Part shown: in pieces, positions 1 through 64,000 of the stretch | Layout: every line of letters starts with the position of its first letter | Position numbering within the stretch: position 1 is the stretch's first letter | Assembly: GCA_002731825.1 (NCBI GenBank) | Contig: PCCS01000055.1 | Coordinates: 1 to 64,000, forward strand | Reading direction: 5' to 3' | Origin: Myxococcales bacterium | GTDB taxonomy: Bacteria > Myxococcota_A > Bradymonadia > UBA7976 > UBA1532 | Length of the DNA stretch: 64,000 nt | Made by a program: the position numbers and the translations under genes | Notes under the pieces: model-generated | The model's database searches: none | Told to the model about the DNA's origin: nothing | The model's input: only the letters and a program-made list of their open reading frames with translations

Positions 1-633
1 GAGCCACTTCCGGATGACCGAGGGTTTCTTCTGGGTGCTCAATTCGGCATCTGGAATTTCGCCCGAAATGGCCATTTAAACGTTTGGGCCCGTTATGCAA
101 GCGGGCTTGCGGCTTATGACGAGTTGCAGCAACCGTACGGTCTGAATCGCGACCGACGCGCAGACGATGCGCGAGAATTCCGTCTCGCCGTCTCAGGAAA
201 TTATGAGACCGACCGATTTGGACTGATGTTTGGCTCATACGTCCGAGTCTTTCGGGATGCGGATGCAAACGAACAGGACTTCGATGATCGCCAAGAGTGG
301 GTTACAGCCGTACGGGCCCTCTATTTCCATGGTGTCTTCACCCCAGGTATCGAGGCGTCTAGTCAGATGCTGAGAACCAATGGGCTCAATCCGCAAACCG
401 ATGAACAGAGTACCGGCTTCATTCACCAGGTCGCCCTGATTCCAGCGCTTTCATTCGGCCCGTCTCAGGGCAGTTACAACCGTCCGCAGCTCCAATTCAT
501 CGCTGCAATGACCTCAATGAATCAAGCTGCGCTCGACTTATTTCCCGTCGATGACCAGCGTTCCAAAGATAGCCTTTCCTGGTATTTTGGCCTCCGTGCC
601 GAATGGTGGTTTGGCAGAGGCGGAGGCTATTGA
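1..633 (+). CDS. Maltoporin-like outer-membrane porin, C-terminal part
   Basis: The reading frame is open from base 1, so the gene begins before the window. The visible 210 residues alternate hydrophobic and polar positions as in transmembrane beta strands, and the end has the LamB-like pattern of a strand with YNRPQLQF, then a final strand ending in RAEWWFGRGGGY. A terminal aromatic residue is usual for outer-membrane barrels. The likely job is passage of maltodextrins released by the two amylases encoded directly downstream; the next start overlaps its stop (TGATG). Family assignment rests on these C-terminal features and context, so a different carbohydrate porin is possible. Confidence 0.6.
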   Translation, partial: EPLPDDRGFLLGAQFGIWNFARNGHLNVWARYASGLAAYDELQQPYGLNRDRRADDAREFRLAVSGNYETDRFGLMFGSYVRVFRDADANEQDFDDRQEWVTAVRALYFHGVFTPGIEASSQMLRTNGLNPQTDEQSTGFIHQVALIPALSFGPSQGSYNRPQLQFIAAMTSMNQAALDLFPVDDQRSKDSLSWYFGLRAEWWFGRGGGY

Positions 634-2603
634 TGAGAGTTTTACTGACCCTTCTGACGATCGCAGCCAGTCTATCCAGTTGCATCAATGTCGATTTGAA
701 AATGGAACATCGAACGCTGGTTACGGATTGGCGGGATGAAATTATCTACCAAGTGGTGGTTGACCGCTTCGACGATGGCGACCCGAGTAATAATTTCAAC
801 GTCGACTACCGAAAAGAAGCGGCCTATCACGGCGGTGATTGGCAAGGCGTTATCGATCGACTCGACTACATCGAGGCGTTGGGTGTGACAGCCCTGTGGA
901 TTAGTCCAATCGTAAAAAACGTTGAAAATGATGCGGGTTTTGCGAGCTATCATGGCTACTGGACCCAGGATTTCACCCGCGTCAACCCTCATTTTGGCGA
1001 TCTTGCGAAACTCCAACAACTTGTCAAAGCCTGCCATGCCCGGGGCATGAAGGTGATTCTAGACATCGTGACAAATCATGTGGGTCAATTGTTCTATTAC
1101 GACATCAACCGAAATGGGCAGCCGGATACAGTGTTCTACGGTGGCGGAGGCTCTCCACCTGGGAGCAGAACAACAGCATCAGGTAACCCTAACTCGCAAC
1201 TGACCCGTGTCAGCGAATGGGACCCTGAATTCGACTACCGTGGCGTTCAAGGATTTACATCCCTCGGAGAAAATGGAGCCTCGCCTATCGTTTGGGTTAA
1301 CGATCCTGGCAATCATCGCACACCACCGAAGCCTGCAGAGTTCCATAACGACAGCTGGTACAATCAAAATGGCCGCGTGACCGTTTGGGAAGATGAGTGT
1401 CGCTGCTTTCGTGGCTGTGATGGCACCTGCAGTGGCCTTTATGAACCTTGGAAAGACGAGTGTAATCTCAGCTGCTGGAACCAGCTTCGAGAGCAAGAAA
1501 TGCTCGGGGACTTTCCCGGTGGTCTAAAGGACCTAAACACCAAACGGGATGATGTTCGGCAAGCACTGATCAGTGTTTTTCAGTACTGGATTGAGGTCGG
1601 CGGCTTCGATGGATTTAGAATCGATACGTTGAAGCATGTAGAGCCCGAATTCTTCGATGTCTTCGCACCCGCCATGCGCGCCCATGCAGCCGCATTGGGC
1701 AAGAACAATTTCTTCATGTTCGGTGAAGCATTTGATGGCAAAGATTTCCTTTTAGGCAGTTATACCCACGGCCAAGGGGTCGATTCGGTCTTTTATTTCT
1801 CCGCGAAATATCGAATATTTGATGGTGTCTTCGGTCGTCGCGGTGCTCCGGCAGAGATTAAACGCCTCTACGATGAGCGCTTAGAGCTCACGCCCATTGG
1901 AGATACAGTCCGCTCTCAACCCTGCACTGAAGGCGATCCAGGCTGCCGCACCCGATACAGTAGCCAACCGAAAGTAAACGGTCTTATCGACGAAGACGGC
2001 AACGGTGTCGCGCCCGACAAAACGCTGGTCCACTTTGTCGATAATCATGACGTGCCGCGCTTCTTGTCTCAATTCCCCGACCGCAACTCTCTGCGTAATG
2101 CCCTCGCGTTCCTCCTGACAACCGATGGTGTCCCCTGCATCTACTATGGAACCGAGCAGGACTTCGAAGGTGGTCCAGACCCGTCCAACCGGGAGGACAT
2201 GTGGCAATCAGGGTTCCGCCAAGACGGCGTCACGTTTCGATACATGCAAAAGCTCATCGCTCTGCGTAAGCGTTTAGCGCCTTTACGACGCGGTGATATT
2301 TCTTTTGCGTTCGCCAGTCCTGAGGCCTCTACGGGTCTCGATGGGAGTCCGTCAGCTGGTCTTCTCATGTTCGAGCGTCGCTACAAAGGGGAGACGGTCT
2401 TGGTGGTTATTAATAACCATGACTCAAAAACGGCACAAACTGTGGTTACAGACGGCCGAATCAAAACCAATCTAGGCGCGAATTTGAGCCTGGTCGATTT
2501 GATGGATGATGACGCAGCATATCAAGTCACCACTGATGCAAACGGCGGCGTTGACATCAGCATACCGCCAAATTCCATGCGGGTTTTCACGACAGCGCGA
2601 TGA
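633..2603 (+). CDS. GH13 alpha-amylase family lipoprotein
   Basis: Secreted alpha-glucan hydrolase or transferase of 656 residues. The start at 633 is chosen because CGGAGG lies just upstream (621-626), the ATG overlaps the porin stop as TGATG, and it gives a lipoprotein signal ending LSSC. All four GH13 motifs are present: DIVTNHVG near residue 144, GFRIDTLKH near 327 (Asp nucleophile), FGEAFDG near 363 (acid/base Glu) and FVDNHD near 468. A Cys-rich insert of six or more cysteines lies around residues 254-282, between motifs I and II, and may be disulfide-bonded outside the cytoplasm. It is translationally coupled to the porin before it and the second GH13 gene after it. The exact substrate (starch, maltodextrin, cyclodextrin) cannot be read from sequence. 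Confidence 0.88.
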   Translation: MRVLLTLLTIAASLSSCINVDLKMEHRTLVTDWRDEIIYQVVVDRFDDGDPSNNFNVDYRKEAAYHGGDWQGVIDRLDYIEALGVTALWISPIVKNVENDAGFASYHGYWTQDFTRVNPHFGDLAKLQQLVKACHARGMKVILDIVTNHVGQLFYYDINRNGQPDTVFYGGGGSPPGSRTTASGNPNSQLTRVSEWDPEFDYRGVQGFTSLGENGASPIVWVNDPGNHRTPPKPAEFHNDSWYNQNGRVTVWEDECRCFRGCDGTCSGLYEPWKDECNLSCWNQLREQEMLGDFPGGLKDLNTKRDDVRQALISVFQYWIEVGGFDGFRIDTLKHVEPEFFDVFAPAMRAHAAALGKNNFFMFGEAFDGKDFLLGSYTHGQGVDSVFYFSAKYRIFDGVFGRRGAPAEIKRLYDERLELTPIGDTVRSQPCTEGDPGCRTRYSSQPKVNGLIDEDGNGVAPDKTLVHFVDNHDVPRFLSQFPDRNSLRNALAFLLTTDGVPCIYYGTEQDFEGGPDPSNREDMWQSGFRQDGVTFRYMQKLIALRKRLAPLRRGDISFAFASPEASTGLDGSPSAGLLMFERRYKGETVLVVINNHDSKTAQTVVTDGRIKTNLGANLSLVDLMDDDAAYQVTTDANGGVDISIPPNSMRVFTTAR

Positions 2604-4702
2604 CCCGCTTAATCATCCTCTTTACACTCTTCAGTCTAGGGTGTGGTTCTCAGACTGAACAGCCCATCTTGACTAAGTCTTGCTCGCTCAAGGTCCGTCT
2701 AGACGCATCGACAGGAAAGCTCAGTCCATTGGTCTACCTGCTCGATGAAGACGGCGCGACATCTCTCCACCAGATGACTAAATCGCGGGAAAAATACCGA
2801 CTCGACATTGCATTAGACCCAGCCCGTTACCGTTACTGGATCCAACAAGGGAACCGCATCAAGCTGGACCAAAAGAACAGCTTGTCAGTCATGCATGCGG
2901 ATGATGAAGTCTCCTGGCTTGACCTCAGGCAATGCCAAAAACCAGACTTGCGGTTCGTCGAACGACTGTCCAGTCCAAATGAGACCGTACTGACATTTGT
3001 TTTGGCCCGCTCGAGCGTTGACGATGGCCTAGACCCTGAGAGCATATCAGCCACTGTCAATCATGCCACTATCCCCTTCTATACAGAGGGAGACCACGTC
3101 TACATAAACATTCACGGGCTCGAACACGGTAAGCACACATTACGGATCAATGGGGCGACGGTCTCCGGGCAGCCTTTTTCCATGTCCGGTCCATTCTGGT
3201 CAGAAGCGAGTCCATTCAAATGGTCCGCAGCGAGCATGTACCAGATTGTCGTTGACCGTTTTGCAAGCGACCGTGACTTTGGACCGCGGGCCCGAAGTCG
3301 ACCACCTGGCTATCGCGTCGGCGGTCATCTAGATGGTGTCATCCGAAAATTGGACAGCGGTTATTTCGAACGGCTTGGGATTAATGCCCTTTGGTTATCA
3401 CCTCTCTACCGTAATCCAGATGGTTTCTGGATCGGGGTAGAAGGGGGGCCCGCCCGATACGAGGGGTACCATGGCTACTGGCCCATACGCGCCAGGGAGA
3501 TCGAACCAAAGCTTGGTGATGCTCGCACACTGAAGGCCCTTGTCGAAAAAGCTCATGAGCGAGGCATCCGGGTCATCCTCGATGTTGTTCCGAATCACGT
3601 TCATATAGACCACGAGTATTATACGGATCATCCCGAATGGTTCTCGAGTGAACAGTGCATTTGCGGGACCGCTGAATGTCCATGGTGGAGAGATATCGAT
3701 CGATGCTGGTTCACTGAATACATGCCCGACGTCGATTGGACAGCTCCAGGCGCCCTTGAGCGCTTTGTGGATGATATGGTTTGGTGGCTTGACGAATTCG
3801 ATTTGGATGGCCTCCGAGTCGACGCTGTGCCGATGATGCCGAGGCTGGTGATCCGCCATTTAGCAAAAAGAGTCGCATCGAGATTTGAGACCATCGACGC
3901 GGGCTACTATCTATTGGGAGAGACCTTCACCGGGCCGGACGGCTATGACAATATTCGTTACCCACTGGGTCCCAATGGCTTAGATGGACAATTCGATTTT
4001 CCACTGATGTGGGCCATTCGAGGCACCTTTGCATGGCGCAATTTATCTTTCGAGGCTCTTTTCGAACGTTGGGACCGAAGTAAGATGGCTTGGATGGGAT
4101 CGGCGTCCACAATGGCAACCATCATCGGAAACCATGACGTGACCCGATTTGCCACGGAAGCGAATGGTGGCTGGCATTGGGGGGATCCTTGGCAACAACC
4201 CGCCGTTTATCCCATTCAATCTCAAGCGCGTTCGTCCCACCACCTGGCCATGGCTTTTATGCTGACAATGCCCGGTCTGCCGCTGATTTACTACGGTGAC
4301 GAATACGGAGAGGTGGGTGGCAGTGATCCAGATAATCGACGGCCTATGCGTTTTGCGGGCGAATTGAGCACTGCGGAACATGGAACCCTGCATCTCGTGC
4401 GGCGCATGGCCAAGCTCCGTCGGTGCCATCAGGCGCTCAATAGCGGACGCCTGGAGCGAATTCATGTCGGACGCGATACGGCCAGCTATAAACGGGTCTC
4501 AGACGCGGGAGACCAAGTCTTCGTGCGACTTACGCGGTCTCGGTTTGAGTCCGCTCCAAATACTCTGCCGCAAGGCTACATTAACGTTATGGAGCAACCG
4601 GTGGCTGACGTAAGCCGGCAGCAAGAAGACGAGGGCATTGCGTCCCCCAAGAATATCGAGATATGGATCAAGGATAGGCATCCCTGTATGGATGAGATTT
4701 GA
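2600..4702 (+). CDS. GH13 alpha-amylase family lipoprotein with N-terminal modules
   Basis: A second GH13 enzyme, 700 residues, starting in an ATGA overlap with the preceding gene. The lipobox is LFSLGC. About 200 residues of beta-rich N-terminal sequence, probably carbohydrate-binding or Ig-like modules, precede the barrel, which begins near MYQIVVDRF. Catalytic motifs are DVVPNHV near residue 328, GLRVDAVPM near 403, GETFTG near 440 and IGNHDVTRF near 509. Region II lacks the Lys-His pair common in alpha-amylases, so its product specificity may differ from its neighbour. A short CxC...C cluster sits before region II. Likely surface-anchored and cooperating with the porin and the first GH13 enzyme. 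Confidence 0.87.
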   Translation: MTRLIILFTLFSLGCGSQTEQPILTKSCSLKVRLDASTGKLSPLVYLLDEDGATSLHQMTKSREKYRLDIALDPARYRYWIQQGNRIKLDQKNSLSVMHADDEVSWLDLRQCQKPDLRFVERLSSPNETVLTFVLARSSVDDGLDPESISATVNHATIPFYTEGDHVYINIHGLEHGKHTLRINGATVSGQPFSMSGPFWSEASPFKWSAASMYQIVVDRFASDRDFGPRARSRPPGYRVGGHLDGVIRKLDSGYFERLGINALWLSPLYRNPDGFWIGVEGGPARYEGYHGYWPIRAREIEPKLGDARTLKALVEKAHERGIRVILDVVPNHVHIDHEYYTDHPEWFSSEQCICGTAECPWWRDIDRCWFTEYMPDVDWTAPGALERFVDDMVWWLDEFDLDGLRVDAVPMMPRLVIRHLAKRVASRFETIDAGYYLLGETFTGPDGYDNIRYPLGPNGLDGQFDFPLMWAIRGTFAWRNLSFEALFERWDRSKMAWMGSASTMATIIGNHDVTRFATEANGGWHWGDPWQQPAVYPIQSQARSSHHLAMAFMLTMPGLPLIYYGDEYGEVGGSDPDNRRPMRFAGELSTAEHGTLHLVRRMAKLRRCHQALNSGRLERIHVGRDTASYKRVSDAGDQVFVRLTRSRFESAPNTLPQGYINVMEQPVADVSRQQEDEGIASPKNIEIWIKDRHPCMDEI

Positions 4703-5010
4703 TGATGTACAAAAGGATAAAACATGCCCTTTTTGGGCTTCTTTTTCTGGCCGGTTGCTTAGACAGTCCGGCCGATCCCAGGCCATTGCCAAGAGACCAA
4801 TTGGACGGCTCGCTCTTTGATGCACGGCGTCCACAGCAGCAACCCAATGCGGGCTCCGGATATGGAAGCGGAAGCGGAAGCGGAAGCGGAAGCGGAAACG
4901 TATCGGGCCAAGCCGTGGAACCCGATGCTGCGGCAGATGATTCAGCATTGGCTGACTCAAGCCCATTAGACGCCGGGATATCAGACAGCGATATCGACGC
5001 TGAAGACTAG
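4702..5010 (+). CDS. Small lipoprotein with Gly-Ser repeat
   Basis: A 102-residue predicted lipoprotein, last gene of the porin-GH13 operon. Its ATG overlaps the upstream stop as TGATG (4700-4704). After a signal ending FLAGC the chain is low complexity: an acidic, Asp/Ala/Ser-rich tail and a (Gly-Ser)n block encoded by a hexanucleotide repeat. No enzyme motif is visible. It may be a spacer or accessory surface protein of the glucan system; function unknown. Its TAG stop and the aspS stop share the palindrome CTAG at 5007-5010, so the two genes converge with a 4-base overlap. Confidence 0.65.
4864..4899 (+). repeat. GGAAGC hexanucleotide tandem repeat
   Basis: Five perfect GGAAGC copies (4864-4893) and a sixth degenerate copy GGAAAC lie inside the small lipoprotein gene and encode Gly-Ser. 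Because the unit is six bases, slippage would change linker length without a frameshift. Confidence 0.95.
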
Positions 5011-6815
5011 CCTTCAGTCACGCCATCTGTTGCCTTTGGTGCCGCCTTCTTTAATTCGACATGGACCTCATCTAACTGCCTTGGGTCGACCAAGGAGGGC
5101 GCTTCTGTCATGAGACAGCTCGCCTTTGTCGTCTTTGGGAAGGCGATCACATCTCGAATATTATCGGTCCCAGCCAAGAGCATGACCAGTCGGTCCATAC
5201 CGAGTGCAATACCACCATGGGGTGGTGTTCCGTAACTCAGCGCGTCCAGGAGAAACCCGAATTTCTGCCGGCTTTCTTGTTCCGACAAGCCCAGTAATTC
5301 AAACATTTTTTCCTGAACATCACGCTTGTGAATTCGAATACTACCACCGCCTAATTCATACCCGTTCAAAACAACGTCATAGGCATTTGAACGGACGGCC
5401 CCAGGATCGGTTTCCATGAGGGGTAAGTCGTCTTCGAGCGGGGATGTGAAAGGATGATGCATCGCCACGTAACGGCCCTCATCTTCATCAAATTCCAACG
5501 CTGGAAAATCGGTCACCCAGCAAAATTCGTAGGCATCGGTGTCGATGAGGTTCTGTTGTTTTGCGAGGTGAACGCGCAACGCACCCAAGGCGTGCCATGC
5601 AACGCTTTGCTTATCGGCGACAAAGAATGCTTGGTCGCCGTCTTCCAATTCAAGCGTTGAAATGATCTTGGTCGATTCTTCATCGCCAAGAAATTTAGCG
5701 ATGGGTCCCCCAAGAACGCCATCGTCTAGTTTCAACCAGGCAAGGCCTTTAGCGCCGTATACCTTAACGACACCCGCAAGCTCCTTATCAATTTTGCTAC
5801 GGGACAAGCCTCCGCCTGGCAGACGAATGCCTTTGACCACACCGCCAGACGCGATGGCGCCTTTGAATACGCCAAAGCCAGAGTCCGCCACCGCATCGCT
5901 GATGTCCTTTAATTCCAAGCCAAATCTCAGGTCAGGTTTATCACTGCCAAAACGGTCCATGGCATCTTGATATTCGAATCTGCGAAAGGGCGTTTCGATA
6001 TCAAGTCCCTTGATCTCCTTGAATACCCTGGTCAGTAAAGTCTCGACGAGCGCGTATACGTCTTCTTCATCGACGAAGGCCATCTCGATATCAATTTGGG
6101 TGAACTCGGGCTGTCGGTCAGCTCGAAGGTCTTCATCTCGAAAACACCGACACAGCTGAAAGTATCTGTCGTATCCTGCAACCATGAAAAGCTGTTTGAA
6201 GAGCTGTGGACTCTGGGGTAGAGCATAGAACCCACCCGGGTGGACCCGACTGGGAACCAAGTAGTCACGCGCACCTTCTGGTGTCGCCTTCGTCAAAATC
6301 GGGGTTTCCAATTCGAGAAAGCCGTCGTTCATAAGGCTATTACGAACGGCTGCGTTAACTCGCGACCGCAGCATTAAGACATTTTGTAATTGCGGGCGTC
6401 TCAAATCGAGAAAACGATACTTTAGACGCAACTCTTCGCTGGTATCGATATCATCGCGAATATGAAAGGGCGGCATTTCAGCCGCGTTCATGATCTCCGC
6501 GCGATGAGCGAGAATCTCGATGGCACCAGTGGCCATACGGGGGTTGCTGTTATCACCACGACTCTCAACGATGCCTTGGACGGCGAGAACATACTCATTC
6601 CTCAGTGACCCTGCGAGGGCATAGAGTTCAGAATCGATTGTCGAATCGAATCGAATTTGGGTAATGCCGTCACGATCACGCAAGTCGATGAAGATACACC
6701 CACCGTGATCTCGGCGCGTGTTGACCCAGCCCATCAATGCCACGGTCTGACCGATCTGTTCCGCTCTTAACTCACCATTCCGATGAGTCCGTCTGATATC
6801 CCTTAAGAATTCCAT
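5007..6815 (-). CDS. aspS: Aspartyl-tRNA synthetase
   Basis: Class II synthetase of 602 residues, the usual bacterial length, charging tRNA-Asp in the cytoplasm. The N-terminal OB-fold anticodon domain includes [20 protein letters not shown]. Motif 2 is visible as [20 protein letters not shown] and motif 3 as [16 protein letters not shown], with the bacterial GAD insertion between them. Start is the ATG at 6815. It converges on the porin-GH13 operon. The sequence does not show whether it also charges tRNA-Asn. Confidence 0.97.
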
Positions 6816-6891
6816 AACCGTCCCTCAACTATGCAACGTAGACGGCGCATCCTATTGGGCGATTCGCTACTGGTCAACGCTCGTGAGCGAA

Positions 6892-8208
6892 CTAAGCGAT
6901 TTTTCTGGGAATGACGGGTGCGAGATGTCCGGCGAGTGGACGACCGAGGGTCAGTGCGCGTGGTTTTGCTCCAGGAATTAATTCATCGCAGAGCGCATGA
7001 AACTCGTCCAATTCTCGTGGGTCATAGGAGGTGCCTGCCCGAATGGCATCGATGAGCGTCAGTTCCTGACCCGAGGGATCGAGTATTTGAAGATACTGGC
7101 CATTGAGAATGTTGAAGACATAGTCTGGAAATGACTGTTTGAGTAGTTTAAGGAGTTCTGCGGACGCAGCCACTGCGCGTATTTCATCCATGAAGTGCTG
7201 TTTAATCCCTCCTTGAAAGGTCAGCCCCTCGTGGAGAGTTCGAAACAGCAGCGGCCCGATGTTGATACGAACCTGAAGCCCATCGACGCCCAGGTGGATA
7301 AAAAGGGTGTCGTCTCCGCTGTCACGCTTGGCCGTCAACCCATATAACGATGCCAATTGGTCGATGACGGCAACGAATGCATTGCTATCGGCTACGATAA
7401 ATGGATCGACGAGAGCGCGCTCAATGTCGCTTGCATAGCCCGCCAGCCAAGTGTGATAGCTCTCCGCATATGGGATGTCGAGTTCTTCATCTTCCCGGTC
7501 ACGAAAATAAGCAATGACATCACACAAGCCCTCGGCGTGTTGCTGCTCCATCCAATTATAAAACGGTTCTGCCATCCGAGCGAGCACCGTTTCAGTCTCA
7601 GCAAATGGCCGAATTCCTAAATAGTAGCCCGGCTGTATTGGGTAGAGCGCAATGTCAGGCTCGTACATGTGACGCGCAATGAGACACCCCCACATCGCTC
7701 GCAGACTCAGTGGAATCCCAAGTTTGTCAGCGAAATCAATTGAATCGGTGGCTTTGTCGAATGTTCGGACTTCACCCGCAATATTCATAACCGAGTAGTC
7801 GATATCGGTAATCCGATTGCCGCCTCGAATCAGATGAATCTGAAGGTCGAGTCCGACCTCCGGTAGATAGCGGGCAAAGATCGCTGAAACCGGCTTGGGA
7901 GATGGCGCTCCGCAGGCCGGACAGTGAGCTGGAACCCAACCGGATGACGGGTCTAAGGCACGGCTGCTCAGTTCAGCTTCGAGACCACAAATATCCAAAT
8001 CCGGGTCCAAGTCGATGAGCGCGTGTAAACGGGCCGTGAGGTCACCGCAGCTATCACATTTCGCCGTGTACATACCGATGTCCTGGGCTTCGTACACATA
8101 CTGCCGAATCACGGGCAGCCGACACCGACTACGGAAAATGTCCAACGCCTCTTGGCGTTCGGCACGGAATTGAAAAGCTTCTGTGGGGAATTGCAGTATC
8201 ACATCCAC
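6892..8208 (-). CDS. Unknown protein with paired CxxC (zinc-ribbon-like) N-terminus
   Basis: A 438-residue protein I cannot assign. Near residues 51-54 and 94-97 are two CxxC pairs (CDSCGD and CPACGAP), a spacing suggesting a zinc ribbon, loosely like CpXC domains. The remainder is mixed alpha/beta without a recognisable catalytic motif, signal peptide or membrane helix, so it is probably cytoplasmic. The predicted start is GTG at 8208. It follows on the same strand 76 bases upstream of aspS and could be cotranscribed with it. It is a real gene by length and composition; function unknown. Confidence 0.7.
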   Translation of the reverse strand: MDVILQFPTEAFQFRAERQEALDIFRSRCRLPVIRQYVYEAQDIGMYTAKCDSCGDLTARLHALIDLDPDLDICGLEAELSSRALDPSSGWVPAHCPACGAPSPKPVSAIFARYLPEVGLDLQIHLIRGGNRITDIDYSVMNIAGEVRTFDKATDSIDFADKLGIPLSLRAMWGCLIARHMYEPDIALYPIQPGYYLGIRPFAETETVLARMAEPFYNWMEQQHAEGLCDVIAYFRDREDEELDIPYAESYHTWLAGYASDIERALVDPFIVADSNAFVAVIDQLASLYGLTAKRDSGDDTLFIHLGVDGLQVRINIGPLLFRTLHEGLTFQGGIKQHFMDEIRAVAASAELLKLLKQSFPDYVFNILNGQYLQILDPSGQELTLIDAIRAGTSYDPRELDEFHALCDELIPGAKPRALTLGRPLAGHLAPVIPRKIA

Positions 8209-8418
8209 GAATCGGCCGTTTGGAGCAAAACTTTAATTGTTTATGAAACTGCGCCCGCACAGTCATCTGAATGGGGTCACCCCGACGAGGGGCGTCGACA
8301 ATGGAAGCCTCACAGAGTGACCGGGTCTACACGCTAAACGGTGTGAGACCAGGACTTTCTGAGATGATACGAGAGCGATTATTCGAGTGGACAAAAAGAC
8401 CATGGTATAGGTGACGCC

Positions 8419-9882
8419 ATGAAGAAACGTTCGCTGACCGCCAAAACCCTCATCTTGTCATTTGGCAAAATTTTGGCTGCTTTCGCGACCATCGGTATCG
8501 GTGCCATCTTGACTCGATGTCTGTCGGTGGCTGACTTCGCAACCCATAAGCAAGCATTGATGACCTTTGCTATGTGCGCACCAATGCTCGGCCTTGGCCT
8601 CCCAAAAGCCCTTTATTTTTTCTTGCCGGGTGAACAGGAACGCCCCCGGTCGATCCTCATCGAAAACCTGAGTTTGCTGCTGCTTCTTGCTATTTTTTTC
8701 TGCGGATTCATTTTGCTCGGCGGAGATAAAATCTTCGTCGAGCATTTTCAAAACCCTCGGCTCGGTCAAGTCATGCCGATGGTGGCTATTTATGGACTTT
8801 GCATGCTGCCCATGGCTGCCATCAGCGCAACGCTCATGGCTCGAGACCGGGTGGAAAACCTGGTGACGTTCCAATTGTCAACACAGGCTCTTCTGATCGT
8901 CAGTGTTGGCTGTGCTGCGTATTTTTGGAGAACACCTTCGGCAACGGTCTCCGCCTATGCAATCTGGGCAATTATCGCACTCACCTTCGCTCTTATCCTC
9001 ATGTTTAAAGTCACGAGACAGGACAGCCCCATCAAAGTCGGCGTCGGCGGTATGAAACAGCAACTGGCCTATGGCGTTCCACTGGGTCTTGCAGGTATGT
9101 TTGGTGGTCTATCCGGCCAAATCGATAAGTATATGGTCTCCATCATGTGTTCGACCGAAGACTTTGGGATTTACGTCGCCGGTGCGGTCGAACTTCCCCT
9201 CATCGGTGTCATTACAGGGGCCATGAATGCTGTCGTCTTACCTGAACTTGCCAAGCACTATAAGAATGGCCGCTTGGACGCGATTAGACTCCTTTGGCAG
9301 CGGGCAATGAATAAGGCCATTCTGATCCTTGCACCAGCCATGTTCATTGTTCTCTTATTCGGCACAGAACTCATTGTGCTCTTGTTCTCTGAACGGTACG
9401 CAGAGGCTGCGACACCATTTCGAATATACGCATTGAGTTTGCCTGTTCGTGCAGCTGTATACGGCAGCGTCCTTATGGCAACGAACAACACCAAGTGGGT
9501 TACAGGGACCGCATTCGCGGGACTCTCAATCAATGTGGTTTTAAACCTCATATTTGTAGAACTGCTCGGGTCCACAGGGGCCGCTTGGGCCACCGTGCTG
9601 ACGGTCTACAGTGTGGTTTGTATGATGCTCTACCCACTGTGCCGTGCGCTCAAGACGACACCGTTCAAGCTCTTCGATTGGCCACATTTGGTCCGGGTTT
9701 TGGTCGCAAGCGCAACCCCCGCTGTCCTGATCTATTTTGCCATCGATGCCATGGCCATCCAAGGCATCGGTCGATTGTTGATTGGAGGCGCCGCCTACGG
9801 TCTTTTGGTGCTCGTCGCCTATCGGCTATTCCGGATCACCACTGTGCAAGAATTGATTGGTTTCATCAAACGCAGGACCTAG
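8419..9882 (+). CDS. Polysaccharide/lipid flippase, MATE-like (Wzx type)
   Basis: Polytopic inner-membrane protein of 487 residues with roughly 12-14 hydrophobic helices. It has the N-terminal pattern of the oligosaccharide flippase family (KTLILSFGKILAAF, then a conserved charged loop and GLPKALYFFLPGE). Family members move undecaprenyl-linked glycans across the inner membrane. No glycosyltransferases or polymerase genes flank it, so its substrate cannot be inferred and a role in O-antigen, capsule or exopolysaccharide export is open. Start ATG 8419. Confidence 0.8.
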   Translation: MKKRSLTAKTLILSFGKILAAFATIGIGAILTRCLSVADFATHKQALMTFAMCAPMLGLGLPKALYFFLPGEQERPRSILIENLSLLLLLAIFFCGFILLGGDKIFVEHFQNPRLGQVMPMVAIYGLCMLPMAAISATLMARDRVENLVTFQLSTQALLIVSVGCAAYFWRTPSATVSAYAIWAIIALTFALILMFKVTRQDSPIKVGVGGMKQQLAYGVPLGLAGMFGGLSGQIDKYMVSIMCSTEDFGIYVAGAVELPLIGVITGAMNAVVLPELAKHYKNGRLDAIRLLWQRAMNKAILILAPAMFIVLLFGTELIVLLFSERYAEAATPFRIYALSLPVRAAVYGSVLMATNNTKWVTGTAFAGLSINVVLNLIFVELLGSTGAAWATVLTVYSVVCMMLYPLCRALKTTPFKLFDWPHLVRVLVASATPAVLIYFAIDAMAIQGIGRLLIGGAAYGLLVLVAYRLFRITTVQELIGFIKRRT

Positions 9883-9925
9883 CCCATGGAATCCATTACT
9901 CTGGGCTGAACTGACCCATGTCGCT

Positions 9926-10507
9926 CTAGTTTTTGCGATCTTTAAAGCTGCCTGTCGTGGTGTCGACGCGAACCGTATCGCCCGCTTTGACAAATAAGGG
10001 CACTTGCAAGCGAACACCGGTCACCGTATGAGCCGTTGTCGTCACAGATCCGCTGGCTGTATCGCCGCGAGACCCCGGCTCAACGCTGTCGATTTCCAAT
10101 TCTACGAATTGGGGCAATTCAATCCCGACGACGGCGTCATTATAGAGTACGGCTTTGACGTCTAAGTTTTCAGTCAACCAGCGCTGTTCGTCCTCAATTT
10201 CATCACCTCTGATCTCAAACTGCTCGTAATTAGCGCTGTCCATGAAATGGTAGATGGTGTCATTTCCATCTGGCTCGCTGTACAAATATTGCGCGGCTCG
10301 CATCTGCAAATCAGGCTCAATAAATTTGTCCCCAGACTTAAACGATCGATCAGAGACCTGACCGGTCAATACGTTCTTCAAACGCGCCTTGACCAAGGTT
10401 GCAGCGCCACGGGCACTTGGGGTCTGGGTCGTTGTCTTCACAACGGTCCAAGGCGCCCCATCTAATTCGATCCGCAAGCCTTTTTTGAAGTCTGATGTGG
10501 TGAGCAT
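9926..10507 (-). CDS. efp: Elongation factor P (EF-P), EfpL-like tip loop
   Basis: Translation factor of 193 residues that relieves ribosome stalling at polyproline. The C-terminal OB domain carries the family signature, ending GDTVRVDTTTGSFKDR. The domain I tip loop reads TPSARGAATLVK, so the position that is modified Lys in E. coli EF-P appears to be Arg in a loop closely resembling E. coli YeiP/EfpL (SPTARGAATL). The rest matches canonical EF-P rather than EfpL. It lies about 60 bases downstream of the BMC shell gene on the same strand and may be cotranscribed. No EpmA, EpmB or EarP modification gene is in the window. Confidence 0.93.
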   Translation of the reverse strand: MLTTSDFKKGLRIELDGAPWTVVKTTTQTPSARGAATLVKARLKNVLTGQVSDRSFKSGDKFIEPDLQMRAAQYLYSEPDGNDTIYHFMDSANYEQFEIRGDEIEDEQRWLTENLDVKAVLYNDAVVGIELPQFVELEIDSVEPGSRGDTASGSVTTTAHTVTGVRLQVPLFVKAGDTVRVDTTTGSFKDRKN

Positions 10508-10567
10508 AGTCTCGTCTGCCTTTGATTGATTTGATTGATTTTGTCAGATTGGGGTGGTCAGTGTCTC

Positions 10568-11191
10568 TTAGCCCTGAAGGGGCTTGCCATCAATGCTTTC
10601 CAGACACGATCGGATGGCCTTTTCAGCCTCGTGAATATCAGCCTCATAGCCGCCGAGATAAAGGCGGCCATACTTGCCGAAAGTACGCACTTCAAGGAGA
10701 TTTACGTTGGCTGCCTTTTCCGCTTCATTTGCAGCGATACACGCATAACCCGCCGGTTCACACTCCATGACATAAAGGGTCTGCCCTTCGGTGATCATAT
10801 CGCCATGGCGCATCCGGTTGATCAGCATGGCCTGATGACCATCCAAGCCGGTTATCTGCTCGCTGGTACGAATGGCTGGCTTGTATCGGTCCGTCTCAGT
10901 CAATCCGAATTCTCCGAGAATCGCCTCACCCGCGGCTCGCACCTGTCCTTGGTCAAAACTGTGAATCTCGAGTACGCCAAATGAGCGCTCCACAATTTGC
11001 AACCCAGGCAACACGGAGGTTTTTTTAAGGGCGACATCAGTCACCGTATTGATAGCCAAACCGGGTGCGATTTCGACAAATAAGGCCGCTTGGCCTTCCA
11101 AGGGATTGAAACCGGGTACAACGGTTTGCAAAAAACCGGTCAGCTGTGGCTGAAGAACATCGATATATGTAAAAGTCCGTAAGTCGATCAC
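10568..11191 (-). CDS. Bacterial microcompartment tandem-domain shell protein (BMC-T)
   Basis: Two BMC domains in a 207-residue chain, the usual BMC-T length. Domain 1 runs from about residue 20 (ALFVEIAPGLAIN...VERSFGVLEIHS), domain 2 from about residue 130 (YVMECEPAGYACIAANEAEK...FGKYGRLYLGG). Such proteins form trimers with pseudohexameric symmetry in microcompartment shells. I choose GTG at 11191 because GGAG lies five bases upstream and the protein then starts at the family's usual position (IDLRTFTYID); the longer ATG at 11275 has no ribosome site and would add a Cys/Arg-rich leader. The style recalls Haliangium BMC-T proteins (from memory). No other shell or encapsulated enzyme gene lies in the window. 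Confidence 0.85.
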   Translation of the reverse strand: MIDLRTFTYIDVLQPQLTGFLQTVVPGFNPLEGQAALFVEIAPGLAINTVTDVALKKTSVLPGLQIVERSFGVLEIHSFDQGQVRAAGEAILGEFGLTETDRYKPAIRTSEQITGLDGHQAMLINRMRHGDMITEGQTLYVMECEPAGYACIAANEAEKAANVNLLEVRTFGKYGRLYLGGYEADIHEAEKAIRSCLESIDGKPLQG

Positions 11192-11755
11192 GATGGCTCC
11201 ATTGAGTTTATCGATGTCCGTACCAATACCGGGTCCGAGCGCAAGCCACAAGCGTCGCAGACAAGATCGTCGCATTAGTTTATGCCATCGACGATTTCCA
11301 TATTTTGATCTGCAACTCGGCCAAGGACGGTCTTAAGCCTGAGCATAAACTCAGATTCGGGGGTCAATGTGAACTTCAAGGACCTTGCAGCGCGCGGCAA
11401 CAGTAGCCATCGATATTATGGGGGACGATGAGACGGTTCGCGACCGTTTATGTGCTCGTATTAGCGAACTCGCAAAGCTACTGCGGCCGGCGCCGATGGG
11501 CCCAACCTTTCGGGTGATTGTCGGTGATGAACCAACCGTTTTAAAATGGGCTGAGGCCCTTTTTAAAGAGCGGTTTCCACGTCCCTGCAATTCGGCCGCC
11601 CACGGTCCCTGACGGGACATGCCGACTCCGAATCACTTTGAGTTCAGCACACGCCCGTTCTCAGATTCGGGCACTCTACGACGCCTTGAGAGCCACTCCT
11701 CCATAGACGTGAACTGAAACACCAGGTATAGGTTCAGAAGTGAAGAGGAGCACCT
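11192..11755. other. Divergent gap between BMC-T gene and large lipoprotein
   Basis: A 564-base gap with one possible small plus-strand gene (listed separately). The region upstream of the lipoprotein carries a good ribosome site, AAGAGGAG at 11743-11750, five bases from its ATG. I see a weak TATAGG but no convincing -35 box. Confidence 0.5.
11418..11612 (+). CDS. Possible small hypothetical protein
   Basis: A 64-residue frame from ATG 11418 (an alternative TTG start is at 11385) with protein-like composition: amphipathic N-terminal half ([19 protein letters not shown]) and a strand-like FRVIVGDEP. No strong ribosome site precedes the ATG, and an overlapping minus-strand frame of similar length exists. 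It may be a real small gene or chance. Function unknown. Confidence 0.3.
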
Positions 11756-14700
11756 ATGACGCGAAGGCTAGCACTAAGTACGCTGATTCTCTTGGCGGTT
11801 GCCTGTGACGATCCATCAGAGAGCGGCGTCATCATCGTTCCCGATTCAGCCCAAGACCAATCCACTGGGCTGGATTCGACACCTGTCGACCGAGGCATTT
11901 TGACGGACCAGGCCACACAAGATCAAGGTCAGAATCTCGACGCCTTAGTCGACGCCGAGACCGACATGTTCATCGCCAAAGCATGCAATGATGAAATCGA
12001 TAATGACAGCGATGATCTGATCGACTACCCGCTGGACCCAGGCTGTAGCAGCCTAGAGGATGACAACGAACTCGACCCTGATTTATCGGCTTGCTCCGAT
12101 GGTCAGGACAACGACGACGACGGCCGGACCGATTTCCCTGATGATCCAGGCTGCAGTTCCAGTGGAGATGTCAACGAGTCCAACCTGTGTTCCGACGCGT
12201 TCGAATTTAAAGACCTGACTGGACACGCCCGTTATGCCGGCACGACGGATGGAGCAAACTCGACCTTGAATGTCTGCCGAAACAACGCAGCACCAGAACT
12301 GATTTTCCAGTTTACGATCAGAGACCAAGTCGAACGCGTTCGCGTCGATACAGCGGGCTCGAGTTTTGACACATTGCTCGGCATTTGGCGTGAGTGCGAT
12401 GATCCGACCACCGAGATTGTATGCAATGATGATGTGGCCTTCGACACTCGAACCAGCGAGGTGGTCCTCGAGACTCCGACGCCTGGTGATTACTATATTT
12501 TAGTCGATGGACATGGGTCTGAATCCGGTCCTTTTGAACTTAATATCAGGGGTGAACTGGGGCTTAATCAACCGTGTTCGAGCGACGATCAGGGCTTGAA
12601 CTGGATCGTCTGCGGCCTTGGGTTGGCCTGTCGCGATGGGCGTTGCCAAACCGCACAATGTTCTGATGGACTCGACAATGATGGCAACGGTAGATTCGAC
12701 TATCCGAACGACCCTGGCTGTGATTCGGAAGACGACAATCAAGAACAGCTGGCCGGTAACATACCCCAATGTGCCGACGGTGCGGACAATGACTTTGATG
12801 GCCGAGTTGACTATCCGAACGATCCTGATTGCACCTCGGCAGCCGACGATGACGAGAGTTCTCCGCCAGCGTGCCGCGACGAACGCGATAACGACGGTGA
12901 TGGCTTAATTGATCTGGATGACCCTGGGTGTAATGGCGATCCTGATCGCTTCAGCGAATTCAATCTACCAGCCTGTCGCAACAATATAGATGACGATGAC
13001 GATGGTCTCACCGATTACCCAAATGATCCGGGATGCGCCGAGCGAAACGATCCTGATGAAACGGATCCGGACCCATTGCCACAATGTGCAGATGGCGTGG
13101 ACAACGATGAGGATGGTTTCACAGATTTCCCCGATGATGCTGAGAGCTGTTTAAGCGCGGCTGATGACACCGAAAATGACCCCTGCCTAAACCTAGAGCC
13201 TCGGGAGGTAACGGGCTTATCGAGAACACGGGGTAATACCGCTGAAAAGCCCAATAATTTTGAAGGGAGCTGCAGACAGCCAAGCGGACGGGAAGATGTG
13301 CTTCTTTGGCGAGTCGATGACGGGTTCGCGTTGCAAGGACTCATCCTCGATACTCGCGACAGCGATTTCGACACCCACATCTACGTGCGGTCGAGCTGCC
13401 GCGCAGATTCAGAAATCGCCTGCGATGACAATGGAGGCGGTGGTTTCACATCCCGAATTGAGCTCGGGCCACAGCCCGTTGGGACCGAGCTCTACATCTT
13501 CATCGATGGCTCGCCAGACAGTTCCGGAATTTGGCGTATTCGACTCACGGGGAAGCTGGCGGAAGGCCAGGACTGCGGTAGCCGACGAGACTATGTTTGC
13601 GGAGATGGACTCACCTGTGAAGACACACCCAATGGTCAACGCTGTGCGCGGGCCCGCTGTGGGGATGAGATAGACAACGATAATGATGGATTTATAGACT
13701 ACCCCAACGACCCGGGCTGTGACACGCCCAACGACATGGACGAAGCCGATCCGGCCGTGCGCCCTGCATGCAGCAATGGCATTGATGACGATGGAGATGG
13801 CTTGACAGACTTTGGTCAAGACGACCGCTGTGACAGTGCAGCGGACCCTTTCGAAGGTCCAGATTGTGCAGATGGAATCGACAATGACGAAGATGGTGCG
13901 ACGGACTACGACCGAGACCGTGATGGCAACAGTGGTCCAAACCGAGATGCCGAATGCGTCTGTGCCAATGATCCGTTAGAGGCAGATCAGCCCGACTGTT
14001 CTGACCATTGCGACAACGATGGGGATGGTCTCATCGATCTGGCCGACCCAGGCTGCCAAGATGATCCGGATCGAAATAGCGAGTTCAACGCGCCACAATG
14101 CCGAGACTTCATAGACAATAATCAAGATGGTCGAACCGACTATCCAAATGATCCCAGCTGTAACTTCCAAGATGCGCCCTTAGAACGCGATGTTGGCGAC
14201 AACCCAGACTGTCTAGACGAAGTCGATAACGACGGTGACGGACGGATTGACCATCCCAATGATCCCGGCTGTACATCCGCAGCCGATGAGGACGAAAGAG
14301 CAACGTGTGATTCAGACCTAACGGTCTTTGCAAGGGACGGTTCAATGATGGGTGATACATCCACCGGCATGGCGGAGAATCAAGGGACTTGTGGATTCGA
14401 CGGTGGGTCACCTGAGACCATCTATCGCTTACCAGTCCCCTATCCAGCCCGTGTCGTTATCGATACATTCGGATCCAGCTTCAATACGGTCTTATACGCT
14501 CGATCAAGTTGTGAAGCAGAAATCATTTGCCCTGACCCAGAGATGGAGCCGCCCATCGACGCTGGCGTTGCTCCAGATGCCCAAGTCGAAAGGGATATTG
14601 ATCTTGGGATTGATGGTGGTGGTCTCGATGATGCTATGGCCGATGCAGGGACACCGACAGACTTTGGCCTAGACGCTCTGCCCGACTCTCCGGATGCGGA

Positions 14701-15208
14701 TGTCGATGTAGATGATGCCGGCCGCAGCCCGAACAACGACATGGGTCTCGACATGAGTGTCGACATGGCTCTCGACATGAGTGTCGACATGGCCGTAGAC
14801 ATGGCTCTCGACGTGAGTGTCGACATGGCCGTAGACATGGCTCTCGACATGAGGGTCGATATGGCCGTAGACATGGCTCTCGACATGACCGTAGATGCGG
14901 GCGTGGAGCCCGTCGGTTTCAACGAGCCGGACCTGGCGCCAATCCCCTGCCTCCCCGGGCCCACCCAACTCGCCTGCAATGACAATTCAAACGGCATCCA
15001 AAGCCAGATAGATTTTGCTTGGAACGGCGGGGATATATTTGTTTTTGTCGATGGCTTTGGCCGTCTTTTCGGTCGATATAGAGTACAAGCCAGCGCCACC
15101 TATCCGCGCGGTGGACAATGCGGACCAATTCTCTTCGATTATGCGAGCTGCGAGGCGGGTACTCAGTGCCAGCTGGACATCGGCCGCGGCATATCGACGT
15201 GTCAGTGA
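11756..15208 (+). CDS. Large surface lipoprotein with Asp-rich repeats and PPC-like domains
   Basis: 1150 residues, signal ending LLAVAC, then an Asp/Thr/Gln-rich linker. Thirteen or so repeats follow the plan C-x-DGxDNDxDGxxDYPNDPGC, probably calcium-binding, arranged in blocks around three beta-sandwich domains that resemble bacterial pre-peptidase C-terminal (PPC) modules, each with VRVDTAGSSFDTLL-like and ILVDG-like strands. The third PPC-like domain is interrupted at about residues 925-1069 by an Asp/Met-rich low-complexity insert encoded by a 12-base repeat. The ribosome site AAGAGGAG supports the start. Likely outer-membrane surface protein; function unknown. The adjacent kinase gene begins nine bases downstream. 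Confidence 0.8.
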   Translation: MTRRLALSTLILLAVACDDPSESGVIIVPDSAQDQSTGLDSTPVDRGILTDQATQDQGQNLDALVDAETDMFIAKACNDEIDNDSDDLIDYPLDPGCSSLEDDNELDPDLSACSDGQDNDDDGRTDFPDDPGCSSSGDVNESNLCSDAFEFKDLTGHARYAGTTDGANSTLNVCRNNAAPELIFQFTIRDQVERVRVDTAGSSFDTLLGIWRECDDPTTEIVCNDDVAFDTRTSEVVLETPTPGDYYILVDGHGSESGPFELNIRGELGLNQPCSSDDQGLNWIVCGLGLACRDGRCQTAQCSDGLDNDGNGRFDYPNDPGCDSEDDNQEQLAGNIPQCADGADNDFDGRVDYPNDPDCTSAADDDESSPPACRDERDNDGDGLIDLDDPGCNGDPDRFSEFNLPACRNNIDDDDDGLTDYPNDPGCAERNDPDETDPDPLPQCADGVDNDEDGFTDFPDDAESCLSAADDTENDPCLNLEPREVTGLSRTRGNTAEKPNNFEGSCRQPSGREDVLLWRVDDGFALQGLILDTRDSDFDTHIYVRSSCRADSEIACDDNGGGGFTSRIELGPQPVGTELYIFIDGSPDSSGIWRIRLTGKLAEGQDCGSRRDYVCGDGLTCEDTPNGQRCARARCGDEIDNDNDGFIDYPNDPGCDTPNDMDEADPAVRPACSNGIDDDGDGLTDFGQDDRCDSAADPFEGPDCADGIDNDEDGATDYDRDRDGNSGPNRDAECVCANDPLEADQPDCSDHCDNDGDGLIDLADPGCQDDPDRNSEFNAPQCRDFIDNNQDGRTDYPNDPSCNFQDAPLERDVGDNPDCLDEVDNDGDGRIDHPNDPGCTSAADEDERATCDSDLTVFARDGSMMGDTSTGMAENQGTCGFDGGSPETIYRLPVPYPARVVIDTFGSSFNTVLYARSSCEAEIICPDPEMEPPIDAGVAPDAQVERDIDLGIDGGGLDDAMADAGTPTDFGLDALPDSPDADVDVDDAGRSPNNDMGLDMSVDMALDMSVDMAVDMALDVSVDMAVDMALDMRVDMAVDMALDMTVDAGVEPVGFNEPDLAPIPCLPGPTQLACNDNSNGIQSQIDFAWNGGDIFVFVDGFGRLFGRYRVQASATYPRGGQCGPILFDYASCEAGTQCQLDIGRGISTCQ
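14738..14893 (+). repeat. 12-base tandem repeat, 13 copies, with 36-base higher order
   Basis: Thirteen contiguous 12-mers related to GACATGGCTCTC, GACATGAGTGTC and GACATGGCCGTA. From the middle on they recur in an ordered 36-base triplet. They encode Asp-Met-x-x units inside the interrupted third PPC-like domain of the lipoprotein. The unit length preserves frame. Confidence 0.95.
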
Positions 15209-15216
15209 TGGACTAA

Positions 15217-15834
15217 ATGGCAGGACCTCGAAAATACATTGCTGTCGCTGGCAACATCGGTGCAGGTAAATCGACGCTGGTGGATTTTTTACGCTATCGA
15301 TTCGAGTTGACGCCATTCCATGAACCCAATGATGAAAATCCATTTCTCACACGGTTCTATGGCGATATGAAACGCTGGTCATTTCCGAGCCAGATGTATT
15401 TCTTGGCACACAAATTTCGTCTGCACCAAGAGTTGACTGACCACCCGGGAACGGTTGTTCAAGATCGAACGATCTATGAAGATGCAGAAATCTTCGCAGA
15501 AAACCTGTATCGATCTCGCCAGATGTCAAAAGACGAGTACCAAACCTACCGGGATATGTATTCGGCCATTGTGAAAACCCTGAGACCCCCCGACCTGATG
15601 ATTTACCTTCGCGCTGAAGTCCGCACTGTACGAAAGCGAATCCGGCTGCGTGGGCGTCCAGAAGAACAAGATATCCCTCTGCGCTACATACGTCGTCTGC
15701 ATACGCTCTACGAAGAGTGGTTCGAGCGCTATGACAGGTCACCCACGCTGGTCATTCAAGTCGATAAGTTAGACTATATCCAAGATATGGTGGACCGCAT
15801 CGAAGTCATTAAGACCATCCAAAAATACCTCTGA
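15217..15834 (+). CDS. Deoxynucleoside kinase
   Basis: Salvage kinase of 205 residues that phosphorylates deoxynucleosides using NTP. The P-loop GNIGAGKST is at residues 12-20, followed by a substrate-binding HEPNDENPF segment, the DRTIYED motif near residue 84 and an Arg-rich lid (RKRIRLRGRPEEQD) near residue 138. Family members include deoxyadenosine and deoxyguanosine kinases; the base preference cannot be read here. It starts nine bases after the large lipoprotein gene but is not functionally related to it. Confidence 0.88.
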   Translation: MAGPRKYIAVAGNIGAGKSTLVDFLRYRFELTPFHEPNDENPFLTRFYGDMKRWSFPSQMYFLAHKFRLHQELTDHPGTVVQDRTIYEDAEIFAENLYRSRQMSKDEYQTYRDMYSAIVKTLRPPDLMIYLRAEVRTVRKRIRLRGRPEEQDIPLRYIRRLHTLYEEWFERYDRSPTLVIQVDKLDYIQDMVDRIEVIKTIQKYL

Positions 15835-15836
15835 GG

Positions 15837-15870
15837 GGCGAGTCCTATTGGCTTGGAAAGCGCACTCGCC
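15837..15870. terminator. Inverted repeat between convergent genes, possible terminator
   Basis: GGCGAGT (15837-15843) and ACTCGCC (15864-15870) form a 7-base-pair stem with a 20-base loop filling the gap between the convergent kinase and lectin-like lipoprotein genes. The T run after it is weak (TTAAT), so it could be a weak bidirectional terminator. Confidence 0.4.
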
Positions 15871-17007
15871 TTAATCACATCCCGGACGACCGGATTGGTC
15901 ACACAGTACGCCCACTTCGCAATCGGTGCGGCCTCGGAGTAAACCATCGCCCGATAAACCTGCACAAATTGCATCATCGGTTGGATGACCATCTGCCCAA
16001 AGTTGTTCATCGATAAGTTGATCGTTCTGCGACCAACGCCATCGACCGTCATCACTCCGATACGCCCCCACCAAAACTGATTCTATTTGAGCTGATTGCG
16101 GAAACAATGCGTCAGTCAAGCGAACGATGTTTGATTCTGTGAAGGAGCCCAGTTGGCCCTCTTGCGAGACGCAGCGGTCTCGGTCGGCGCAATACATCAA
16201 ACCTCGATAACCTAAATGTCTGCATGCAGTGCAAACTGAGTAGACGGACAGACCATTATCACTCAGGGGGTCGCTGGTCCCAAACAACCCGTGAGTAAAT
16301 TCGTCAGGGCCGCATTGACCCGCCGAGTTGACTTTCCGTCGACAGACGAACCCGCCTGACTCCGGCACGCATTGAGCATTTTCAACACAGTCGCATCCGG
16401 CACCACAGCTGTCCCCGAGCCCTTGCTGGCCAGTGGCGACACAAATGGCAGTCCGGCCACCGATTGGCACCGCACAACGGGTATTCGATGGGCACGTCGA
16501 ATCCACATTGTCGGCAAATCGACACGGTAGAGCACATGCACCAATTTCTGGCCGGTCGGTAATGGTGATCGAGCAGCTAGAAAAGCCCGACAGAGGATGT
16601 TGATACTCCGCATTGACCGTCGTCTGCATGCAATCATCACTGCTGTCGGCTCGGGTTGGATCGCAAAATCGAAGACAGCGCGAGATCCCAAGATAACGAA
16701 TGCAACCCAGACCCGCAGCACAAAGGGTGGCCCCGTCAATATTTGCGAGATCAGAACCTGGTTCCACTCCCGTGCATCGACCCCCCTCGGAAATCTGTCC
16801 AACGGCTGTGACACAAATGGGTGCGCCCAACGCATCCAAGGCGCACGTCTGGCCAGTGGTACAACCAGATTGCCGTTGCGGATTACACTGCTGCTCGCTG
16901 GCCGTTGACGGACATCCAGTCAGGATAAACAACACCAAACACGAGAGGGACACGGACAATACGCGCCCGCAGACGACCGATAGACTGCGATTGGCGGTCA
17001 TCGCCAT
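15871..17007 (-). CDS. Cys-rich lipoprotein with C-type-lectin-like C-terminus
   Basis: About 378 residues. The frame runs further upstream, but ATG 17007 gives a compact lipoprotein signal ending FILTGC; nearby ATGs at 17040 and 17055 are alternatives. The middle is Cys-rich with EGF-like or metal-binding spacing (CTTGQTC, GLGDSCGAGCDC). The last 100 residues follow a C-type-lectin-like plan: C...EGQLGSF, then GRWRW, an acidic loop, then ICAGLSGDGLLRG, ending DCEVGVLCD. Such domains bind ligands or proteins extracellularly. Divergent from queG with a 67-base gap. Specific function unknown. Confidence 0.65.
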   Translation of the reverse strand: MAMTANRSLSVVCGRVLSVSLSCLVLFILTGCPSTASEQQCNPQRQSGCTTGQTCALDALGAPICVTAVGQISEGGRCTGVEPGSDLANIDGATLCAAGLGCIRYLGISRCLRFCDPTRADSSDDCMQTTVNAEYQHPLSGFSSCSITITDRPEIGACALPCRFADNVDSTCPSNTRCAVPIGGRTAICVATGQQGLGDSCGAGCDCVENAQCVPESGGFVCRRKVNSAGQCGPDEFTHGLFGTSDPLSDNGLSVYSVCTACRHLGYRGLMYCADRDRCVSQEGQLGSFTESNIVRLTDALFPQSAQIESVLVGAYRSDDGRWRWSQNDQLIDEQLWADGHPTDDAICAGLSGDGLLRGRTDCEVGVLCDQSGRPGCD

Positions 17008-17074
17008 GCAAGACCACTGATGAAGAATTGATGTCGACATTTGATACTCGCTCATACACAGGGCATGATGACAC

Positions 17075-18181
17075 ATGCTCAAGTTCGAAGATATCAAAAC
17101 ACGTGCCGCTGCATTGGGATTCAGCGGGGTCGGTGTCGCCCCCGTAGAACCCATTGGGGGCGGTTGGTTTGCCCCCCATGCGGAGCGGGTCAAGTCTTGG
17201 GTTGAACACGGCGAGCATGCGGACATGGAATGGATCGCAAAGCGCCTAGACGAGCGTGTTGTCCCAGACCGACTTTTACCGGGCGTCAGATCGGCGATCA
17301 TCTTATGGATGAATCACAAAACACCAACGCCCAAGCGGCCAGACGGTCAAGTCGGTCGAGTCGCGGCCTATGCATGGGGTCGGGACTACCACAACGTGGT
17401 GCGCAAGGCCTTCAGAAAGTTAGAACGCTGGATGTTTCAGGAGTCGCCCGCACTCAGGCGCTACGTGAGTATCGATACAGGCGCAATTCTTGAACGCGCC
17501 TTCGGAGAGCGCAGCTCAGTGGGATGGATCGGACGCTCCACCATGCTCATCAATCCGGAGCTGGGTACCTTTGGATCACTGGCTGTGATGTTCATCGATC
17601 AAGATTTCCCAATTGACGCACAGACCCATCCATTTCGATGCGGACACTGCGTTGACTGCATCACAGCCTGTCCCACCGGTGCCCTCACCGAGGGTCGCTT
17701 GGATGCCCGCAAGTGCATCAGCTATTGGACCATCGAACATCGTGGTCTCATCCCGGTTGAGATGCGCTCACAGCTGGGCGACTGGGTCTTTGGTTGCGAC
17801 ATCTGCCAGGATGTGTGCCCCTGGAATAATAAAGCACCAAGAGCCGACCCTGAGATTTGGAAACCCAAATCGGACCACGCATGGCCCGACCTTGTCGATT
17901 GGCTTAAAACCCCCGCCGATGAATTGAATGACCGATTCCTCGGCAGTCCCCTCCGCCGAGCTGGAGGCCAGGGTCTACGACGAAATGCCCTTATCGTACT
18001 GGCCAATACGAAAACAGTATCCGCCCTCGACCTGATCGAATCTGTTGCCGTAAACGATCCTGACCCAGTGATCAGAGCGACAGCTGTCTGGGCGGCCCAC
18101 TCGATGGGCAGCATAAAGGTCTTAGCTGCCGCGAGAGGCGATGGTGATCCCATGGTCCGCGCCGAAGTCAGAACAAAGTGA
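17075..18181 (+). CDS. queG: Epoxyqueuosine reductase
   Basis: Cobalamin- and iron-sulfur-dependent enzyme catalysing the last step of queuosine formation in tRNA, 368 residues as usual. Two 4Fe-4S clusters are seen: CGHCVDCITACPTGAL near residues 189-204 and CDICQDVCPWN near 244-254. The N-terminal half is the cobalamin-binding fold, the C-terminal part HEAT-like helices (LRRNALIVLANT...VIRATAVWAA). Start ATG 17075. It stands alone, with no other queuosine genes here. Confidence 0.95.
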   Translation: MLKFEDIKTRAAALGFSGVGVAPVEPIGGGWFAPHAERVKSWVEHGEHADMEWIAKRLDERVVPDRLLPGVRSAIILWMNHKTPTPKRPDGQVGRVAAYAWGRDYHNVVRKAFRKLERWMFQESPALRRYVSIDTGAILERAFGERSSVGWIGRSTMLINPELGTFGSLAVMFIDQDFPIDAQTHPFRCGHCVDCITACPTGALTEGRLDARKCISYWTIEHRGLIPVEMRSQLGDWVFGCDICQDVCPWNNKAPRADPEIWKPKSDHAWPDLVDWLKTPADELNDRFLGSPLRRAGGQGLRRNALIVLANTKTVSALDLIESVAVNDPDPVIRATAVWAAHSMGSIKVLAAARGDGDPMVRAEVRTK

Positions 18182-18271
18182 CTCAAACGCGGCTGAGAAT
18201 GCGCTCGACGGTTGCCTAAGTAAATCGAATCATGTACCGACTAATGACGACATATTTTGGAGATTGTGCTG

Positions 18272-19108
18272 ATGACTTTGAATTTAGAGACCGTTGGGCA
18301 GCCGATTGAACTAGAGCCGTTCTCGTATTCCTGGAAAGAAACAGCTCTCTACGCGCTGGGCGTGGGCCTTGGAACTGAGTCTCTTGATTATGTCTGGGAA
18401 GGCAGTCAGACCTTTAAGGTGTTACCAAGTTTCGGTGTCATACCAACCCAGCCTATCGTTATGAATGCATTATCGGCTGTAAACGCGAATCTGAAAACGC
18501 TCGTTCACGGCGCTCAAACCATCACGCTGCACGCTCCGTTGCCGAAATCAGGAACACTTCACAGCGTCGGCCGCGTCACGGAAGTCCAGGATAAGGGCAA
18601 AGGCGCCGTCGTCATTATCGAGACGGAGACCCGAAGCGAGTCTGGAGAACGGCTTTTCGATACCACTTGGTCAATTTTTTGTCGCGGCCAAGGTGGATTT
18701 GGGGGCGCTCGAGGCGAGTCGATTCCACTTCCAGACCAGGTGGATGGACCGCCCATTTTTGAAAAGGTCTATCCGACTACACCGTCACAAGCGGTTCTCT
18801 ATCGCCTGAGTGGTGACTTAAACCCTCTCCATGTCGACCCGAACTTGGCTCAAAAGGTTGGTTTCAAAGAACCGATATTACATGGGTTATGTACCTACGG
18901 GGTTGCTGTACGCGCCGTTCTTGAATCGGTTTGTGCAGACGATGACAAAACCATTAAGTCATTTACAGCCCGCTTCAGTCAGGTTGTTTTTCCCGGTGAT
19001 GAACTCAGCGTGCGAATTTATGATTCGGTGGCCGATAACGTCTATCGTCTTGAGGTCTTCGTAGGTGAGACTGCTGTCTTGTCACATGGCGTGGTCAAGC
19101 TGGGCTAG
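18272..19108 (+). CDS. MaoC-type hot-dog hydratase (enoyl-CoA hydratase 2-like)
   Basis: A 278-residue double hot-dog protein resembling the hydratase 2 part of peroxisomal multifunctional enzyme, likely adding water to a trans-enoyl-CoA to give an (R)-3-hydroxyacyl-CoA. The signature is YRLSGDLNPLHVDP followed by GFKEPILHGLCTYG, residues about 175-210, with the Asp and His catalytic pair. ATG 18272 is chosen because GGAG at 18259-18262 lies nine bases upstream; a longer TTG start at 18257 has no such site. The next gene follows after six bases. The acyl substrate is unknown. Confidence 0.87.
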   Translation: MTLNLETVGQPIELEPFSYSWKETALYALGVGLGTESLDYVWEGSQTFKVLPSFGVIPTQPIVMNALSAVNANLKTLVHGAQTITLHAPLPKSGTLHSVGRVTEVQDKGKGAVVIIETETRSESGERLFDTTWSIFCRGQGGFGGARGESIPLPDQVDGPPIFEKVYPTTPSQAVLYRLSGDLNPLHVDPNLAQKVGFKEPILHGLCTYGVAVRAVLESVCADDDKTIKSFTARFSQVVFPGDELSVRIYDSVADNVYRLEVFVGETAVLSHGVVKLG

Positions 19109-19114
19109 CACATT

Positions 19115-19576
19115 ATGACAGAACAAATTTTTAGATTTCATGGGGGGCGTCTCGTACGAAACTTCGTCAGCCTCGTGCCGCTGGCCGCGTTTCCAGTTGC
19201 CCTCCATCACTTAGGCAAAGATGACCCAGCCCTCATCGTCTTCTTCAGTGTCATCGCAATCGGCTTTACGATTGGCGTGGTCTTCACGGCGATGCGTTTT
19301 AGAATGTCTGTAAATGCAAACGGGATCCTTTGCCGTGGTCGATTTAAGACACGCACCGTCCGCTTTGATGACGTCACAGCCGCATTTGTCCGCCAGGGAC
19401 GCGATAAGGCATCTCGATTTATGGGGCCGCCCCCGTTTCGTGAGTTGGTGCTTAAAAGTGGAGACACCAAGTTTGTCATCTCTAGCTTGCCTCTTGGTCC
19501 AGATGCCTTTGATGAGCTCTTGTCGATCCTCGCCCAGCGCTTACCGGACGACGTCCTCGATGTGCGAGTTAGCTAG
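19115..19576 (+). CDS. Small membrane protein with bacterial PH-like domain
   Basis: 153 residues: two closely spaced membrane helices (about 16-32 and 40-62), then a soluble domain that looks like a short bacterial PH fold (MSVNANGILCRGRFKTRTVR, then ELVLKSGDTKFVISS). It follows the MaoC gene by six bases and is probably cotranscribed. No catalytic motif is visible; function unknown. Confidence 0.6.
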   Translation: MTEQIFRFHGGRLVRNFVSLVPLAAFPVALHHLGKDDPALIVFFSVIAIGFTIGVVFTAMRFRMSVNANGILCRGRFKTRTVRFDDVTAAFVRQGRDKASRFMGPPPFRELVLKSGDTKFVISSLPLGPDAFDELLSILAQRLPDDVLDVRVS

Positions 19577-19740
19577 ACCCATCTCATATATGAACCACCA
19601 AAGGTGATTGTCGACATCGACAGACGATTGGCGGTATTCTATACCCAACAAAGGAAGAGCGTCTCCGATTCGCATCGGTGACAGAGCATCAGGCGGTCCA
19701 TCGTCGATGGAAACGAGAACGCCGTGAGGTGAAGGTAAGC

Positions 19741-22700
19741 GTGGTGATAAATCCCAAGTTGAGAACAGCACTGTGTTCCATGTTGATTGTGACGAGCTGT
19801 GCGACGACAGCGCACGGCTTTAGAACCCCATTCGGCGACAGGGTTTACCAATCCGTTGAACGCGGTCTTGCATGGATCCGCGCTCAGCTCGCCGACGGCC
19901 AGTATGGTGGTAACGCGACCGCCATCGGCGGATTGGCCATTCTTGGGCGTCGGAGCAGCAGCGATTGGGGGGCGCCAGAACGAGGATATGGCCAGTCGAG
20001 TCGGCAAGACAAAAATCGACTTCGCACGATGGCACGGTCCATTATCAACTCAGACCCAGCACTCCTCAATGAAGGGCCGGCCAACTCGTATTTGACCGGT
20101 ACCAATGTGACGTTTCTATCTAAGTACTTGGCTACAGGTGGGCCCGATAACGTCGATGCAGCTGTGTCAGTCCGAGTGGCTATCGAGCGTGGCGTCGATC
20201 AACTTTTAAGCGCACAAGCAGGCGCAGACGACAACGCATGCATCGCCAACAGCTGGAATTATACGGAGACTCTAGAGACCGGTGATACATCAACCACCCA
20301 GACCGTACTCATGGGCCTCTCTGCCGCCACTCGTCATGTACAAGACGCGCTCGACTCGGTCGGCGACATGGGTCGATATTTAGATTCAGCTCAAAATGAT
20401 GATGGTGGTTTTGGGTATCGCGCATGCATGAATATGACCTCGACGACATCGATGACGGCCGCCGGGATCAATATCCACCTGCTCACCGGCCAGGATGGCC
20501 TTGACCCTCGCATTCAGAGCGCTATGGATTGGCTGCGCATTAACTATCGATATGACGACCATGTCGCCGGCGATTATCCACAATCATACTACTACTCCCT
20601 CTGGGCTGTTGCCAAAGCCCTTGAAGCGATGACCAGTAATGGTCGAGATGGTGTTTGGGGTGATGACGTCGGTGGCGCCCGGACACCAGCGGGCGATGGG
20701 TTCCCTGAAGAGCCGGCTGGTTGGTATTACGACTTCGCTTACACTCTAGTTCAGACTCAGACCAACCAAGGTAATTGGCCATGTGAAGCCCCTCGTGGCT
20801 GCTGGCAAGCCCACGCTGCAACCGCTTTTTCTCTCTTGGTGTTGCAACGGTCACTCGGTGGAATTTGCGGCGATGAATCAGGGGATCAAGACGGCATCTG
20901 TCAGGGCGATGACAATTGCCCAAATATCGCCAACCCCGAACAACGAGACAGAGACAATGATGGCGTGGGTGATGTCTGCGACAATTGTGTTGCTGTTCAA
21001 AATGGAAACCAGGCGGACACCGACGGCGATGGAATTGGCAACGTCTGCGATGACTATGAATGTGTCCCATCTGGTCCGGAGTCGTGTAATGGCCGAGATG
21101 ATGATTGTGATGAGCGCTTCGACGAAGGCGAGCCGGGGGCTGGGGTCGACTGTAATACCGGGCAACAAGGCGTCTGTACCAGTGGCCGAACGGATTGCAT
21201 AGGCGGAGAATTAGTGTGCACCCGGCTCCAAGATCCGACACCGGAAGAGTGCGACAATTTAGACAATAATTGCGATGGATTTATAGATGAAGGCCGTGCC
21301 GGCGGCTTAAGGCCCTGCGACACAGCCCTGTTTGGCGAATGCCGGAGCGGCTGGACTCGTTGCATCGCCGGTGATTTAAATTGTGTCCCACGAAGCGATC
21401 CTGCCGCTGAACTGTGCGATGGACTGGATAATGACTGCGATGGACGCTTTGATGAAGGTAATCCTGAAGGTGAGTTCGGCTGTAATACCGGGAACTTAGG
21501 CGCCTGCAGTGAGGGGCGCACCCGATGTCAGGGTGGTGCATTACTCTGTGTGCGAAACAGCGAGCCAAGCAGCGAAATCTGCGATTCGCAGGACAATGAT
21601 TGCGATGGTCGCGTCGATGAAGACAATCCAGGTGCTGGGGCAAACTGTGTCATTCCCGGCCGTGTCGGCGCCTGCGGAGATGGCCTTACAATTTGTCAAG
21701 ATGGGGCGATTCGCTGCATAGGGGAACTACAACCAAACGAACGAGAAGAGACCTGTAATGGACAGGACGATGATTGCGATGGCCGCGTCGATGAAACCCT
21801 CGGTGCGCCCATTGGACTTGAGTGTCAAACGCCCTGCGGAGGGGGACAATTTATTTGCAGCCTTGGACAAGTGCGCTGTGATGGACCAACCATAGGGCGG
21901 CCAGAATTTTGTGATGGGACCGACAACGACTGCGATGGCATCACCGATGAAGACTCACCGGGGACTGACCAAGCGTGCTTGACGGGGGCCGAAGGTGTGT
22001 GCGCCGATGGCGTGTCTGCCTGCCTCAACGGGCAACTCACCTGCGTCGGAAACATAGCCGTGGCTGATCGAGTCGATGTTGCTGAGACCTGCGACTCTGT
22101 GGACGATGATTGTGACGGTCGAATCGATGAGGGAAACCCTGAGGGCGGTCGGATTTGTGCAACGGATGCGCTGGGCGTTTGTGCGACTGGAGAAACCCGC
22201 TGTATCAATGGCAATTTGGCCTGTCGTTCAGTCTTATCAGCTGAAGATGAGAGCTGTGATGGTCAAGACAATGACTGTGACGGGCGGACCGATGAGGATG
22301 TCATCGGTGCGGATGTCCCGTGCGATACGGGCCAAAATGGCATCTGCGCTGTCGGTGTTTTGTCATGCGGGAACCAACCAGGCAGCGAACAGACGACCCT
22401 CAATTGTGAACCGCTCAATGACATACAACCAGAAATCTGTGACGGGCTCGACAATGATTGCGATGGACGAAATGACGAAGGTGAACTGGGCGGTGGACGT
22501 CGCTGTGATACGGGCCTTCGCGGTGCATGCGGCATTGGCCAATTGAGATGTCTTAATGGAACCATTGACTGTATTCAAGAAACGCAACAAGAGCCGGAGA
22601 TCTGCGACGGTGCTGATAATGACTGCGATGGCCTCACAGATGAAGATGATGGCCGGATAGGCCAAGGCTGTCAAACCGATCGACCTGGCGCCTGCTCACC

Positions 22701-24336
22701 AGGTGTTTTCAGGTGCCGTGGTGGTGAGCTGCTTTGCGACGGGGATGTTCAAGCGGCCGAAGAAAGCTGTGATGCACAAGATAATGACTGCGATGGACAG
22801 ATCGACGAGGGCAATCCGGAAGCTGGATTTGCATGTGTCGTCGATGGACTGATCGGTGCATGTGGTGTTGGCACGACCCAATGTAATAACGGCGCTCTCG
22901 TCTGCGAACAGAGCGCTCAACCAAATGCAGAACTCTGTGATGGCTTCGATAACGATTGCGATGGAGAGACAGACGAAGGGAACCCAGAAGGCGGCGAGTT
23001 ATGCCTCACCGGCGCAACAGGTTTGTGTGGCATGGGGCGCCAGTCATGTACCGAAAACGGACTCATTTGTGAACCTGCAAACACCCCACAACCCGAATTG
23101 TGTGATGGCTTAGACAATGATTGCGATGGCCGCAATGACGAAGATAACTTTGACAGCGAAATCCCGTGCGTAACGGGGCTGCCAGGGCTCTGTGCCCTTG
23201 GACAGCAAGCCTGTCGAAACGGAACCCTCATCTGCTCTCCAGAGCAACGGCCCGGCGTTGAAATATGTAATCAGGAAGACGACGACTGCGATGGGTTGAT
23301 CGATGAAGGACTGCGAAATGCCTGCGGGCTCTGCGGTCTGCTCGGCAACGAGCGCTGTAACGGCATCGATGATGATTGTGATGGGACGATAGACGAGGGG
23401 CAACTCTGCCCCGGCGAAACCGTCTGTGCCCTCGGCCTCTGTGTCGACGCCTGCATTGGAAACGAATGCTTTGATGAGGCGCGTGCGTGCGTGGATGGTG
23501 GCTGTGTCGACCGATGTGCAGCCTTGACATGCCCACCAGGCATGCCTTGTGAAGGGGGACAATGCGTTGATTTGTGTACGGACCTCGACTGTCCGCGTGG
23601 ACAAACCTGCTTTGCGGGTGGGTGCGTAAATGACAGCTGCTATGAAACGGGCTGTCCCGATGATGAGCTGTGCCTCAGTGGTCGCTGCCAACCCGATCCG
23701 TGTGGAGATACTGCCTGTGAAATGGGTGACTTCTGCAGGATCGAAGGTGATCCAGCGGTTGGGCGCTGCATCCAGTCCTGCGCCGATGTGGCCTGTCCAG
23801 CCGATCAAATTTGCCGAGAAGGCGTCTGTCAGCCGGACACGTGCTTTGACGTCCAATGCCCGAACACTCAGAGTTGCGATGATGGCCGATGTCAGGGCGA
23901 CTGCGCTGGGATTATTTGCGCGCGCGGGCTGGTCTGCTTCAGAGGGCAGTGTATTGACGACCTCTGCCTGCACACGGACTGTCCTGGGGGTGAAGTGTGT
24001 GTCATGGAATCCGGTAACGCTCAGTGCGCACCCAATTGGATACCAGGTCCTGTAGATGCCGGTTCTGAAATGAACGACGGCAGGCGTTTAGATGCGGGCG
24101 TCGCCCCCACGTTGGATGGAGCAATCACCTCATCAGATGCGTCTCGTCCCCGTGATTTCGGGTCGGCCATCAACAGCTTCAATTTTGACGGTACTTTGGG
24201 TGAGGCACAGAGCGATCGAGCCGACTCCGGGTGCAGCTGCGAAATTCACTCTGAGACAGAGGCCCCATTGGCATTCTGGACATTGGCCTTTTTGACCCTC
24301 GCCATGCGTCGCCGTACGGGCCGGCTGCGCAAGTAG
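19741..24336 (+). CDS. Giant secreted MopE-repeat protein with terpenoid-cyclase-like toroid and MYXO-CTERM anchor
   Basis: About 1531 residues from GTG 19741, preceded by AAGG at 19732-19735; a frame from 19678 adds a basic leader without a ribosome site. After the signal peptide, residues about 25-400 form alpha-alpha repeats (GLAWIRAQLADGQYGG, DDGGFGY, SYYYSLWAVAKALEAM) like the toroid of prenyltransferases and terpene cyclases. A calcium-type DNCPNIANPEQ segment follows. Fifteen MopE-like repeats (CDGxDNDCDGxxDEGNPxxG) cover about 439-1217, then a Cys-rich EGF-like stretch to about 1433, an Asp-rich linker, and a tail of SGCSC, one helix and MRRRTGRLRK, the MYXO-CTERM pattern processed in Myxococcota. 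The toroid lacks a visible terpene-cyclase DxDD motif, so a binding role is likely. Confidence 0.85.
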   Translation: MVINPKLRTALCSMLIVTSCATTAHGFRTPFGDRVYQSVERGLAWIRAQLADGQYGGNATAIGGLAILGRRSSSDWGAPERGYGQSSRQDKNRLRTMARSIINSDPALLNEGPANSYLTGTNVTFLSKYLATGGPDNVDAAVSVRVAIERGVDQLLSAQAGADDNACIANSWNYTETLETGDTSTTQTVLMGLSAATRHVQDALDSVGDMGRYLDSAQNDDGGFGYRACMNMTSTTSMTAAGINIHLLTGQDGLDPRIQSAMDWLRINYRYDDHVAGDYPQSYYYSLWAVAKALEAMTSNGRDGVWGDDVGGARTPAGDGFPEEPAGWYYDFAYTLVQTQTNQGNWPCEAPRGCWQAHAATAFSLLVLQRSLGGICGDESGDQDGICQGDDNCPNIANPEQRDRDNDGVGDVCDNCVAVQNGNQADTDGDGIGNVCDDYECVPSGPESCNGRDDDCDERFDEGEPGAGVDCNTGQQGVCTSGRTDCIGGELVCTRLQDPTPEECDNLDNNCDGFIDEGRAGGLRPCDTALFGECRSGWTRCIAGDLNCVPRSDPAAELCDGLDNDCDGRFDEGNPEGEFGCNTGNLGACSEGRTRCQGGALLCVRNSEPSSEICDSQDNDCDGRVDEDNPGAGANCVIPGRVGACGDGLTICQDGAIRCIGELQPNEREETCNGQDDDCDGRVDETLGAPIGLECQTPCGGGQFICSLGQVRCDGPTIGRPEFCDGTDNDCDGITDEDSPGTDQACLTGAEGVCADGVSACLNGQLTCVGNIAVADRVDVAETCDSVDDDCDGRIDEGNPEGGRICATDALGVCATGETRCINGNLACRSVLSAEDESCDGQDNDCDGRTDEDVIGADVPCDTGQNGICAVGVLSCGNQPGSEQTTLNCEPLNDIQPEICDGLDNDCDGRNDEGELGGGRRCDTGLRGACGIGQLRCLNGTIDCIQETQQEPEICDGADNDCDGLTDEDDGRIGQGCQTDRPGACSPGVFRCRGGELLCDGDVQAAEESCDAQDNDCDGQIDEGNPEAGFACVVDGLIGACGVGTTQCNNGALVCEQSAQPNAELCDGFDNDCDGETDEGNPEGGELCLTGATGLCGMGRQSCTENGLICEPANTPQPELCDGLDNDCDGRNDEDNFDSEIPCVTGLPGLCALGQQACRNGTLICSPEQRPGVEICNQEDDDCDGLIDEGLRNACGLCGLLGNERCNGIDDDCDGTIDEGQLCPGETVCALGLCVDACIGNECFDEARACVDGGCVDRCAALTCPPGMPCEGGQCVDLCTDLDCPRGQTCFAGGCVNDSCYETGCPDDELCLSGRCQPDPCGDTACEMGDFCRIEGDPAVGRCIQSCADVACPADQICREGVCQPDTCFDVQCPNTQSCDDGRCQGDCAGIICARGLVCFRGQCIDDLCLHTDCPGGEVCVMESGNAQCAPNWIPGPVDAGSEMNDGRRLDAGVAPTLDGAITSSDASRPRDFGSAINSFNFDGTLGEAQSDRADSGCSCEIHSETEAPLAFWTLAFLTLAMRRRTGRLRK

Positions 24337-24400
24337 ACCTGCGGCTGAGGCGTGATGCTTCCTGTAGTAGAAACACCTACATTTGCTACACCAATTCGTG

Positions 24401-24406
24401 TATAAT
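24401..24406 (+). promoter_or_regulatory. Candidate -10 box upstream of second MopE-type gene
   Basis: A perfect TATAAT lies 24 bases before the start at 24430. No good -35 box is present at 16-18 bases; TTGCTA occurs only about 12 bases upstream. Treat as a candidate promoter. Confidence 0.45.
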
Positions 24407-24429
24407 AAGGCCCGTCTGATAGGGAGGTC

Positions 24430-26769
24430 ATGGGCTTGATTCGTTTCATCTATGCGAGCGGTTTGGTATTTTTTTGGTCCGCATTCGTCATCGCAGCACC
24501 TGTGAATGGTCAGCACTCATTCGAAACATCTGATCAATGCGACGTCGATGAGACCGGTCGTCTGGAATTGTCCGTCGACGTGTACGGGAGCTACGGGAGC
24601 GCAGTGACCATCGAACAAGATGCTGTCTATGATCCCGCACGTGATAGGCCTGATCGAGGCGCTCAGGGTACGGTTTACGAGGCCATGCCGTTCCTCTGTC
24701 GTACCCAAGGTGGTGCGAGCGAAGGACAGTGGCTGGAAGCAAATCCCCTGGCTGTTCAAACTGAAAGTGATGGCACGCCCAACCGTCTCACAAGTCGCTA
24801 TCAAATCGATGGTGTTCAAGTCGACATGGTCACGACGCTGGAGTGCACGATTCTGACTCAATGTTGGACGTTTACCAATCGCACTCAGGCTCGCCTGGAT
24901 ACGCTCGCAATCACCCAGTATATCGATGGAGACCTCTACTTTGAGGGGGACTTTAATAATGATTATGCTGGCTCATCTTTGGCCGAGCCAAGAACGGTCT
25001 ACGAATTCGATGCTGGCGATGACCCTGATCAGCCAACAACCATGCTGGCCCTTTACGGGAACGACCCAGCTGACGCCTATCTTACCGGTTGGGAAATCGG
25101 CGAATATTCCGAGAGTCGTTCGAGGATTTCGAACACGGGGTCAGGGTGCGCTCCCTTGCGAAATGGCATCACTGATGAGCGCGGTAACGAGACCGATGGC
25201 GATGACGACCAGGTCACTGATAATGGCTACGATGTCACATTAGCCTTGAGATTCGATGCGGGTCCTTTGGCTGTCAACGCAATGAGTCCCGCGATCTGCT
25301 ACAGCACCCGTTGGGGCTATCAGCGGCCGTGTAGCGATGAAGACATGGACGAGGTTTGCCTACCGGACGATAATTGCCCAGCGATTCCGAACCCCGACCA
25401 GGCGGATGGTGACGGAGATGGTGTTGGCGACCCATGCGATAACTGCCCCAACGACAATAACCCGACTCAAGCGGATGAAGACGGTGACGGCATTGGTGAT
25501 GCCTGTGACCCCATCAATTGCGCTGAGGAACGTCCGGAAGTCTGTAATGGCAACGATGACGATTGCGATGGACGTATCGACGAGGACACCGATGTTGATG
25601 GGATCTGCGCGACGGGTCTACCTGGCGTTTGTGCGCCAGGCAGCAACATCTGCCGAGACGGACGCCTAATTTGCCAGCCCTCAGCCGATTCTGAAGACGA
25701 GCAGTGCGATGGAATCGACAATGACTGCGACGGGCAAATAGACGAGCAACTCCGCAACGAATGTGGTCGATGTGGACCACCACCAGCAGATATCTGCGAT
25801 GGTTTCGATGTAGACTGTGATGGCAAAACTGACGAAGACGCGGACTGCCCCAACAGCCAGATTTGCTTAAATGGAGTCTGCGCCCCTCCCTGTGCAGCCA
25901 ATGAATGTCCACCCGGCCTGGTGTGTTCACAGGGATTCTGTGTACCGCGCTGCGAATTATTGGAGTGTGAGGCACCAGACGTCTGCATTGATGGCATGTG
26001 TCTTGACCCTTGCGCTGACGTCCTCTGCCAAGAAAATGAGCAATGCAATCAGGCCGGGATGTGCATATCTAACGATTGCCGAGAAAGCGGATGTCCGGAT
26101 GGCGAGCTATGCATCGAAGCGAACTGTGAACCTGACCCATGCGCAGCGACTGACTGCGGCGTGAATGAATTTTGTCGTGATGGTAACTGCCTACCCAATT
26201 GCGCCCTCGTCAGCTGCCCATTAAACGCCGTTTGCATCGATGGAGTGTGCCAACCCGTCGCTTGCGAGGATCGACGTTGTCCAAACGGTCAAGTCTGCAT
26301 CGATGAGCAATGCACGCCAAACGAATGCGATGACTCCATGTGCATGGCCGATGAGCAGTGTGTCGAGGGTGCATGTTCGCCGGATCCATGTATCGGCGTC
26401 CAATGCCCTCGTGGACAGCTGTGCGTCATCGTAGACGGAACAGGACAATGCGCACTGCCGGAAGATGACCAACAACCAATACCCGATCCCGAGGCACCCA
26501 TACGTGATGGCAGCATTGAGGACCAGGGCGGTAGTCTGACCGATGCTCTACTCGCGCCGCCCTCACAAAGGGACTTTGGTTTAGCGCCAAGTCCTGGACT
26601 CAATCCCGACGCCAATATAGGGCCAGCTTTAGGCTCACCTGATACAGACGAAGCAACCGGCTGTACCTGCGATCTAGGGGGGCATTCTCAATCACCGGTC
26701 GGTGCTCTGATGATCATCACCCTTTTGGCCTTAGGTAGGCGCCACCTGCTGCGGACACATCGACGATGA
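24430..26769 (+). CDS. Secreted MopE-repeat protein with MYXO-CTERM anchor
   Basis: 779 residues with an N-terminal signal (LVFFWSAFVIAAPVNG). Residues about 30-300 form a beta-rich domain with no motif I recognise. Calcium-type DNCPAIPNPDQ repeats follow near 307, three MopE repeats (CNGNDDDCDGRIDED, CDGIDNDCDGQIDE, CDGFDVDCDGKTDED) at about 360-474, a Cys-rich EGF-like block to about 675, and a MYXO-CTERM tail TGCTC, one helix, RRHLLRTHRR. The ribosome site AGGGAGG (24421-24427) is only two bases from the ATG; TTG at 24436 would be better spaced. The next gene overlaps its stop (ATGA). Confidence 0.82.
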   Translation: MGLIRFIYASGLVFFWSAFVIAAPVNGQHSFETSDQCDVDETGRLELSVDVYGSYGSAVTIEQDAVYDPARDRPDRGAQGTVYEAMPFLCRTQGGASEGQWLEANPLAVQTESDGTPNRLTSRYQIDGVQVDMVTTLECTILTQCWTFTNRTQARLDTLAITQYIDGDLYFEGDFNNDYAGSSLAEPRTVYEFDAGDDPDQPTTMLALYGNDPADAYLTGWEIGEYSESRSRISNTGSGCAPLRNGITDERGNETDGDDDQVTDNGYDVTLALRFDAGPLAVNAMSPAICYSTRWGYQRPCSDEDMDEVCLPDDNCPAIPNPDQADGDGDGVGDPCDNCPNDNNPTQADEDGDGIGDACDPINCAEERPEVCNGNDDDCDGRIDEDTDVDGICATGLPGVCAPGSNICRDGRLICQPSADSEDEQCDGIDNDCDGQIDEQLRNECGRCGPPPADICDGFDVDCDGKTDEDADCPNSQICLNGVCAPPCAANECPPGLVCSQGFCVPRCELLECEAPDVCIDGMCLDPCADVLCQENEQCNQAGMCISNDCRESGCPDGELCIEANCEPDPCAATDCGVNEFCRDGNCLPNCALVSCPLNAVCIDGVCQPVACEDRRCPNGQVCIDEQCTPNECDDSMCMADEQCVEGACSPDPCIGVQCPRGQLCVIVDGTGQCALPEDDQQPIPDPEAPIRDGSIEDQGGSLTDALLAPPSQRDFGLAPSPGLNPDANIGPALGSPDTDEATGCTCDLGGHSQSPVGALMIITLLALGRRHLLRTHRR

Positions 26770-27800
26770 AACGATCTTTGCTCCTCCTTATTGGAGTGTC
26801 TACCCTCTGCCATTGCGGCGGCCAAGATCAGGAACGAGCCCAAACGCTGGCTGACTCATTCGGTGAAACACTCGACATCAGTCATGACGCACCCGAACAC
26901 GCTTTTCTAGGTGTTTGGGGTATGCAAGAGACCGTTTATGTTGTGGGGGGTACCGTCGGCGAAAGCGGCGGGGTCGTTCTGAAGAAAAGCGGTGAGACAT
27001 TCTTTGCTGAGGATGTGGCAGCAGGTCCCCTACTCTGGTGGATCCATGGAAGCGGTCCTGATTCAATTTGGGCTGTCGGTGAACAAGGCCGCATTCTACG
27101 GAAGGGATCAACTGGATGGAGTGATGAATCCGTAACCTTCGATGAAAAACTGGTTTTATGGGGAGTTTGGGCGGCCTCCGCGACCGATGTATGGGCTGTC
27201 GGTGGAAGCGTTCGAAGAGGGGGACCCAAGGGTGTTGTTCTACGATCAACCGGCGATGGTCAATGGCGACGTATCGATGATGAGGCGTTCCCAAGCGATC
27301 TGAATTTCTACAAGGTTTGGGGGCAAAGCGCAGACGAGGTCTATATCGTCGGTGAAGGCGGCGTTGGTTTGGTTTTCAACGGAACCGAATTTAAGCGTTT
27401 GGACACAGGCGTTCGAGACCTGCTGTTCACTGTACACGGAGGGGCCAACAACGGCCAAACAAGCGTCTACGCCGTCGGCGGGGCAAATATGGGTATGGTT
27501 TTTCGACGGGAAAACGCTGACGCCGAAACGTGGGTGCAAGAGTCGATTCCTGCTGTACCGGGCTTAAATGGGGTTGCGGTTGTTGGTCACAATACCGTAT
27601 TTGCAGTGGGCAACCGGGGTGTCATGCTTTTGCGTACGGGGAATTCGCAATGGCAAAGAATTACAAACACTGAGACAAACACCGTGGGCCTTCGGACTTT
27701 ACACGCGGTGGGAAAATACGGCAGGGTTTGGAGTGTGGGTGGGGACCTGACCGACATGACGAACGGTATCATATTGAACGGTCAGCTTAGTTCGGAGTAG
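26766..27800 (+). CDS. Beta-propeller-like lipoprotein
   Basis: 344-residue predicted lipoprotein with lipobox TLCHC. The mature part holds about six blocks of 45-50 residues with recurring VWG/IWAVGEQG, VWAVGGS, VYIVGEGG, VYAVGGAN, VFAVGNRG and VWSVGGD, the pattern of a WD40- or Kelch-like propeller common in secreted Myxococcota proteins. It starts in an ATGA overlap with the MopE-type gene and is likely coexpressed with it, so it may sit beside it on the outer membrane. Ligand unknown. Confidence 0.7.
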   Translation: MKRSLLLLIGVSTLCHCGGQDQERAQTLADSFGETLDISHDAPEHAFLGVWGMQETVYVVGGTVGESGGVVLKKSGETFFAEDVAAGPLLWWIHGSGPDSIWAVGEQGRILRKGSTGWSDESVTFDEKLVLWGVWAASATDVWAVGGSVRRGGPKGVVLRSTGDGQWRRIDDEAFPSDLNFYKVWGQSADEVYIVGEGGVGLVFNGTEFKRLDTGVRDLLFTVHGGANNGQTSVYAVGGANMGMVFRRENADAETWVQESIPAVPGLNGVAVVGHNTVFAVGNRGVMLLRTGNSQWQRITNTETNTVGLRTLHAVGKYGRVWSVGGDLTDMTNGIILNGQLSSE

Positions 27801-27808
27801 CACAACTC

Positions 27809-30649
27809 GTGGATAACGATGTAAAACCAGCAGATTCGCCGCGATACAGCAGTGCGATGCTAGGCCGGACCACCGGTTTGTTTGGCTGGTTTGGGCGGCG
27901 TTACTTCGATCACATTCGTCTCGACCATGAGACAGAGAGTCGATTGAGAGCCCTCAGCCAAGAAGGGACCATCGTCTATGTCATGCGTACCCGAAGTACC
28001 CTTGATTACCTCTTTTTCAATTATCTCTTCCTCCGCATTGGGATGCCACTCGCCCGCTTCGCCAACGGGCTAGACCTGACTTTATTCAGGAGTCTCAAAC
28101 GTTGGATGAAGAGCAAATTGAATCGCTTGCTGCGCTTCGGCTCTAAAGATGAACCCCGTGGTATCGATCAGCTGACTGAAACAATCCAAAGGGGTAAGTC
28201 GGCATTGCTGTTCATGAAAGTGCGCGCGCTCACCAGTGAACGACGCTCTAATCCGCGCTTTATCGAAAGACTCGTTCAGATTCAGCGCGGGCAAGATGAA
28301 CCAATTATGTTGTTACCTCAGCATATTTCATGGCCGCGCAAGCCACCGTCGAAGCGTCATACGTGGTTTGATATCATGTTTGGCGACCGCCTCGCCTCTG
28401 GGCGATTTAGAAAATTTGCACATTTTTTGAGGTCGTCAAAGCTTGCATCCGCTCGCATCGGCGAACCCATTAATTTAAAGCAGGTTCTGGACGAGCACGA
28501 AGATTGGAGTGATGAGCGGCTCGCACGAAAAGTGCGCCGTGTCCTCATTATTCACCTCGCTAACGAAGCGATGGCCATTAGCGGCCCCAGAGTGAAATCC
28601 GGCGCGCTGCTCCGAAAAGAAATCTTAGAAAGACGAAAATTTAAATCACAGCTGCAAGGTCTGGCGCGGGAGAATGGGCTGGATCCTGTCACGGCTTTAG
28701 AGACCTGCCAAAAATATTTAAAAGAGGTCTCTGCAAATCTAAACTTCGAGGTATTGCTTGCCTTTTCCCGAACACTTGGTTTCGTTTTTAGGCGGATTTT
28801 CAACGGCGTAGAAGTTGATGAAGCCGGGATGCGTCGGGTCAAAGAGGCTGCAAGACAAAGCCGAACGGCTCCGCTCATCTTGGTTCCAAGTCACAAGAGT
28901 CACGTGGACTATCTGGTCGTCTCATGGGTGTTTATGAACTACGAATTCATCCCACCTCATATCGCAGCAGGCCGTAACCTTTCATTTTTTCCTCTGGGCA
29001 CGCTATTTAGGCGTTCGGGTGCATTCTTTCTTCGACGCAGCTTTGCTGGACTTCCATTCTACAAATTTACTTTTAAAAACTACCTCTGGAAGCTTGTACG
29101 AGAAGGCTATCCAATCGAATTTTTTATGGAGGGCGGTCGGAGTCGAACAGGAAAGCTTCTGCCACCCAAAATGGGTATGTTGGCCATGCTTTTGGACGGC
29201 ATTCGTGAAGGCGAATTTAAAGACCTACAATTCATTCCCATTAATATCTCTTACGAGCGAGTCCTTGAGACAGGCAGCTATCGACACGAGCTGACCGGTG
29301 GTCAAAAGCAATTGGAAAGTGTGGCTGGCGTCGTCAAAGCGGGGCGCGTTTTTCGGGCACGACACGGCCGCGTCTACGTCAATTTCTCTGAACCTGTCCG
29401 ACTCAGTGACTACTTGGCCCAGTTCGATATCCCGCAACTCAAGGAACTGGATGATGCCCACTTTCGCGAAACGACACGGCGTCTCAGCTATCACTTGATG
29501 AGGCAAATTCACGAAGCAACGGTGGTTGCACCCTCGGCCCTCGTCGGCGCGGTCCTGCTCAGTCATCATCGACGAGGCATATCAGATACCCGACTGCGCG
29601 AAATGGTTGGTTTTACAGTCGATCTCTTGGTCAGTCGGCACGCCAGACTTTCGGCGTCCCTGCGACATGTCTTAAAGGCTCACCAAAGCCAAATAGATGA
29701 TGCCTATGCCCGCAATGCACGTGATGGCGCACGCGCTCGCGGTGATGCGCTCAAACCGTTGTTGAGTGAAGGCGTCCTGCTCTTAAAGCGCATGATCAAC
29801 ACCATCGAGCAGGGCCAAGAACAGATCCACTCCGTACCAGATAGATCACGTATTGAACTGGATTATTATCGAAATTCTGTCCTCAGTATTCTGGCCCCCG
29901 ATTGTTTGGTTGCGACCGCGCTGACGGTGGGCGATGAATTGATCTCCTATGACAGTCTATCAGCTGAAACACGCCGACTCAGCTACTGGTTCAGGCTTGA
30001 ATTCATCTATGAAACCGATACCACCTTCGATGTAAACTTTCGTGAGACTGTCGACCGGTTGATCAGTGAATCGCTCATCGAAATAGATGAGCATGGCTTT
30101 GTTCGTGTTCGGTCTCAACTGGCCATAGACTTCTTGCGTGGCATGATGCTTCATTTAGTCGAAGCCTACTGGGCCGCGGCCGACGCACTTCGAACCTTGG
30201 TATCACAACCAATGGAAAAACGACTTTGGCTGGAATTTGCTCGTGAGCATGCCGAGAAAGAATTTCTACAGGGTGACATTCGACGAGCCGAAGCTGCGTC
30301 GACCGTGGCACTAAAAAATGCCCTGGAATTATTCAGTGCCGAAGGTCTTGTGACTCAAACACGCGCGAAGTCGGGTCGTAAGACGGAAACATTTCTATCT
30401 ATTTCTCAGGACCGAACGCCCGATGAAATCGCATTTAGGCGGGATGACATCGGAGCATTTCTTATTCGCATTGGCGAGAGTCCATCCCGTGCACCAACGA
30501 CACCACTGCCCTCGGACGCATTTCCCATGCTGAGCGATGAACATGCTCAAGAAAAAGACGCCATACAAGCGGACTCATCGGAGTCCGGCGATGATGAGGC
30601 TTTAGACGAGCCCGCGGCTGTACTTGATCAGGATAGTTCAAGGGAGTAG
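27809..30649 (+). CDS. plsB: Glycerol-3-phosphate acyltransferase (PlsB family)
   Basis: Inner-membrane enzyme of 946 residues (E. coli PlsB is about 807) that acylates glycerol 3-phosphate in phospholipid synthesis. Acyltransferase motifs are HKSHVDYL near residue 361 (catalytic His-Asp pair), a GRNLSFFPLG and GAFFLRRSF block, FMEGGRSRTGK near 439 and FIPINISYE. The N-terminal region contains a weaker duplicate-like segment around TRSTLDYLFFNYLF, as in other PlsB proteins. An acidic, low-complexity tail ends the chain. Start is GTG 27809, with GGAG at 27794. Its 3' end overlaps the convergent acetyltransferase gene by 22 bases. Confidence 0.9.
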   Translation: MDNDVKPADSPRYSSAMLGRTTGLFGWFGRRYFDHIRLDHETESRLRALSQEGTIVYVMRTRSTLDYLFFNYLFLRIGMPLARFANGLDLTLFRSLKRWMKSKLNRLLRFGSKDEPRGIDQLTETIQRGKSALLFMKVRALTSERRSNPRFIERLVQIQRGQDEPIMLLPQHISWPRKPPSKRHTWFDIMFGDRLASGRFRKFAHFLRSSKLASARIGEPINLKQVLDEHEDWSDERLARKVRRVLIIHLANEAMAISGPRVKSGALLRKEILERRKFKSQLQGLARENGLDPVTALETCQKYLKEVSANLNFEVLLAFSRTLGFVFRRIFNGVEVDEAGMRRVKEAARQSRTAPLILVPSHKSHVDYLVVSWVFMNYEFIPPHIAAGRNLSFFPLGTLFRRSGAFFLRRSFAGLPFYKFTFKNYLWKLVREGYPIEFFMEGGRSRTGKLLPPKMGMLAMLLDGIREGEFKDLQFIPINISYERVLETGSYRHELTGGQKQLESVAGVVKAGRVFRARHGRVYVNFSEPVRLSDYLAQFDIPQLKELDDAHFRETTRRLSYHLMRQIHEATVVAPSALVGAVLLSHHRRGISDTRLREMVGFTVDLLVSRHARLSASLRHVLKAHQSQIDDAYARNARDGARARGDALKPLLSEGVLLLKRMINTIEQGQEQIHSVPDRSRIELDYYRNSVLSILAPDCLVATALTVGDELISYDSLSAETRRLSYWFRLEFIYETDTTFDVNFRETVDRLISESLIEIDEHGFVRVRSQLAIDFLRGMMLHLVEAYWAAADALRTLVSQPMEKRLWLEFAREHAEKEFLQGDIRRAEAASTVALKNALELFSAEGLVTQTRAKSGRKTETFLSISQDRTPDEIAFRRDDIGAFLIRIGESPSRAPTTPLPSDAFPMLSDEHAQEKDAIQADSSESGDDEALDEPAAVLDQDSSRE

Positions 30650-31083
30650 AGGTAGGCGTCTGCGCCATCTCGATAATATTTCGTCCGAATTCCGACTTTT
30701 GCGAAACCAATTGACTCGTAGAGGCCAATGGCAATGTGGTTGCTGTCCTTGACGTCTAAGTCGACGGTGCCCGCGCCTAAAAGCCGCGTCTGTTGTACAA
30801 AATCATTAAGAAGCTGACGTCCTGCTCCGCGCCCTTTCCAATCAGTCCGGATGGCGATCTCCGTCAGCTCCGCCATATCTTTAGCCTGCCAGCCTAAGGC
30901 ATAGCCCACGACGCCCTCTGTTTGACTGGCAAAGACTCGGATGACCTGATTGCGACCCATGAGGGTGTGATGTGTCTCGGAGAGTGTTCGGGTCAATGAC
31001 AGAGCATCGAGCGACAAAGCATGGATAGGATTGATGTCGCTCGGAATGAAGCCTCGAATGACCGTCTGACTGGGTGCGCTCAA
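30628..31083 (-). CDS. rimI: GNAT acetyltransferase, RimI-like
   Basis: GNAT-fold N-acetyltransferase with the acetyl-CoA motif RTDWKGRGAGRQLL and a RimI-like end (GIRTKYYRDGADAYLYSLE); RimI acetylates the N-terminus of ribosomal protein S18. I choose TTG 31083, one base after the ysxC stop, giving 151 residues, close to RimI; the longer frame to 31155 would overlap ysxC by about 71 bases. It follows ysxC in the same operon. The RimI assignment is by similarity of the C-terminus, so another GNAT substrate is possible. Confidence 0.7.
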   Translation of the reverse strand: MSAPSQTVIRGFIPSDINPIHALSLDALSLTRTLSETHHTLMGRNQVIRVFASQTEGVVGYALGWQAKDMAELTEIAIRTDWKGRGAGRQLLNDFVQQTRLLGAGTVDLDVKDSNHIAIGLYESIGFAKVGIRTKYYRDGADAYLYSLELS

Positions 31084-31084
31084 A

Positions 31085-31675
31085 CTACACGACTCGATCG
31101 ATGCGCGCCCACAACTCTTCAAGCCCAACCCCCGATACAGCCGACCAGGCGACAACTTGTTTAGCGTTCAACCCGAGTCCTTTTGCCGTCGAAGCAATCC
31201 CCGGCTTTCGCTTCGAAACCGGCAACTTATCGATCTTGGTTGCCACGGGAATTACGGCATAGCCAAAATGGCTCGCCCAAGTAAACATTTGTTTCTCCCA
31301 ATCCCCAGGTTGGCGTCGGACATCCGTCAAAATCAGCAAGGCTTTGATCTGGTTCCGCTCAGCGAGATACGACTCAACCATACGGCCCCAACCGTCCTTG
31401 ATCTTCTTGGGTACCCGAGCAAATCCATACCCAGGTAAATCACACAAAACAAACCTGTCATTGACCAAGAAGAAATTGAGAAGCTGCGTCCGACCAGGCG
31501 TGTTTGATACCTTCGCCAGTCGCCGCCGGTTAACTAAGCGATTGATGAGGCTCGATTTGCCCACATTCGAACGCCCAGCGACTGCAATCTCTGGTAAATC
31601 ACTGTCAGGATAATCCTTCGGCAAGACGGCGCTCTTGATGAAGCTGACGGAATGGACATACGGATTATCGACCAT
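31085..31675 (-). CDS. ysxC: Ribosome-biogenesis GTPase EngB/YsxC
   Basis: A 196-residue GTPase with P-loop GRSNVGKSSL, switch region NTPGRTQLLNFF, DLPGYGFA and the base-recognition TKIDK. EngB family members assist late 50S ribosomal subunit assembly. The ATG at 31675 directly abuts the stop of the upstream membrane-protein gene, so the three or four genes of this minus-strand run are probably one operon. Confidence 0.95.
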   Translation of the reverse strand: MVDNPYVHSVSFIKSAVLPKDYPDSDLPEIAVAGRSNVGKSSLINRLVNRRRLAKVSNTPGRTQLLNFFLVNDRFVLCDLPGYGFARVPKKIKDGWGRMVESYLAERNQIKALLILTDVRRQPGDWEKQMFTWASHFGYAVIPVATKIDKLPVSKRKPGIASTAKGLGLNAKQVVAWSAVSGVGLEELWARIDRVV

Positions 31676-32551
31676 TTATACGCTCAAAACTGCAAAGATA
31701 AGCGGGATAGCGCTGCCCATAGCAAGAGTCGACAGGACCCGTGAGCGTTCACTCAAAGCCACCGAAAAGACAAAGGCCGATGAAGACAGCGACACCGCCG
31801 AATCAAGCGAATGCCAAGGGAAGCCCCCAATGAGGCTGGCTCGCCAAAGAACACTTGAAATCATGACCAGACCAACCAGGGCCAGCCCAGTTTTCAACTG
31901 CTTCAGAGAAATGAACCCAACCGGCTTCAGCAAGATGAGGATGGCTAAAGCCAGGCAATAGCCGAGCACACCAGATGGATCAAGACCGCTAAACCGATAG
32001 CGCCAATCACCTGTCGGCAAGGAAAAGCTTTCGATTTTATGTTGACTGGTGAAACCGCCAACGAATGACCTAATGGACTCTTGAGATGACGCTGGATCAG
32101 GTAATAAAAATGCAAGTCCGGCCCCGACAGCCGTCAGGATTAAAACCGCACCCATATCGAATTTTTCTCTTTTTGAAAATGGACCGCGCCAGCGACTTCG
32201 AAACGATGCAAGAAAGCCGAGTAAGGTCAGCAAACTCAGCAGCAGAAGCACCTGCTTTAACCAGGGAATCGGTGCGGTCAAGGGCAGACCCCGGACGCGA
32301 CGTTCGCCAGAGACACCATACAACTCAAGCACCGTCTCAACGGGTCGTCCATCAGCGTAGGACGCGATGGAATTGAGTGAGCCCGTAGCAATGCCTCCAC
32401 TCGCAGTCCAATTGGATTTTAACGTGACGATCGACGCTAGACACACTAGACAAAGTAAAGAGGCGATCTTGTCGCGCTGAGCAAGCTCGCTCAGTGCCAC
32501 CAGGACACCCGCCAAAGTCGCAGCCCCGAGGGCGAGATAAAACGGAGTCAT
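31676..32551 (-). CDS. Polytopic membrane protein, unknown
   Basis: A 291-residue protein with about seven hydrophobic segments and no recognised catalytic motif. It starts in an ATGA overlap with the membrane protein upstream and its stop abuts ysxC, so it is translationally coupled in an operon. Together with its partner it could form a two-component membrane assembly. I considered CcsA-type haem handling, but the WWD motif is absent. Function unknown. Confidence 0.6.
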   Translation of the reverse strand: MTPFYLALGAATLAGVLVALSELAQRDKIASLLCLVCLASIVTLKSNWTASGGIATGSLNSIASYADGRPVETVLELYGVSGERRVRGLPLTAPIPWLKQVLLLLSLLTLLGFLASFRSRWRGPFSKREKFDMGAVLILTAVGAGLAFLLPDPASSQESIRSFVGGFTSQHKIESFSLPTGDWRYRFSGLDPSGVLGYCLALAILILLKPVGFISLKQLKTGLALVGLVMISSVLWRASLIGGFPWHSLDSAVSLSSSAFVFSVALSERSRVLSTLAMGSAIPLIFAVLSV

Positions 32552-33549
32552 ACCCTCTCCTCCCTAAACGAACCAACCAGCTGCATCATCATGGCGAGGA
32601 AAAGGAGGCCCCAACCGCTCCACGCAAACACATCCGGTGCAGGGCGCCTGACGCTGAACTCCGCCATCTGGGCGCCCTCAATCCTCAGGAGTTGAATCTG
32701 CCATGGGCTTGTTCCATGGCGTTGGTCTAAGTCAGGTGCATCGGCGAAATACCAAGCAGTGTCGCTGCCTCCATTCCATTGCAAATCGAGCTCCACAGCT
32801 GCGCCCAGCTTTTTGAGGAAATCGTTTCGCATTTGGGTGATTTTGAGTCGTAACTCACCGGGCGGCTGCCCCGCGTTATCCAACACGTTTTGGCCTGCGG
32901 ATCCGAGCCCATCTATGAGGACCGGTCGATCGACGGCAACCCGTTTAATCACCTCTTTTTTGGGATTTGCGCGCGATCTAACACTCAAAACAGCGACATG
33001 GGCGTCGTCATCGAAAACAACTTGATCCAACACATAGATGCGTCCGTCATGAGATTGCGACCGCGGTCCCTGTCGTTGAAATGTGAGCGTTTTTTGCTGA
33101 GTCGCAGGCATCCCGAAAGTAAGCCGTACCCGGTCAGCATCGATATCCGCTGCCACTTGTGCCCCTAAATGGACCTGCACTTCCCGGTCGGACACAAAGC
33201 GCCCATAGCTCTCGGCGACCTGCCCGCCAACCCTCAACAAGCCAGTTGATTCGTCGGCCCAGCCACCAAGGAGAATGGCCCAAATTCCAACGGCCGTAAG
33301 TCTCAATGTAAGCCGGTCAGACCCAGACGCCCAATAGGTGGCCGCCCATAAGGTAAACGGAGCGATGGCAAGGGGGAGTCGACCCATTAAGCCCTCAGCT
33401 GGATGCTGCCCCAAGGGCTCCATCAGCCCATTGATGGCGCTTACAAGGAGGGCGAGGCCAATCAGAACCATCAGCCCACTCGAATGCATGAGCGATTCGA
33501 CCCAAGCCCAAACGCCACTCAAATACGGTAACTTCGACCTTTTGTTCAC
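32548..33549 (-). CDS. Membrane protein with large extracytoplasmic domain, unknown
   Basis: 333 residues: about three N-terminal membrane helices, a soluble beta-rich region of around 200 residues, and a C-terminal helix before a basic tail. The topology resembles ResB, but no diagnostic ResB motif is present. The start is GTG 33549, with CAGGGA upstream on the minus strand; the gene ends in an ATGA overlap with the next gene. Promoter sequence for this operon should lie in the structured divergent gap to its right. Confidence 0.6.
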   Translation of the reverse strand: MNKRSKLPYLSGVWAWVESLMHSSGLMVLIGLALLVSAINGLMEPLGQHPAEGLMGRLPLAIAPFTLWAATYWASGSDRLTLRLTAVGIWAILLGGWADESTGLLRVGGQVAESYGRFVSDREVQVHLGAQVAADIDADRVRLTFGMPATQQKTLTFQRQGPRSQSHDGRIYVLDQVVFDDDAHVAVLSVRSRANPKKEVIKRVAVDRPVLIDGLGSAGQNVLDNAGQPPGELRLKITQMRNDFLKKLGAAVELDLQWNGGSDTAWYFADAPDLDQRHGTSPWQIQLLRIEGAQMAEFSVRRPAPDVFAWSGWGLLFLAMMMQLVGSFREERV

Positions 33550-33741
33550 TTTGGTGTCCCTGACGGCATATGTCTCCTCGGGCTATGCCCGCTTCACTCT
33601 CTCTAAACCATTAGGTCTGGCCATCGATACCCCTCAATGAGCAACATTTCAAGGGGAGAGACCCAGGTATGACTCGCCCTCGCAAAGTTTATTAGGCTCT
33701 GTCGACGACCCATTACGCAAAACGCTACGGAATAGTCGCTC

Positions 33742-33780
33742 TAAACCCCAAAAGTCGAACTCAATCTCGATTGGGGTTTA
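33742..33780. ncRNA. Perfect 10-base-pair hairpin, part of candidate structured RNA
   Basis: TAAACCCCAA (33742-33751) and TTGGGGTTTA (33771-33780) are exact reverse complements around a 19-base loop, in which TCGA at 33755 and 33767 can also pair. Only TTT follows on either strand, so it is not a clear intrinsic terminator. Confidence 0.45.
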
Positions 33781-33794
33781 ATCTGCGTCTTAAG

Positions 33795-33863
33795 CAGCTC
33801 TGTTTCAGTCGCTGACATTTTTGCTTCGCCTTCCGTCTCCGATGTCCGTCGACTGAAAAGCTG
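33795..33863. ncRNA. Long nested hairpin, part of candidate structured RNA
   Basis: TTTCAGTCG (33803-33811) pairs with CGACTGAAA (33850-33858); outside, CAGCT (33795-33799) pairs with AGCTG (33859-33863) with a three-base bulge; inside, GACAT (33814-33818) pairs with ATGTC (33842-33846). That is 19 base pairs in one interrupted stem, unlikely by chance in so short a gap. The transcribed strand is unknown. Confidence 0.45.
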
Positions 33864-34080
33864 AACAGTGAACGGAATTCGCCTCGAACGGTCCGTTTTA
33901 AGACGCCAGGGCATGCAAAAGTGAGCCATCAGACGAACCGAGCGCTCGCTTGGGAAGCCTAGCCCATTGCATGAGGCAATAAAACCGTCGGGCAAAGAAT
34001 TAAACAATTAACACGCCGCTGACACCGATGACGATAGCTTTCGGGTGACGATAGTTACTCATTTGAGTATTGTAGGGTCC

Positions 34081-34680
34081 ATGTTGATGGGATTAACAGG
34101 TGGCATTGCTTGCGGGAAAACAACCGTGGCGAAGATGTTTGAGCGTCGAGGCGCCCAAATCATCGACGCTGATGGCCTCGCGCGACGCGTCGTCGAGCCT
34201 GGTCATATCGGACTCAGCCAATTAGTGGATGCCTTCGGTAAATGGATCTTAACGGCCGATGGGCGACTAGACCGAGAGCGTCTCGCTTCGCATATTTTCG
34301 CGCACCCCGAGGCCAGATCTATCCTCAATGGGATTACCCATCCCCTCATCGCAGAAGAAAGTCAAAACGCGATCATAGACGCCCTTGAGCAGGCGCCGCC
34401 ACTGGTTGTTTATGACGCAGCTCTTCTTTTTGAATCGGGTCGAGCAGACGGGTTTCGCCCCGTCGTGGTTGTCCACGTAGACCCAACGACTCAGGTGAAA
34501 CGGCTTATGCAGCGGGACGGATTATCGTCCAAGCAAGCGCAACAGCGGATCGATGCACAGATGCCCGTCTCGGAGAAGATGGGCTATGCTGATTATTTGG
34601 TTGATAATTCGGCCGGATTGGCGGACACGCGGGTCCAAGTCGAAAGAATTTGGGAGTACATGGTCCATGACCGAGTCTAA
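34081..34680 (+). CDS. coaE: Dephospho-CoA kinase
   Basis: Last enzyme of CoA synthesis, phosphorylating dephospho-CoA, about 199 residues. The P-loop is LTGGIACGKTT and the lid/base region DAALLFESGRADGF; both match the family. I choose ATG 34081, since CoaE normally begins just before this P-loop; GTG 34045 would add twelve residues, and ATG 34087 is an alternative better spaced from TAGGG at 34073. The SDR gene begins inside its 3' end. Confidence 0.93.
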   Translation: MLMGLTGGIACGKTTVAKMFERRGAQIIDADGLARRVVEPGHIGLSQLVDAFGKWILTADGRLDRERLASHIFAHPEARSILNGITHPLIAEESQNAIIDALEQAPPLVVYDAALLFESGRADGFRPVVVVHVDPTTQVKRLMQRDGLSSKQAQQRIDAQMPVSEKMGYADYLVDNSAGLADTRVQVERIWEYMVHDRV

Positions 34681-35758
34681 AGCGCGTAAAAAACCGGACA
34701 TGGTCATGGTTACGGGGTTCCCTCGCCTGCTGTCAAAAGGGTTGGCGAGGAAAGCACTCAACACCCGACCGCGGAGAACGGTGGTGCTTTTGGTCAGTCA
34801 CACAGCGCGCGATGCAACTCAAGAATGGATCGAAGCGCTCAAATCAGCAGACCAGCGCTATTTAAAGGTCGTGAACGGTACCCCCGGCAGCGTCGATGCT
34901 GGTTTGAGCGGTCGAGAAATTAAGGCTTTACAGGCTAACCTCACCCATATCTTTCATGCTGACGTTGAACCGACCGGGCCTCACGGCGATCCCAATGTCT
35001 ATCTTGAGAACTTAAATCGGCTGATTATGCTGTCCCGAAGCTGTACCCGATTCCAACGGTTTTGTTTTTTCTCGACAGCATTTATCAGTGGCGACCGGTC
35101 GGGCCTTGTTGCAGCAGAAGAACTGGAAATGGGCCAAAGCCTGAGGACGTCTTTCGAACGCTATATGATGAAAGCTGAAGGGATCATTCGTGCATCCATG
35201 CCACGACTCCCAATGACCGTCTTCCGGCCGTCGTCTATGATAGGACATTCTCAGACAGGCGATGCACATGGCCTGACGGAAGGGCCATCCTATTTACTTT
35301 CGTTGATGTTGCGCATGCCAACTGAGATCCCAGTTTTTCTCCCGGGAAGTGGGGTTGTGCCATTCAATATCGTGCCCATTGATTATGTTGTTGATGCAGC
35401 TTGGGTACTGGCTTACGAGCCTGCCGCCAGCGGTCGGACCTTCCACTTAACAGATCCAAATCCAGTCAGTGCAAAACAAGCCTTCGAGCTCTTGGCCGAT
35501 ATCGCCAACCGCCCAGCCCCGCGCTTTGGTACATTAATCGCTGGATTTGCCAGACGAGTAGTTGCGCAAACGCGACTCGGGCGACTCATGCCATTCGCGC
35601 GTGTTGTCGTGGGAGACCTGACGCAGCATGTCACTTATGACTGCTCAGGCGCCCTTGAGCTGCTTGCGCCCACAGGCGTTCGATGCCCACCATTCGATGC
35701 ATATGCAGACGCATTAGTCATCTGGATGGCTAATTTAGAGAAGACGCGCCGAGGCTAA
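34667..35758 (+). CDS. SDR (NAD-dependent epimerase/thioester reductase-like) protein with degenerate motifs
   Basis: A 363-residue extended SDR-fold protein. ATG 34667 overlaps coaE by 14 bases, with GGAG eleven bases upstream. The usual Rossmann TGxxGxxG appears as TGFPRLLS, losing two glycines. The usual YxxxK catalytic pair, aligned by the following AEGIIR segment, appears as FERYM, so Tyr and Lys seem replaced by Phe and Met. Other fold elements remain (FSTAFISGD, RPSSMIGHSQTG, NIVPIDYVVDA). It may be an inactive or repurposed SDR. Coupling to coaE suggests, but does not prove, a CoA-related role. Confidence 0.75.
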   Translation: MTESKARKKPDMVMVTGFPRLLSKGLARKALNTRPRRTVVLLVSHTARDATQEWIEALKSADQRYLKVVNGTPGSVDAGLSGREIKALQANLTHIFHADVEPTGPHGDPNVYLENLNRLIMLSRSCTRFQRFCFFSTAFISGDRSGLVAAEELEMGQSLRTSFERYMMKAEGIIRASMPRLPMTVFRPSSMIGHSQTGDAHGLTEGPSYLLSLMLRMPTEIPVFLPGSGVVPFNIVPIDYVVDAAWVLAYEPAASGRTFHLTDPNPVSAKQAFELLADIANRPAPRFGTLIAGFARRVVAQTRLGRLMPFARVVVGDLTQHVTYDCSGALELLAPTGVRCPPFDAYADALVIWMANLEKTRRG

Positions 35759-35766
35759 ATCGACCA

Positions 35767-36885
35767 TCAACCAACGTTCACGATAATGTCGAGAGCCAGC
35801 AGCTTGATAAGCGTTTGAAGACTCTCTTTCTCGGGCATGGTTGCGATCTCGATGATGTCCGCATAGCTGGTCTGCCCATCGATGAGACTCAATACAAATC
35901 CCTCAACATGTGACAGGGATTGCCAGACATACTCCTGCTGCGTCACTTTGAGTCGTGGACGCTGTTCCAGTCCACCGAGCTGACTCAAAAAATCGTCTCG
36001 AAGTTTTGATTCGTTGAGCCGTGCTAACGCTGTGGCCACAGCATGCCCAGGCTCGTCAAGCAAAACGAGTTTCAACAGGGCCAATGAGCCTTCATAATCC
36101 CCGGCTCGATGTTTGCGATCGGCCATCTGCAGGCGTGTACTGAGTGATTCATTGTCATCATCTAGGTCGTCATCGGCAGTCTCGATGGTCACTTCAACAG
36201 GACGAACGGACGCGAAACTGTAGAGGGGAGCGGGCTCTGTGACCAGTGCCGCAGCTCCAAATCCCTGAACCGGACTGGGGCCTGTCTCATGGTTATCCGG
36301 CACGGTCAAATTCGGGGATAAATTGGGCGCGGCCGACGTCGATGGCCTAAGCAAAGGCCGCCTGCCGCCCAGGTCCGCATCTCCGCTCCCGCTGGCTGCA
36401 GATGTAAAATAACTCTGGGGCCACGTAAACGGATCGCTGTCCGGATTCGAATAACCGACCTGCGTGTCATCTGCTCGTTCGCCGCCTGGTTCAGCCCTCG
36501 CAGGCTTTGCCCGCTCTTGTTGACGTAGCTCAACCCTGTCGGTAATTGGCTCGTAGTCGTCGGGCAAATCGCTCGGCGGCTCGGTGTCAGTTGATGAGAG
36601 TGTTTCAAAAATGTCACTCGAGAGAATCGGTGGCTGATCAATGCTCTCGTCAGCCCCTGCTGCGTATTGGTGCTGCCAATCGGTGGCTGAAACGCCTTCG
36701 GCGTCTAGGATTCGCAGTTGTTTGAGTTCATCAAGACCGTCTAAGGCAGCCTCATCGTCATCCGCCAGCTTAAGGACTTCGAGATACAGTTTCTCACCCG
36801 TATCAAAATCTCCCATAGAGAGGGCTTTTCGGGCTGAAAACAGCAATTCGCCGATAGCTCGTTTGTGGTCTTCGATAGATGCCAT
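35767..36885 (-). CDS. TPR-containing partner of the Hsp70 operon, unknown
   Basis: 372 residues, last gene of the Hsp70 operon, five bases after dnaK. The N-terminus and a region near 250-310 are TPR-like helices (RKALSMGDFDTGEKLYLEVL; MADRKHRAGDYEGSLALLKL). The middle is acidic and disordered. The C-terminal 45 residues (FVLSLIDG...ADIIEIATM...) closely match a segment near the N-terminus of the J-domain protein in the same operon. It is probably a co-chaperone or client-recruiting subunit; no direct function is recognised. Confidence 0.65.
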   Translation of the reverse strand: MASIEDHKRAIGELLFSARKALSMGDFDTGEKLYLEVLKLADDDEAALDGLDELKQLRILDAEGVSATDWQHQYAAGADESIDQPPILSSDIFETLSSTDTEPPSDLPDDYEPITDRVELRQQERAKPARAEPGGERADDTQVGYSNPDSDPFTWPQSYFTSAASGSGDADLGGRRPLLRPSTSAAPNLSPNLTVPDNHETGPSPVQGFGAAALVTEPAPLYSFASVRPVEVTIETADDDLDDDNESLSTRLQMADRKHRAGDYEGSLALLKLVLLDEPGHAVATALARLNESKLRDDFLSQLGGLEQRPRLKVTQQEYVWQSLSHVEGFVLSLIDGQTSYADIIEIATMPEKESLQTLIKLLALDIIVNVG

Positions 36886-36890
36886 TCAAA

Positions 36891-38708
36891 TTAGCCGATC
36901 TTTTGGACGACACCTTTGAACATGTTGTGCGTGCGATTCAATGCTTCGTGAACGCTCTTCAACTCGTCGACATTCTCTGCCGCTATCGCGAGCTTCGCTC
37001 GATCGATAACGCCATTGGCCTTTCGGATGGCATCTTGCCCAAACTCTGATTCATCGAGGAGCGAACGTACTTGTGGAAACAATCGCTCCAGTTCCATCAG
37101 TGTGCGCTGGGCTTGCAGCTTTAAATTCTCAACAGCCTCATCAGACCGTCGAGACACTAAATGGTCTTGGTTTTCCCGAATCATCGATTCAATTTCTTCG
37201 GGCGTCAGGCCTGCGGATGCAGTCACCGTGATCGCTTGCTCTTGACCCGTTTCCAGATCCTTGGCGCTCACCGCAACGATGCCATCGGCATTGATATCAA
37301 AGGTCACTTCGATCTCGACTTCGCCTGCGTTGGCGGCTCGCAGCCCAGTCAAAATGAATTCACCCATCATTTCGTTTTCGGCGGCCAGATCTGAATCGCC
37401 CTGCATGACCAGAATTTTTACAGATGTCTGGTTGTCCTTGACCGTTGTAAAAATGTGGCTCTTAGACGTCGGTACAGTTGTATTCTGAGGGATGACCACA
37501 CTGACAATGCCGCCGTGGACCATGATCCCGAGAGAGTGTGGTGTCACGTCGAGCAAGAGTGCTGAACTGCCCTCATTGAACAGAGCCGCCCCCTGGATGG
37601 CTGCCCCTAATGCAACAACTTCTTCCGGATGAACGCCTCTCAAAGGTTCAAGGCCAAAGCACTCGCGAACCTTCTGCTGTACCAGAGGCATCCGAGTCAT
37701 TCCACCGACCAGCAAAACTTCATCGATGGTCTCACCCGCCTCCTCAACGGCTTGTCGACAAATCTTGGTTGTCCGTTCGACGAGGTCGACCGTCAACTCT
37801 TCGAGTTTCTGGCGAGACAATGTCTTTTGGAGGTGCAAAGCTTCGCTGCCGCCAGTCGAGATGATGAAGGGCAGGTTTATCTCCGTCTCATTGGAACTAG
37901 AGAGCTCACACTTGGCTTTTTCGGCTGCGTCACGCAATCGTTGCAGGGCCATTCGGTCACGTCGTAAATCGATCTGGTGTTCACGGGCGAAGTCGAGAAC
38001 TAACCAATCCATGATAATGCGGCCATCAAAGTCTTCGCCACCAAGAAACGTGTCACCAGCTGTCGCTAAAACCTCAAACACACCGTCCGAGATGGACAGG
38101 ATTGAAATGTCAAAGGTGCCCCCACCAAGGTCATACACAGCAACGGTTTTCTCGACCTCACGTCCGTAACCATACGCCAGAGCCGCCGCGGTCGGTTCGT
38201 TGATGATTCGGAGTACATCCAAACCAGCGATCTCACCCGCTGCCTTTGTCGCTTGCCGCTGCGAATCATTAAAATAAGCAGGAACCGTGATGACGGCTTG
38301 CTGAATCGAATCCCCCGTATACTCTTCTGCGACCAGACGCATCTCTTGCAAGATGATGCTGCTCAACTCTGGAATAGAGTACACGCGATCACGAAGCTGA
38401 ATCCGTGGATCGTTGTTGGGACCCTCAACGATTGTATAGGGCATTGTTTCAATCATTGTCCGAACTGGGGGAGACCCCCAGCGTCGACCGATGAGTCTCT
38501 TCGCCGCATAGACCGTGTTGGCTGCGTTGGTCACAGACTGACGCTTAGCGATATGACCCACCAAACGTTTACCGCTGTCGGATACAGCAACCACCGATGG
38601 CGTCGTCTTGTACCCACCCTGATTGGTCAAGACGACAGGTACGCCCCCCTCAACCAAAGCAACGCACGAGTTTGTCGTGCCGAGATCGATTCCGATTATC
38701 CGCTCCAT
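36891..38708 (-). CDS. dnaK: Hsp70 chaperone DnaK-like
   Basis: 605-residue Hsp70. The ATPase domain shows GIDLGTTNS at the start, AVITVPAYFNDSQRQAT, DLGGGTFDIS and LVGGMTRMPLV; the substrate-binding domain follows from about residue 385 (LLLDVTPHSLGI). The long C-terminal disordered tail of housekeeping DnaK is missing, which makes it slightly shorter. Lying between a J-domain protein and a TPR protein rather than grpE-dnaJ, it is probably a specialised paralogue, so a second, housekeeping dnaK is expected elsewhere. Confidence 0.95.
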   Translation of the reverse strand: MERIIGIDLGTTNSCVALVEGGVPVVLTNQGGYKTTPSVVAVSDSGKRLVGHIAKRQSVTNAANTVYAAKRLIGRRWGSPPVRTMIETMPYTIVEGPNNDPRIQLRDRVYSIPELSSIILQEMRLVAEEYTGDSIQQAVITVPAYFNDSQRQATKAAGEIAGLDVLRIINEPTAAALAYGYGREVEKTVAVYDLGGGTFDISILSISDGVFEVLATAGDTFLGGEDFDGRIIMDWLVLDFAREHQIDLRRDRMALQRLRDAAEKAKCELSSSNETEINLPFIISTGGSEALHLQKTLSRQKLEELTVDLVERTTKICRQAVEEAGETIDEVLLVGGMTRMPLVQQKVRECFGLEPLRGVHPEEVVALGAAIQGAALFNEGSSALLLDVTPHSLGIMVHGGIVSVVIPQNTTVPTSKSHIFTTVKDNQTSVKILVMQGDSDLAAENEMMGEFILTGLRAANAGEVEIEVTFDINADGIVAVSAKDLETGQEQAITVTASAGLTPEEIESMIRENQDHLVSRRSDEAVENLKLQAQRTLMELERLFPQVRSLLDESEFGQDAIRKANGVIDRAKLAIAAENVDELKSVHEALNRTHNMFKGVVQKIG

Positions 38709-38725
38709 TTAGCGCAGTCCCCCTG

Positions 38726-40147
38726 CTACTTCAGTTTTCTGAGCGCTTGCTTTGCCTCTGCGTGCCGACTGTCCAGTTCTAGGACCTGCTCAAAAACCGA
38801 CACCGCTTTCTTGGTTAACTTAGCCTGCTGATAAATGCGACCAAGAATTAACTTAAATTCGATATTCCTTGGGTCGCCCTTAACAGCTTTTAGGGCCAAC
38901 TCCTCCGCTTTATGCAGATCCTGGTCGTACTTTAACAGCAGATGAGCAATGTGCGAGCAATAATCCGGCTTCGGTAAAACATCCGCCGCTTCCAAATACG
39001 CTTGCAATGCCTCAGAGATGTGACCGAGTGACTCCTGAATATAACCGCGCTTCCACTGAGCTTCAGCCTTCGATGCCTTCATACGCTCTTCCGAGAGCGC
39101 CAGCGCTGCACCATATTCACCGTTTTTAGGGTCGTAACTGGCCGCTAAACGGAGGGAGTTGGTCGCGGACGTATAGCTCTCGTTTTCAAAATAAGCCATG
39201 CCCTCGTCGTAGAACTGCTTCGCTTTGTCTAAGCGCGAACCGACTTGTTTGTCCCGACTGGCAGAGCTTCGGACAGCCGTATTTTTCTGTAGTCTCGCCC
39301 GCAGAGCGTCTTTTCGTGCTGTCGATTGCTTACGCAGACGGCCCAAACGGGACTTTTGCTGAGTGACACGGCGGTTTGCTACATCTTCGTCCATTAAATG
39401 GTTGCGCACTTGCACAGCGGCTAGATATCGCTCCCTAAACGCCGCATTCGAGTTCATTAATTCGTATGCATCTGTGCCATGTTTGAAGACCGCCGAGATT
39501 TTATCTTCATAGGGGCCTACATCCCGCCTGAAGACTGTATCCGGATGGAAGCGTCGACTAAATTCAAAGTATGCTTTGCGAATGCGCTTCCGATCGTCTG
39601 TGGGCTCAATATTAAGAAACTCAAAGTTATCTATCTGTCCGATGTATGCGTGCAGAAAGATCACTTCTTTCTTAAATTCAACGGTTAGAAAATCGGCCTC
39701 CCGAAGCAGGTCTTGATCAAATTTAAGACCACCAAAGCGATTCTTTCCACTGCCTCGTCGTCGCCGTCCCGGCACCGACCCTAGCCCCTCAAACTGGGCT
39801 AACCAAGCGGCATCAGTTTCGCTGCTTCCATTATAGTCGGGCGCGTCAATTTCAGGAATGGGCGCAGCTGACTTATGGCGCTCGCGCACATTAATGGGCC
39901 GACGTTTACCTTGGCTTTCTTCTAAGAAGACAAGCTTCAACTCAACCAAGCGCTTTAGATGCACAAGCGTGTCACGTTCGCCTAAACCCGTGACGATACA
40001 GAGGTCTGCGACCGACGAATTCCCATCGATCCGCGTCAAGACGAATGCGGCACGGGTATCGATGTCGACAGCGGTTGCGTCGGTTTCAAAATTACGTTTC
40101 GGATGGTCTTCCCAGGCCCCCAAAACGCTGTAATCTAACTCGCTCAA
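38726..40147 (-). CDS. J-domain/TPR co-chaperone with N-terminal winged-helix-like domain
   Basis: 473 residues. A small helical domain lies at about 30-76 (FVLTRIDG...ADLCIVTGL), followed by a disordered basic stretch. A J domain spans about 174-243 with the HPD motif at 201-203 (FHPDT), which stimulates Hsp70 ATPase. TPR-like repeats occupy about 300-470. Start is TTG 40147, with GGGG on the minus strand upstream. It is 17 bases upstream of dnaK and is the first gene of the operon. The N-terminal domain is shared with the third protein of the operon. Confidence 0.85.
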   Translation of the reverse strand: MSELDYSVLGAWEDHPKRNFETDATAVDIDTRAAFVLTRIDGNSSVADLCIVTGLGERDTLVHLKRLVELKLVFLEESQGKRRPINVRERHKSAAPIPEIDAPDYNGSSETDAAWLAQFEGLGSVPGRRRRGSGKNRFGGLKFDQDLLREADFLTVEFKKEVIFLHAYIGQIDNFEFLNIEPTDDRKRIRKAYFEFSRRFHPDTVFRRDVGPYEDKISAVFKHGTDAYELMNSNAAFRERYLAAVQVRNHLMDEDVANRRVTQQKSRLGRLRKQSTARKDALRARLQKNTAVRSSASRDKQVGSRLDKAKQFYDEGMAYFENESYTSATNSLRLAASYDPKNGEYGAALALSEERMKASKAEAQWKRGYIQESLGHISEALQAYLEAADVLPKPDYCSHIAHLLLKYDQDLHKAEELALKAVKGDPRNIEFKLILGRIYQQAKLTKKAVSVFEQVLELDSRHAEAKQALRKLK

Positions 40148-40502
40148 TCCGACCCCATTTCAAACTCGTATACGCTGTATCAAGCCTCGACGACGCAAGC
40201 CAGCGTCTATCAAAACAATCAAAGGCCCAACGACCGAGGTGACATCTCTTTCATAACCCGATCTGAACGGCAGCTCAACTACATACAACTACACAAAAAT
40301 CTGGACGCTTGTCATTGACGCCAGCTTTGCTTATGTTGCCGCGCGAAATGCTTTGTTGCCCCGATGGTCTACGGCGATGAAAAAAGCTGGGAAAACGGTC
40401 TTTTTGCACTCATCTAATCGGGTTAGAACCATCGGGCGCGCGATCGAACACTCCAAGCTTGAAGTAATCTTGAAGCGATATAACCGCAGTGGAGAGACAG
40501 CG
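40148..40502. other. Divergent gap upstream of discoidin protein
   Basis: A 355-base gap between the Hsp70 operon and the plus-strand membrane gene. It holds a candidate promoter at 40309-40337 and the ribosome site GGAGAG at 40491-40496. An extended plus-strand reading frame from 40353 has no supporting start and is treated as leader. Confidence 0.5.
40309..40337 (+). promoter_or_regulatory. Candidate sigma-70-type promoter
   Basis: TTGTCA (40309-40314), a 17-base spacer and TATGTT (40332-40337) would start transcription near 40344, giving a leader of about 160 bases before the gene at 40503. Based on consensus match only. Confidence 0.45.
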
Positions 40503-43127
40503 ATGAATAAGCGGCTGCTCATCTTATTGGTCTGGCTCACCCCGGCCGTTGGTTTCAGTGACCCCTCATGTCCGCAGGGAAACCTGCTGAGGGGAAAAAA
40601 GCCTGTGGAGATGAAGGACACCCGATTAATCACTCGGCTGACCAACAATACGGCATCCAGTGAAGGCAGTCCTTGGAACGGTGTTCAGTCCGCCATTATG
40701 GCCAATGGACAAAGCCAAGTCACCTATGACCTTGGTCAGAGTACTCAGATTTCAGCGCTGTCGATTCAGGCGGACAACAATGACACCTACGTGGTCAGTG
40801 CATCGGTCGATGGCAAAACCTACGCCCCCGTATGGACTGTTCCTAAGCATCCACATTCCGGTCTCAGGACCCGTTTGACGCAAGGCTTATCCCAGACGGC
40901 TCGGTATCTCCGGTTTGAGCCGGGTGCAGAGGGCGATGGCAGCTATAGTATTTCGGAAATTCAAGCCTACTGTGTCCTGCCTGCGGTCTGGCCGCCTGCG
41001 GTCATCATGCCTTTGCCGACGGCAAAGACCAATAAAGCGAGCCGCAAGCAGAGAATCGCCTTTAAAAAGCTGGCCGTCATCAGCGTTGGTTTTATCCTTT
41101 TGCTCATGCTGCTGCTCAATCGTCGTTCGCCAAACCATCAAGGCTTTTTCTATGGGGTCATCGGTGGTAGCCTCGCGCTCGCGAGTTTGATTACGTTCTG
41201 TGTGTATCATGAGCCCGTGCTGACCAGCGGGCGCCCCAAAACCTTAGTTTTAGGACTCCTGGTGGTCACCGTGCTGTGGGCGATCGCCCGGGTTTTCAAA
41301 CGTGTGACCGGAGCCCCCAATAGCGTCTGGTTTGCGCGGCCAGCGCTCATTTTGATCTTGTTCGCAGGCGGAATCACCTGGACGAACTTTGGCTCGTTTC
41401 ACGGATCGAAAGCCATCCATTACTGGGACACGTTCCACTACTACATGGGTGGCAAGTATTTCTCTGAAAATCGCTATGAACTCCTGTATCAATGCTCTGC
41501 AATAGGCGAGGTCGATGACGGGCGTAAGAGCGAATTCAAGACCAGACAAATCAGAGATCTAAGGGACAATAAATTATTCCCAGCGTCGGTCGCATTGTCA
41601 CGGGCTGACGAATGTCGAGCGGCCTTTAAGAGTCCTGAGCGTTGGAATGCCTTCAAGCAGGATCTCCGACTTTTTCGAGCGTACATGGGGACCGATTGGT
41701 GGGCCAAAATGTTCAAAGACCACGGGTTCAATGCAACCCCGGTCTGGACGTTGGTCGGTCGGCCCCTGACCAACATTGGTTGGAATCAGTCCATCCCGCC
41801 GGATGACTTGGTTAATTCTCCGGCCAATAAGACCGGAAAAAGTGCTGCCGCAAAATCGGAAATCAAACGCCGCTTTACCCGGGATAAAGCAAACTTTGGC
41901 AAGCGGATAGGCTGGTTTACAGTCATCGATGGATTCCTCTATATCGCTGGTTTCCTGATGATTTGGTGGGCCTTTGGACTGTACGGTGCTGCATTCGCCA
42001 TGCTGATATGGGCGACAGGATACCCGTATGCCTATTTCTGGACTGGCGGTGGGTTTGGCCGTGTCCCTTGGTGGTTCATGGCCGTCGCAGGCACGTGTTT
42101 CCTGAAACGCGGATATCCACTACTGGGCGGTGCGGGCATTACCTGGTCTATGCTCCTGCGGGTTTTTCCAGGCGCACTCATCGGGGGGGTCAGTCTAAAA
42201 ATCGGCTACACCCTGTTGAAGTTCAAAAAGCTGACTCACGACCAAGTTCGATTGATCGCTGGCTGCACGATCGCGCTGGTGAGCCTGGTTGCGCTGAGTG
42301 TCCCGGCAGTAGACGGATTGGGTACGTATAAAGAGTTTTTGACCAACTCATTCAAACACAAGGGAACACCGCTCACCAACCACATGGGTCTGCCAACGAT
42401 TTTATCCTACGACTCGGACCTGATCGGGCGGCGAACTAAAGACGAAAAATGGGCCGTTGTTACCCTAAAAGACAGTCGGAAAGAAATCGAGGGCCAACTA
42501 CTGACCAAGGATGTCAATGGCCCGATTGTTAAACTGCGGACCAGTGACGGGACCGTCGTCGAGTATAAATCAGCCGCTGTGCTCTCAGTGGAACAAGACC
42601 CATTCAAAAAATGGAAACGAGGTCGACAAGACACTCTCCAATCAAGAAAGGTGCTTCATTACGCACTGATATTTCTATTTTTAGCGATGATAGGTTACGC
42701 AGGGCGCCGTCTCGATAATTGGGAACTGACGGCGCTGAGTACCTTGCTGATTACCTGTATTTTTGAACTCACCTGCTACTACTACAGCTACCTCGTTCTC
42801 TTTGCCTTACTGGCGATGCGGCGAATGATCTACATGGTGGCAGCGGTCACTATGGTTATTTTGGGACAAGTCATTCAACTCAATGTGGGCTGGTACGACG
42901 AACAGTACTTCTGGGAGACTGTCGCCGTTTTCGGTGTCCAATTCTTCGTTCTTCTTGGTTTGTGTTTGGAAGCATTTTTGACTGATAAAGGCATCAAACT
43001 CGCTCCCCCGCTGACCGCAGGTCTTGACTCGGTCAGTCCTGCAGTTGGGACGCCACCATGGCTGATGCCTGACGCCGCATCCGGCTCGGAAGACTCAACT
43101 CCAGCTGAGCCTCAGCCGGCGAGCTGA
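40503..43127 (+). CDS. Discoidin-domain polytopic membrane protein, possible GT-C-like
   Basis: 874 residues. ATG 40503 has GGAGAG just upstream and yields a signal peptide (LLILLVWLTPAVGFS). A coagulation-factor 5/8 (discoidin-like) beta-sandwich of about 115 residues follows (YDLGQSTQISALSIQ, VSASVDGKTYAPV, ARYLRFEPG). The rest has around twelve membrane helices with a conserved-looking extracytoplasmic segment YWDTFHYYMGGKYF, reminiscent of GT-C glycosyltransferases that use lipid-linked sugars. A soluble beta-rich loop of about 60 residues sits near residue 630. The gene is not in an operon. The enzymatic role is inference. Confidence 0.6.
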   Translation: MNKRLLILLVWLTPAVGFSDPSCPQGNLLRGKKPVEMKDTRLITRLTNNTASSEGSPWNGVQSAIMANGQSQVTYDLGQSTQISALSIQADNNDTYVVSASVDGKTYAPVWTVPKHPHSGLRTRLTQGLSQTARYLRFEPGAEGDGSYSISEIQAYCVLPAVWPPAVIMPLPTAKTNKASRKQRIAFKKLAVISVGFILLLMLLLNRRSPNHQGFFYGVIGGSLALASLITFCVYHEPVLTSGRPKTLVLGLLVVTVLWAIARVFKRVTGAPNSVWFARPALILILFAGGITWTNFGSFHGSKAIHYWDTFHYYMGGKYFSENRYELLYQCSAIGEVDDGRKSEFKTRQIRDLRDNKLFPASVALSRADECRAAFKSPERWNAFKQDLRLFRAYMGTDWWAKMFKDHGFNATPVWTLVGRPLTNIGWNQSIPPDDLVNSPANKTGKSAAAKSEIKRRFTRDKANFGKRIGWFTVIDGFLYIAGFLMIWWAFGLYGAAFAMLIWATGYPYAYFWTGGGFGRVPWWFMAVAGTCFLKRGYPLLGGAGITWSMLLRVFPGALIGGVSLKIGYTLLKFKKLTHDQVRLIAGCTIALVSLVALSVPAVDGLGTYKEFLTNSFKHKGTPLTNHMGLPTILSYDSDLIGRRTKDEKWAVVTLKDSRKEIEGQLLTKDVNGPIVKLRTSDGTVVEYKSAAVLSVEQDPFKKWKRGRQDTLQSRKVLHYALIFLFLAMIGYAGRRLDNWELTALSTLLITCIFELTCYYYSYLVLFALLAMRRMIYMVAAVTMVILGQVIQLNVGWYDEQYFWETVAVFGVQFFVLLGLCLEAFLTDKGIKLAPPLTAGLDSVSPAVGTPPWLMPDAASGSEDSTPAEPQPAS

Positions 43128-43128
43128 C

Positions 43129-44046
43129 TCAAATGGTATGAACTCCATAGGCCCACTCTAAAATCGCCTTCTGAATATGAAGTCGATTTTCGGCCTCGTC
43201 ATAAATACGAGACCTGGGTCCGTCAATGACTTGGGCTGTGACCTCTTCGCCCCTATGCGCCGGCAAGCAATGCAGAAAAATAGCGCGTTTCTTAGCCACC
43301 GCCATCAAGGCGTCATCAACACAGAACCCATCGAAGGCCTTTTGCCGCTGAACGGCTTCATCTTCTTGTCCCATACTCGCCCAGACATCCGTTGTCACAA
43401 CGTCTGCATAGGTGACCGCCTCATATGGACTCTGGGTGATGTGAAGCCTCGCCCCGTTTGCTTGGGCTCGCTCAAAGATCGCTCGGTCAGGCTCATAACC
43501 GGTCGGGCAGGCCAATGACAGCTCAAAACCAAGAACTTGAGCCGCATTAATCCACGAATTCGCCATATTATTGCCGTCACCAACCCAAGCAACTTTGATG
43601 TCGGCTAACCCGTCCAGACCGAACGCCTCAGCCGCTGTCATCAGGTCTGCTGCCACCTGACATGGATGAGTCAAATCGGTGAGCGCATTGATGACGGGTA
43701 CGGTGGCATTTTGGGCCAGTTCAACCACTTCATCATGACAAAATGTCCGGATCATGATTCCGTCGACGTAGCGGCTGAGTACTTGGGCCGTGTCTGAAAC
43801 AGGTTCCCCACGGCCGATCTGGCTCGATTGGGCAGACATCATCAGCGCATGGCCGCCGAGTTGAAACATCCCTACTTCAAAACTGACTCGTGTACGGGTT
43901 GATGCCTTCGCAAAAATCATCGCCAGGGTTTTGCCATCGAGCGTTCGATCTCGATGCCCGTTCTTCATGGCGATGGCGCGGTCGAGTAATCCGACAAGCA
44001 CGGGTTTACTCAGTTGATCCAATGTGATCAGGTCTTGCTTTGCCAT
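43129..44046 (-). CDS. argF: Ornithine carbamoyltransferase
   Basis: Arginine biosynthesis enzyme of 305 residues converting ornithine and carbamoyl phosphate to citrulline. Carbamoyl-phosphate binding STRTRVSFEVG and the HPCQ and HCLPAHRGEEV motifs are all present. ATG 44046 is chosen because it overlaps the argD stop (TAATG) and has AGGAGAGG eight bases upstream. It converges with the discoidin gene, leaving one base between the two stops. Confidence 0.97.
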   Translation of the reverse strand: MAKQDLITLDQLSKPVLVGLLDRAIAMKNGHRDRTLDGKTLAMIFAKASTRTRVSFEVGMFQLGGHALMMSAQSSQIGRGEPVSDTAQVLSRYVDGIMIRTFCHDEVVELAQNATVPVINALTDLTHPCQVAADLMTAAEAFGLDGLADIKVAWVGDGNNMANSWINAAQVLGFELSLACPTGYEPDRAIFERAQANGARLHITQSPYEAVTYADVVTTDVWASMGQEDEAVQRQKAFDGFCVDDALMAVAKKRAIFLHCLPAHRGEEVTAQVIDGPRSRIYDEAENRLHIQKAILEWAYGVHTI

Positions 44047-45260
44047 TAGCAAACCTCTCCTATGACCTGACGCAACACCTTGATGGCTTCATCGATGTGT
44101 GATGGGCCCACGATCAAGGGCGGGACCAAACGGAGTGCATCAGTGCCTGCCGTCGTGAGTAGCAACCCCGAATCTCGAGCGGATGACACAATGGCTGCTC
44201 GGTCAACCCGTTCTGGGTCGACGCCGATGCCGCGCATAAGGCCTCGGCCGCGAACAGTGAGTAAGCCATCGAACTGATCGACCAACTCTTGTAAGCCTGC
44301 GGCCAAGTAATCGCCCATCTGGGAACTATTCGATAAGAGTCCATCGGCTTCGATGGTCTTCAATACGGCCATGGCCGCGCTACACACCAGAGGGTTCCCA
44401 CCGTACGTGCTCGCATGAACACCCGGTTGAAAGCCGTGAGCCACCGCTTCCGAACACATCATCGCACCGATAGGCACACCGCCTCCTAGACCTTTCGCCA
44501 GCGTAATAATGTCTGGGCTTACGCCACTGTGCTGGTATGCAAACCAATTGCCCGTCCGCGCAACACCGGTCTGGACTTCATCAAAAATGAGCAGGATTCC
44601 TTCTTCATCACAGAGCTTGCGAAGACCCAGGAGATAGCCTTCATCGGGGACAACAACGCCACCCTCGCCTTGGATGGGTTCGACCAGTATCGCGCATGTA
44701 TTCGGCCCAACGGCAGCGGCCATCGCGTCCAGGTCGTTATAGGGTACATGCTTAAATCCGGGAACAAGCGGACCGAAGCCTTTATGATATTTAGGCTGTC
44801 CTGTCGCGCTGATAGCAGCCCAAGTTCGTCCATGAAAGCTCTTCGTCGTCGATATGAATTCACTGCGATTTGGTTGGTCTCGAACGACCTGCAAGTAGCG
44901 CCTCGCTAATTTGAGTGCCGCTTCATTAGACTCCGCGCCACTGTTGGAGAAATAAACGCGGTCAGCAAAACTAATTTGCGTTAGCCGCTGTGCAAGTTCG
45001 ATGGCCGGTTTGTTCAAATAGAGATTACTCACGTGCAGTAGGTTCTGCGCTTGCTCGCCAATGGCCTTGGTCAATGCGGGGTGTCCATGTCCCAACGCAC
45101 ACACCGCGATTCCAGCAGCAAAATCCAGGTAGCGTTTACCGTTTGCATCATATAACCAAACGCCGTTCCCGCGCTCAAATACGATGGGCGCCGGTTTATA
45201 GTTTGGTGTCAGAACGGATCCGGCGAGCTCAGCCAACTCGGTTTGCGTCAAAGTGCTCAT
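44046..45260 (-). CDS. argD: Acetylornithine aminotransferase
   Basis: PLP enzyme of 404 residues making N-acetylornithine from the semialdehyde. Motifs: SGAESNEAALKLARRY, IFDEVQTGVARTG, and the Schiff-base Lys in TLAKGLGGGVPIGAM. ATG 45260 is chosen from GGAG five bases upstream; the longer frame to 45326 overlaps the upstream gene. It starts in an ATGA overlap with the membrane protein gene, showing tight operon structure. Confidence 0.95.
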   Translation of the reverse strand: MSTLTQTELAELAGSVLTPNYKPAPIVFERGNGVWLYDANGKRYLDFAAGIAVCALGHGHPALTKAIGEQAQNLLHVSNLYLNKPAIELAQRLTQISFADRVYFSNSGAESNEAALKLARRYLQVVRDQPNRSEFISTTKSFHGRTWAAISATGQPKYHKGFGPLVPGFKHVPYNDLDAMAAAVGPNTCAILVEPIQGEGGVVVPDEGYLLGLRKLCDEEGILLIFDEVQTGVARTGNWFAYQHSGVSPDIITLAKGLGGGVPIGAMMCSEAVAHGFQPGVHASTYGGNPLVCSAAMAVLKTIEADGLLSNSSQMGDYLAAGLQELVDQFDGLLTVRGRGLMRGIGVDPERVDRAAIVSSARDSGLLLTTAGTDALRLVPPLIVGPSHIDEAIKVLRQVIGEVC

Positions 45261-45787
45261 GATGTCTCCATAGACTGTGGCTGGACAAGTCCATGCGTTT
45301 TTTTGAACTCGTCCGCAGCAATACAAGACTCGATTATTGCCTCATAGTCAATTCCATCGGGCCAAACATAGACCCATGTCTGATGACCAAAAATCATTTG
45401 AGGTTCAATGGTTTGACCCAGTTTTTCTCTAAGGGACTCTGCCTCGATGAAGCCTACAATCTCGAATTGACTCGACTCTTCATCGACAGGCAATGCCAAC
45501 GCGATGTAATCAACCTCGGGAAATAACGTCGGCTGGAGAGACCAGGTCGCGCTCGTGTATTCAGTCTTGTCATCGACACTTTTAAAGGAGCCGGCGAGGC
45601 CAACTGATAAGCCTTCAGTCATATACGTCCGCAACATGGGCACCATATAGGTATTCCAGCGGTTCAACGTCTGTGACCGGTCGTCTCTCGACCGAGCGCG
45701 CCCGTTCATATAGGGCCAAATCCTGCGTAATATCAGTATAAAAACCAGTGTGACAGCACCGGCAAGCCACCAAAACATTGCGGTCAT
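45257..45787 (-). CDS. Membrane-anchored protein in the arg operon, unknown
   Basis: 176 residues: one N-terminal membrane helix (FWWLAGAVTLVFILIL) and a soluble domain of about 140 residues without a motif I recognise. Its ATG overlaps the argB stop (TAATG) and its stop overlaps argD (ATGA), so it is translated with arginine genes. The position suggests cotranscription rather than a known arginine enzyme. Function unknown. Confidence 0.6.
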   Translation of the reverse strand: MTAMFWWLAGAVTLVFILILRRIWPYMNGRARSRDDRSQTLNRWNTYMVPMLRTYMTEGLSVGLAGSFKSVDDKTEYTSATWSLQPTLFPEVDYIALALPVDEESSQFEIVGFIEAESLREKLGQTIEPQMIFGHQTWVYVWPDGIDYEAIIESCIAADEFKKTHGLVQPQSMETS

Positions 45788-46653
45788 TAGATAACCTCTG
45801 TACCGGCACCTTGGTCGGTAAATAACTCCAATAACATGGCATGTCGTAAACGTCCGTCGACAATGTGGACCTTACGAACTCCATTGGTCACAGCATCGAC
45901 AGCGCATTTCATTTTGGGCAACATACCACCCGTCAGGATGCCCGACTCCATCATCGCTGGGATTTCAGCACGATCGATACTCGAGATGACCTGTCCATCC
46001 ATACCTTTTACGCCTGCGACGTCGGTCATCAAAAGAAGCTTTCGAGCACCGAGTTGGGACGCAACGGCACTGGCGGCCAGGTCTGCGTTCACATTAAGTG
46101 CTTGCCCACTCGTATCGACTGCAACGGGTGCGATCACGGGAATGAAATGGTCATCCGTAAGACGATTGATGTGGTCTGCTTTGACCTGCTCTATAATTCC
46201 AACGCGGCCCACATCGGCCCCGCCCACCGTGACCTTACGCCCAACCAGGAGGCCTCCATCGGCTCCAGATAGGCCGACAGCCTGTCCCCCTACATGGTTT
46301 ATTCGAGTCACAATATCCTGATTCACCTGACCGACAAGGACCATTCGGACAATCCGCATGGTTTCATCATCTGTGACCCGATAACCGTTCTTGAAGGTGG
46401 ACTCTTTGCCGACTTTATCCAGCATATCTTGGATTTGGGGACCGCCACCGTGAACAACGACAACCTTAATCCCAATGGAGTTCAATAAAGTAACGTCCGT
46501 AGCGAAACTCAACGCCGCATCTAAATTGGTCATAGCATGACCACCGTACTTTACGACGAGTGTCTCACCGCTGAATCGGCGGATATACGGCAACGCCTCA
46601 ATGAGTACATCTGCCTTAGCCTGTAGTGCTTCTAAAACCATTTTAAGGTCCAT
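45787..46653 (-). CDS. argB: Acetylglutamate kinase
   Basis: Second step of arginine synthesis, phosphorylating N-acetylglutamate, about 288 residues. Family motifs: VVKYGGHAM near the N-terminus, VVVHGGGPQI, and VNADLAASAVASQLGA. ATG 46653 is used; ATG 46641 is possible, and the GTG at 46677 would add eight residues. It heads the arg operon, with a perfect palindrome CTGCTTAAGCAG about 30 bases upstream that might be an operator. Confidence 0.95.
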   Translation of the reverse strand: MDLKMVLEALQAKADVLIEALPYIRRFSGETLVVKYGGHAMTNLDAALSFATDVTLLNSIGIKVVVVHGGGPQIQDMLDKVGKESTFKNGYRVTDDETMRIVRMVLVGQVNQDIVTRINHVGGQAVGLSGADGGLLVGRKVTVGGADVGRVGIIEQVKADHINRLTDDHFIPVIAPVAVDTSGQALNVNADLAASAVASQLGARKLLLMTDVAGVKGMDGQVISSIDRAEIPAMMESGILTGGMLPKMKCAVDAVTNGVRKVHIVDGRLRHAMLLELFTDQGAGTEVI

Positions 46654-46682
46654 TAAGCCGGTCAATATGTGGGGCACATTAC

Positions 46683-46694
46683 CTGCTTAAGCAG
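46683..46694. promoter_or_regulatory. Perfect 12-base palindrome upstream of argB
   Basis: CTGCTTAAGCAG is self-complementary and lies between hslU and argB, 30 bases before the argB start. It does not match the ArgR ARG-box pattern I know. Candidate operator for the arg operon. Confidence 0.35.
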
Positions 46695-46774
46695 TCAGTC
46701 ACAATGACACAATGATGGGTCTTTTATTTGCTCAGGGCAACGCTCTGCCGGACCCGTGAGGAAATCCATCTGGG

Positions 46775-48190
46775 TTACAATATATAACGCCGTAGATCCT
46801 CGTCTTCGAGTACTTCGCCCATTTTATCACGGACTAGGGCGGCATCGATGGTGATGGTCTTGCCAGTCAACTCAGGCGCTTTGAATGAAACGTCTTCGAG
46901 CAGATTTTCTAAAACTGTATGTAGACGTCTGGCCCCGATGTTCTCGAGGCGAGTATTGGCCTCGAATGCAACGCGAGCTAACTCTCGAATCCCATTCTCT
47001 TCGAAGACCAGCTTAACGCCTTCCGTGGCCATCAACGCTTCGTATTGCCGCACCAAACTGTTTCGAGGCTCCGTCAGAATTCGAAAAAAGTCATCTTCAC
47101 CGAGGGCATTGAGTTCAACACGGATCGGAAAACGCCCTTGAAGTTCGGGGATCAGGTCAGAGACCTTAGCCTCGTGAAATGCACCGGCTGCAATAAATAG
47201 GATATGGTCTGTTCGAACGACTCCGTATTTCGTGGTCACCATCGAGCCTTCAACGATGGGCAGGAGATCTCTTTGAACGCCACCTCTTGAAATATCGGGT
47301 CCTGGACCGCCGGTTCCACCGCGGCTTCCACCCATTGCAATCTTGTCGATCTCATCCACAAAGATGATGCCCGAGTTCTGGACTCGATCGAGCGCGAGCT
47401 CAGTCACTTTGTCCATGTCCACCAATTTTTCGCTTTCTTGTTCTGTCAGAATACGAAGGCCTTCCGGCACATTGACGCGCTGTTCACGGGACTTACCTCC
47501 ACCCGGCATCATCCCCTGCAGGTTTCCCAATGCATCTTTCAGATTGGACATCATGTCGTCCATGCCGGCCCCGGCCAAGATTTCGAACTGCGGACCCGGC
47601 TGACTGACAGCCGTCTTAATGGTCACCATGGCGTCGTCGAGACTGCCCGACCGCAATTGCTGGCGTAGAGACTCGCGCTCGGCCGGACTGACATTCACAG
47701 TCGAACCATCAGGCCCTACGGCAAAGTAAGTCTGCGGTGCGCTGTTTTGAATATGAGGCCGTGCCTCTTCCAGTAACAGCTCGATCAATCGATCTTCGGC
47801 CGCTGAGGCCGCTTTCGTTTCATTTCGCTGCGTCTCTTCGACCTTGACCATATTAATGGCGATATCAGTCAAGTCCCTGATCATCGATTCAACGTCACGT
47901 CCCACGTAGCCCACCTCAGTGAACTTACTGGCTTCCACCTTGATAAACGGAGCTTGACCCAGCTTAGCCAAGCGCCGGGCAATTTCGGTTTTACCCACAC
48001 CTGTCGGCCCGATCATGATGATATTCTTCGGGTTTATTTCATCCCGCAAATCGTCCGGTACTTGGCGGCGACGCCAGCGGTTTCGAAGCGCGATAGCGAC
48101 GGCTTTCTTCGCTTTGTTTTGCCCGACGATGTAGCGGTCGAGTTCAGATACAGTTTCTCTGGGAGTAAATGTCGGCCGATAGGCTGTCAT
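46775..48190 (-). CDS. hslU: HslU ATPase subunit of HslUV protease
   Basis: AAA+ unfoldase of 471 residues that feeds proteins to HslV. The N-terminus reads [16 protein letters not shown], Walker A is [14 protein letters not shown], Walker [11 protein letters not shown], and the C-terminus ends DLRRYIL, which inserts into HslV. It follows hslV in the conserved trmFO-xerC-hslV-hslU order. Confidence 0.97.
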
Positions 48191-48216
48191 GCCAAATAGT
48201 CCTTTCGATTGGGAAT

Positions 48217-48774
48217 TTAGTTCTCACCGTAGCTGAGTGTCTCTATCACTAAATTATCGTTGGTATAGATGTCGATTTCTGACGCGATCATGAGGGATTC
48301 CCGCGCGATATCCAGAGCTGATAATTCAGTATGAGTCAGCAGTGCTTTAGCAGCTGCTGTCGCGTAATTCCCGCCGCTTCCAATTGCAATGATATCGCCA
48401 TCAGGCTCTATGACATCGCCCGTCCCGCTCACCAGCAAAGTGTGTTTCTGATCACCGACCAGAAGCAAAGCCTCTAAGCGACGCAGGTAACGGTCTGTCC
48501 GCCAATCTTTGGCTAATTCAACCGCGGCCCGAATCAGATTGTGGTTAAACGCTTTTAGTTTCGCCTCAAACTTTTCAAAGAGCGTGAAGGCATCGGCTGT
48601 GGCTCCGGCGAATCCCGTCAAAATCGTTCCATCCAACAGGCTTCTCACTTTAACTGCGTGACCCTTCATTATCGTCTGTCCCAATGAGACTTGGCCATCG
48701 CCACAGAATACCAATTGATGGTCTCGTCGCACGGCCAAAATGGTCGTCGCATGAAAGATCGGTTTCTCGCTCAT
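48217..48774 (-). CDS. hslV: HslV protease subunit of HslUV
   Basis: Threonine peptidase of 185 residues, homologous to proteasome beta subunits. The start gives nine residues before TTILAVRRD; the first Thr after the propeptide is the expected nucleophile. The motifs [14 protein letters not shown] and [15 protein letters not shown] are conserved. It lies just upstream of hslU on the minus strand. Confidence 0.96.
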
Positions 48775-48887
48775 GTTTTCATCTCCACAGCTTGGGGTGG
48801 GACAATATACACGACTGAGATGTTGTCAACGCGCAGCGGTAAACTCTTTTTTCTCATTAGATTGCTCGAGTCAATGACGCGAAGAGA

Positions 48888-49814
48888 TCACGTTGGCAAG
48901 ATCGACTCAGAGGTCGAGTGACCCGACCGCGGATGTGCCTTATCATAGGTCTTCATTAACTTTTCTAAATCGACGTGAGTATAGCGTTGCGTCGTCGATA
49001 GACTGGCGTGTCCTAACAACTCTTGAATACTCCGCAAGTCAGCCCCGCTTCCGAGCATGTGAGTCGCGCACGCATGTCTCAGCCAATGGGGCGTAGCGCC
49101 TTGTTGTTGACAACTTTCACGTCCCTTGGTGACGAGTCGCTGAACGCTGCGAGCACTAAGGCGACCGCCTCGGGCGTTTCTAAAAACCGCGTCGAGGTCC
49201 TGATTACGACCGTTAAGTTCGTGACGCCTAGCCAACCATAATTCCAAGGCGACCACGGCGTGACGACCGATGGGAACGATACGCGTTTTGTCGCCCTTAC
49301 CGACCACCCGTAACGTCCGAGCCTCCAAATCGACATCTTTGACATTTAAGCTGACCACCTCACCGACACGAAGACCGGCGCTGTATGCAAGCTCTAGGAT
49401 GGCGCGGTCTCGATACGCTGAGGGCGTATCGCCGACGGGATGTTCGATGAGTCGCTGGGCATCATCAGCAGACAAGAATCGCGGTGTGAGCTTCTCCTGC
49501 TTGGGTGTCTTCAAATTTCCTGACGGGTCAGACTCTAAGATGTCCTGCTTAATGAGATACTTGAAATACGCTCTCAGCGCAGAAATTCTACGTGCGATGG
49601 TTGCCACGCTGTGCCCTTCGCTATGTAAATGGCCTAAATAGCGCCTGAGTAGCCGCCTCTCAATTTGAACGGGTTCAAAGGCACCCGAACGGTCGAGCAC
49701 ATAGCTTTGAAACGAAGCCAGGTCTCGCATATAAGCCATGATGGTATTCTTACTCATGCGCCTTTCGATGGACAGATACCCATGAAAGGCTTCAATGGTT
49801 CTATGTACGCTCAT
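48888..49814 (-). CDS. xerC: Tyrosine recombinase XerC
   Basis: 308-residue site-specific recombinase that resolves chromosome dimers. The catalytic residues are visible: Arg in SAGLRVGEVVSL, Lys in GKGDKTRIVP, HxxR in HWLRHACATHML, His in LLGHASL and the nucleophile Tyr in TTQRYTHV. It lies between trmFO and hslV, the same order as codV in Bacillus, which supports a housekeeping XerC rather than an integrase. Confidence 0.92.
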   Translation of the reverse strand: MSVHRTIEAFHGYLSIERRMSKNTIMAYMRDLASFQSYVLDRSGAFEPVQIERRLLRRYLGHLHSEGHSVATIARRISALRAYFKYLIKQDILESDPSGNLKTPKQEKLTPRFLSADDAQRLIEHPVGDTPSAYRDRAILELAYSAGLRVGEVVSLNVKDVDLEARTLRVVGKGDKTRIVPIGRHAVVALELWLARRHELNGRNQDLDAVFRNARGGRLSARSVQRLVTKGRESCQQQGATPHWLRHACATHMLGSGADLRSIQELLGHASLSTTQRYTHVDLEKLMKTYDKAHPRSGHSTSESILPT

Positions 49815-49938
49815 GTAGAACATTGTAGCCAAATATGCAGACTAAGCGAATTTTTCTAAGAGCCTTGTTTGTGGCTGAGCATACGGCCTAGGCAACGATA
49901 GACGTGGGGCTTCGAAACCCGGCATGCAAGACGCTCAT

Positions 49939-51282
49939 TCAGGTGTCCAATGTCTCTGAGTCAGGCCCAAAACCACTGGCCTGCCACCAATCTTGAAAAT
50001 GTGCCTGAGCCCGCTGGGACATGCGTAATCGTCTTTCACGCCGCCGCTCTCGTCGCTTACGCTCTATCGTTGGAAAGAGCGACCAATTTAAATTGCTAGG
50101 TGCGTATTTACTCAGGATCCCATCGGCTCGAAGGGGACGACGGAGCGCACCAAATGCACTCTCTGGCGGTGGTACGGGAGCCAAGCCATCCTCGAGGGTT
50201 GACAGAATTTGCCAAGCCACCAACATGCCGCATGCAGTCGATTCTACATACCCCTCAACGCCTGTGATCTGTCCGGCAAAATACAAATCACTTGAATCAT
50301 GGAAATTAAGGGTCTCTGTGAGCAGCGAGGGCGCATGCAGGTAGGTATTTCGGTGTACACTGCCATACCGCAAGAATTCCGCGTTTTCTAGACCTGGTAA
50401 TGTCCTAAAAATGGCTCTCTGTGCCGGGTACTTGAGTCGCGTTTGAAAGCCCACCATATTCCAGGCCGTGGCCTCTACATTCTCCATCCTAAGCTGCGCG
50501 ACTGCGAAGGGCTGCTCCCCGGTCCTTGGGTCCACTAATCCAACGGGTTTCATCGGACCGAAAGACAGTGTCTGAGGCCCACGCTGGGCCATGACTTCTA
50601 TGGGTAGACAGCCCTCGAAGAATGACTCGTTTTCAAAGTCATGGCTTCGGACTTGATCGCCGTTTACGATATCGCTGACAAATTGGGTATATTGAGCCTC
50701 ACTCAGGGGGATGTTGGCGTAGGCCGCTTCCTCACCTTTATCGTATCGACTCTGGCGCCAGACGATGGTCCAGTCGATGGACTCGGCGTCAATAATCGGT
50801 GCGATCGCGTCGTAGAAATAGAGGCTTTCTCGACCGGCTCTTTCGCCAATGGCTTTCGCTAAAGGTTCATCGGTCAGGGGCCCAGTTGCGATCACCGTCA
50901 AGCCATCGGGTATCTTTTCGACAACGTCTGTCACCAAATTAATCAAGGGATGGTTCATAATGCGCGCTGTCATATCAGCTGCGAACAAGTCCCGATCGAC
51001 CGCGAGGGCATCCCCAGCGGGCACCGCATATCGATCAGCCGACTCCATGATTTTGCTACCAGCCAGACGCATTTCCCACTTGAGCTGCCCGATGGCATTC
51101 GCTTCATTTTGGCTTCGAAAGCTATTGGAACAAACCAATTCGGCCAAATGGTCACTGGTTTGAGCCGGTGTGCGCTTGAGAGGCTTCATTTCATGTAATT
51201 GAACCGAGATACCACGGTCAGCGAGCTGCAACGCGATTTCGCTGCCTGCCAAACCGCCACCAATGATCTTCACTGTTTGCAT
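49939..51282 (-). CDS. trmFO: Folate-dependent tRNA uridine-54 methyltransferase
   Basis: FAD enzyme of 447 residues that methylates U54 in tRNA using methylene-THF. The dinucleotide motif is IIGGGLAGSEIALQL at the start, then CSNSFRS, YLHAPSLL and GQITGVEGYVESTACGM. ATG 51282 has GGAG upstream; the longer frame would reach into the dprA end. Between dprA and xerC, as in many bacteria. Confidence 0.96.
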   Translation of the reverse strand: MQTVKIIGGGLAGSEIALQLADRGISVQLHEMKPLKRTPAQTSDHLAELVCSNSFRSQNEANAIGQLKWEMRLAGSKIMESADRYAVPAGDALAVDRDLFAADMTARIMNHPLINLVTDVVEKIPDGLTVIATGPLTDEPLAKAIGERAGRESLYFYDAIAPIIDAESIDWTIVWRQSRYDKGEEAAYANIPLSEAQYTQFVSDIVNGDQVRSHDFENESFFEGCLPIEVMAQRGPQTLSFGPMKPVGLVDPRTGEQPFAVAQLRMENVEATAWNMVGFQTRLKYPAQRAIFRTLPGLENAEFLRYGSVHRNTYLHAPSLLTETLNFHDSSDLYFAGQITGVEGYVESTACGMLVAWQILSTLEDGLAPVPPPESAFGALRRPLRADGILSKYAPSNLNWSLFPTIERKRRERRRERRLRMSQRAQAHFQDWWQASGFGPDSETLDT

Positions 51283-51293
51283 ATGTTCTCCAA

Positions 51294-52325
51294 TTAAGGG
51301 CGTCCCGAATATCGCCGTACAAAATGAGCGCCCTGACGGCGACTCAACCAACCATTCGCCTCAAGACGTACACTGGCTGCGATCAATTTTTCAAGAGAAC
51401 AGGAGCTCAGCCTACACACTTCCTCCAGGCTCCGGGGCTTATCGTCGAAAAGTGTCCAATAATTCAAGTCCATCATTGGCTGTTTTTGTTCGAGAGGGAT
51501 TGAGTTGCCATGAGAGTCTGCCAACCAATCATTGTGTTTGAGCAAAACCACAGCCCCCTCTTTCAACAGTAAATGGCACCCATGGTGTCGTGGATTATCC
51601 ATGGCACCAGGAACGACCCAGACTCGAATCCCATTATCTAGAGCATATCGAGCCGTCTGAAGGGCGCCACTGCGAGGTCCAGCTTGGACGACGACCAAGT
51701 CAGTGACACAGGCTGCGATCCAGGGATTGCGATAGGGAAATGACCATTTTGATGGGTGGACATCGACTGGAAATGGACTCATCACGACCCCGTGTTCAAT
51801 GGCACGGTCGAATAATCGAAAGTGACTTTTTGGGCTGCGATACATCAAGCCTGAACCGAGGACCACCATGGTCCGACCACCCGCATCTAGTGCGCATCGA
51901 TGTGCGTGGCCATCGATGCCAAGCGCGCCCCCAGACACAACAACAATGTCCGCCTTGGCAGCTGCACATGCGATTCGATTGGTTATGTCTAAGCCGTATG
52001 CATCAGGGTAGCGTGTCCCGACAATCCCGAGTCTGCGGCGCCGGCAAAACCGGCCGAGATATCGAATAACGCCAGGCTGGCGTATCTGTATTGGCCACTC
52101 CCGACACGTGCTGGTGACAATTCGACCGTCCATGCGCCCAAGCAAGGCCACTTCTTGGCGACGCTTTGTCTGCACGGAGTTGTCTTGCCAACTATCCACT
52201 ATGTTCTGTTCAAGTGACACGGGGTCTACAGGCGTTTTTCTACGTAAATCGAAATAACGACGGCCCTGATCTGTTAGGCTAAATGAATGGAGTGTCTCTA
52301 ACTGATTCCACCTATCCTGTCCCAT
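51294..52325 (-). CDS. dprA: DNA-processing protein DprA
   Basis: 343-residue Rossmann-fold protein that loads RecA on incoming single-stranded DNA during transformation. Family motifs are IVGTRYPDAYG, VSGGALGIDGHAHRCAL and GRTMVVLGSGL, followed by the extended core (SPFPVDVHPSKWSFPYRN) and a C-terminal winged-helix-like region. It is directly upstream of trmFO. Confidence 0.9.
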   Translation of the reverse strand: MGQDRWNQLETLHSFSLTDQGRRYFDLRRKTPVDPVSLEQNIVDSWQDNSVQTKRRQEVALLGRMDGRIVTSTCREWPIQIRQPGVIRYLGRFCRRRRLGIVGTRYPDAYGLDITNRIACAAAKADIVVVSGGALGIDGHAHRCALDAGGRTMVVLGSGLMYRSPKSHFRLFDRAIEHGVVMSPFPVDVHPSKWSFPYRNPWIAACVTDLVVVQAGPRSGALQTARYALDNGIRVWVVPGAMDNPRHHGCHLLLKEGAVVLLKHNDWLADSHGNSIPLEQKQPMMDLNYWTLFDDKPRSLEEVCRLSSCSLEKLIAASVRLEANGWLSRRQGAHFVRRYSGRP

Positions 52326-52429
52326 TGGTGACCCAAGATTGTTGTCTCATCTAAGGGTTCGGAGCACCGAGTCACCTGTTGCATCTTTTTTGTTGACGAC
52401 TGCCGCGTCTGGCGTGATGGCGACGAGAC

Positions 52430-53443
52430 TTAGTAATGGCGCTGCATGATCACACGGTCCCCGCGGCGGACCTCAACGGCCGACCGGGTGATCAAAGCCG
52501 TCGCGGTGTTGTCCCGCGTCACGACGACAAGGGCTTCACCGATCTGCTCCCAGGGCATTGTCTTATTAATCTTGAGTTTGTACTCAAATTTGCCGTCTCC
52601 ACGACGCATGACGAAGAAACGGTTTCCGACCTGAACCCCCTGCTTCGTGCCGCGGTCAATAAATATGGTGTCAAATTGCGCTAATTCTTTGCTGGGACTG
52701 AGTGCATCGACAACCATACCCTGGAGGTCGAGCAGATTCTGTCTCGGATTGACGACACGGTGATGTTTTTGTTCCTCCATCAAACTCATACCCCGTTCAA
52801 TCTCGCCGTAGGACGCGATGATCTTGGCCCGCGCCATATGCCGATCAACGGTCTCGATTTCGACAATTCCTTTTATTCGTATTTTTTGACCGAGTACATC
52901 CTGAGTTTCGGGGTGGACAACGTCATGCTCCACGACATAAACCGAAAAGCGCTGACCGGAGCGTGCAGCTGGCAAATCAGTCAGTTCGAGATACACCAGG
53001 TCATCCAAGGCCAAATATTGCTGGGTATGAGGCGAGTAGGATAATTGACCTGCCGATTCGAGGGGTGCATCGACAATAAACCCTTCGTTTATGGTCACCT
53101 GCCGTGTTCCCTCGGAGCCGACCGTGTAACTGAACGGCTTGTTGGCCACACCATCTGCCCCCATCTGCCCAGGGTGGCGCAATCGGAGGATGTCGCCCGG
53201 ATAAATCCAATGCGGATTGGTCACATGCGGATTAAGCGCCCAAATTGTTGGCCACCGCTGAGGCTCGGAGAAGTAATGGTCGCAAATATCCCAAAGGGTA
53301 TCGCCTTTTTCGACGAGGTACTCGGTGGGAATCTCCGAACCTGTCGGCCCAGATAGACGGATGCGCTGCCCGTAAGCAACGGACCACACCATCAGAAAAC
53401 TTAACGATACTAAGAGCAAATGAGCGTTCTTAAATGTTCTCAC
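52430..53443 (-). CDS. LysM-domain secreted protein
   Basis: 337 residues with a signal peptide (LLLVSLSFLMVWSVAYG) and one LysM domain at about 42-88 (YLVEKGDTLWDICDHYF, PGDILRL), expected to bind peptidoglycan. The rest is beta-rich with repeated charged strands and no enzyme motif. Start is GTG 53443, with GGAG eight bases upstream. It lies between the CpoB-like gene and dprA, and may connect cell-wall handling with the adjacent genes. Confidence 0.82.
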   Translation of the reverse strand: MRTFKNAHLLLVSLSFLMVWSVAYGQRIRLSGPTGSEIPTEYLVEKGDTLWDICDHYFSEPQRWPTIWALNPHVTNPHWIYPGDILRLRHPGQMGADGVANKPFSYTVGSEGTRQVTINEGFIVDAPLESAGQLSYSPHTQQYLALDDLVYLELTDLPAARSGQRFSVYVVEHDVVHPETQDVLGQKIRIKGIVEIETVDRHMARAKIIASYGEIERGMSLMEEQKHHRVVNPRQNLLDLQGMVVDALSPSKELAQFDTIFIDRGTKQGVQVGNRFFVMRRGDGKFEYKLKINKTMPWEQIGEALVVVTRDNTATALITRSAVEVRRGDRVIMQRHY

Positions 53444-53454
53444 TGCGGCGTCTC

Positions 53455-54303
53455 CTATTTGACCTTAACTCGTAACCGTTCGAGGGTCTTTTCTGCTCGC
53501 TGACCCGCTTTCGTCGCTGGAAACATTGTCCTGAGTCGACTGAGCGTGTCAATAGCTTGCTGTGTTCGACCCAGTCGGTCAAGAGTTTGGCCGATCATCA
53601 ATAAAGCAGAAGGCACCTGGTTTCCTCCAGGATGATGCTTGAGCACTCGCTGAAAGGTCGTCAGTGCCCGCTGGTACTGTGCTTGCCGGAAATGAATTGT
53701 ACCAATATAAATCAGGGCGTTGTCAGCGTAGCCATGGCGTGGCCAGCGGCCGACAAACGATGTCAATTTAGCCAGTGCCGATGATTGATTTCGTCCGCTG
53801 AATAACCGCTCCGCGTTTTTGAATGCGGCGATAGGATCGTCAAGTGCTGAACGGGGCCCTCCTTGGGCGAGTGTATTCTGGGGCGTCTTTTTAACTCGCT
53901 GAAGACCTCGTCTTTTAGATGCCTTACGAGCCACGCCTAAGTCCATGGTGCCAGCCCCGTCCTGGTCCAGACGACGCAAATCACGCTGCGTTATGCTACC
54001 AGGTGGGCGTTCAGGTCGATTCGGGACGGGCCTAATCACCAGGGCAGGTCGAGTCTGTTTTCGGCGCACCGCCAAAGCGTCACGCCGCTTCAAAACCACG
54101 CCTGCCAGCCGATCTTCGACCAGTTCGATGCGGTCGCGCAGCGATTCGAAACGCTGAATCATCGCCTTGTGGCTATCCATCAAATCCTGCATGTCCGTTT
54201 GAATGGCCGTCAGCGCCCGTTCCGTCGACTGATTGCTCATGCAAGCGACCTGACCCAAGACCAGGACAAGGCATAAAGCCCGTATAGTTTGATGTGCCAA
54301 CAT
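53455..54303 (-). CDS. CpoB/YbgF-like TPR lipoprotein
   Basis: 282 residues, lipobox GQVAC. A coiled-coil-like segment follows (RALTAIQTDMQDLMDSHK), then basic linker, then TPR repeats at the C-terminus (AAFKNAERLFSGRNQSSAL, FRQAQYQRALTTFQRVL, LGRTQQAIDTLSRL). This matches the plan of CpoB, which couples the Tol-Pal system to peptidoglycan synthesis. ATG 54303 is chosen for AAGGG just upstream. Confirming a Tol link would need a tol locus, which is not in the window. Confidence 0.72.
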   Translation of the reverse strand: MLAHQTIRALCLVLVLGQVACMSNQSTERALTAIQTDMQDLMDSHKAMIQRFESLRDRIELVEDRLAGVVLKRRDALAVRRKQTRPALVIRPVPNRPERPPGSITQRDLRRLDQDGAGTMDLGVARKASKRRGLQRVKKTPQNTLAQGGPRSALDDPIAAFKNAERLFSGRNQSSALAKLTSFVGRWPRHGYADNALIYIGTIHFRQAQYQRALTTFQRVLKHHPGGNQVPSALLMIGQTLDRLGRTQQAIDTLSRLRTMFPATKAGQRAEKTLERLRVKVK

Positions 54304-54399
54304 GCTGCCCTTACTCGACTGGAGATAGACTCTCCTCAGCTGGATTGTCGGCCGGCTTCGACGCCCTGTCAACACCAGCGGGGATTCGCACGATAGGTT

Positions 54400-56235
54400 T
54401 TATTGCGGTGGGAGACAAAGGTCGGGTTGGCAGTCAAGTCCTCGGCATCCATTAAAACAGCCATTGAACTCGGAATTGGCGCCAATGCGACCTCGCCAGA
54501 TACCACCCTGAAGGCGATCGATAACCAAGTCACCGTCATCATCCACCGGGCGCACTGTGCCCTGTAGAGTAAAGGAATCATTTGAGAAACTCAGACCGCT
54601 GATGACCTCGCGGAGGACTTCACCAAGACCAGCCGCAAGGACGTCCTCACAAAAGCTCTGATCATCGAGAAAGTTGTCGATGCTCTGGCACGGTAGGACA
54701 TTGACCAACATAGATTGGATGGTCACTGGCCCATTGACATTCAGAATGGCGGGGACCACCCAGTATTCAGCGATACCCAGTAGAAGCAGGCCATACTTGA
54801 CAGTCAGTGTATGCTCTTTGATCTCCATGGTTGAGCCGCTGATAACAGCGTCAAAGGGGGCAAATATAGCCGTTTCACGACCGTTCTCACTGTGAATGTC
54901 GCCGATGGTGAATTCTTCATCTTCGCAGTTTTGCCCGGCTGGACAGCCTTGACGCCAGCTAAAGCGAAACTTTCTCCATCGGTCCTCGTTATTGCGTAAA
55001 AAGCCGTCGGCATCTGGGTTATTTTCAACAAATTCAATCTCGCCAACAATGGTCATTTCTTCGACGATCTTAACAACATCCGCTAATGCCCGAAAAACCG
55101 TAAACAGCTGCGGAGACTCGTTTGCGATAATGCCGTCCAGAAGGTTTTGAATGGCGCCATTCGTCACGAAGATACTGATGGCTCGACAATATCCCCCGTC
55201 GAGATTAATGAGATCACACATCAGGCGCTCAACAGCGTCTCCCCGGTCTGCACCCTGACCGCCGATAATTTGTAGTATATCGAAGAGCTGATTTAGCGTT
55301 TGCAGTGATTGGTCGTTGCTCGTTTGTAGGGCGTTGCGCAAGTTGAATCGATGAATGACCTCAAAACGTCCCTTATACTGTAGATCTAGGTCGACGACGC
55401 TCAAGTCCATACTGGTTGACATCCCACCCGCAACCCGTTGGCCATCGAGACAGCCAAAAGCCAACGGCGCGCCGGTGTCGCTGTAGGCCACGGCCGCGAT
55501 CGTATACTGGGCATCGGCGCCCAAGTTATTGACGACGACACGGTTATCGACTTCATTGAAGGGCGTTCGTTCGACAACGAGGTCGGCTCCGAAAATTTGA
55601 CCTGGAGCCACGCCTAGAGACGCACAGTTCTGGGGATTAGACTGGCGGTTGAATAGGAAGACTTCGGCATTTTCAAAATCTCGATAGGTATAGCGACCGT
55701 TCATTTGAGAGTAGATCAAGCGGATAGAAAATGCGCCAATGCCCGCATTGCCAACGGTGACACGCCAACGAACAGGCATCGCACCTTGGGCTGTCGCTTC
55801 AACGATGAATGACGTCTCAGTTGGGCCAATTCGCAGTCGGATGGAGGCAACACCACTTCGGTTGGTCAAAGCACTTCCACTGTTGAGTGCACTGCCCTGG
55901 ATTCCAGCTGAACCAGCGGGCGTGCCGCTTTCATCAAGCATTCTGAAGCTCACACGCTGGTCGACTAAGGGAGCTCGATTTTCCTCGTAAGACACCTGTA
56001 AATTGACGGTCCCACCCGTGAGAACAAAAACGTCTGGCTCTCCGACCACGACCAGACGCCGAGCGCCCTGATTTATGCCACGGTCAAAGCGATTGCCATT
56101 ACCGCCGGCATCTTTTCGAAAACCAGCATCGAAACCGGAACCACCTGGCCCGTTGGCCACCATGGGTGCGGAATCTGTACATGCAAAAATAAATCCTGCA
56201 CATAGCAAGAAGAACGCCTTCAAACCAGCCTTCAT
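54400..56235 (-). CDS. Large lipoprotein with Ig-like domain, unknown
   Basis: 611-residue predicted lipoprotein (lipobox GFIFAC) with a Gly/Asp-rich linker. An Ig-like or bacterial Ig-1-like module spans about residues 60-170 (VTVGNAG at its end), followed by roughly 400 residues of mixed, unrecognised sequence and a short Cys-rich end (CFNGCRGLDCQPDLC). ATG 56235 has GGAG nine bases upstream; the longer TTG start is less likely. Surface location is inferred; function unknown. Confidence 0.65.
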   Translation of the reverse strand: MKAGLKAFFLLCAGFIFACTDSAPMVANGPGGSGFDAGFRKDAGGNGNRFDRGINQGARRLVVVGEPDVFVLTGGTVNLQVSYEENRAPLVDQRVSFRMLDESGTPAGSAGIQGSALNSGSALTNRSGVASIRLRIGPTETSFIVEATAQGAMPVRWRVTVGNAGIGAFSIRLIYSQMNGRYTYRDFENAEVFLFNRQSNPQNCASLGVAPGQIFGADLVVERTPFNEVDNRVVVNNLGADAQYTIAAVAYSDTGAPLAFGCLDGQRVAGGMSTSMDLSVVDLDLQYKGRFEVIHRFNLRNALQTSNDQSLQTLNQLFDILQIIGGQGADRGDAVERLMCDLINLDGGYCRAISIFVTNGAIQNLLDGIIANESPQLFTVFRALADVVKIVEEMTIVGEIEFVENNPDADGFLRNNEDRWRKFRFSWRQGCPAGQNCEDEEFTIGDIHSENGRETAIFAPFDAVISGSTMEIKEHTLTVKYGLLLLGIAEYWVVPAILNVNGPVTIQSMLVNVLPCQSIDNFLDDQSFCEDVLAAGLGEVLREVISGLSFSNDSFTLQGTVRPVDDDGDLVIDRLQGGIWRGRIGANSEFNGCFNGCRGLDCQPDLCLPPQ

Positions 56236-56393
56236 AAACCTAAACTCCGAAGTCAAATGAGAATCGCAACAGTGTGTACGATCGCGTGCATTGAGTCAAA
56301 AAACAATGAGGAGACTGTACCCTGTCGCGGCAAGTCAACTCAAGGAGAGACTTTGTGGGTCTCAGCCGGTCAGCGTCACCGGATGGAGAAACC

Positions 56394-56414
56394 GAGACCG
56401 TTCATATTGGTCTC
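56394..56414 (-). terminator. Hairpin at the end of hisC
   Basis: GAGACC (56394-56399) and GGTCTC (56409-56414) form a 6-base-pair stem whose right arm overlaps the hisC stop, followed on the minus strand by GGTTTCT. A possible weak intrinsic terminator. Confidence 0.35.
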
Positions 56415-57561
56415 AGCGATTGAGGCGCTGGAGAACTACACCTGTGCGGTCGAGGATTTTCTTGGTTTGCTCGACCGTTCCAATGGAGAATCTGACGAAA
56501 CCATTCAAACACGGCATAGTTGACCGATCGCGAACATAGACCCCTTGCTCTCTCAGGCATCTAACGACCCAAGGCGCCCGCTCGAAGCGGACCATAAAGA
56601 AGTTTGCTGGCGTCATCCGGCACTCGATATCCCGTTCTGTAAACCAGCGGGTGATCAACGCCTTACTTTTCTCTACTTCCGAGAGATACCAACTCAGCCA
56701 CTCCGAGTCATCCAGTGCGGCGATGGCCGCAACTTGGGCCAGCGCATTGACATTTTTTGGATTAAAGAGTCGACGCAGATTTGTAATCAGTCGAGCGTCG
56801 GCCATTGCATACCCAATTCGCAGACCAGCCATTCCATAGGCCTTCGAAAAGGTTCGGGTAATGATCAGGTTGGAGTACGTGTACAGCAATTGTCGCGCTG
56901 ATTGACCAGCAAACTCGGAGTACGCTTCATCCACAATCACAAGTGAGGTGGGATTCGCATCGAGCAAACGCCGAAGTGAATCAACCGAATAGAGTACACC
57001 AGTCGGGTTATTGGGGTTGGCCAAATAAATGATCCGAGGACGCATCCTCGCAGCAGTCTGCAACAGACCATCGATATCGGGTTGAAACGGATCCCGCCCA
57101 TAAAAGTGTTCAACGGTCGCGCCTCGGGATTGAACGAAGACCAAAAAGTGTTGGTAGGTCGGTGAGACCATCAGCACCTGGTCGCCCTCATCCAAGTAGG
57201 TGCCACAAATGGTATTGAGCGCGTCGTCGCTCCCGTTTGTCACCAGAAACTGACTCTCTGGCAGGCCGTGATGCTTGGCTAAACGGGCGATCAAGTTCGT
57301 GCTATTCAGGACCGGATATAAATTTAAATGCTGAGAACTACTCAGAAAATTCATAACAGCTTTGGTCACGGCGGGCGATGGTGGAACCGTCGCCTCATTC
57401 CAATCGATTTTGAAAGATTCCCGTTCAGGATCACTGCGCATGGCGTCCAATGATGAGACAGCTTGGTACGGCTTGATTGCTCGCACATGGCGTGCGATAG
57501 AAATCCCGTCTACCACATCCGCGTTTAACTTTTTGGCGACCCTCAGGCCTGACTTACGCAT
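56413..57561 (-). CDS. hisC: Histidinol-phosphate aminotransferase
   Basis: PLP aminotransferase of about 382 residues, fold type I. The Schiff-base Lys is in TRTFSKAYGMAGLRIGY; other motifs are TNGSDDALNTI, YLANPNNPTG and VIVDEAYSEFAG. It resembles HisC, acting late in histidine synthesis, but stands alone, so aromatic amino-acid use is also possible. ATG 57561 is preferred; an upstream ATG at 57603 adds 14 residues. Confidence 0.85.
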   Translation of the reverse strand: MRKSGLRVAKKLNADVVDGISIARHVRAIKPYQAVSSLDAMRSDPERESFKIDWNEATVPPSPAVTKAVMNFLSSSQHLNLYPVLNSTNLIARLAKHHGLPESQFLVTNGSDDALNTICGTYLDEGDQVLMVSPTYQHFLVFVQSRGATVEHFYGRDPFQPDIDGLLQTAARMRPRIIYLANPNNPTGVLYSVDSLRRLLDANPTSLVIVDEAYSEFAGQSARQLLYTYSNLIITRTFSKAYGMAGLRIGYAMADARLITNLRRLFNPKNVNALAQVAAIAALDDSEWLSWYLSEVEKSKALITRWFTERDIECRMTPANFFMVRFERAPWVVRCLREQGVYVRDRSTMPCLNGFVRFSIGTVEQTKKILDRTGVVLQRLNR

Positions 57562-57782
57562 TGTTTTCTCACTCTCAGATGCCGAGCGCGGCAATTCATA
57601 CACTAATTGTCTTCAAACCGAAACTGTTCTAGCCATCAATGGCTCTTTTCATTTCGGTCATTGCTCGTTACCCTCCTGTCCACGTCTCTTGCATCGGTCA
57701 ATCAACGGGGCATGCTTGGAGCAACGAATGCGCAGCCAAGCAAAGCAATTTGCGTACCAACTATCTTAAAATGGATATCGTA

Positions 57783-58469
57783 ATGAATCAGGATGAACGT
57801 ATTGAACAGTTTCGGAAGATGGCACAGGCTAATCCAGACGACGACTTGGCGCACTTCGCACTAGGCCAAGCGTTAGCTGATGCCGGACGACCGGCTGAAG
57901 CTGTGAACGTCCTTCGGCATGTTTTAAAAATCAATCCGGGCTATTCGCGCGCATACGTCGTTCTCGGCGACTCCCAAATCATCACCGAGGATGTCGATGG
58001 GGCCATCGAGACGTTTCAGTCTGGCTATGCTGCGGCCATGAGTCGCGGCGACCTGATGCCAGGGCTGGAAATGAAGCAGAAATTGGCCGACTTAGGTGAA
58101 ACAGTGTCCGCTGACGCCATTCTTCAAGCCGCGGTGGACGATGTCGATATCGCAGATGAACGTGAACCCGGGCCGGGTGAGATGCGTTGCGCTCGCACCA
58201 AGAAAATCGGCAAGGTGATGACCGATGCCCCTTTTGCCGATGAGGTCGGGCAGTGGATTGTTCAAAACATTTCAGCGGAGAGCTGGGACGACTGGATGGA
58301 AATGTCCATTAAGTTGATCAATGAGTTGCGATTGGACTTAGGCGATACAGATGCGCAACGGATTTACGATGAGCACATGCGGGACTTCCTTGGTGTGCCT
58401 ACAGCACTATTTCCGGCCCCGGTAGATGACGAAGATGACACTGACGATGACGCAACGGGTGACGATTGA
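57783..58469 (+). CDS. TPR-YggX fusion protein
   Basis: 228 residues. The N-terminal half is TPR-like (LGQALADAGRPAEAVNVLRHVLK...YVVLGDSQIITEDVDGAIETF). From about residue 133 it matches the Fe(II)-trafficking YggX family: MRCARTKKIGKVMTDAPF, then NISAESWDDWMEMSIKLINE and MRDFLG, with the single conserved Cys. YggX protects iron-sulfur enzymes during oxidative stress. The end is acidic. ATG 57783 is chosen as the start of the TPR frame; the frame extends upstream to 57639. Such a fusion occurs in related bacteria, so it is probably not unique, but its role is uncharacterised as far as I know. Confidence 0.78.
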   Translation: MNQDERIEQFRKMAQANPDDDLAHFALGQALADAGRPAEAVNVLRHVLKINPGYSRAYVVLGDSQIITEDVDGAIETFQSGYAAAMSRGDLMPGLEMKQKLADLGETVSADAILQAAVDDVDIADEREPGPGEMRCARTKKIGKVMTDAPFADEVGQWIVQNISAESWDDWMEMSIKLINELRLDLGDTDAQRIYDEHMRDFLGVPTALFPAPVDDEDDTDDDATGDD

Positions 58470-58478
58470 ATAGACCGG

Positions 58479-60386
58479 CTACTCGAGTAAAGTCATAAAG
58501 TCCGCTTCGCTCAAAACGCGAACGCCCAGCTTTTGGGCTTTCGCCAATTTACTACCGGCTCGTCCCGCATCCCCAACGACGAGATAGGTCAGACTTTTGC
58601 TGACCCCACTGGCTGCTTTGCCACCTAATTCAGCGAGGCGAGATTGAGCCTCTGAACGAGTCATTTGGGTGAGAGTCCCCGTGAATAGGAATGACTGTCC
58701 TATCAATGGCCCGTCGGGCGGGTCGGCGTTCTCAACAGCTTGGATATCAATAAATGTAATCAATTGATCGATGAGTTGCCTCTGCTCAGCCAGCCCTTTA
58801 GGAATGCGCTCGGCAAGCAATTGGCCGAATCCGGGGATGACTTCCAAGTCTTCAGCCGAGATCGCTCGAATCCTATCGAGGCTGTTAAATTGAGTCGCCA
58901 ATGTCTCCGATGCCGTTTTACCTAAGTCAGCGATACCCAGAGATTGCAGAAACACCGCCAAGGGCATGGCTTTTGACGCCTCGACTTGACCCAGTAATTT
59001 ATCAGCCAGAGTCTCGCCCATTCGATCAAAATTGAGCAGGTCAGCTCGCTGCAGTTTATAAAAATCGATTGGGCTCATGAGAACGCCTGCGGCGACGAAG
59101 GTCTCCAGCCAGACCTGGCCGAACCCCTCGATGCCTGTGACCTTGGCAAAGTGAGACAAAACGCCGACCACTTGGGCAGGACATGCCGACCGGTTTCGAC
59201 ATTCGATGAACTCACCATCGACCACTGGAATGGAGCCACATGATGGGCATGTAGCTGGAGGAAAGAGCATCTGGTCGCCGGGCTCTACCACATGCTCAAG
59301 GTGGGGTATGACCCCTCCGCGACGCATGGCGATAACCGTGGCATTCAAACTGAGTTTCTTACTCTGCACCAGGCCCCAATTATGCAGGCTAATGCGGGTG
59401 ACTGTCGCGCCACTTAGGGAGACTGGGTCGACCAGTCCGACCGGAGTCAGCGCACCGGTTCTGCTCACGCTCCATTCCACATCGCGAAGAACGGTCTGTG
59501 CGCTCTCTCCTTGCAGTTTATAGGCGATAGCATACCGAGGATGGTGCGCCGTGGCCCCTAAGCGTTTTTGTTCGTCGAGACGGTTGGCCTTAAACACAAC
59601 ACCATCGATCTCAAAATCTAAGTCATCTCTTCGCTCGACATATTCATCATATCCAGCTTGAACCTGTTCACGGGCCACCAAACGATGCTCAACCGGGTTA
59701 AACCCCCACCGGGCGCCTAGAGTGAATTTGTCAATTTCCGTATCCACGACATTGCCGATGACATCGTACAAAAAGAAGCGCAGACCAACGCGTGCTGACT
59801 TATCTGGATCTTTTTGTTTCAAAGCGCCGGCCGCCGTATTTCTTGGATTGGCGAAGTCCCCCTTCATGGATTCAAAGGTGGAGAGCGGAAGGTAGACTTC
59901 ACCACGGACCTCCACCTCAACATCTGTGTCAATTCGAGTGGGTACATCGCTGATTCTGGAGACATTAGCGGTAATATTTTCACCAACTGAGCCGCTACCG
60001 CGAGTCGCCGCAACAACGAGGCGTCCTGACGCATCATAACGAATGCTGCACGCAACGCCGTCTACTTTGGGCGTCATGACCAAGTCGCCATTGAACTTCG
60101 TCGCCCAGTGTAAAAGGGTCTTTTCATCGTAGGCTTTGTCGAGACTCAACATCGCGTGCGCATGGTGGACCGGCTCACCGGCGGCAGCCCCTGACGGCCC
60201 CATCTCATTGAGAACCTCAGAGTCTGGCCTTAAACGCTTGAGTTTTTCGACGATTCGGTCGTAATCGTAATCACTGATGACAGGGGCATTAGCGTCCCAA
60301 TACTGCCGGTTATGGTACCGCACAGACTGCTCTAATTGAGCAACGTCCCATGTGGCCCAGTCCGCCGGCAAAGACTCAAAGCTCAT
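58479..60386 (-). CDS. ligA: NAD-dependent DNA ligase
   Basis: 635-residue essential replication and repair ligase. The adenylated Lys is in PKVDGVACSIRY near residue 106. The OB fold and the four-Cys zinc finger (CPSCG...CRNRSACPAQ near residues 384-406), helix-hairpin-helix region and the C-terminal BRCT domain (about 560-635, SFLFTGTLTQMTRSEAQ) are all present. Slightly shorter than E. coli (671). Start ATG 60386. Confidence 0.97.
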   Translation of the reverse strand: MSFESLPADWATWDVAQLEQSVRYHNRQYWDANAPVISDYDYDRIVEKLKRLRPDSEVLNEMGPSGAAAGEPVHHAHAMLSLDKAYDEKTLLHWATKFNGDLVMTPKVDGVACSIRYDASGRLVVAATRGSGSVGENITANVSRISDVPTRIDTDVEVEVRGEVYLPLSTFESMKGDFANPRNTAAGALKQKDPDKSARVGLRFFLYDVIGNVVDTEIDKFTLGARWGFNPVEHRLVAREQVQAGYDEYVERRDDLDFEIDGVVFKANRLDEQKRLGATAHHPRYAIAYKLQGESAQTVLRDVEWSVSRTGALTPVGLVDPVSLSGATVTRISLHNWGLVQSKKLSLNATVIAMRRGGVIPHLEHVVEPGDQMLFPPATCPSCGSIPVVDGEFIECRNRSACPAQVVGVLSHFAKVTGIEGFGQVWLETFVAAGVLMSPIDFYKLQRADLLNFDRMGETLADKLLGQVEASKAMPLAVFLQSLGIADLGKTASETLATQFNSLDRIRAISAEDLEVIPGFGQLLAERIPKGLAEQRQLIDQLITFIDIQAVENADPPDGPLIGQSFLFTGTLTQMTRSEAQSRLAELGGKAASGVSKSLTYLVVGDAGRAGSKLAKAQKLGVRVLSEADFMTLLE

Positions 60387-60404
60387 TCGGTCAAATCTCC
60401 GTAT

Positions 60405-62660
60405 CTAGCTCATCATGTCCAGTGATTGTACAACTGTAATAGCGGCCATGTTCACCACCGTTCGGACAGAGCAATCTCGCTCCAGTACATTGACCGGACG
60501 ACGCATGCCTAGGAGAATCGGACCAACCAAATCGGCGCCACCAAGGTGCCGCATCAGCTTGTATCCAATGTTCGCGCTATTGAGTTCAGGAAAAATCAGA
60601 ATATTGGCTTCTGATTTCATCGTAGAAAAATCGAATAGACGCTGTCTTTGCTCAACATCGAGTGCGGCGCCAACCTGCATCTCACCATCAACGTCAAGTT
60701 CAGGTGCCGCTTGACGAATCAATTCAACTGCACGCGCTACTTTGCTCGCCTCAGGAGACCGGTTACTCCCAAAGTTACTGAAGCTCAGCATGGCGATATG
60801 AGGCTCTATGTCCAGCTTACGCGCCATCGCGGCTGTCGACTGAGCAATTTCCGCAAGATCGTCCGCTGAAGGATTAATGTTAACTGTCGTATCGGCGAAG
60901 ACTTTGACACCGTCCTCAAGAATCACAAGGTATGCACCCGCAACCCGCTTGATATCTGGTCTCGTACCGATGACTTCAAGCGCAGGACGTATGGTGTCCG
61001 GATAACTACTTGAAATCCCGCTGACAAAACCGTCAGCATCGCCCCTATGTACCATCATCGAGGCAAAATAGTTGCCTTGTCTGAGCATGCGGGCCGCCTC
61101 CGCCCGTGTCACACCGCGGCGGTTTCGCAAGGCCCAATAGTCCTCGACATAGCTGTCGAAGAGGGGATGATTTTTATGATCGATCAGCTCGATCCCATCC
61201 AATGAAATTTCGCTCTTAGCCGCGATTTCTCTGATCATCTCCGGCGACCCGAGTAGGATTGGATTTGCAATCCCCTCCTCACGAGAAATTTGTGCAGCCC
61301 GAATGATCTTGGGATGTGTGCCCTCTGGAAAAACCAGCCGTTTCGGGGTCTGGCTGGCCTTACGAATCACTTGTCGCATCACTTCTCGGTCTCGACCTAA
61401 CAAGCGTTCCAGCTGATTATGATATTCATCAAAGTTTTTGATTGGCGTCCGCGCAACGCCAGACTCCATTGCCGCTCGAGCCACCGCCGGCGCAACCCGC
61501 AAGAGCGCTCGATGATCGAATGGTTTCGGAATAATGTAATTGGGTCCATATTTTAGAGCCTGATCACCGTAGGCCGATTTGACATCGTCAGGTACGTCTT
61601 CTTTGGCCAGCGCGGCCAACGCATTGACCGCTGCCAGCTTCATTTCCTCGTTGATGCTCGTCGCCCGTACGTCGAGGGCACCTCGGAAAATGAAGGGGAA
61701 GCCAAGGACATTGTTGACCTGATTTGGGTAATCACTCCGACCCGTAGCCATGATTAAGTCGTCTCTTGCTGCGATGGCATCGGGGTAATCAATTTCGGGA
61801 TCCGGATTGGCCATAGCCATGACGATGGGCTGATCAGCCATGCTCTTGAGCATATCGCTGGTCACAACGCCTTTTACGCTGACGCCGACGAAAACATCAG
61901 CACCGACCATGGCCTCTTTTAGAGACCGATGAGGCGTATCGACGGCAAGCCGTTCTTTGTAGGGGTTCATTCCGTCGGTTCGGCCAGTATAGATGGGGCC
62001 CCGACTGTCGCAAAGGATCAGATTTTCAGCTCTTACGCCGAGGGAAATGAAGAGGTTAGCGCAGGCCATAGCGGCCGCCCCGGCACCGCTGAAGACGCAT
62101 TTTACGTCGGCGGCCGACCGACCGGTCAGCTCAAGCGCATTCACGAAGGCTGCCGTCGCAATGATGGCGGTGCCATGTTGGTCATCATGGAACACCGGTA
62201 TCTTCATCCGCTCGCGCAATGCTTCTTCGATATAAAAACACTCTGGTGCCTTGATATCCTCTAGGTTGATTCCACCGAAGGTGGGCTCGAGAGCAGCGAC
62301 AATATCGATAAGCTTATCAGGGTCTGTCTCAGCAATTTCGATGTCGAAAACATCGATGTCCGCAAACCGTTTAAACAGGACGCCTTTGCCTTCCATAACC
62401 GGCTTTGAGGCTTCGGGACCGATATTGCCAAGCCCTAGAACAGCCGTGCCATTGGAGACCACCGCAACCAGATTACCTCGGGCCGTGTAGTCAAAGACTT
62501 TCTGCTCATCTTTGGCGATTTCCAGACAAGGTTCTGCGACCCCTGGCGTATATGCCAGAGAGAGGTCTCGCTGTGTTTGTAGTGGTTTCGTTGGCCGAAT
62601 CGCGATCTTTCCGGCCCGGCCATTCGCATGGTAATCCAACGCATCTCGACGTCTTGACAT
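60405..62660 (-). CDS. maeB: NADP-type malic enzyme with phosphotransacetylase-like domain
   Basis: 751 residues, close to E. coli MaeB (about 759), oxidatively decarboxylating malate to pyruvate. The N-terminal malic domain shows YTPGVAEPC and [14 protein letters not shown], the NAD domain [13 protein letters not shown], and the last third (from about residue 410) a phosphotransacetylase-like regulatory domain ([28 protein letters not shown]). ATG 62660 has AAGGGGA just upstream; the frame to 62795 is longer than the family. Confidence 0.94.
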
Positions 62661-62773
62661 AACAGTCCCCTTCGTTTGACCCAACCGGTCTATTCCTGTA
62701 CCCAGGTTTGGGGTACCACTCTGCTGGATGAATGCCAAGCAAAGAGCGAAGAGACCCTCGGATAACTTATTTC

Positions 62774-62802
62774 TTGAGTCCAATGGGCCACTCACGTATA
62801 GA
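62774..62802 (+). promoter_or_regulatory. Candidate promoter for third GH13 gene
   Basis: TTGAGT (62774-62779), a 17-base spacer and TATAGA (62797-62802) place a start near 62809, giving a leader of about 40 bases to the ATG at 62849. An inverted repeat ACTCACG (62790-62796) / CGTGAGT (62816-62822) flanks the -10 box and start and could be an operator. Confidence 0.5.
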
Positions 62803-62848
62803 GCGGCCGATTCGTCGTGAGTTTATAAAACTGCAATAGGGTGCTGTG

Positions 62849-64000
62849 ATGAAAACCCCCAACGCTAAGAGTCTGTTAATCATGTGCACGCTGAGTGTTC
62901 TTGCCTGTAGTGAGACTCGGCCTCCAAGCCAAGTTCGAGACGCCTACTTAGCGATCGATCAATCGCCGTCCGACGCCTTTGAACAGCCGGCCGATTCAAA
63001 CGGGGCCGTCGATTCTGGCAACGCATTCGATGCACAGCTCGCCGACGCTAATAATCCGGATATAGAGATGCCGTTGGACGGGCGAACAACAGACCCAGAT
63101 TCGGGTATGGTGGATGTTGATGCCGAACTCGTTGACGAGGGCTGGCCGGTTCGGTCCTGCACACAGACCATCGAATATTGGAGTCAGACTCCAAATCAAA
63201 CCATTTGGATTGCAGGCGATTTCACATGCGATCAAGGAGGGCGTTGTTGGGCAGATGGTGCGCGGCGCTTGGAGACGACTCCCGAGATGACCAAACCGGG
63301 GCAGGCGCCCTGCGGAATGGGTGGCCCGTGTCTGCACACGATCGAGTTCTCACCAGCAGATGGCCTGATCCCAGGCGATAGCTATTCGTATAAGCTCATT
63401 GAGGGCCAGTCTCCACAAACCGGAAACTGGTTCATTGACCCGGCTGCAAGCCGACATGCTTTTGATGAAGACTGCTTGAATTCAGCTTTTCTCATGCCGC
63501 CATGTGATGCGCGACCATCAGTGCATGTAGACCGCTTCGAGGTCGATTCTGAGGCCAGACGCTTGACCGTCACACTGCAAGCATTCACAGCCATCGACAG
63601 GACGCCTGTGTCCACAATCAACCTCACACTCAATGGTCAACCTGTCGCAGACTCTGTGTTTAATGAGACCGGTCAACTCGCAGTACAATTTGACGATCTG
63701 CCCATTGGCAAACATCGCCTGAGCATCACGATTGAAGATGAGAGTAATCGAGTTTCAAAGGTCGTCCATCTGCCCTTCTGGATAGAGGCACAGCCATTCA
63801 GTTGGCTCAGCAGCCCCGTTTATATGCTTCTCGTAGACCGCTTTGCAAACGGCAATCTTGACAATGATGCCCCAATCGGAATGGGAGACGTTGGCTATAG
63901 CGTCAATTGGCAAGGCGGTGACTTGCAAGGCGCGCAGGCTGCATTGGATGCGGGCTATTTTGATGCGCTCGGCATCAAGGTGATTTGGCTGAGCCCTGTC
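62849..64000 (+). CDS. GH13 family lipoprotein with CBM48-like module, 5' part
   Basis: Open from ATG 62849 to the last base (384 codons, no stop), so the gene continues past the window. The signal ends SVLAC, followed by an Asp-rich linker. Residues about 115-220 resemble a CBM48/AMPK-type glycogen-binding domain (IWIAGDFTCDQ, YSYKLIEG, NWFIDPAA). An Ig-like strand region follows, then the start of a GH13 barrel: SPVYMLLVDRFANG and IKVIWLSPV. AGGG seven bases upstream supports the start. Catalytic motifs lie beyond the window. Confidence 0.85.
   Translation, partial: MKTPNAKSLLIMCTLSVLACSETRPPSQVRDAYLAIDQSPSDAFEQPADSNGAVDSGNAFDAQLADANNPDIEMPLDGRTTDPDSGMVDVDAELVDEGWPVRSCTQTIEYWSQTPNQTIWIAGDFTCDQGGRCWADGARRLETTPEMTKPGQAPCGMGGPCLHTIEFSPADGLIPGDSYSYKLIEGQSPQTGNWFIDPAASRHAFDEDCLNSAFLMPPCDARPSVHVDRFEVDSEARRLTVTLQAFTAIDRTPVSTINLTLNGQPVADSVFNETGQLAVQFDDLPIGKHRLSITIEDESNRVSKVVHLPFWIEAQPFSWLSSPVYMLLVDRFANGNLDNDAPIGMGDVGYSVNWQGGDLQGAQAALDAGYFDALGIKVIWLSPV

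Follow-up and report, generated by a model that had tools for sequence, protein, structure and literature searches.

A GDT-retaining EfpL-type paralog of elongation factor P with arginine at the tip of a nine-residue loop in a Myxococcota genome

A contig of a Myxococcales bacterium (PCCS01000055.1, assembly GCA_002731825.1) carries, within the 64,000 nucleotides analysed here (the whole stretch is referred to below as the window), a gene for a protein of the elongation factor P (EF-P) family with arginine and not lysine at the tip of its loop. A sequence-only reading had described it as an EfpL-like loop set on a canonical EF-P body, which raises the questions of whether this is the genome's EF-P with an odd loop, a hybrid of two kinds of EF-P or a protein of a separate kind, and of how its arginine works. 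The gene is a second paralog beside a canonical EF-P rather than the genome's EF-P with an unusual loop. It is a real, well-conserved EfpL-type paralog; the puzzle of an odd loop on a canonical EF-P dissolves, and what remains as a testable point is an EfpL lineage that retains the GDT motif and uses a presumably unmodified arginine. Taking the comparisons below together, we consider it very probable that the protein is an EfpL (YeiP-type) paralog that has kept GDT and that would, with an unmodified arginine, relieve stalls at XP(P)X motifs beside an EpmA-modified EF-P.

The EFP_N, EFP and Elong-fact-P_C domains all score above the Pfam gathering scores in the product of this gene (Table 1). 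The general EF-P models outscore the EfpL and YeiP models (185.9 and 185.7 versus 136.5 and 114.4 bits); the protein passes the general model PRK00529 (cut-off 161) and stays below the curated cut-offs of both NCBIfam EfpL (NF003392, 216) and YeiP (TIGR02178, 264.05). It thus lies outside the narrower NCBI EfpL/YeiP models and its NCBI naming would be elongation factor P, the plain label that the NCBI models would give to such arginine paralogs. The PRK00529 score is not diagnostic because E. coli EfpL itself also passes this model (172.1 against 161). An AlphaFold2 model of the protein, made from 20 sequences, has a mean pLDDT of 89.8 (83 for residues 31–40), and the structures that match it best are EF-P chains, with E. 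coli EfpL (8s8u) at Z 15.7 and an rmsd of 6.2 over 181 residues.

Table 1. Positions of the EF-P-family genes, the two diagnostic motifs and the adjoining shell protein gene
Feature	Position	Strand	Remarks
EfpL-type EF-P paralog CDS	9926..10507	(-)	ATG start, 193 aa; KOW, OB and C-terminal OB domains
beta3-Omega-beta4 loop TPSARGAAT (residues 29-37)	codons 10397..10423	(-)	From sequence and alignments
GDT motif (residues 148-150), d3 loop I	codons 10058..10066	(-)	From sequence, alignment and counts
CcmP-like BMC shell protein gene	10568-11275	(-)	Directly upstream of efpL; 255 bits versus cut-off 340
Canonical Lys-type EF-P	G000:C1:12966-13514		Loop KPGKGVA, tip Lys; 41% identity to window protein

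The loop stands between Q28 and L38, with Arg33 (codon 10409–10411, minus strand) at its tip, and it aligns column for column with SPTARGAAT of E. coli EfpL. To compare it across the family we used a set of 88 rows at less than 85% identity drawn from 126 proteins (41 Arg/9-residue, 46 Lys/7-residue and one EarP-type). The dropped rows are 38 of the 126 at 85% identity or more, L001–L003 (duplicates of the genome's own two proteins), L099 (Patescibacteria, with another loop) and L100 (a partial sequence without a 120-aa ORF). At the window loop a gap of two residues is present in all 46 Lys-type rows and in the EarP-type row (seven versus nine residues). Arginine is at the tip in 41 of 41 non-redundant rows with a nine-residue loop, and as these rows had been selected on loop length alone, its presence there is not due to chance. 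The EfpL-like character ascribed to the loop from the sequence is borne out by these alignments, which place Arg33 and not a lysine at the tip.

Proline three residues before the arginine (P30 in the window protein), described for EfpL as strictly conserved (Sieber et al., 2024; PMC11611912), is found in 37 of the 41 rows; it is missing from L012, L013, L014 and L016, so that this proline is not strictly conserved after all. Arg-tip paralogs lacking it (L012, L013, L014 and L016–L019) have loops such as STGARGAQT, SASGRASNT and TTGGRGGQT, and that of L014 includes the SGR known from EarP-type EF-Ps. The idea of an intermediate between EfpL and EarP-type proteins, suggested by these proline-less loops, was dropped: seven EarP-type rows formed a clade of their own, and joining that clade to the window clade gave the p value of 0.074 discussed below. 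At the position of Lys51, the acylation-sensing residue of E. coli EfpL (PMC11611912), the window protein has valine, and lysine occurs in only 2 of 42 arginine rows (E. coli and Proteus).

Whether the rest of the protein shares the ancestry of its loop was judged from trees calculated after the loop columns had been taken out. The 88-row tree has a branch (98/99) that sets the Lys-type rows apart from all others; the single EarP-type row falls among the arginine rows, and this row and that of E. coli EfpL are long. A clade of all arginine rows is not rejected in this set (p 0.407). A 96-row set was made by adding Proteus EfpL, Legionella EF-P and six rows of EarP type: for four of them earP is annotated next to efp, and two come from unannotated stretches and are named by their SGRN loop. 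No long end branches were flagged in this set, the E. coli/Proteus EfpL pair sitting on a long inner branch. Here the 42 Arg/9-residue rows, E. coli EfpL included, are split from the 7 EarP-type and 47 Lys-type rows at 97/84, and the EarP-type (100/100) and Lys-type (94/92) rows each form a clade.

A domain chimera, with an EfpL-type domain I or loop joined to a Lys-type EF-P body, might have been expected from the higher scores of the general EF-P models (which, as noted, E. coli EfpL shares in the case of PRK00529) and from the intact GDT motif. Domains II–III alone, however, hold 42 of 42 arginine rows on one side (87/83). In the tree from the 54 columns of domain I, the window protein lies in a 29-row all-arginine set (99/89) and the Lys-type rows stay together (98/77); here the Lys-type and EarP-type proteins attach at two places among the arginine rows, and arginine rows fall on one side in 0% of 200 bootstrap trees, a value to be read with the small number of columns and the long E. 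coli/Proteus branch in mind. The two partitions give the window protein the same nearest Arg/9-residue relatives, and so agree on its place among the arginine proteins but not on the point at which the EarP-type proteins join. Joining the window clade to the Lys-type clade was disfavoured by an AU test (p 0.017, for a group named after the tree had been seen), while the window group joined to the EarP-type clade was not rejected (AU test, p 0.074). As domain I and domains II–III each go with arginine and not with Lys-type proteins, a chimera is unlikely, and with the AU test added we regard a domain swap as highly improbable. The canonical C-terminus of the sequence-only reading holds as far as the intact GDT of the d3 loop is concerned; as a statement of ancestry it finds no support, since domains II–III group with the Arg/9-residue rows, and neither does the notion of an EfpL loop on a Lys-type body. 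The phylogenetic comparison of domains that had been proposed as a check gave no sign of a chimera.

The features published for EfpL are a loop of more than seven residues, a tip arginine, proline at R-3 and a single branch (PMC11611912), the branch having been drawn from thousands of KOW-domain sequences, with 528 EfpL sequences reported (PMC11611912). The window protein has three domains, a nine-residue arginine loop and P30, and it falls on the same branch as E. coli EfpL in the full-length and domain II–III trees, although not in the domain I tree. EfpL is also reported to occur mostly in the company of an EpmA-type EF-P and, as a rule, without EarP (PMC11611912). The source genome (3.61 Mb in 72 contigs, 81.6% complete) has two EF-P-family genes, that of the window and a canonical EF-P on another contig, together with a 326-aa EpmA (323.7 bits against a curated cut-off of 286.9). 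EpmA presumably goes with the canonical EF-P, the bearer of the tip lysine. Two KamA-family proteins fall below the EpmB cut-off (261.0 and 165.3 versus 369.3) and are best matched by other lysine-aminomutase models, TIGR03822 and TIGR03820, each below its own cut-off. The EarP model had no match in any of seven Myxococcota genomes (the source genome and six relatives), whereas three of three earP-bearing records used as positive controls were matched, two of them above the cut-off; absence from the source genome taken alone is weak evidence because that genome is 81.6% complete. Of the genes that the earlier reading had proposed to look for, a second EF-P (with a KPGKG loop) and epmA were therefore found, earP was not, and for epmB there are only the KamA-family proteins below cut-off.

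These results bear on the other way in which the protein could work, namely that its arginine is activated by a modification of its own, either an EarP-like glycosylation or some other chemistry. EarP-type EF-Ps, which have arginine at the tip, are rhamnosylated (PMC11611912), efp has earP next to it in all four annotated records compared, and the grouping of the window clade with the EarP-type clade, as noted, was not rejected. EarP-type proteins are recognized by a seven-residue SGRN-type loop together with earP; the window loop is two residues longer, with proline at R-3 and alanine at R-1 in place of the SGRN setting, and the EarP model found nothing in the seven genomes. Furthermore, the arginine of the related E. 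coli EfpL is unmodified, and among five neighbouring window proteins that were scanned none is a modification enzyme of known type, one of them (6892–8208) matching no family. We therefore consider an arginine modification improbable, and it is not needed for the best explanation. A Lys-type EF-P, the substrate of EpmA, is likewise not what this gene encodes, given Arg33 at the tip.

The preferred reading, an EfpL paralog acting with unmodified arginine, draws on E. coli EfpL, in which R33 was found unmodified by mass spectrometry (PMC11611912) and which relieves XP(P)X stalls in this state, growth not being restored by an R33K variant (PMC11611912). When ribosomes stall at XP(P)X motifs, the window protein would by homology bind to their E site, with Arg33 acting unmodified as in E. 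coli. EpmA should not act on it because its loop has no lysine. Its intact GDT loop would read the E-site codon in the manner of EF-P, and the protein may either back up the EpmA-modified EF-P or specialize alongside it. The earlier suggestion that it may work unmodified thus remains, by analogy with E. coli EfpL, the best reading.

The GDT motif of d3 loop I is the EF-P contact to the E-site codon (PMC11611912). In the window protein its surroundings read EPGSRGDTASG, and GDT is kept in 29 of the 41 non-redundant Arg/9-residue rows, the window protein included, as well as in 44 of 47 Lys-type and EarP rows. The 12 arginine rows without it belong to one clade and have GAS in E. coli EfpL, NAT in the Geobacter type and GAT, NAT or SST in several Myxococcota; in the 96-row tree this clade has 13 rows (100/98). 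Should the tree be rooted on the Lys/EarP side, a single loss of GDT inside EfpL would be the simplest reading of these sequences, which we favour but do not regard as proved. Descent of E. coli EfpL from a GDT-retaining EfpL is only favoured because neither of two rival clades was rejected, the window group with the EarP-type clade (p 0.074) and a clade of all GDT-retaining arginine rows (p 0.318). More tentatively, and with the balance tipping slightly against it, the ancestral EfpL may have combined an unmodified arginine finger on a long loop with a GDT that read the E-site codon. The Myxococcota/Acidobacteriota lineage would have kept both and the E. coli/Geobacter-type proteins would have lost codon reading, making the former group a self-sufficient EF-P that needs no modification enzyme and has an EF-P-like codon preference. 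If the GDT-retaining, unmodified-arginine form is indeed the older, existing proteins provide a natural separation of the contact to the tRNA CCA end from that to the E-site codon, and which of the two sets the spectrum of arrest motifs becomes testable.

An EF-P-family match is present in 53 of 57 close genomes, and 26 of the 57 have an Arg/9-residue paralog judged by reading the loops: 10 of 13 in the family of the window, 2 of 3 in a sister family and 14 elsewhere in the class. An EF-P with a PGKG loop occurs in every one of the 13 genomes belonging to the family of the window. EpmA is above cut-off in 17 of the 26 genomes with the arginine paralog versus 27 of the 31 others, so that co-occurrence with EpmA is uninformative as EfpL-specific evidence in this class. 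A phylum-wide draw gave an EF-P-family match in 365 of 378 genomes, 48 of them having two (a hand count, with the second copies read only in part). Similar proteins also occur in Acidobacteriota (L077) and Geobacteraceae, and no EF-P relative was found in viral contigs with two queries.

The gene next to efpL encodes a bacterial microcompartment (BMC) shell protein, and the window protein could in principle be a translation factor dedicated to it. On the same strand, the BMC gene is the immediate upstream neighbour of efpL not only in the window but in 8 of the 11 f1/f2 relatives with compared efpL loci (L004–L014). However, only 11 of the 26 genomes with the arginine paralog have this BMC protein, and 10 of the 21 genomes bearing it among the 57 are without the paralog. 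This looks like synteny shared within one family only, and we discarded a functional link as having very little likelihood. Several further observations were made on these loci. The source genome has a second, fuller BMC locus with BMC and EutN/CcmL-type shell genes (G000:C22:4461-7778). At G005:C41:70215-71782 a BMC gene lies near aspS and a Lys-type protein is the only EF-P that was read, which suggests loss of efpL; at G001:C658:3-539 the contig end cuts the BMC gene where efpL would follow, so that absence of efpL there says little. On the other side of efpL, 6892–8208 (minus strand) encodes the 438-aa protein mentioned above, with no Pfam or NCBIfam match and two CxxC pairs visible, relatives of which (about 37–41% identity) lie downstream of efpL in L004, L005, L012, L013, L014 and L076. 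At 11756–15208 (plus strand) is a gene for an 1150-aa protein, secreted-looking from its N-terminus by eye, which is built of many Asp-rich repeats (for example DNDGDGLIDLDDPGC) and contains a long tract of the DMAVDMALDM type.

The single detailed study of EfpL that we found was made in E. coli, in Vibrio and in a small number of further enterobacteria (PMC11611912); the same study lists it for gamma-proteobacteria, Thermodesulfobacteria, Acidobacteria and the PVC group, and the string 'myxococc' does not occur in its main text (PMC11611912). Searches of an open-access subset of the literature brought up no paper that deals with EfpL in Myxococcota or with loss of GDT in EfpL. The window protein is like E. 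coli EfpL/YeiP (PDB 8S8U; Sieber et al., 2024; PMC11611912) in its nine-residue loop, Arg33 and Pro30, its three-domain fold, the presence of an EpmA-type EF-P alongside and its side of the branch in the 96-row tree, but unlike it in keeping GDT where E. coli has GAS, in having valine for Lys51 and in scoring below the NCBI EfpL/YeiP cut-offs. With the PRK14578-type EF-P of Geobacter and relatives (NF011175) it shares a nine-residue arginine loop (SPSARGANT-type) and 40–45% identity, whereas in Geobacter GDT is replaced by NAT, the Geobacter rows fall in the non-GDT clade with E. coli EfpL, and only the Geobacter protein exceeds the NF011175 cut-off of 301 (362.1, versus 163.4 for the window protein). 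The EarP-type EF-Ps of Pseudomonas, Shewanella and Fusobacteriota resemble it in the tip arginine and in keeping GDT, but their SGRN-type loop has seven residues and no proline, efp and earP are neighbours in the four annotated records, and they form the separate clade described above. Finally, the Lys-type EF-P of the same genome has the fold family and GDT in common with it at 41% identity, and differs in its seven-residue KPGKGVA loop with lysine at the tip.
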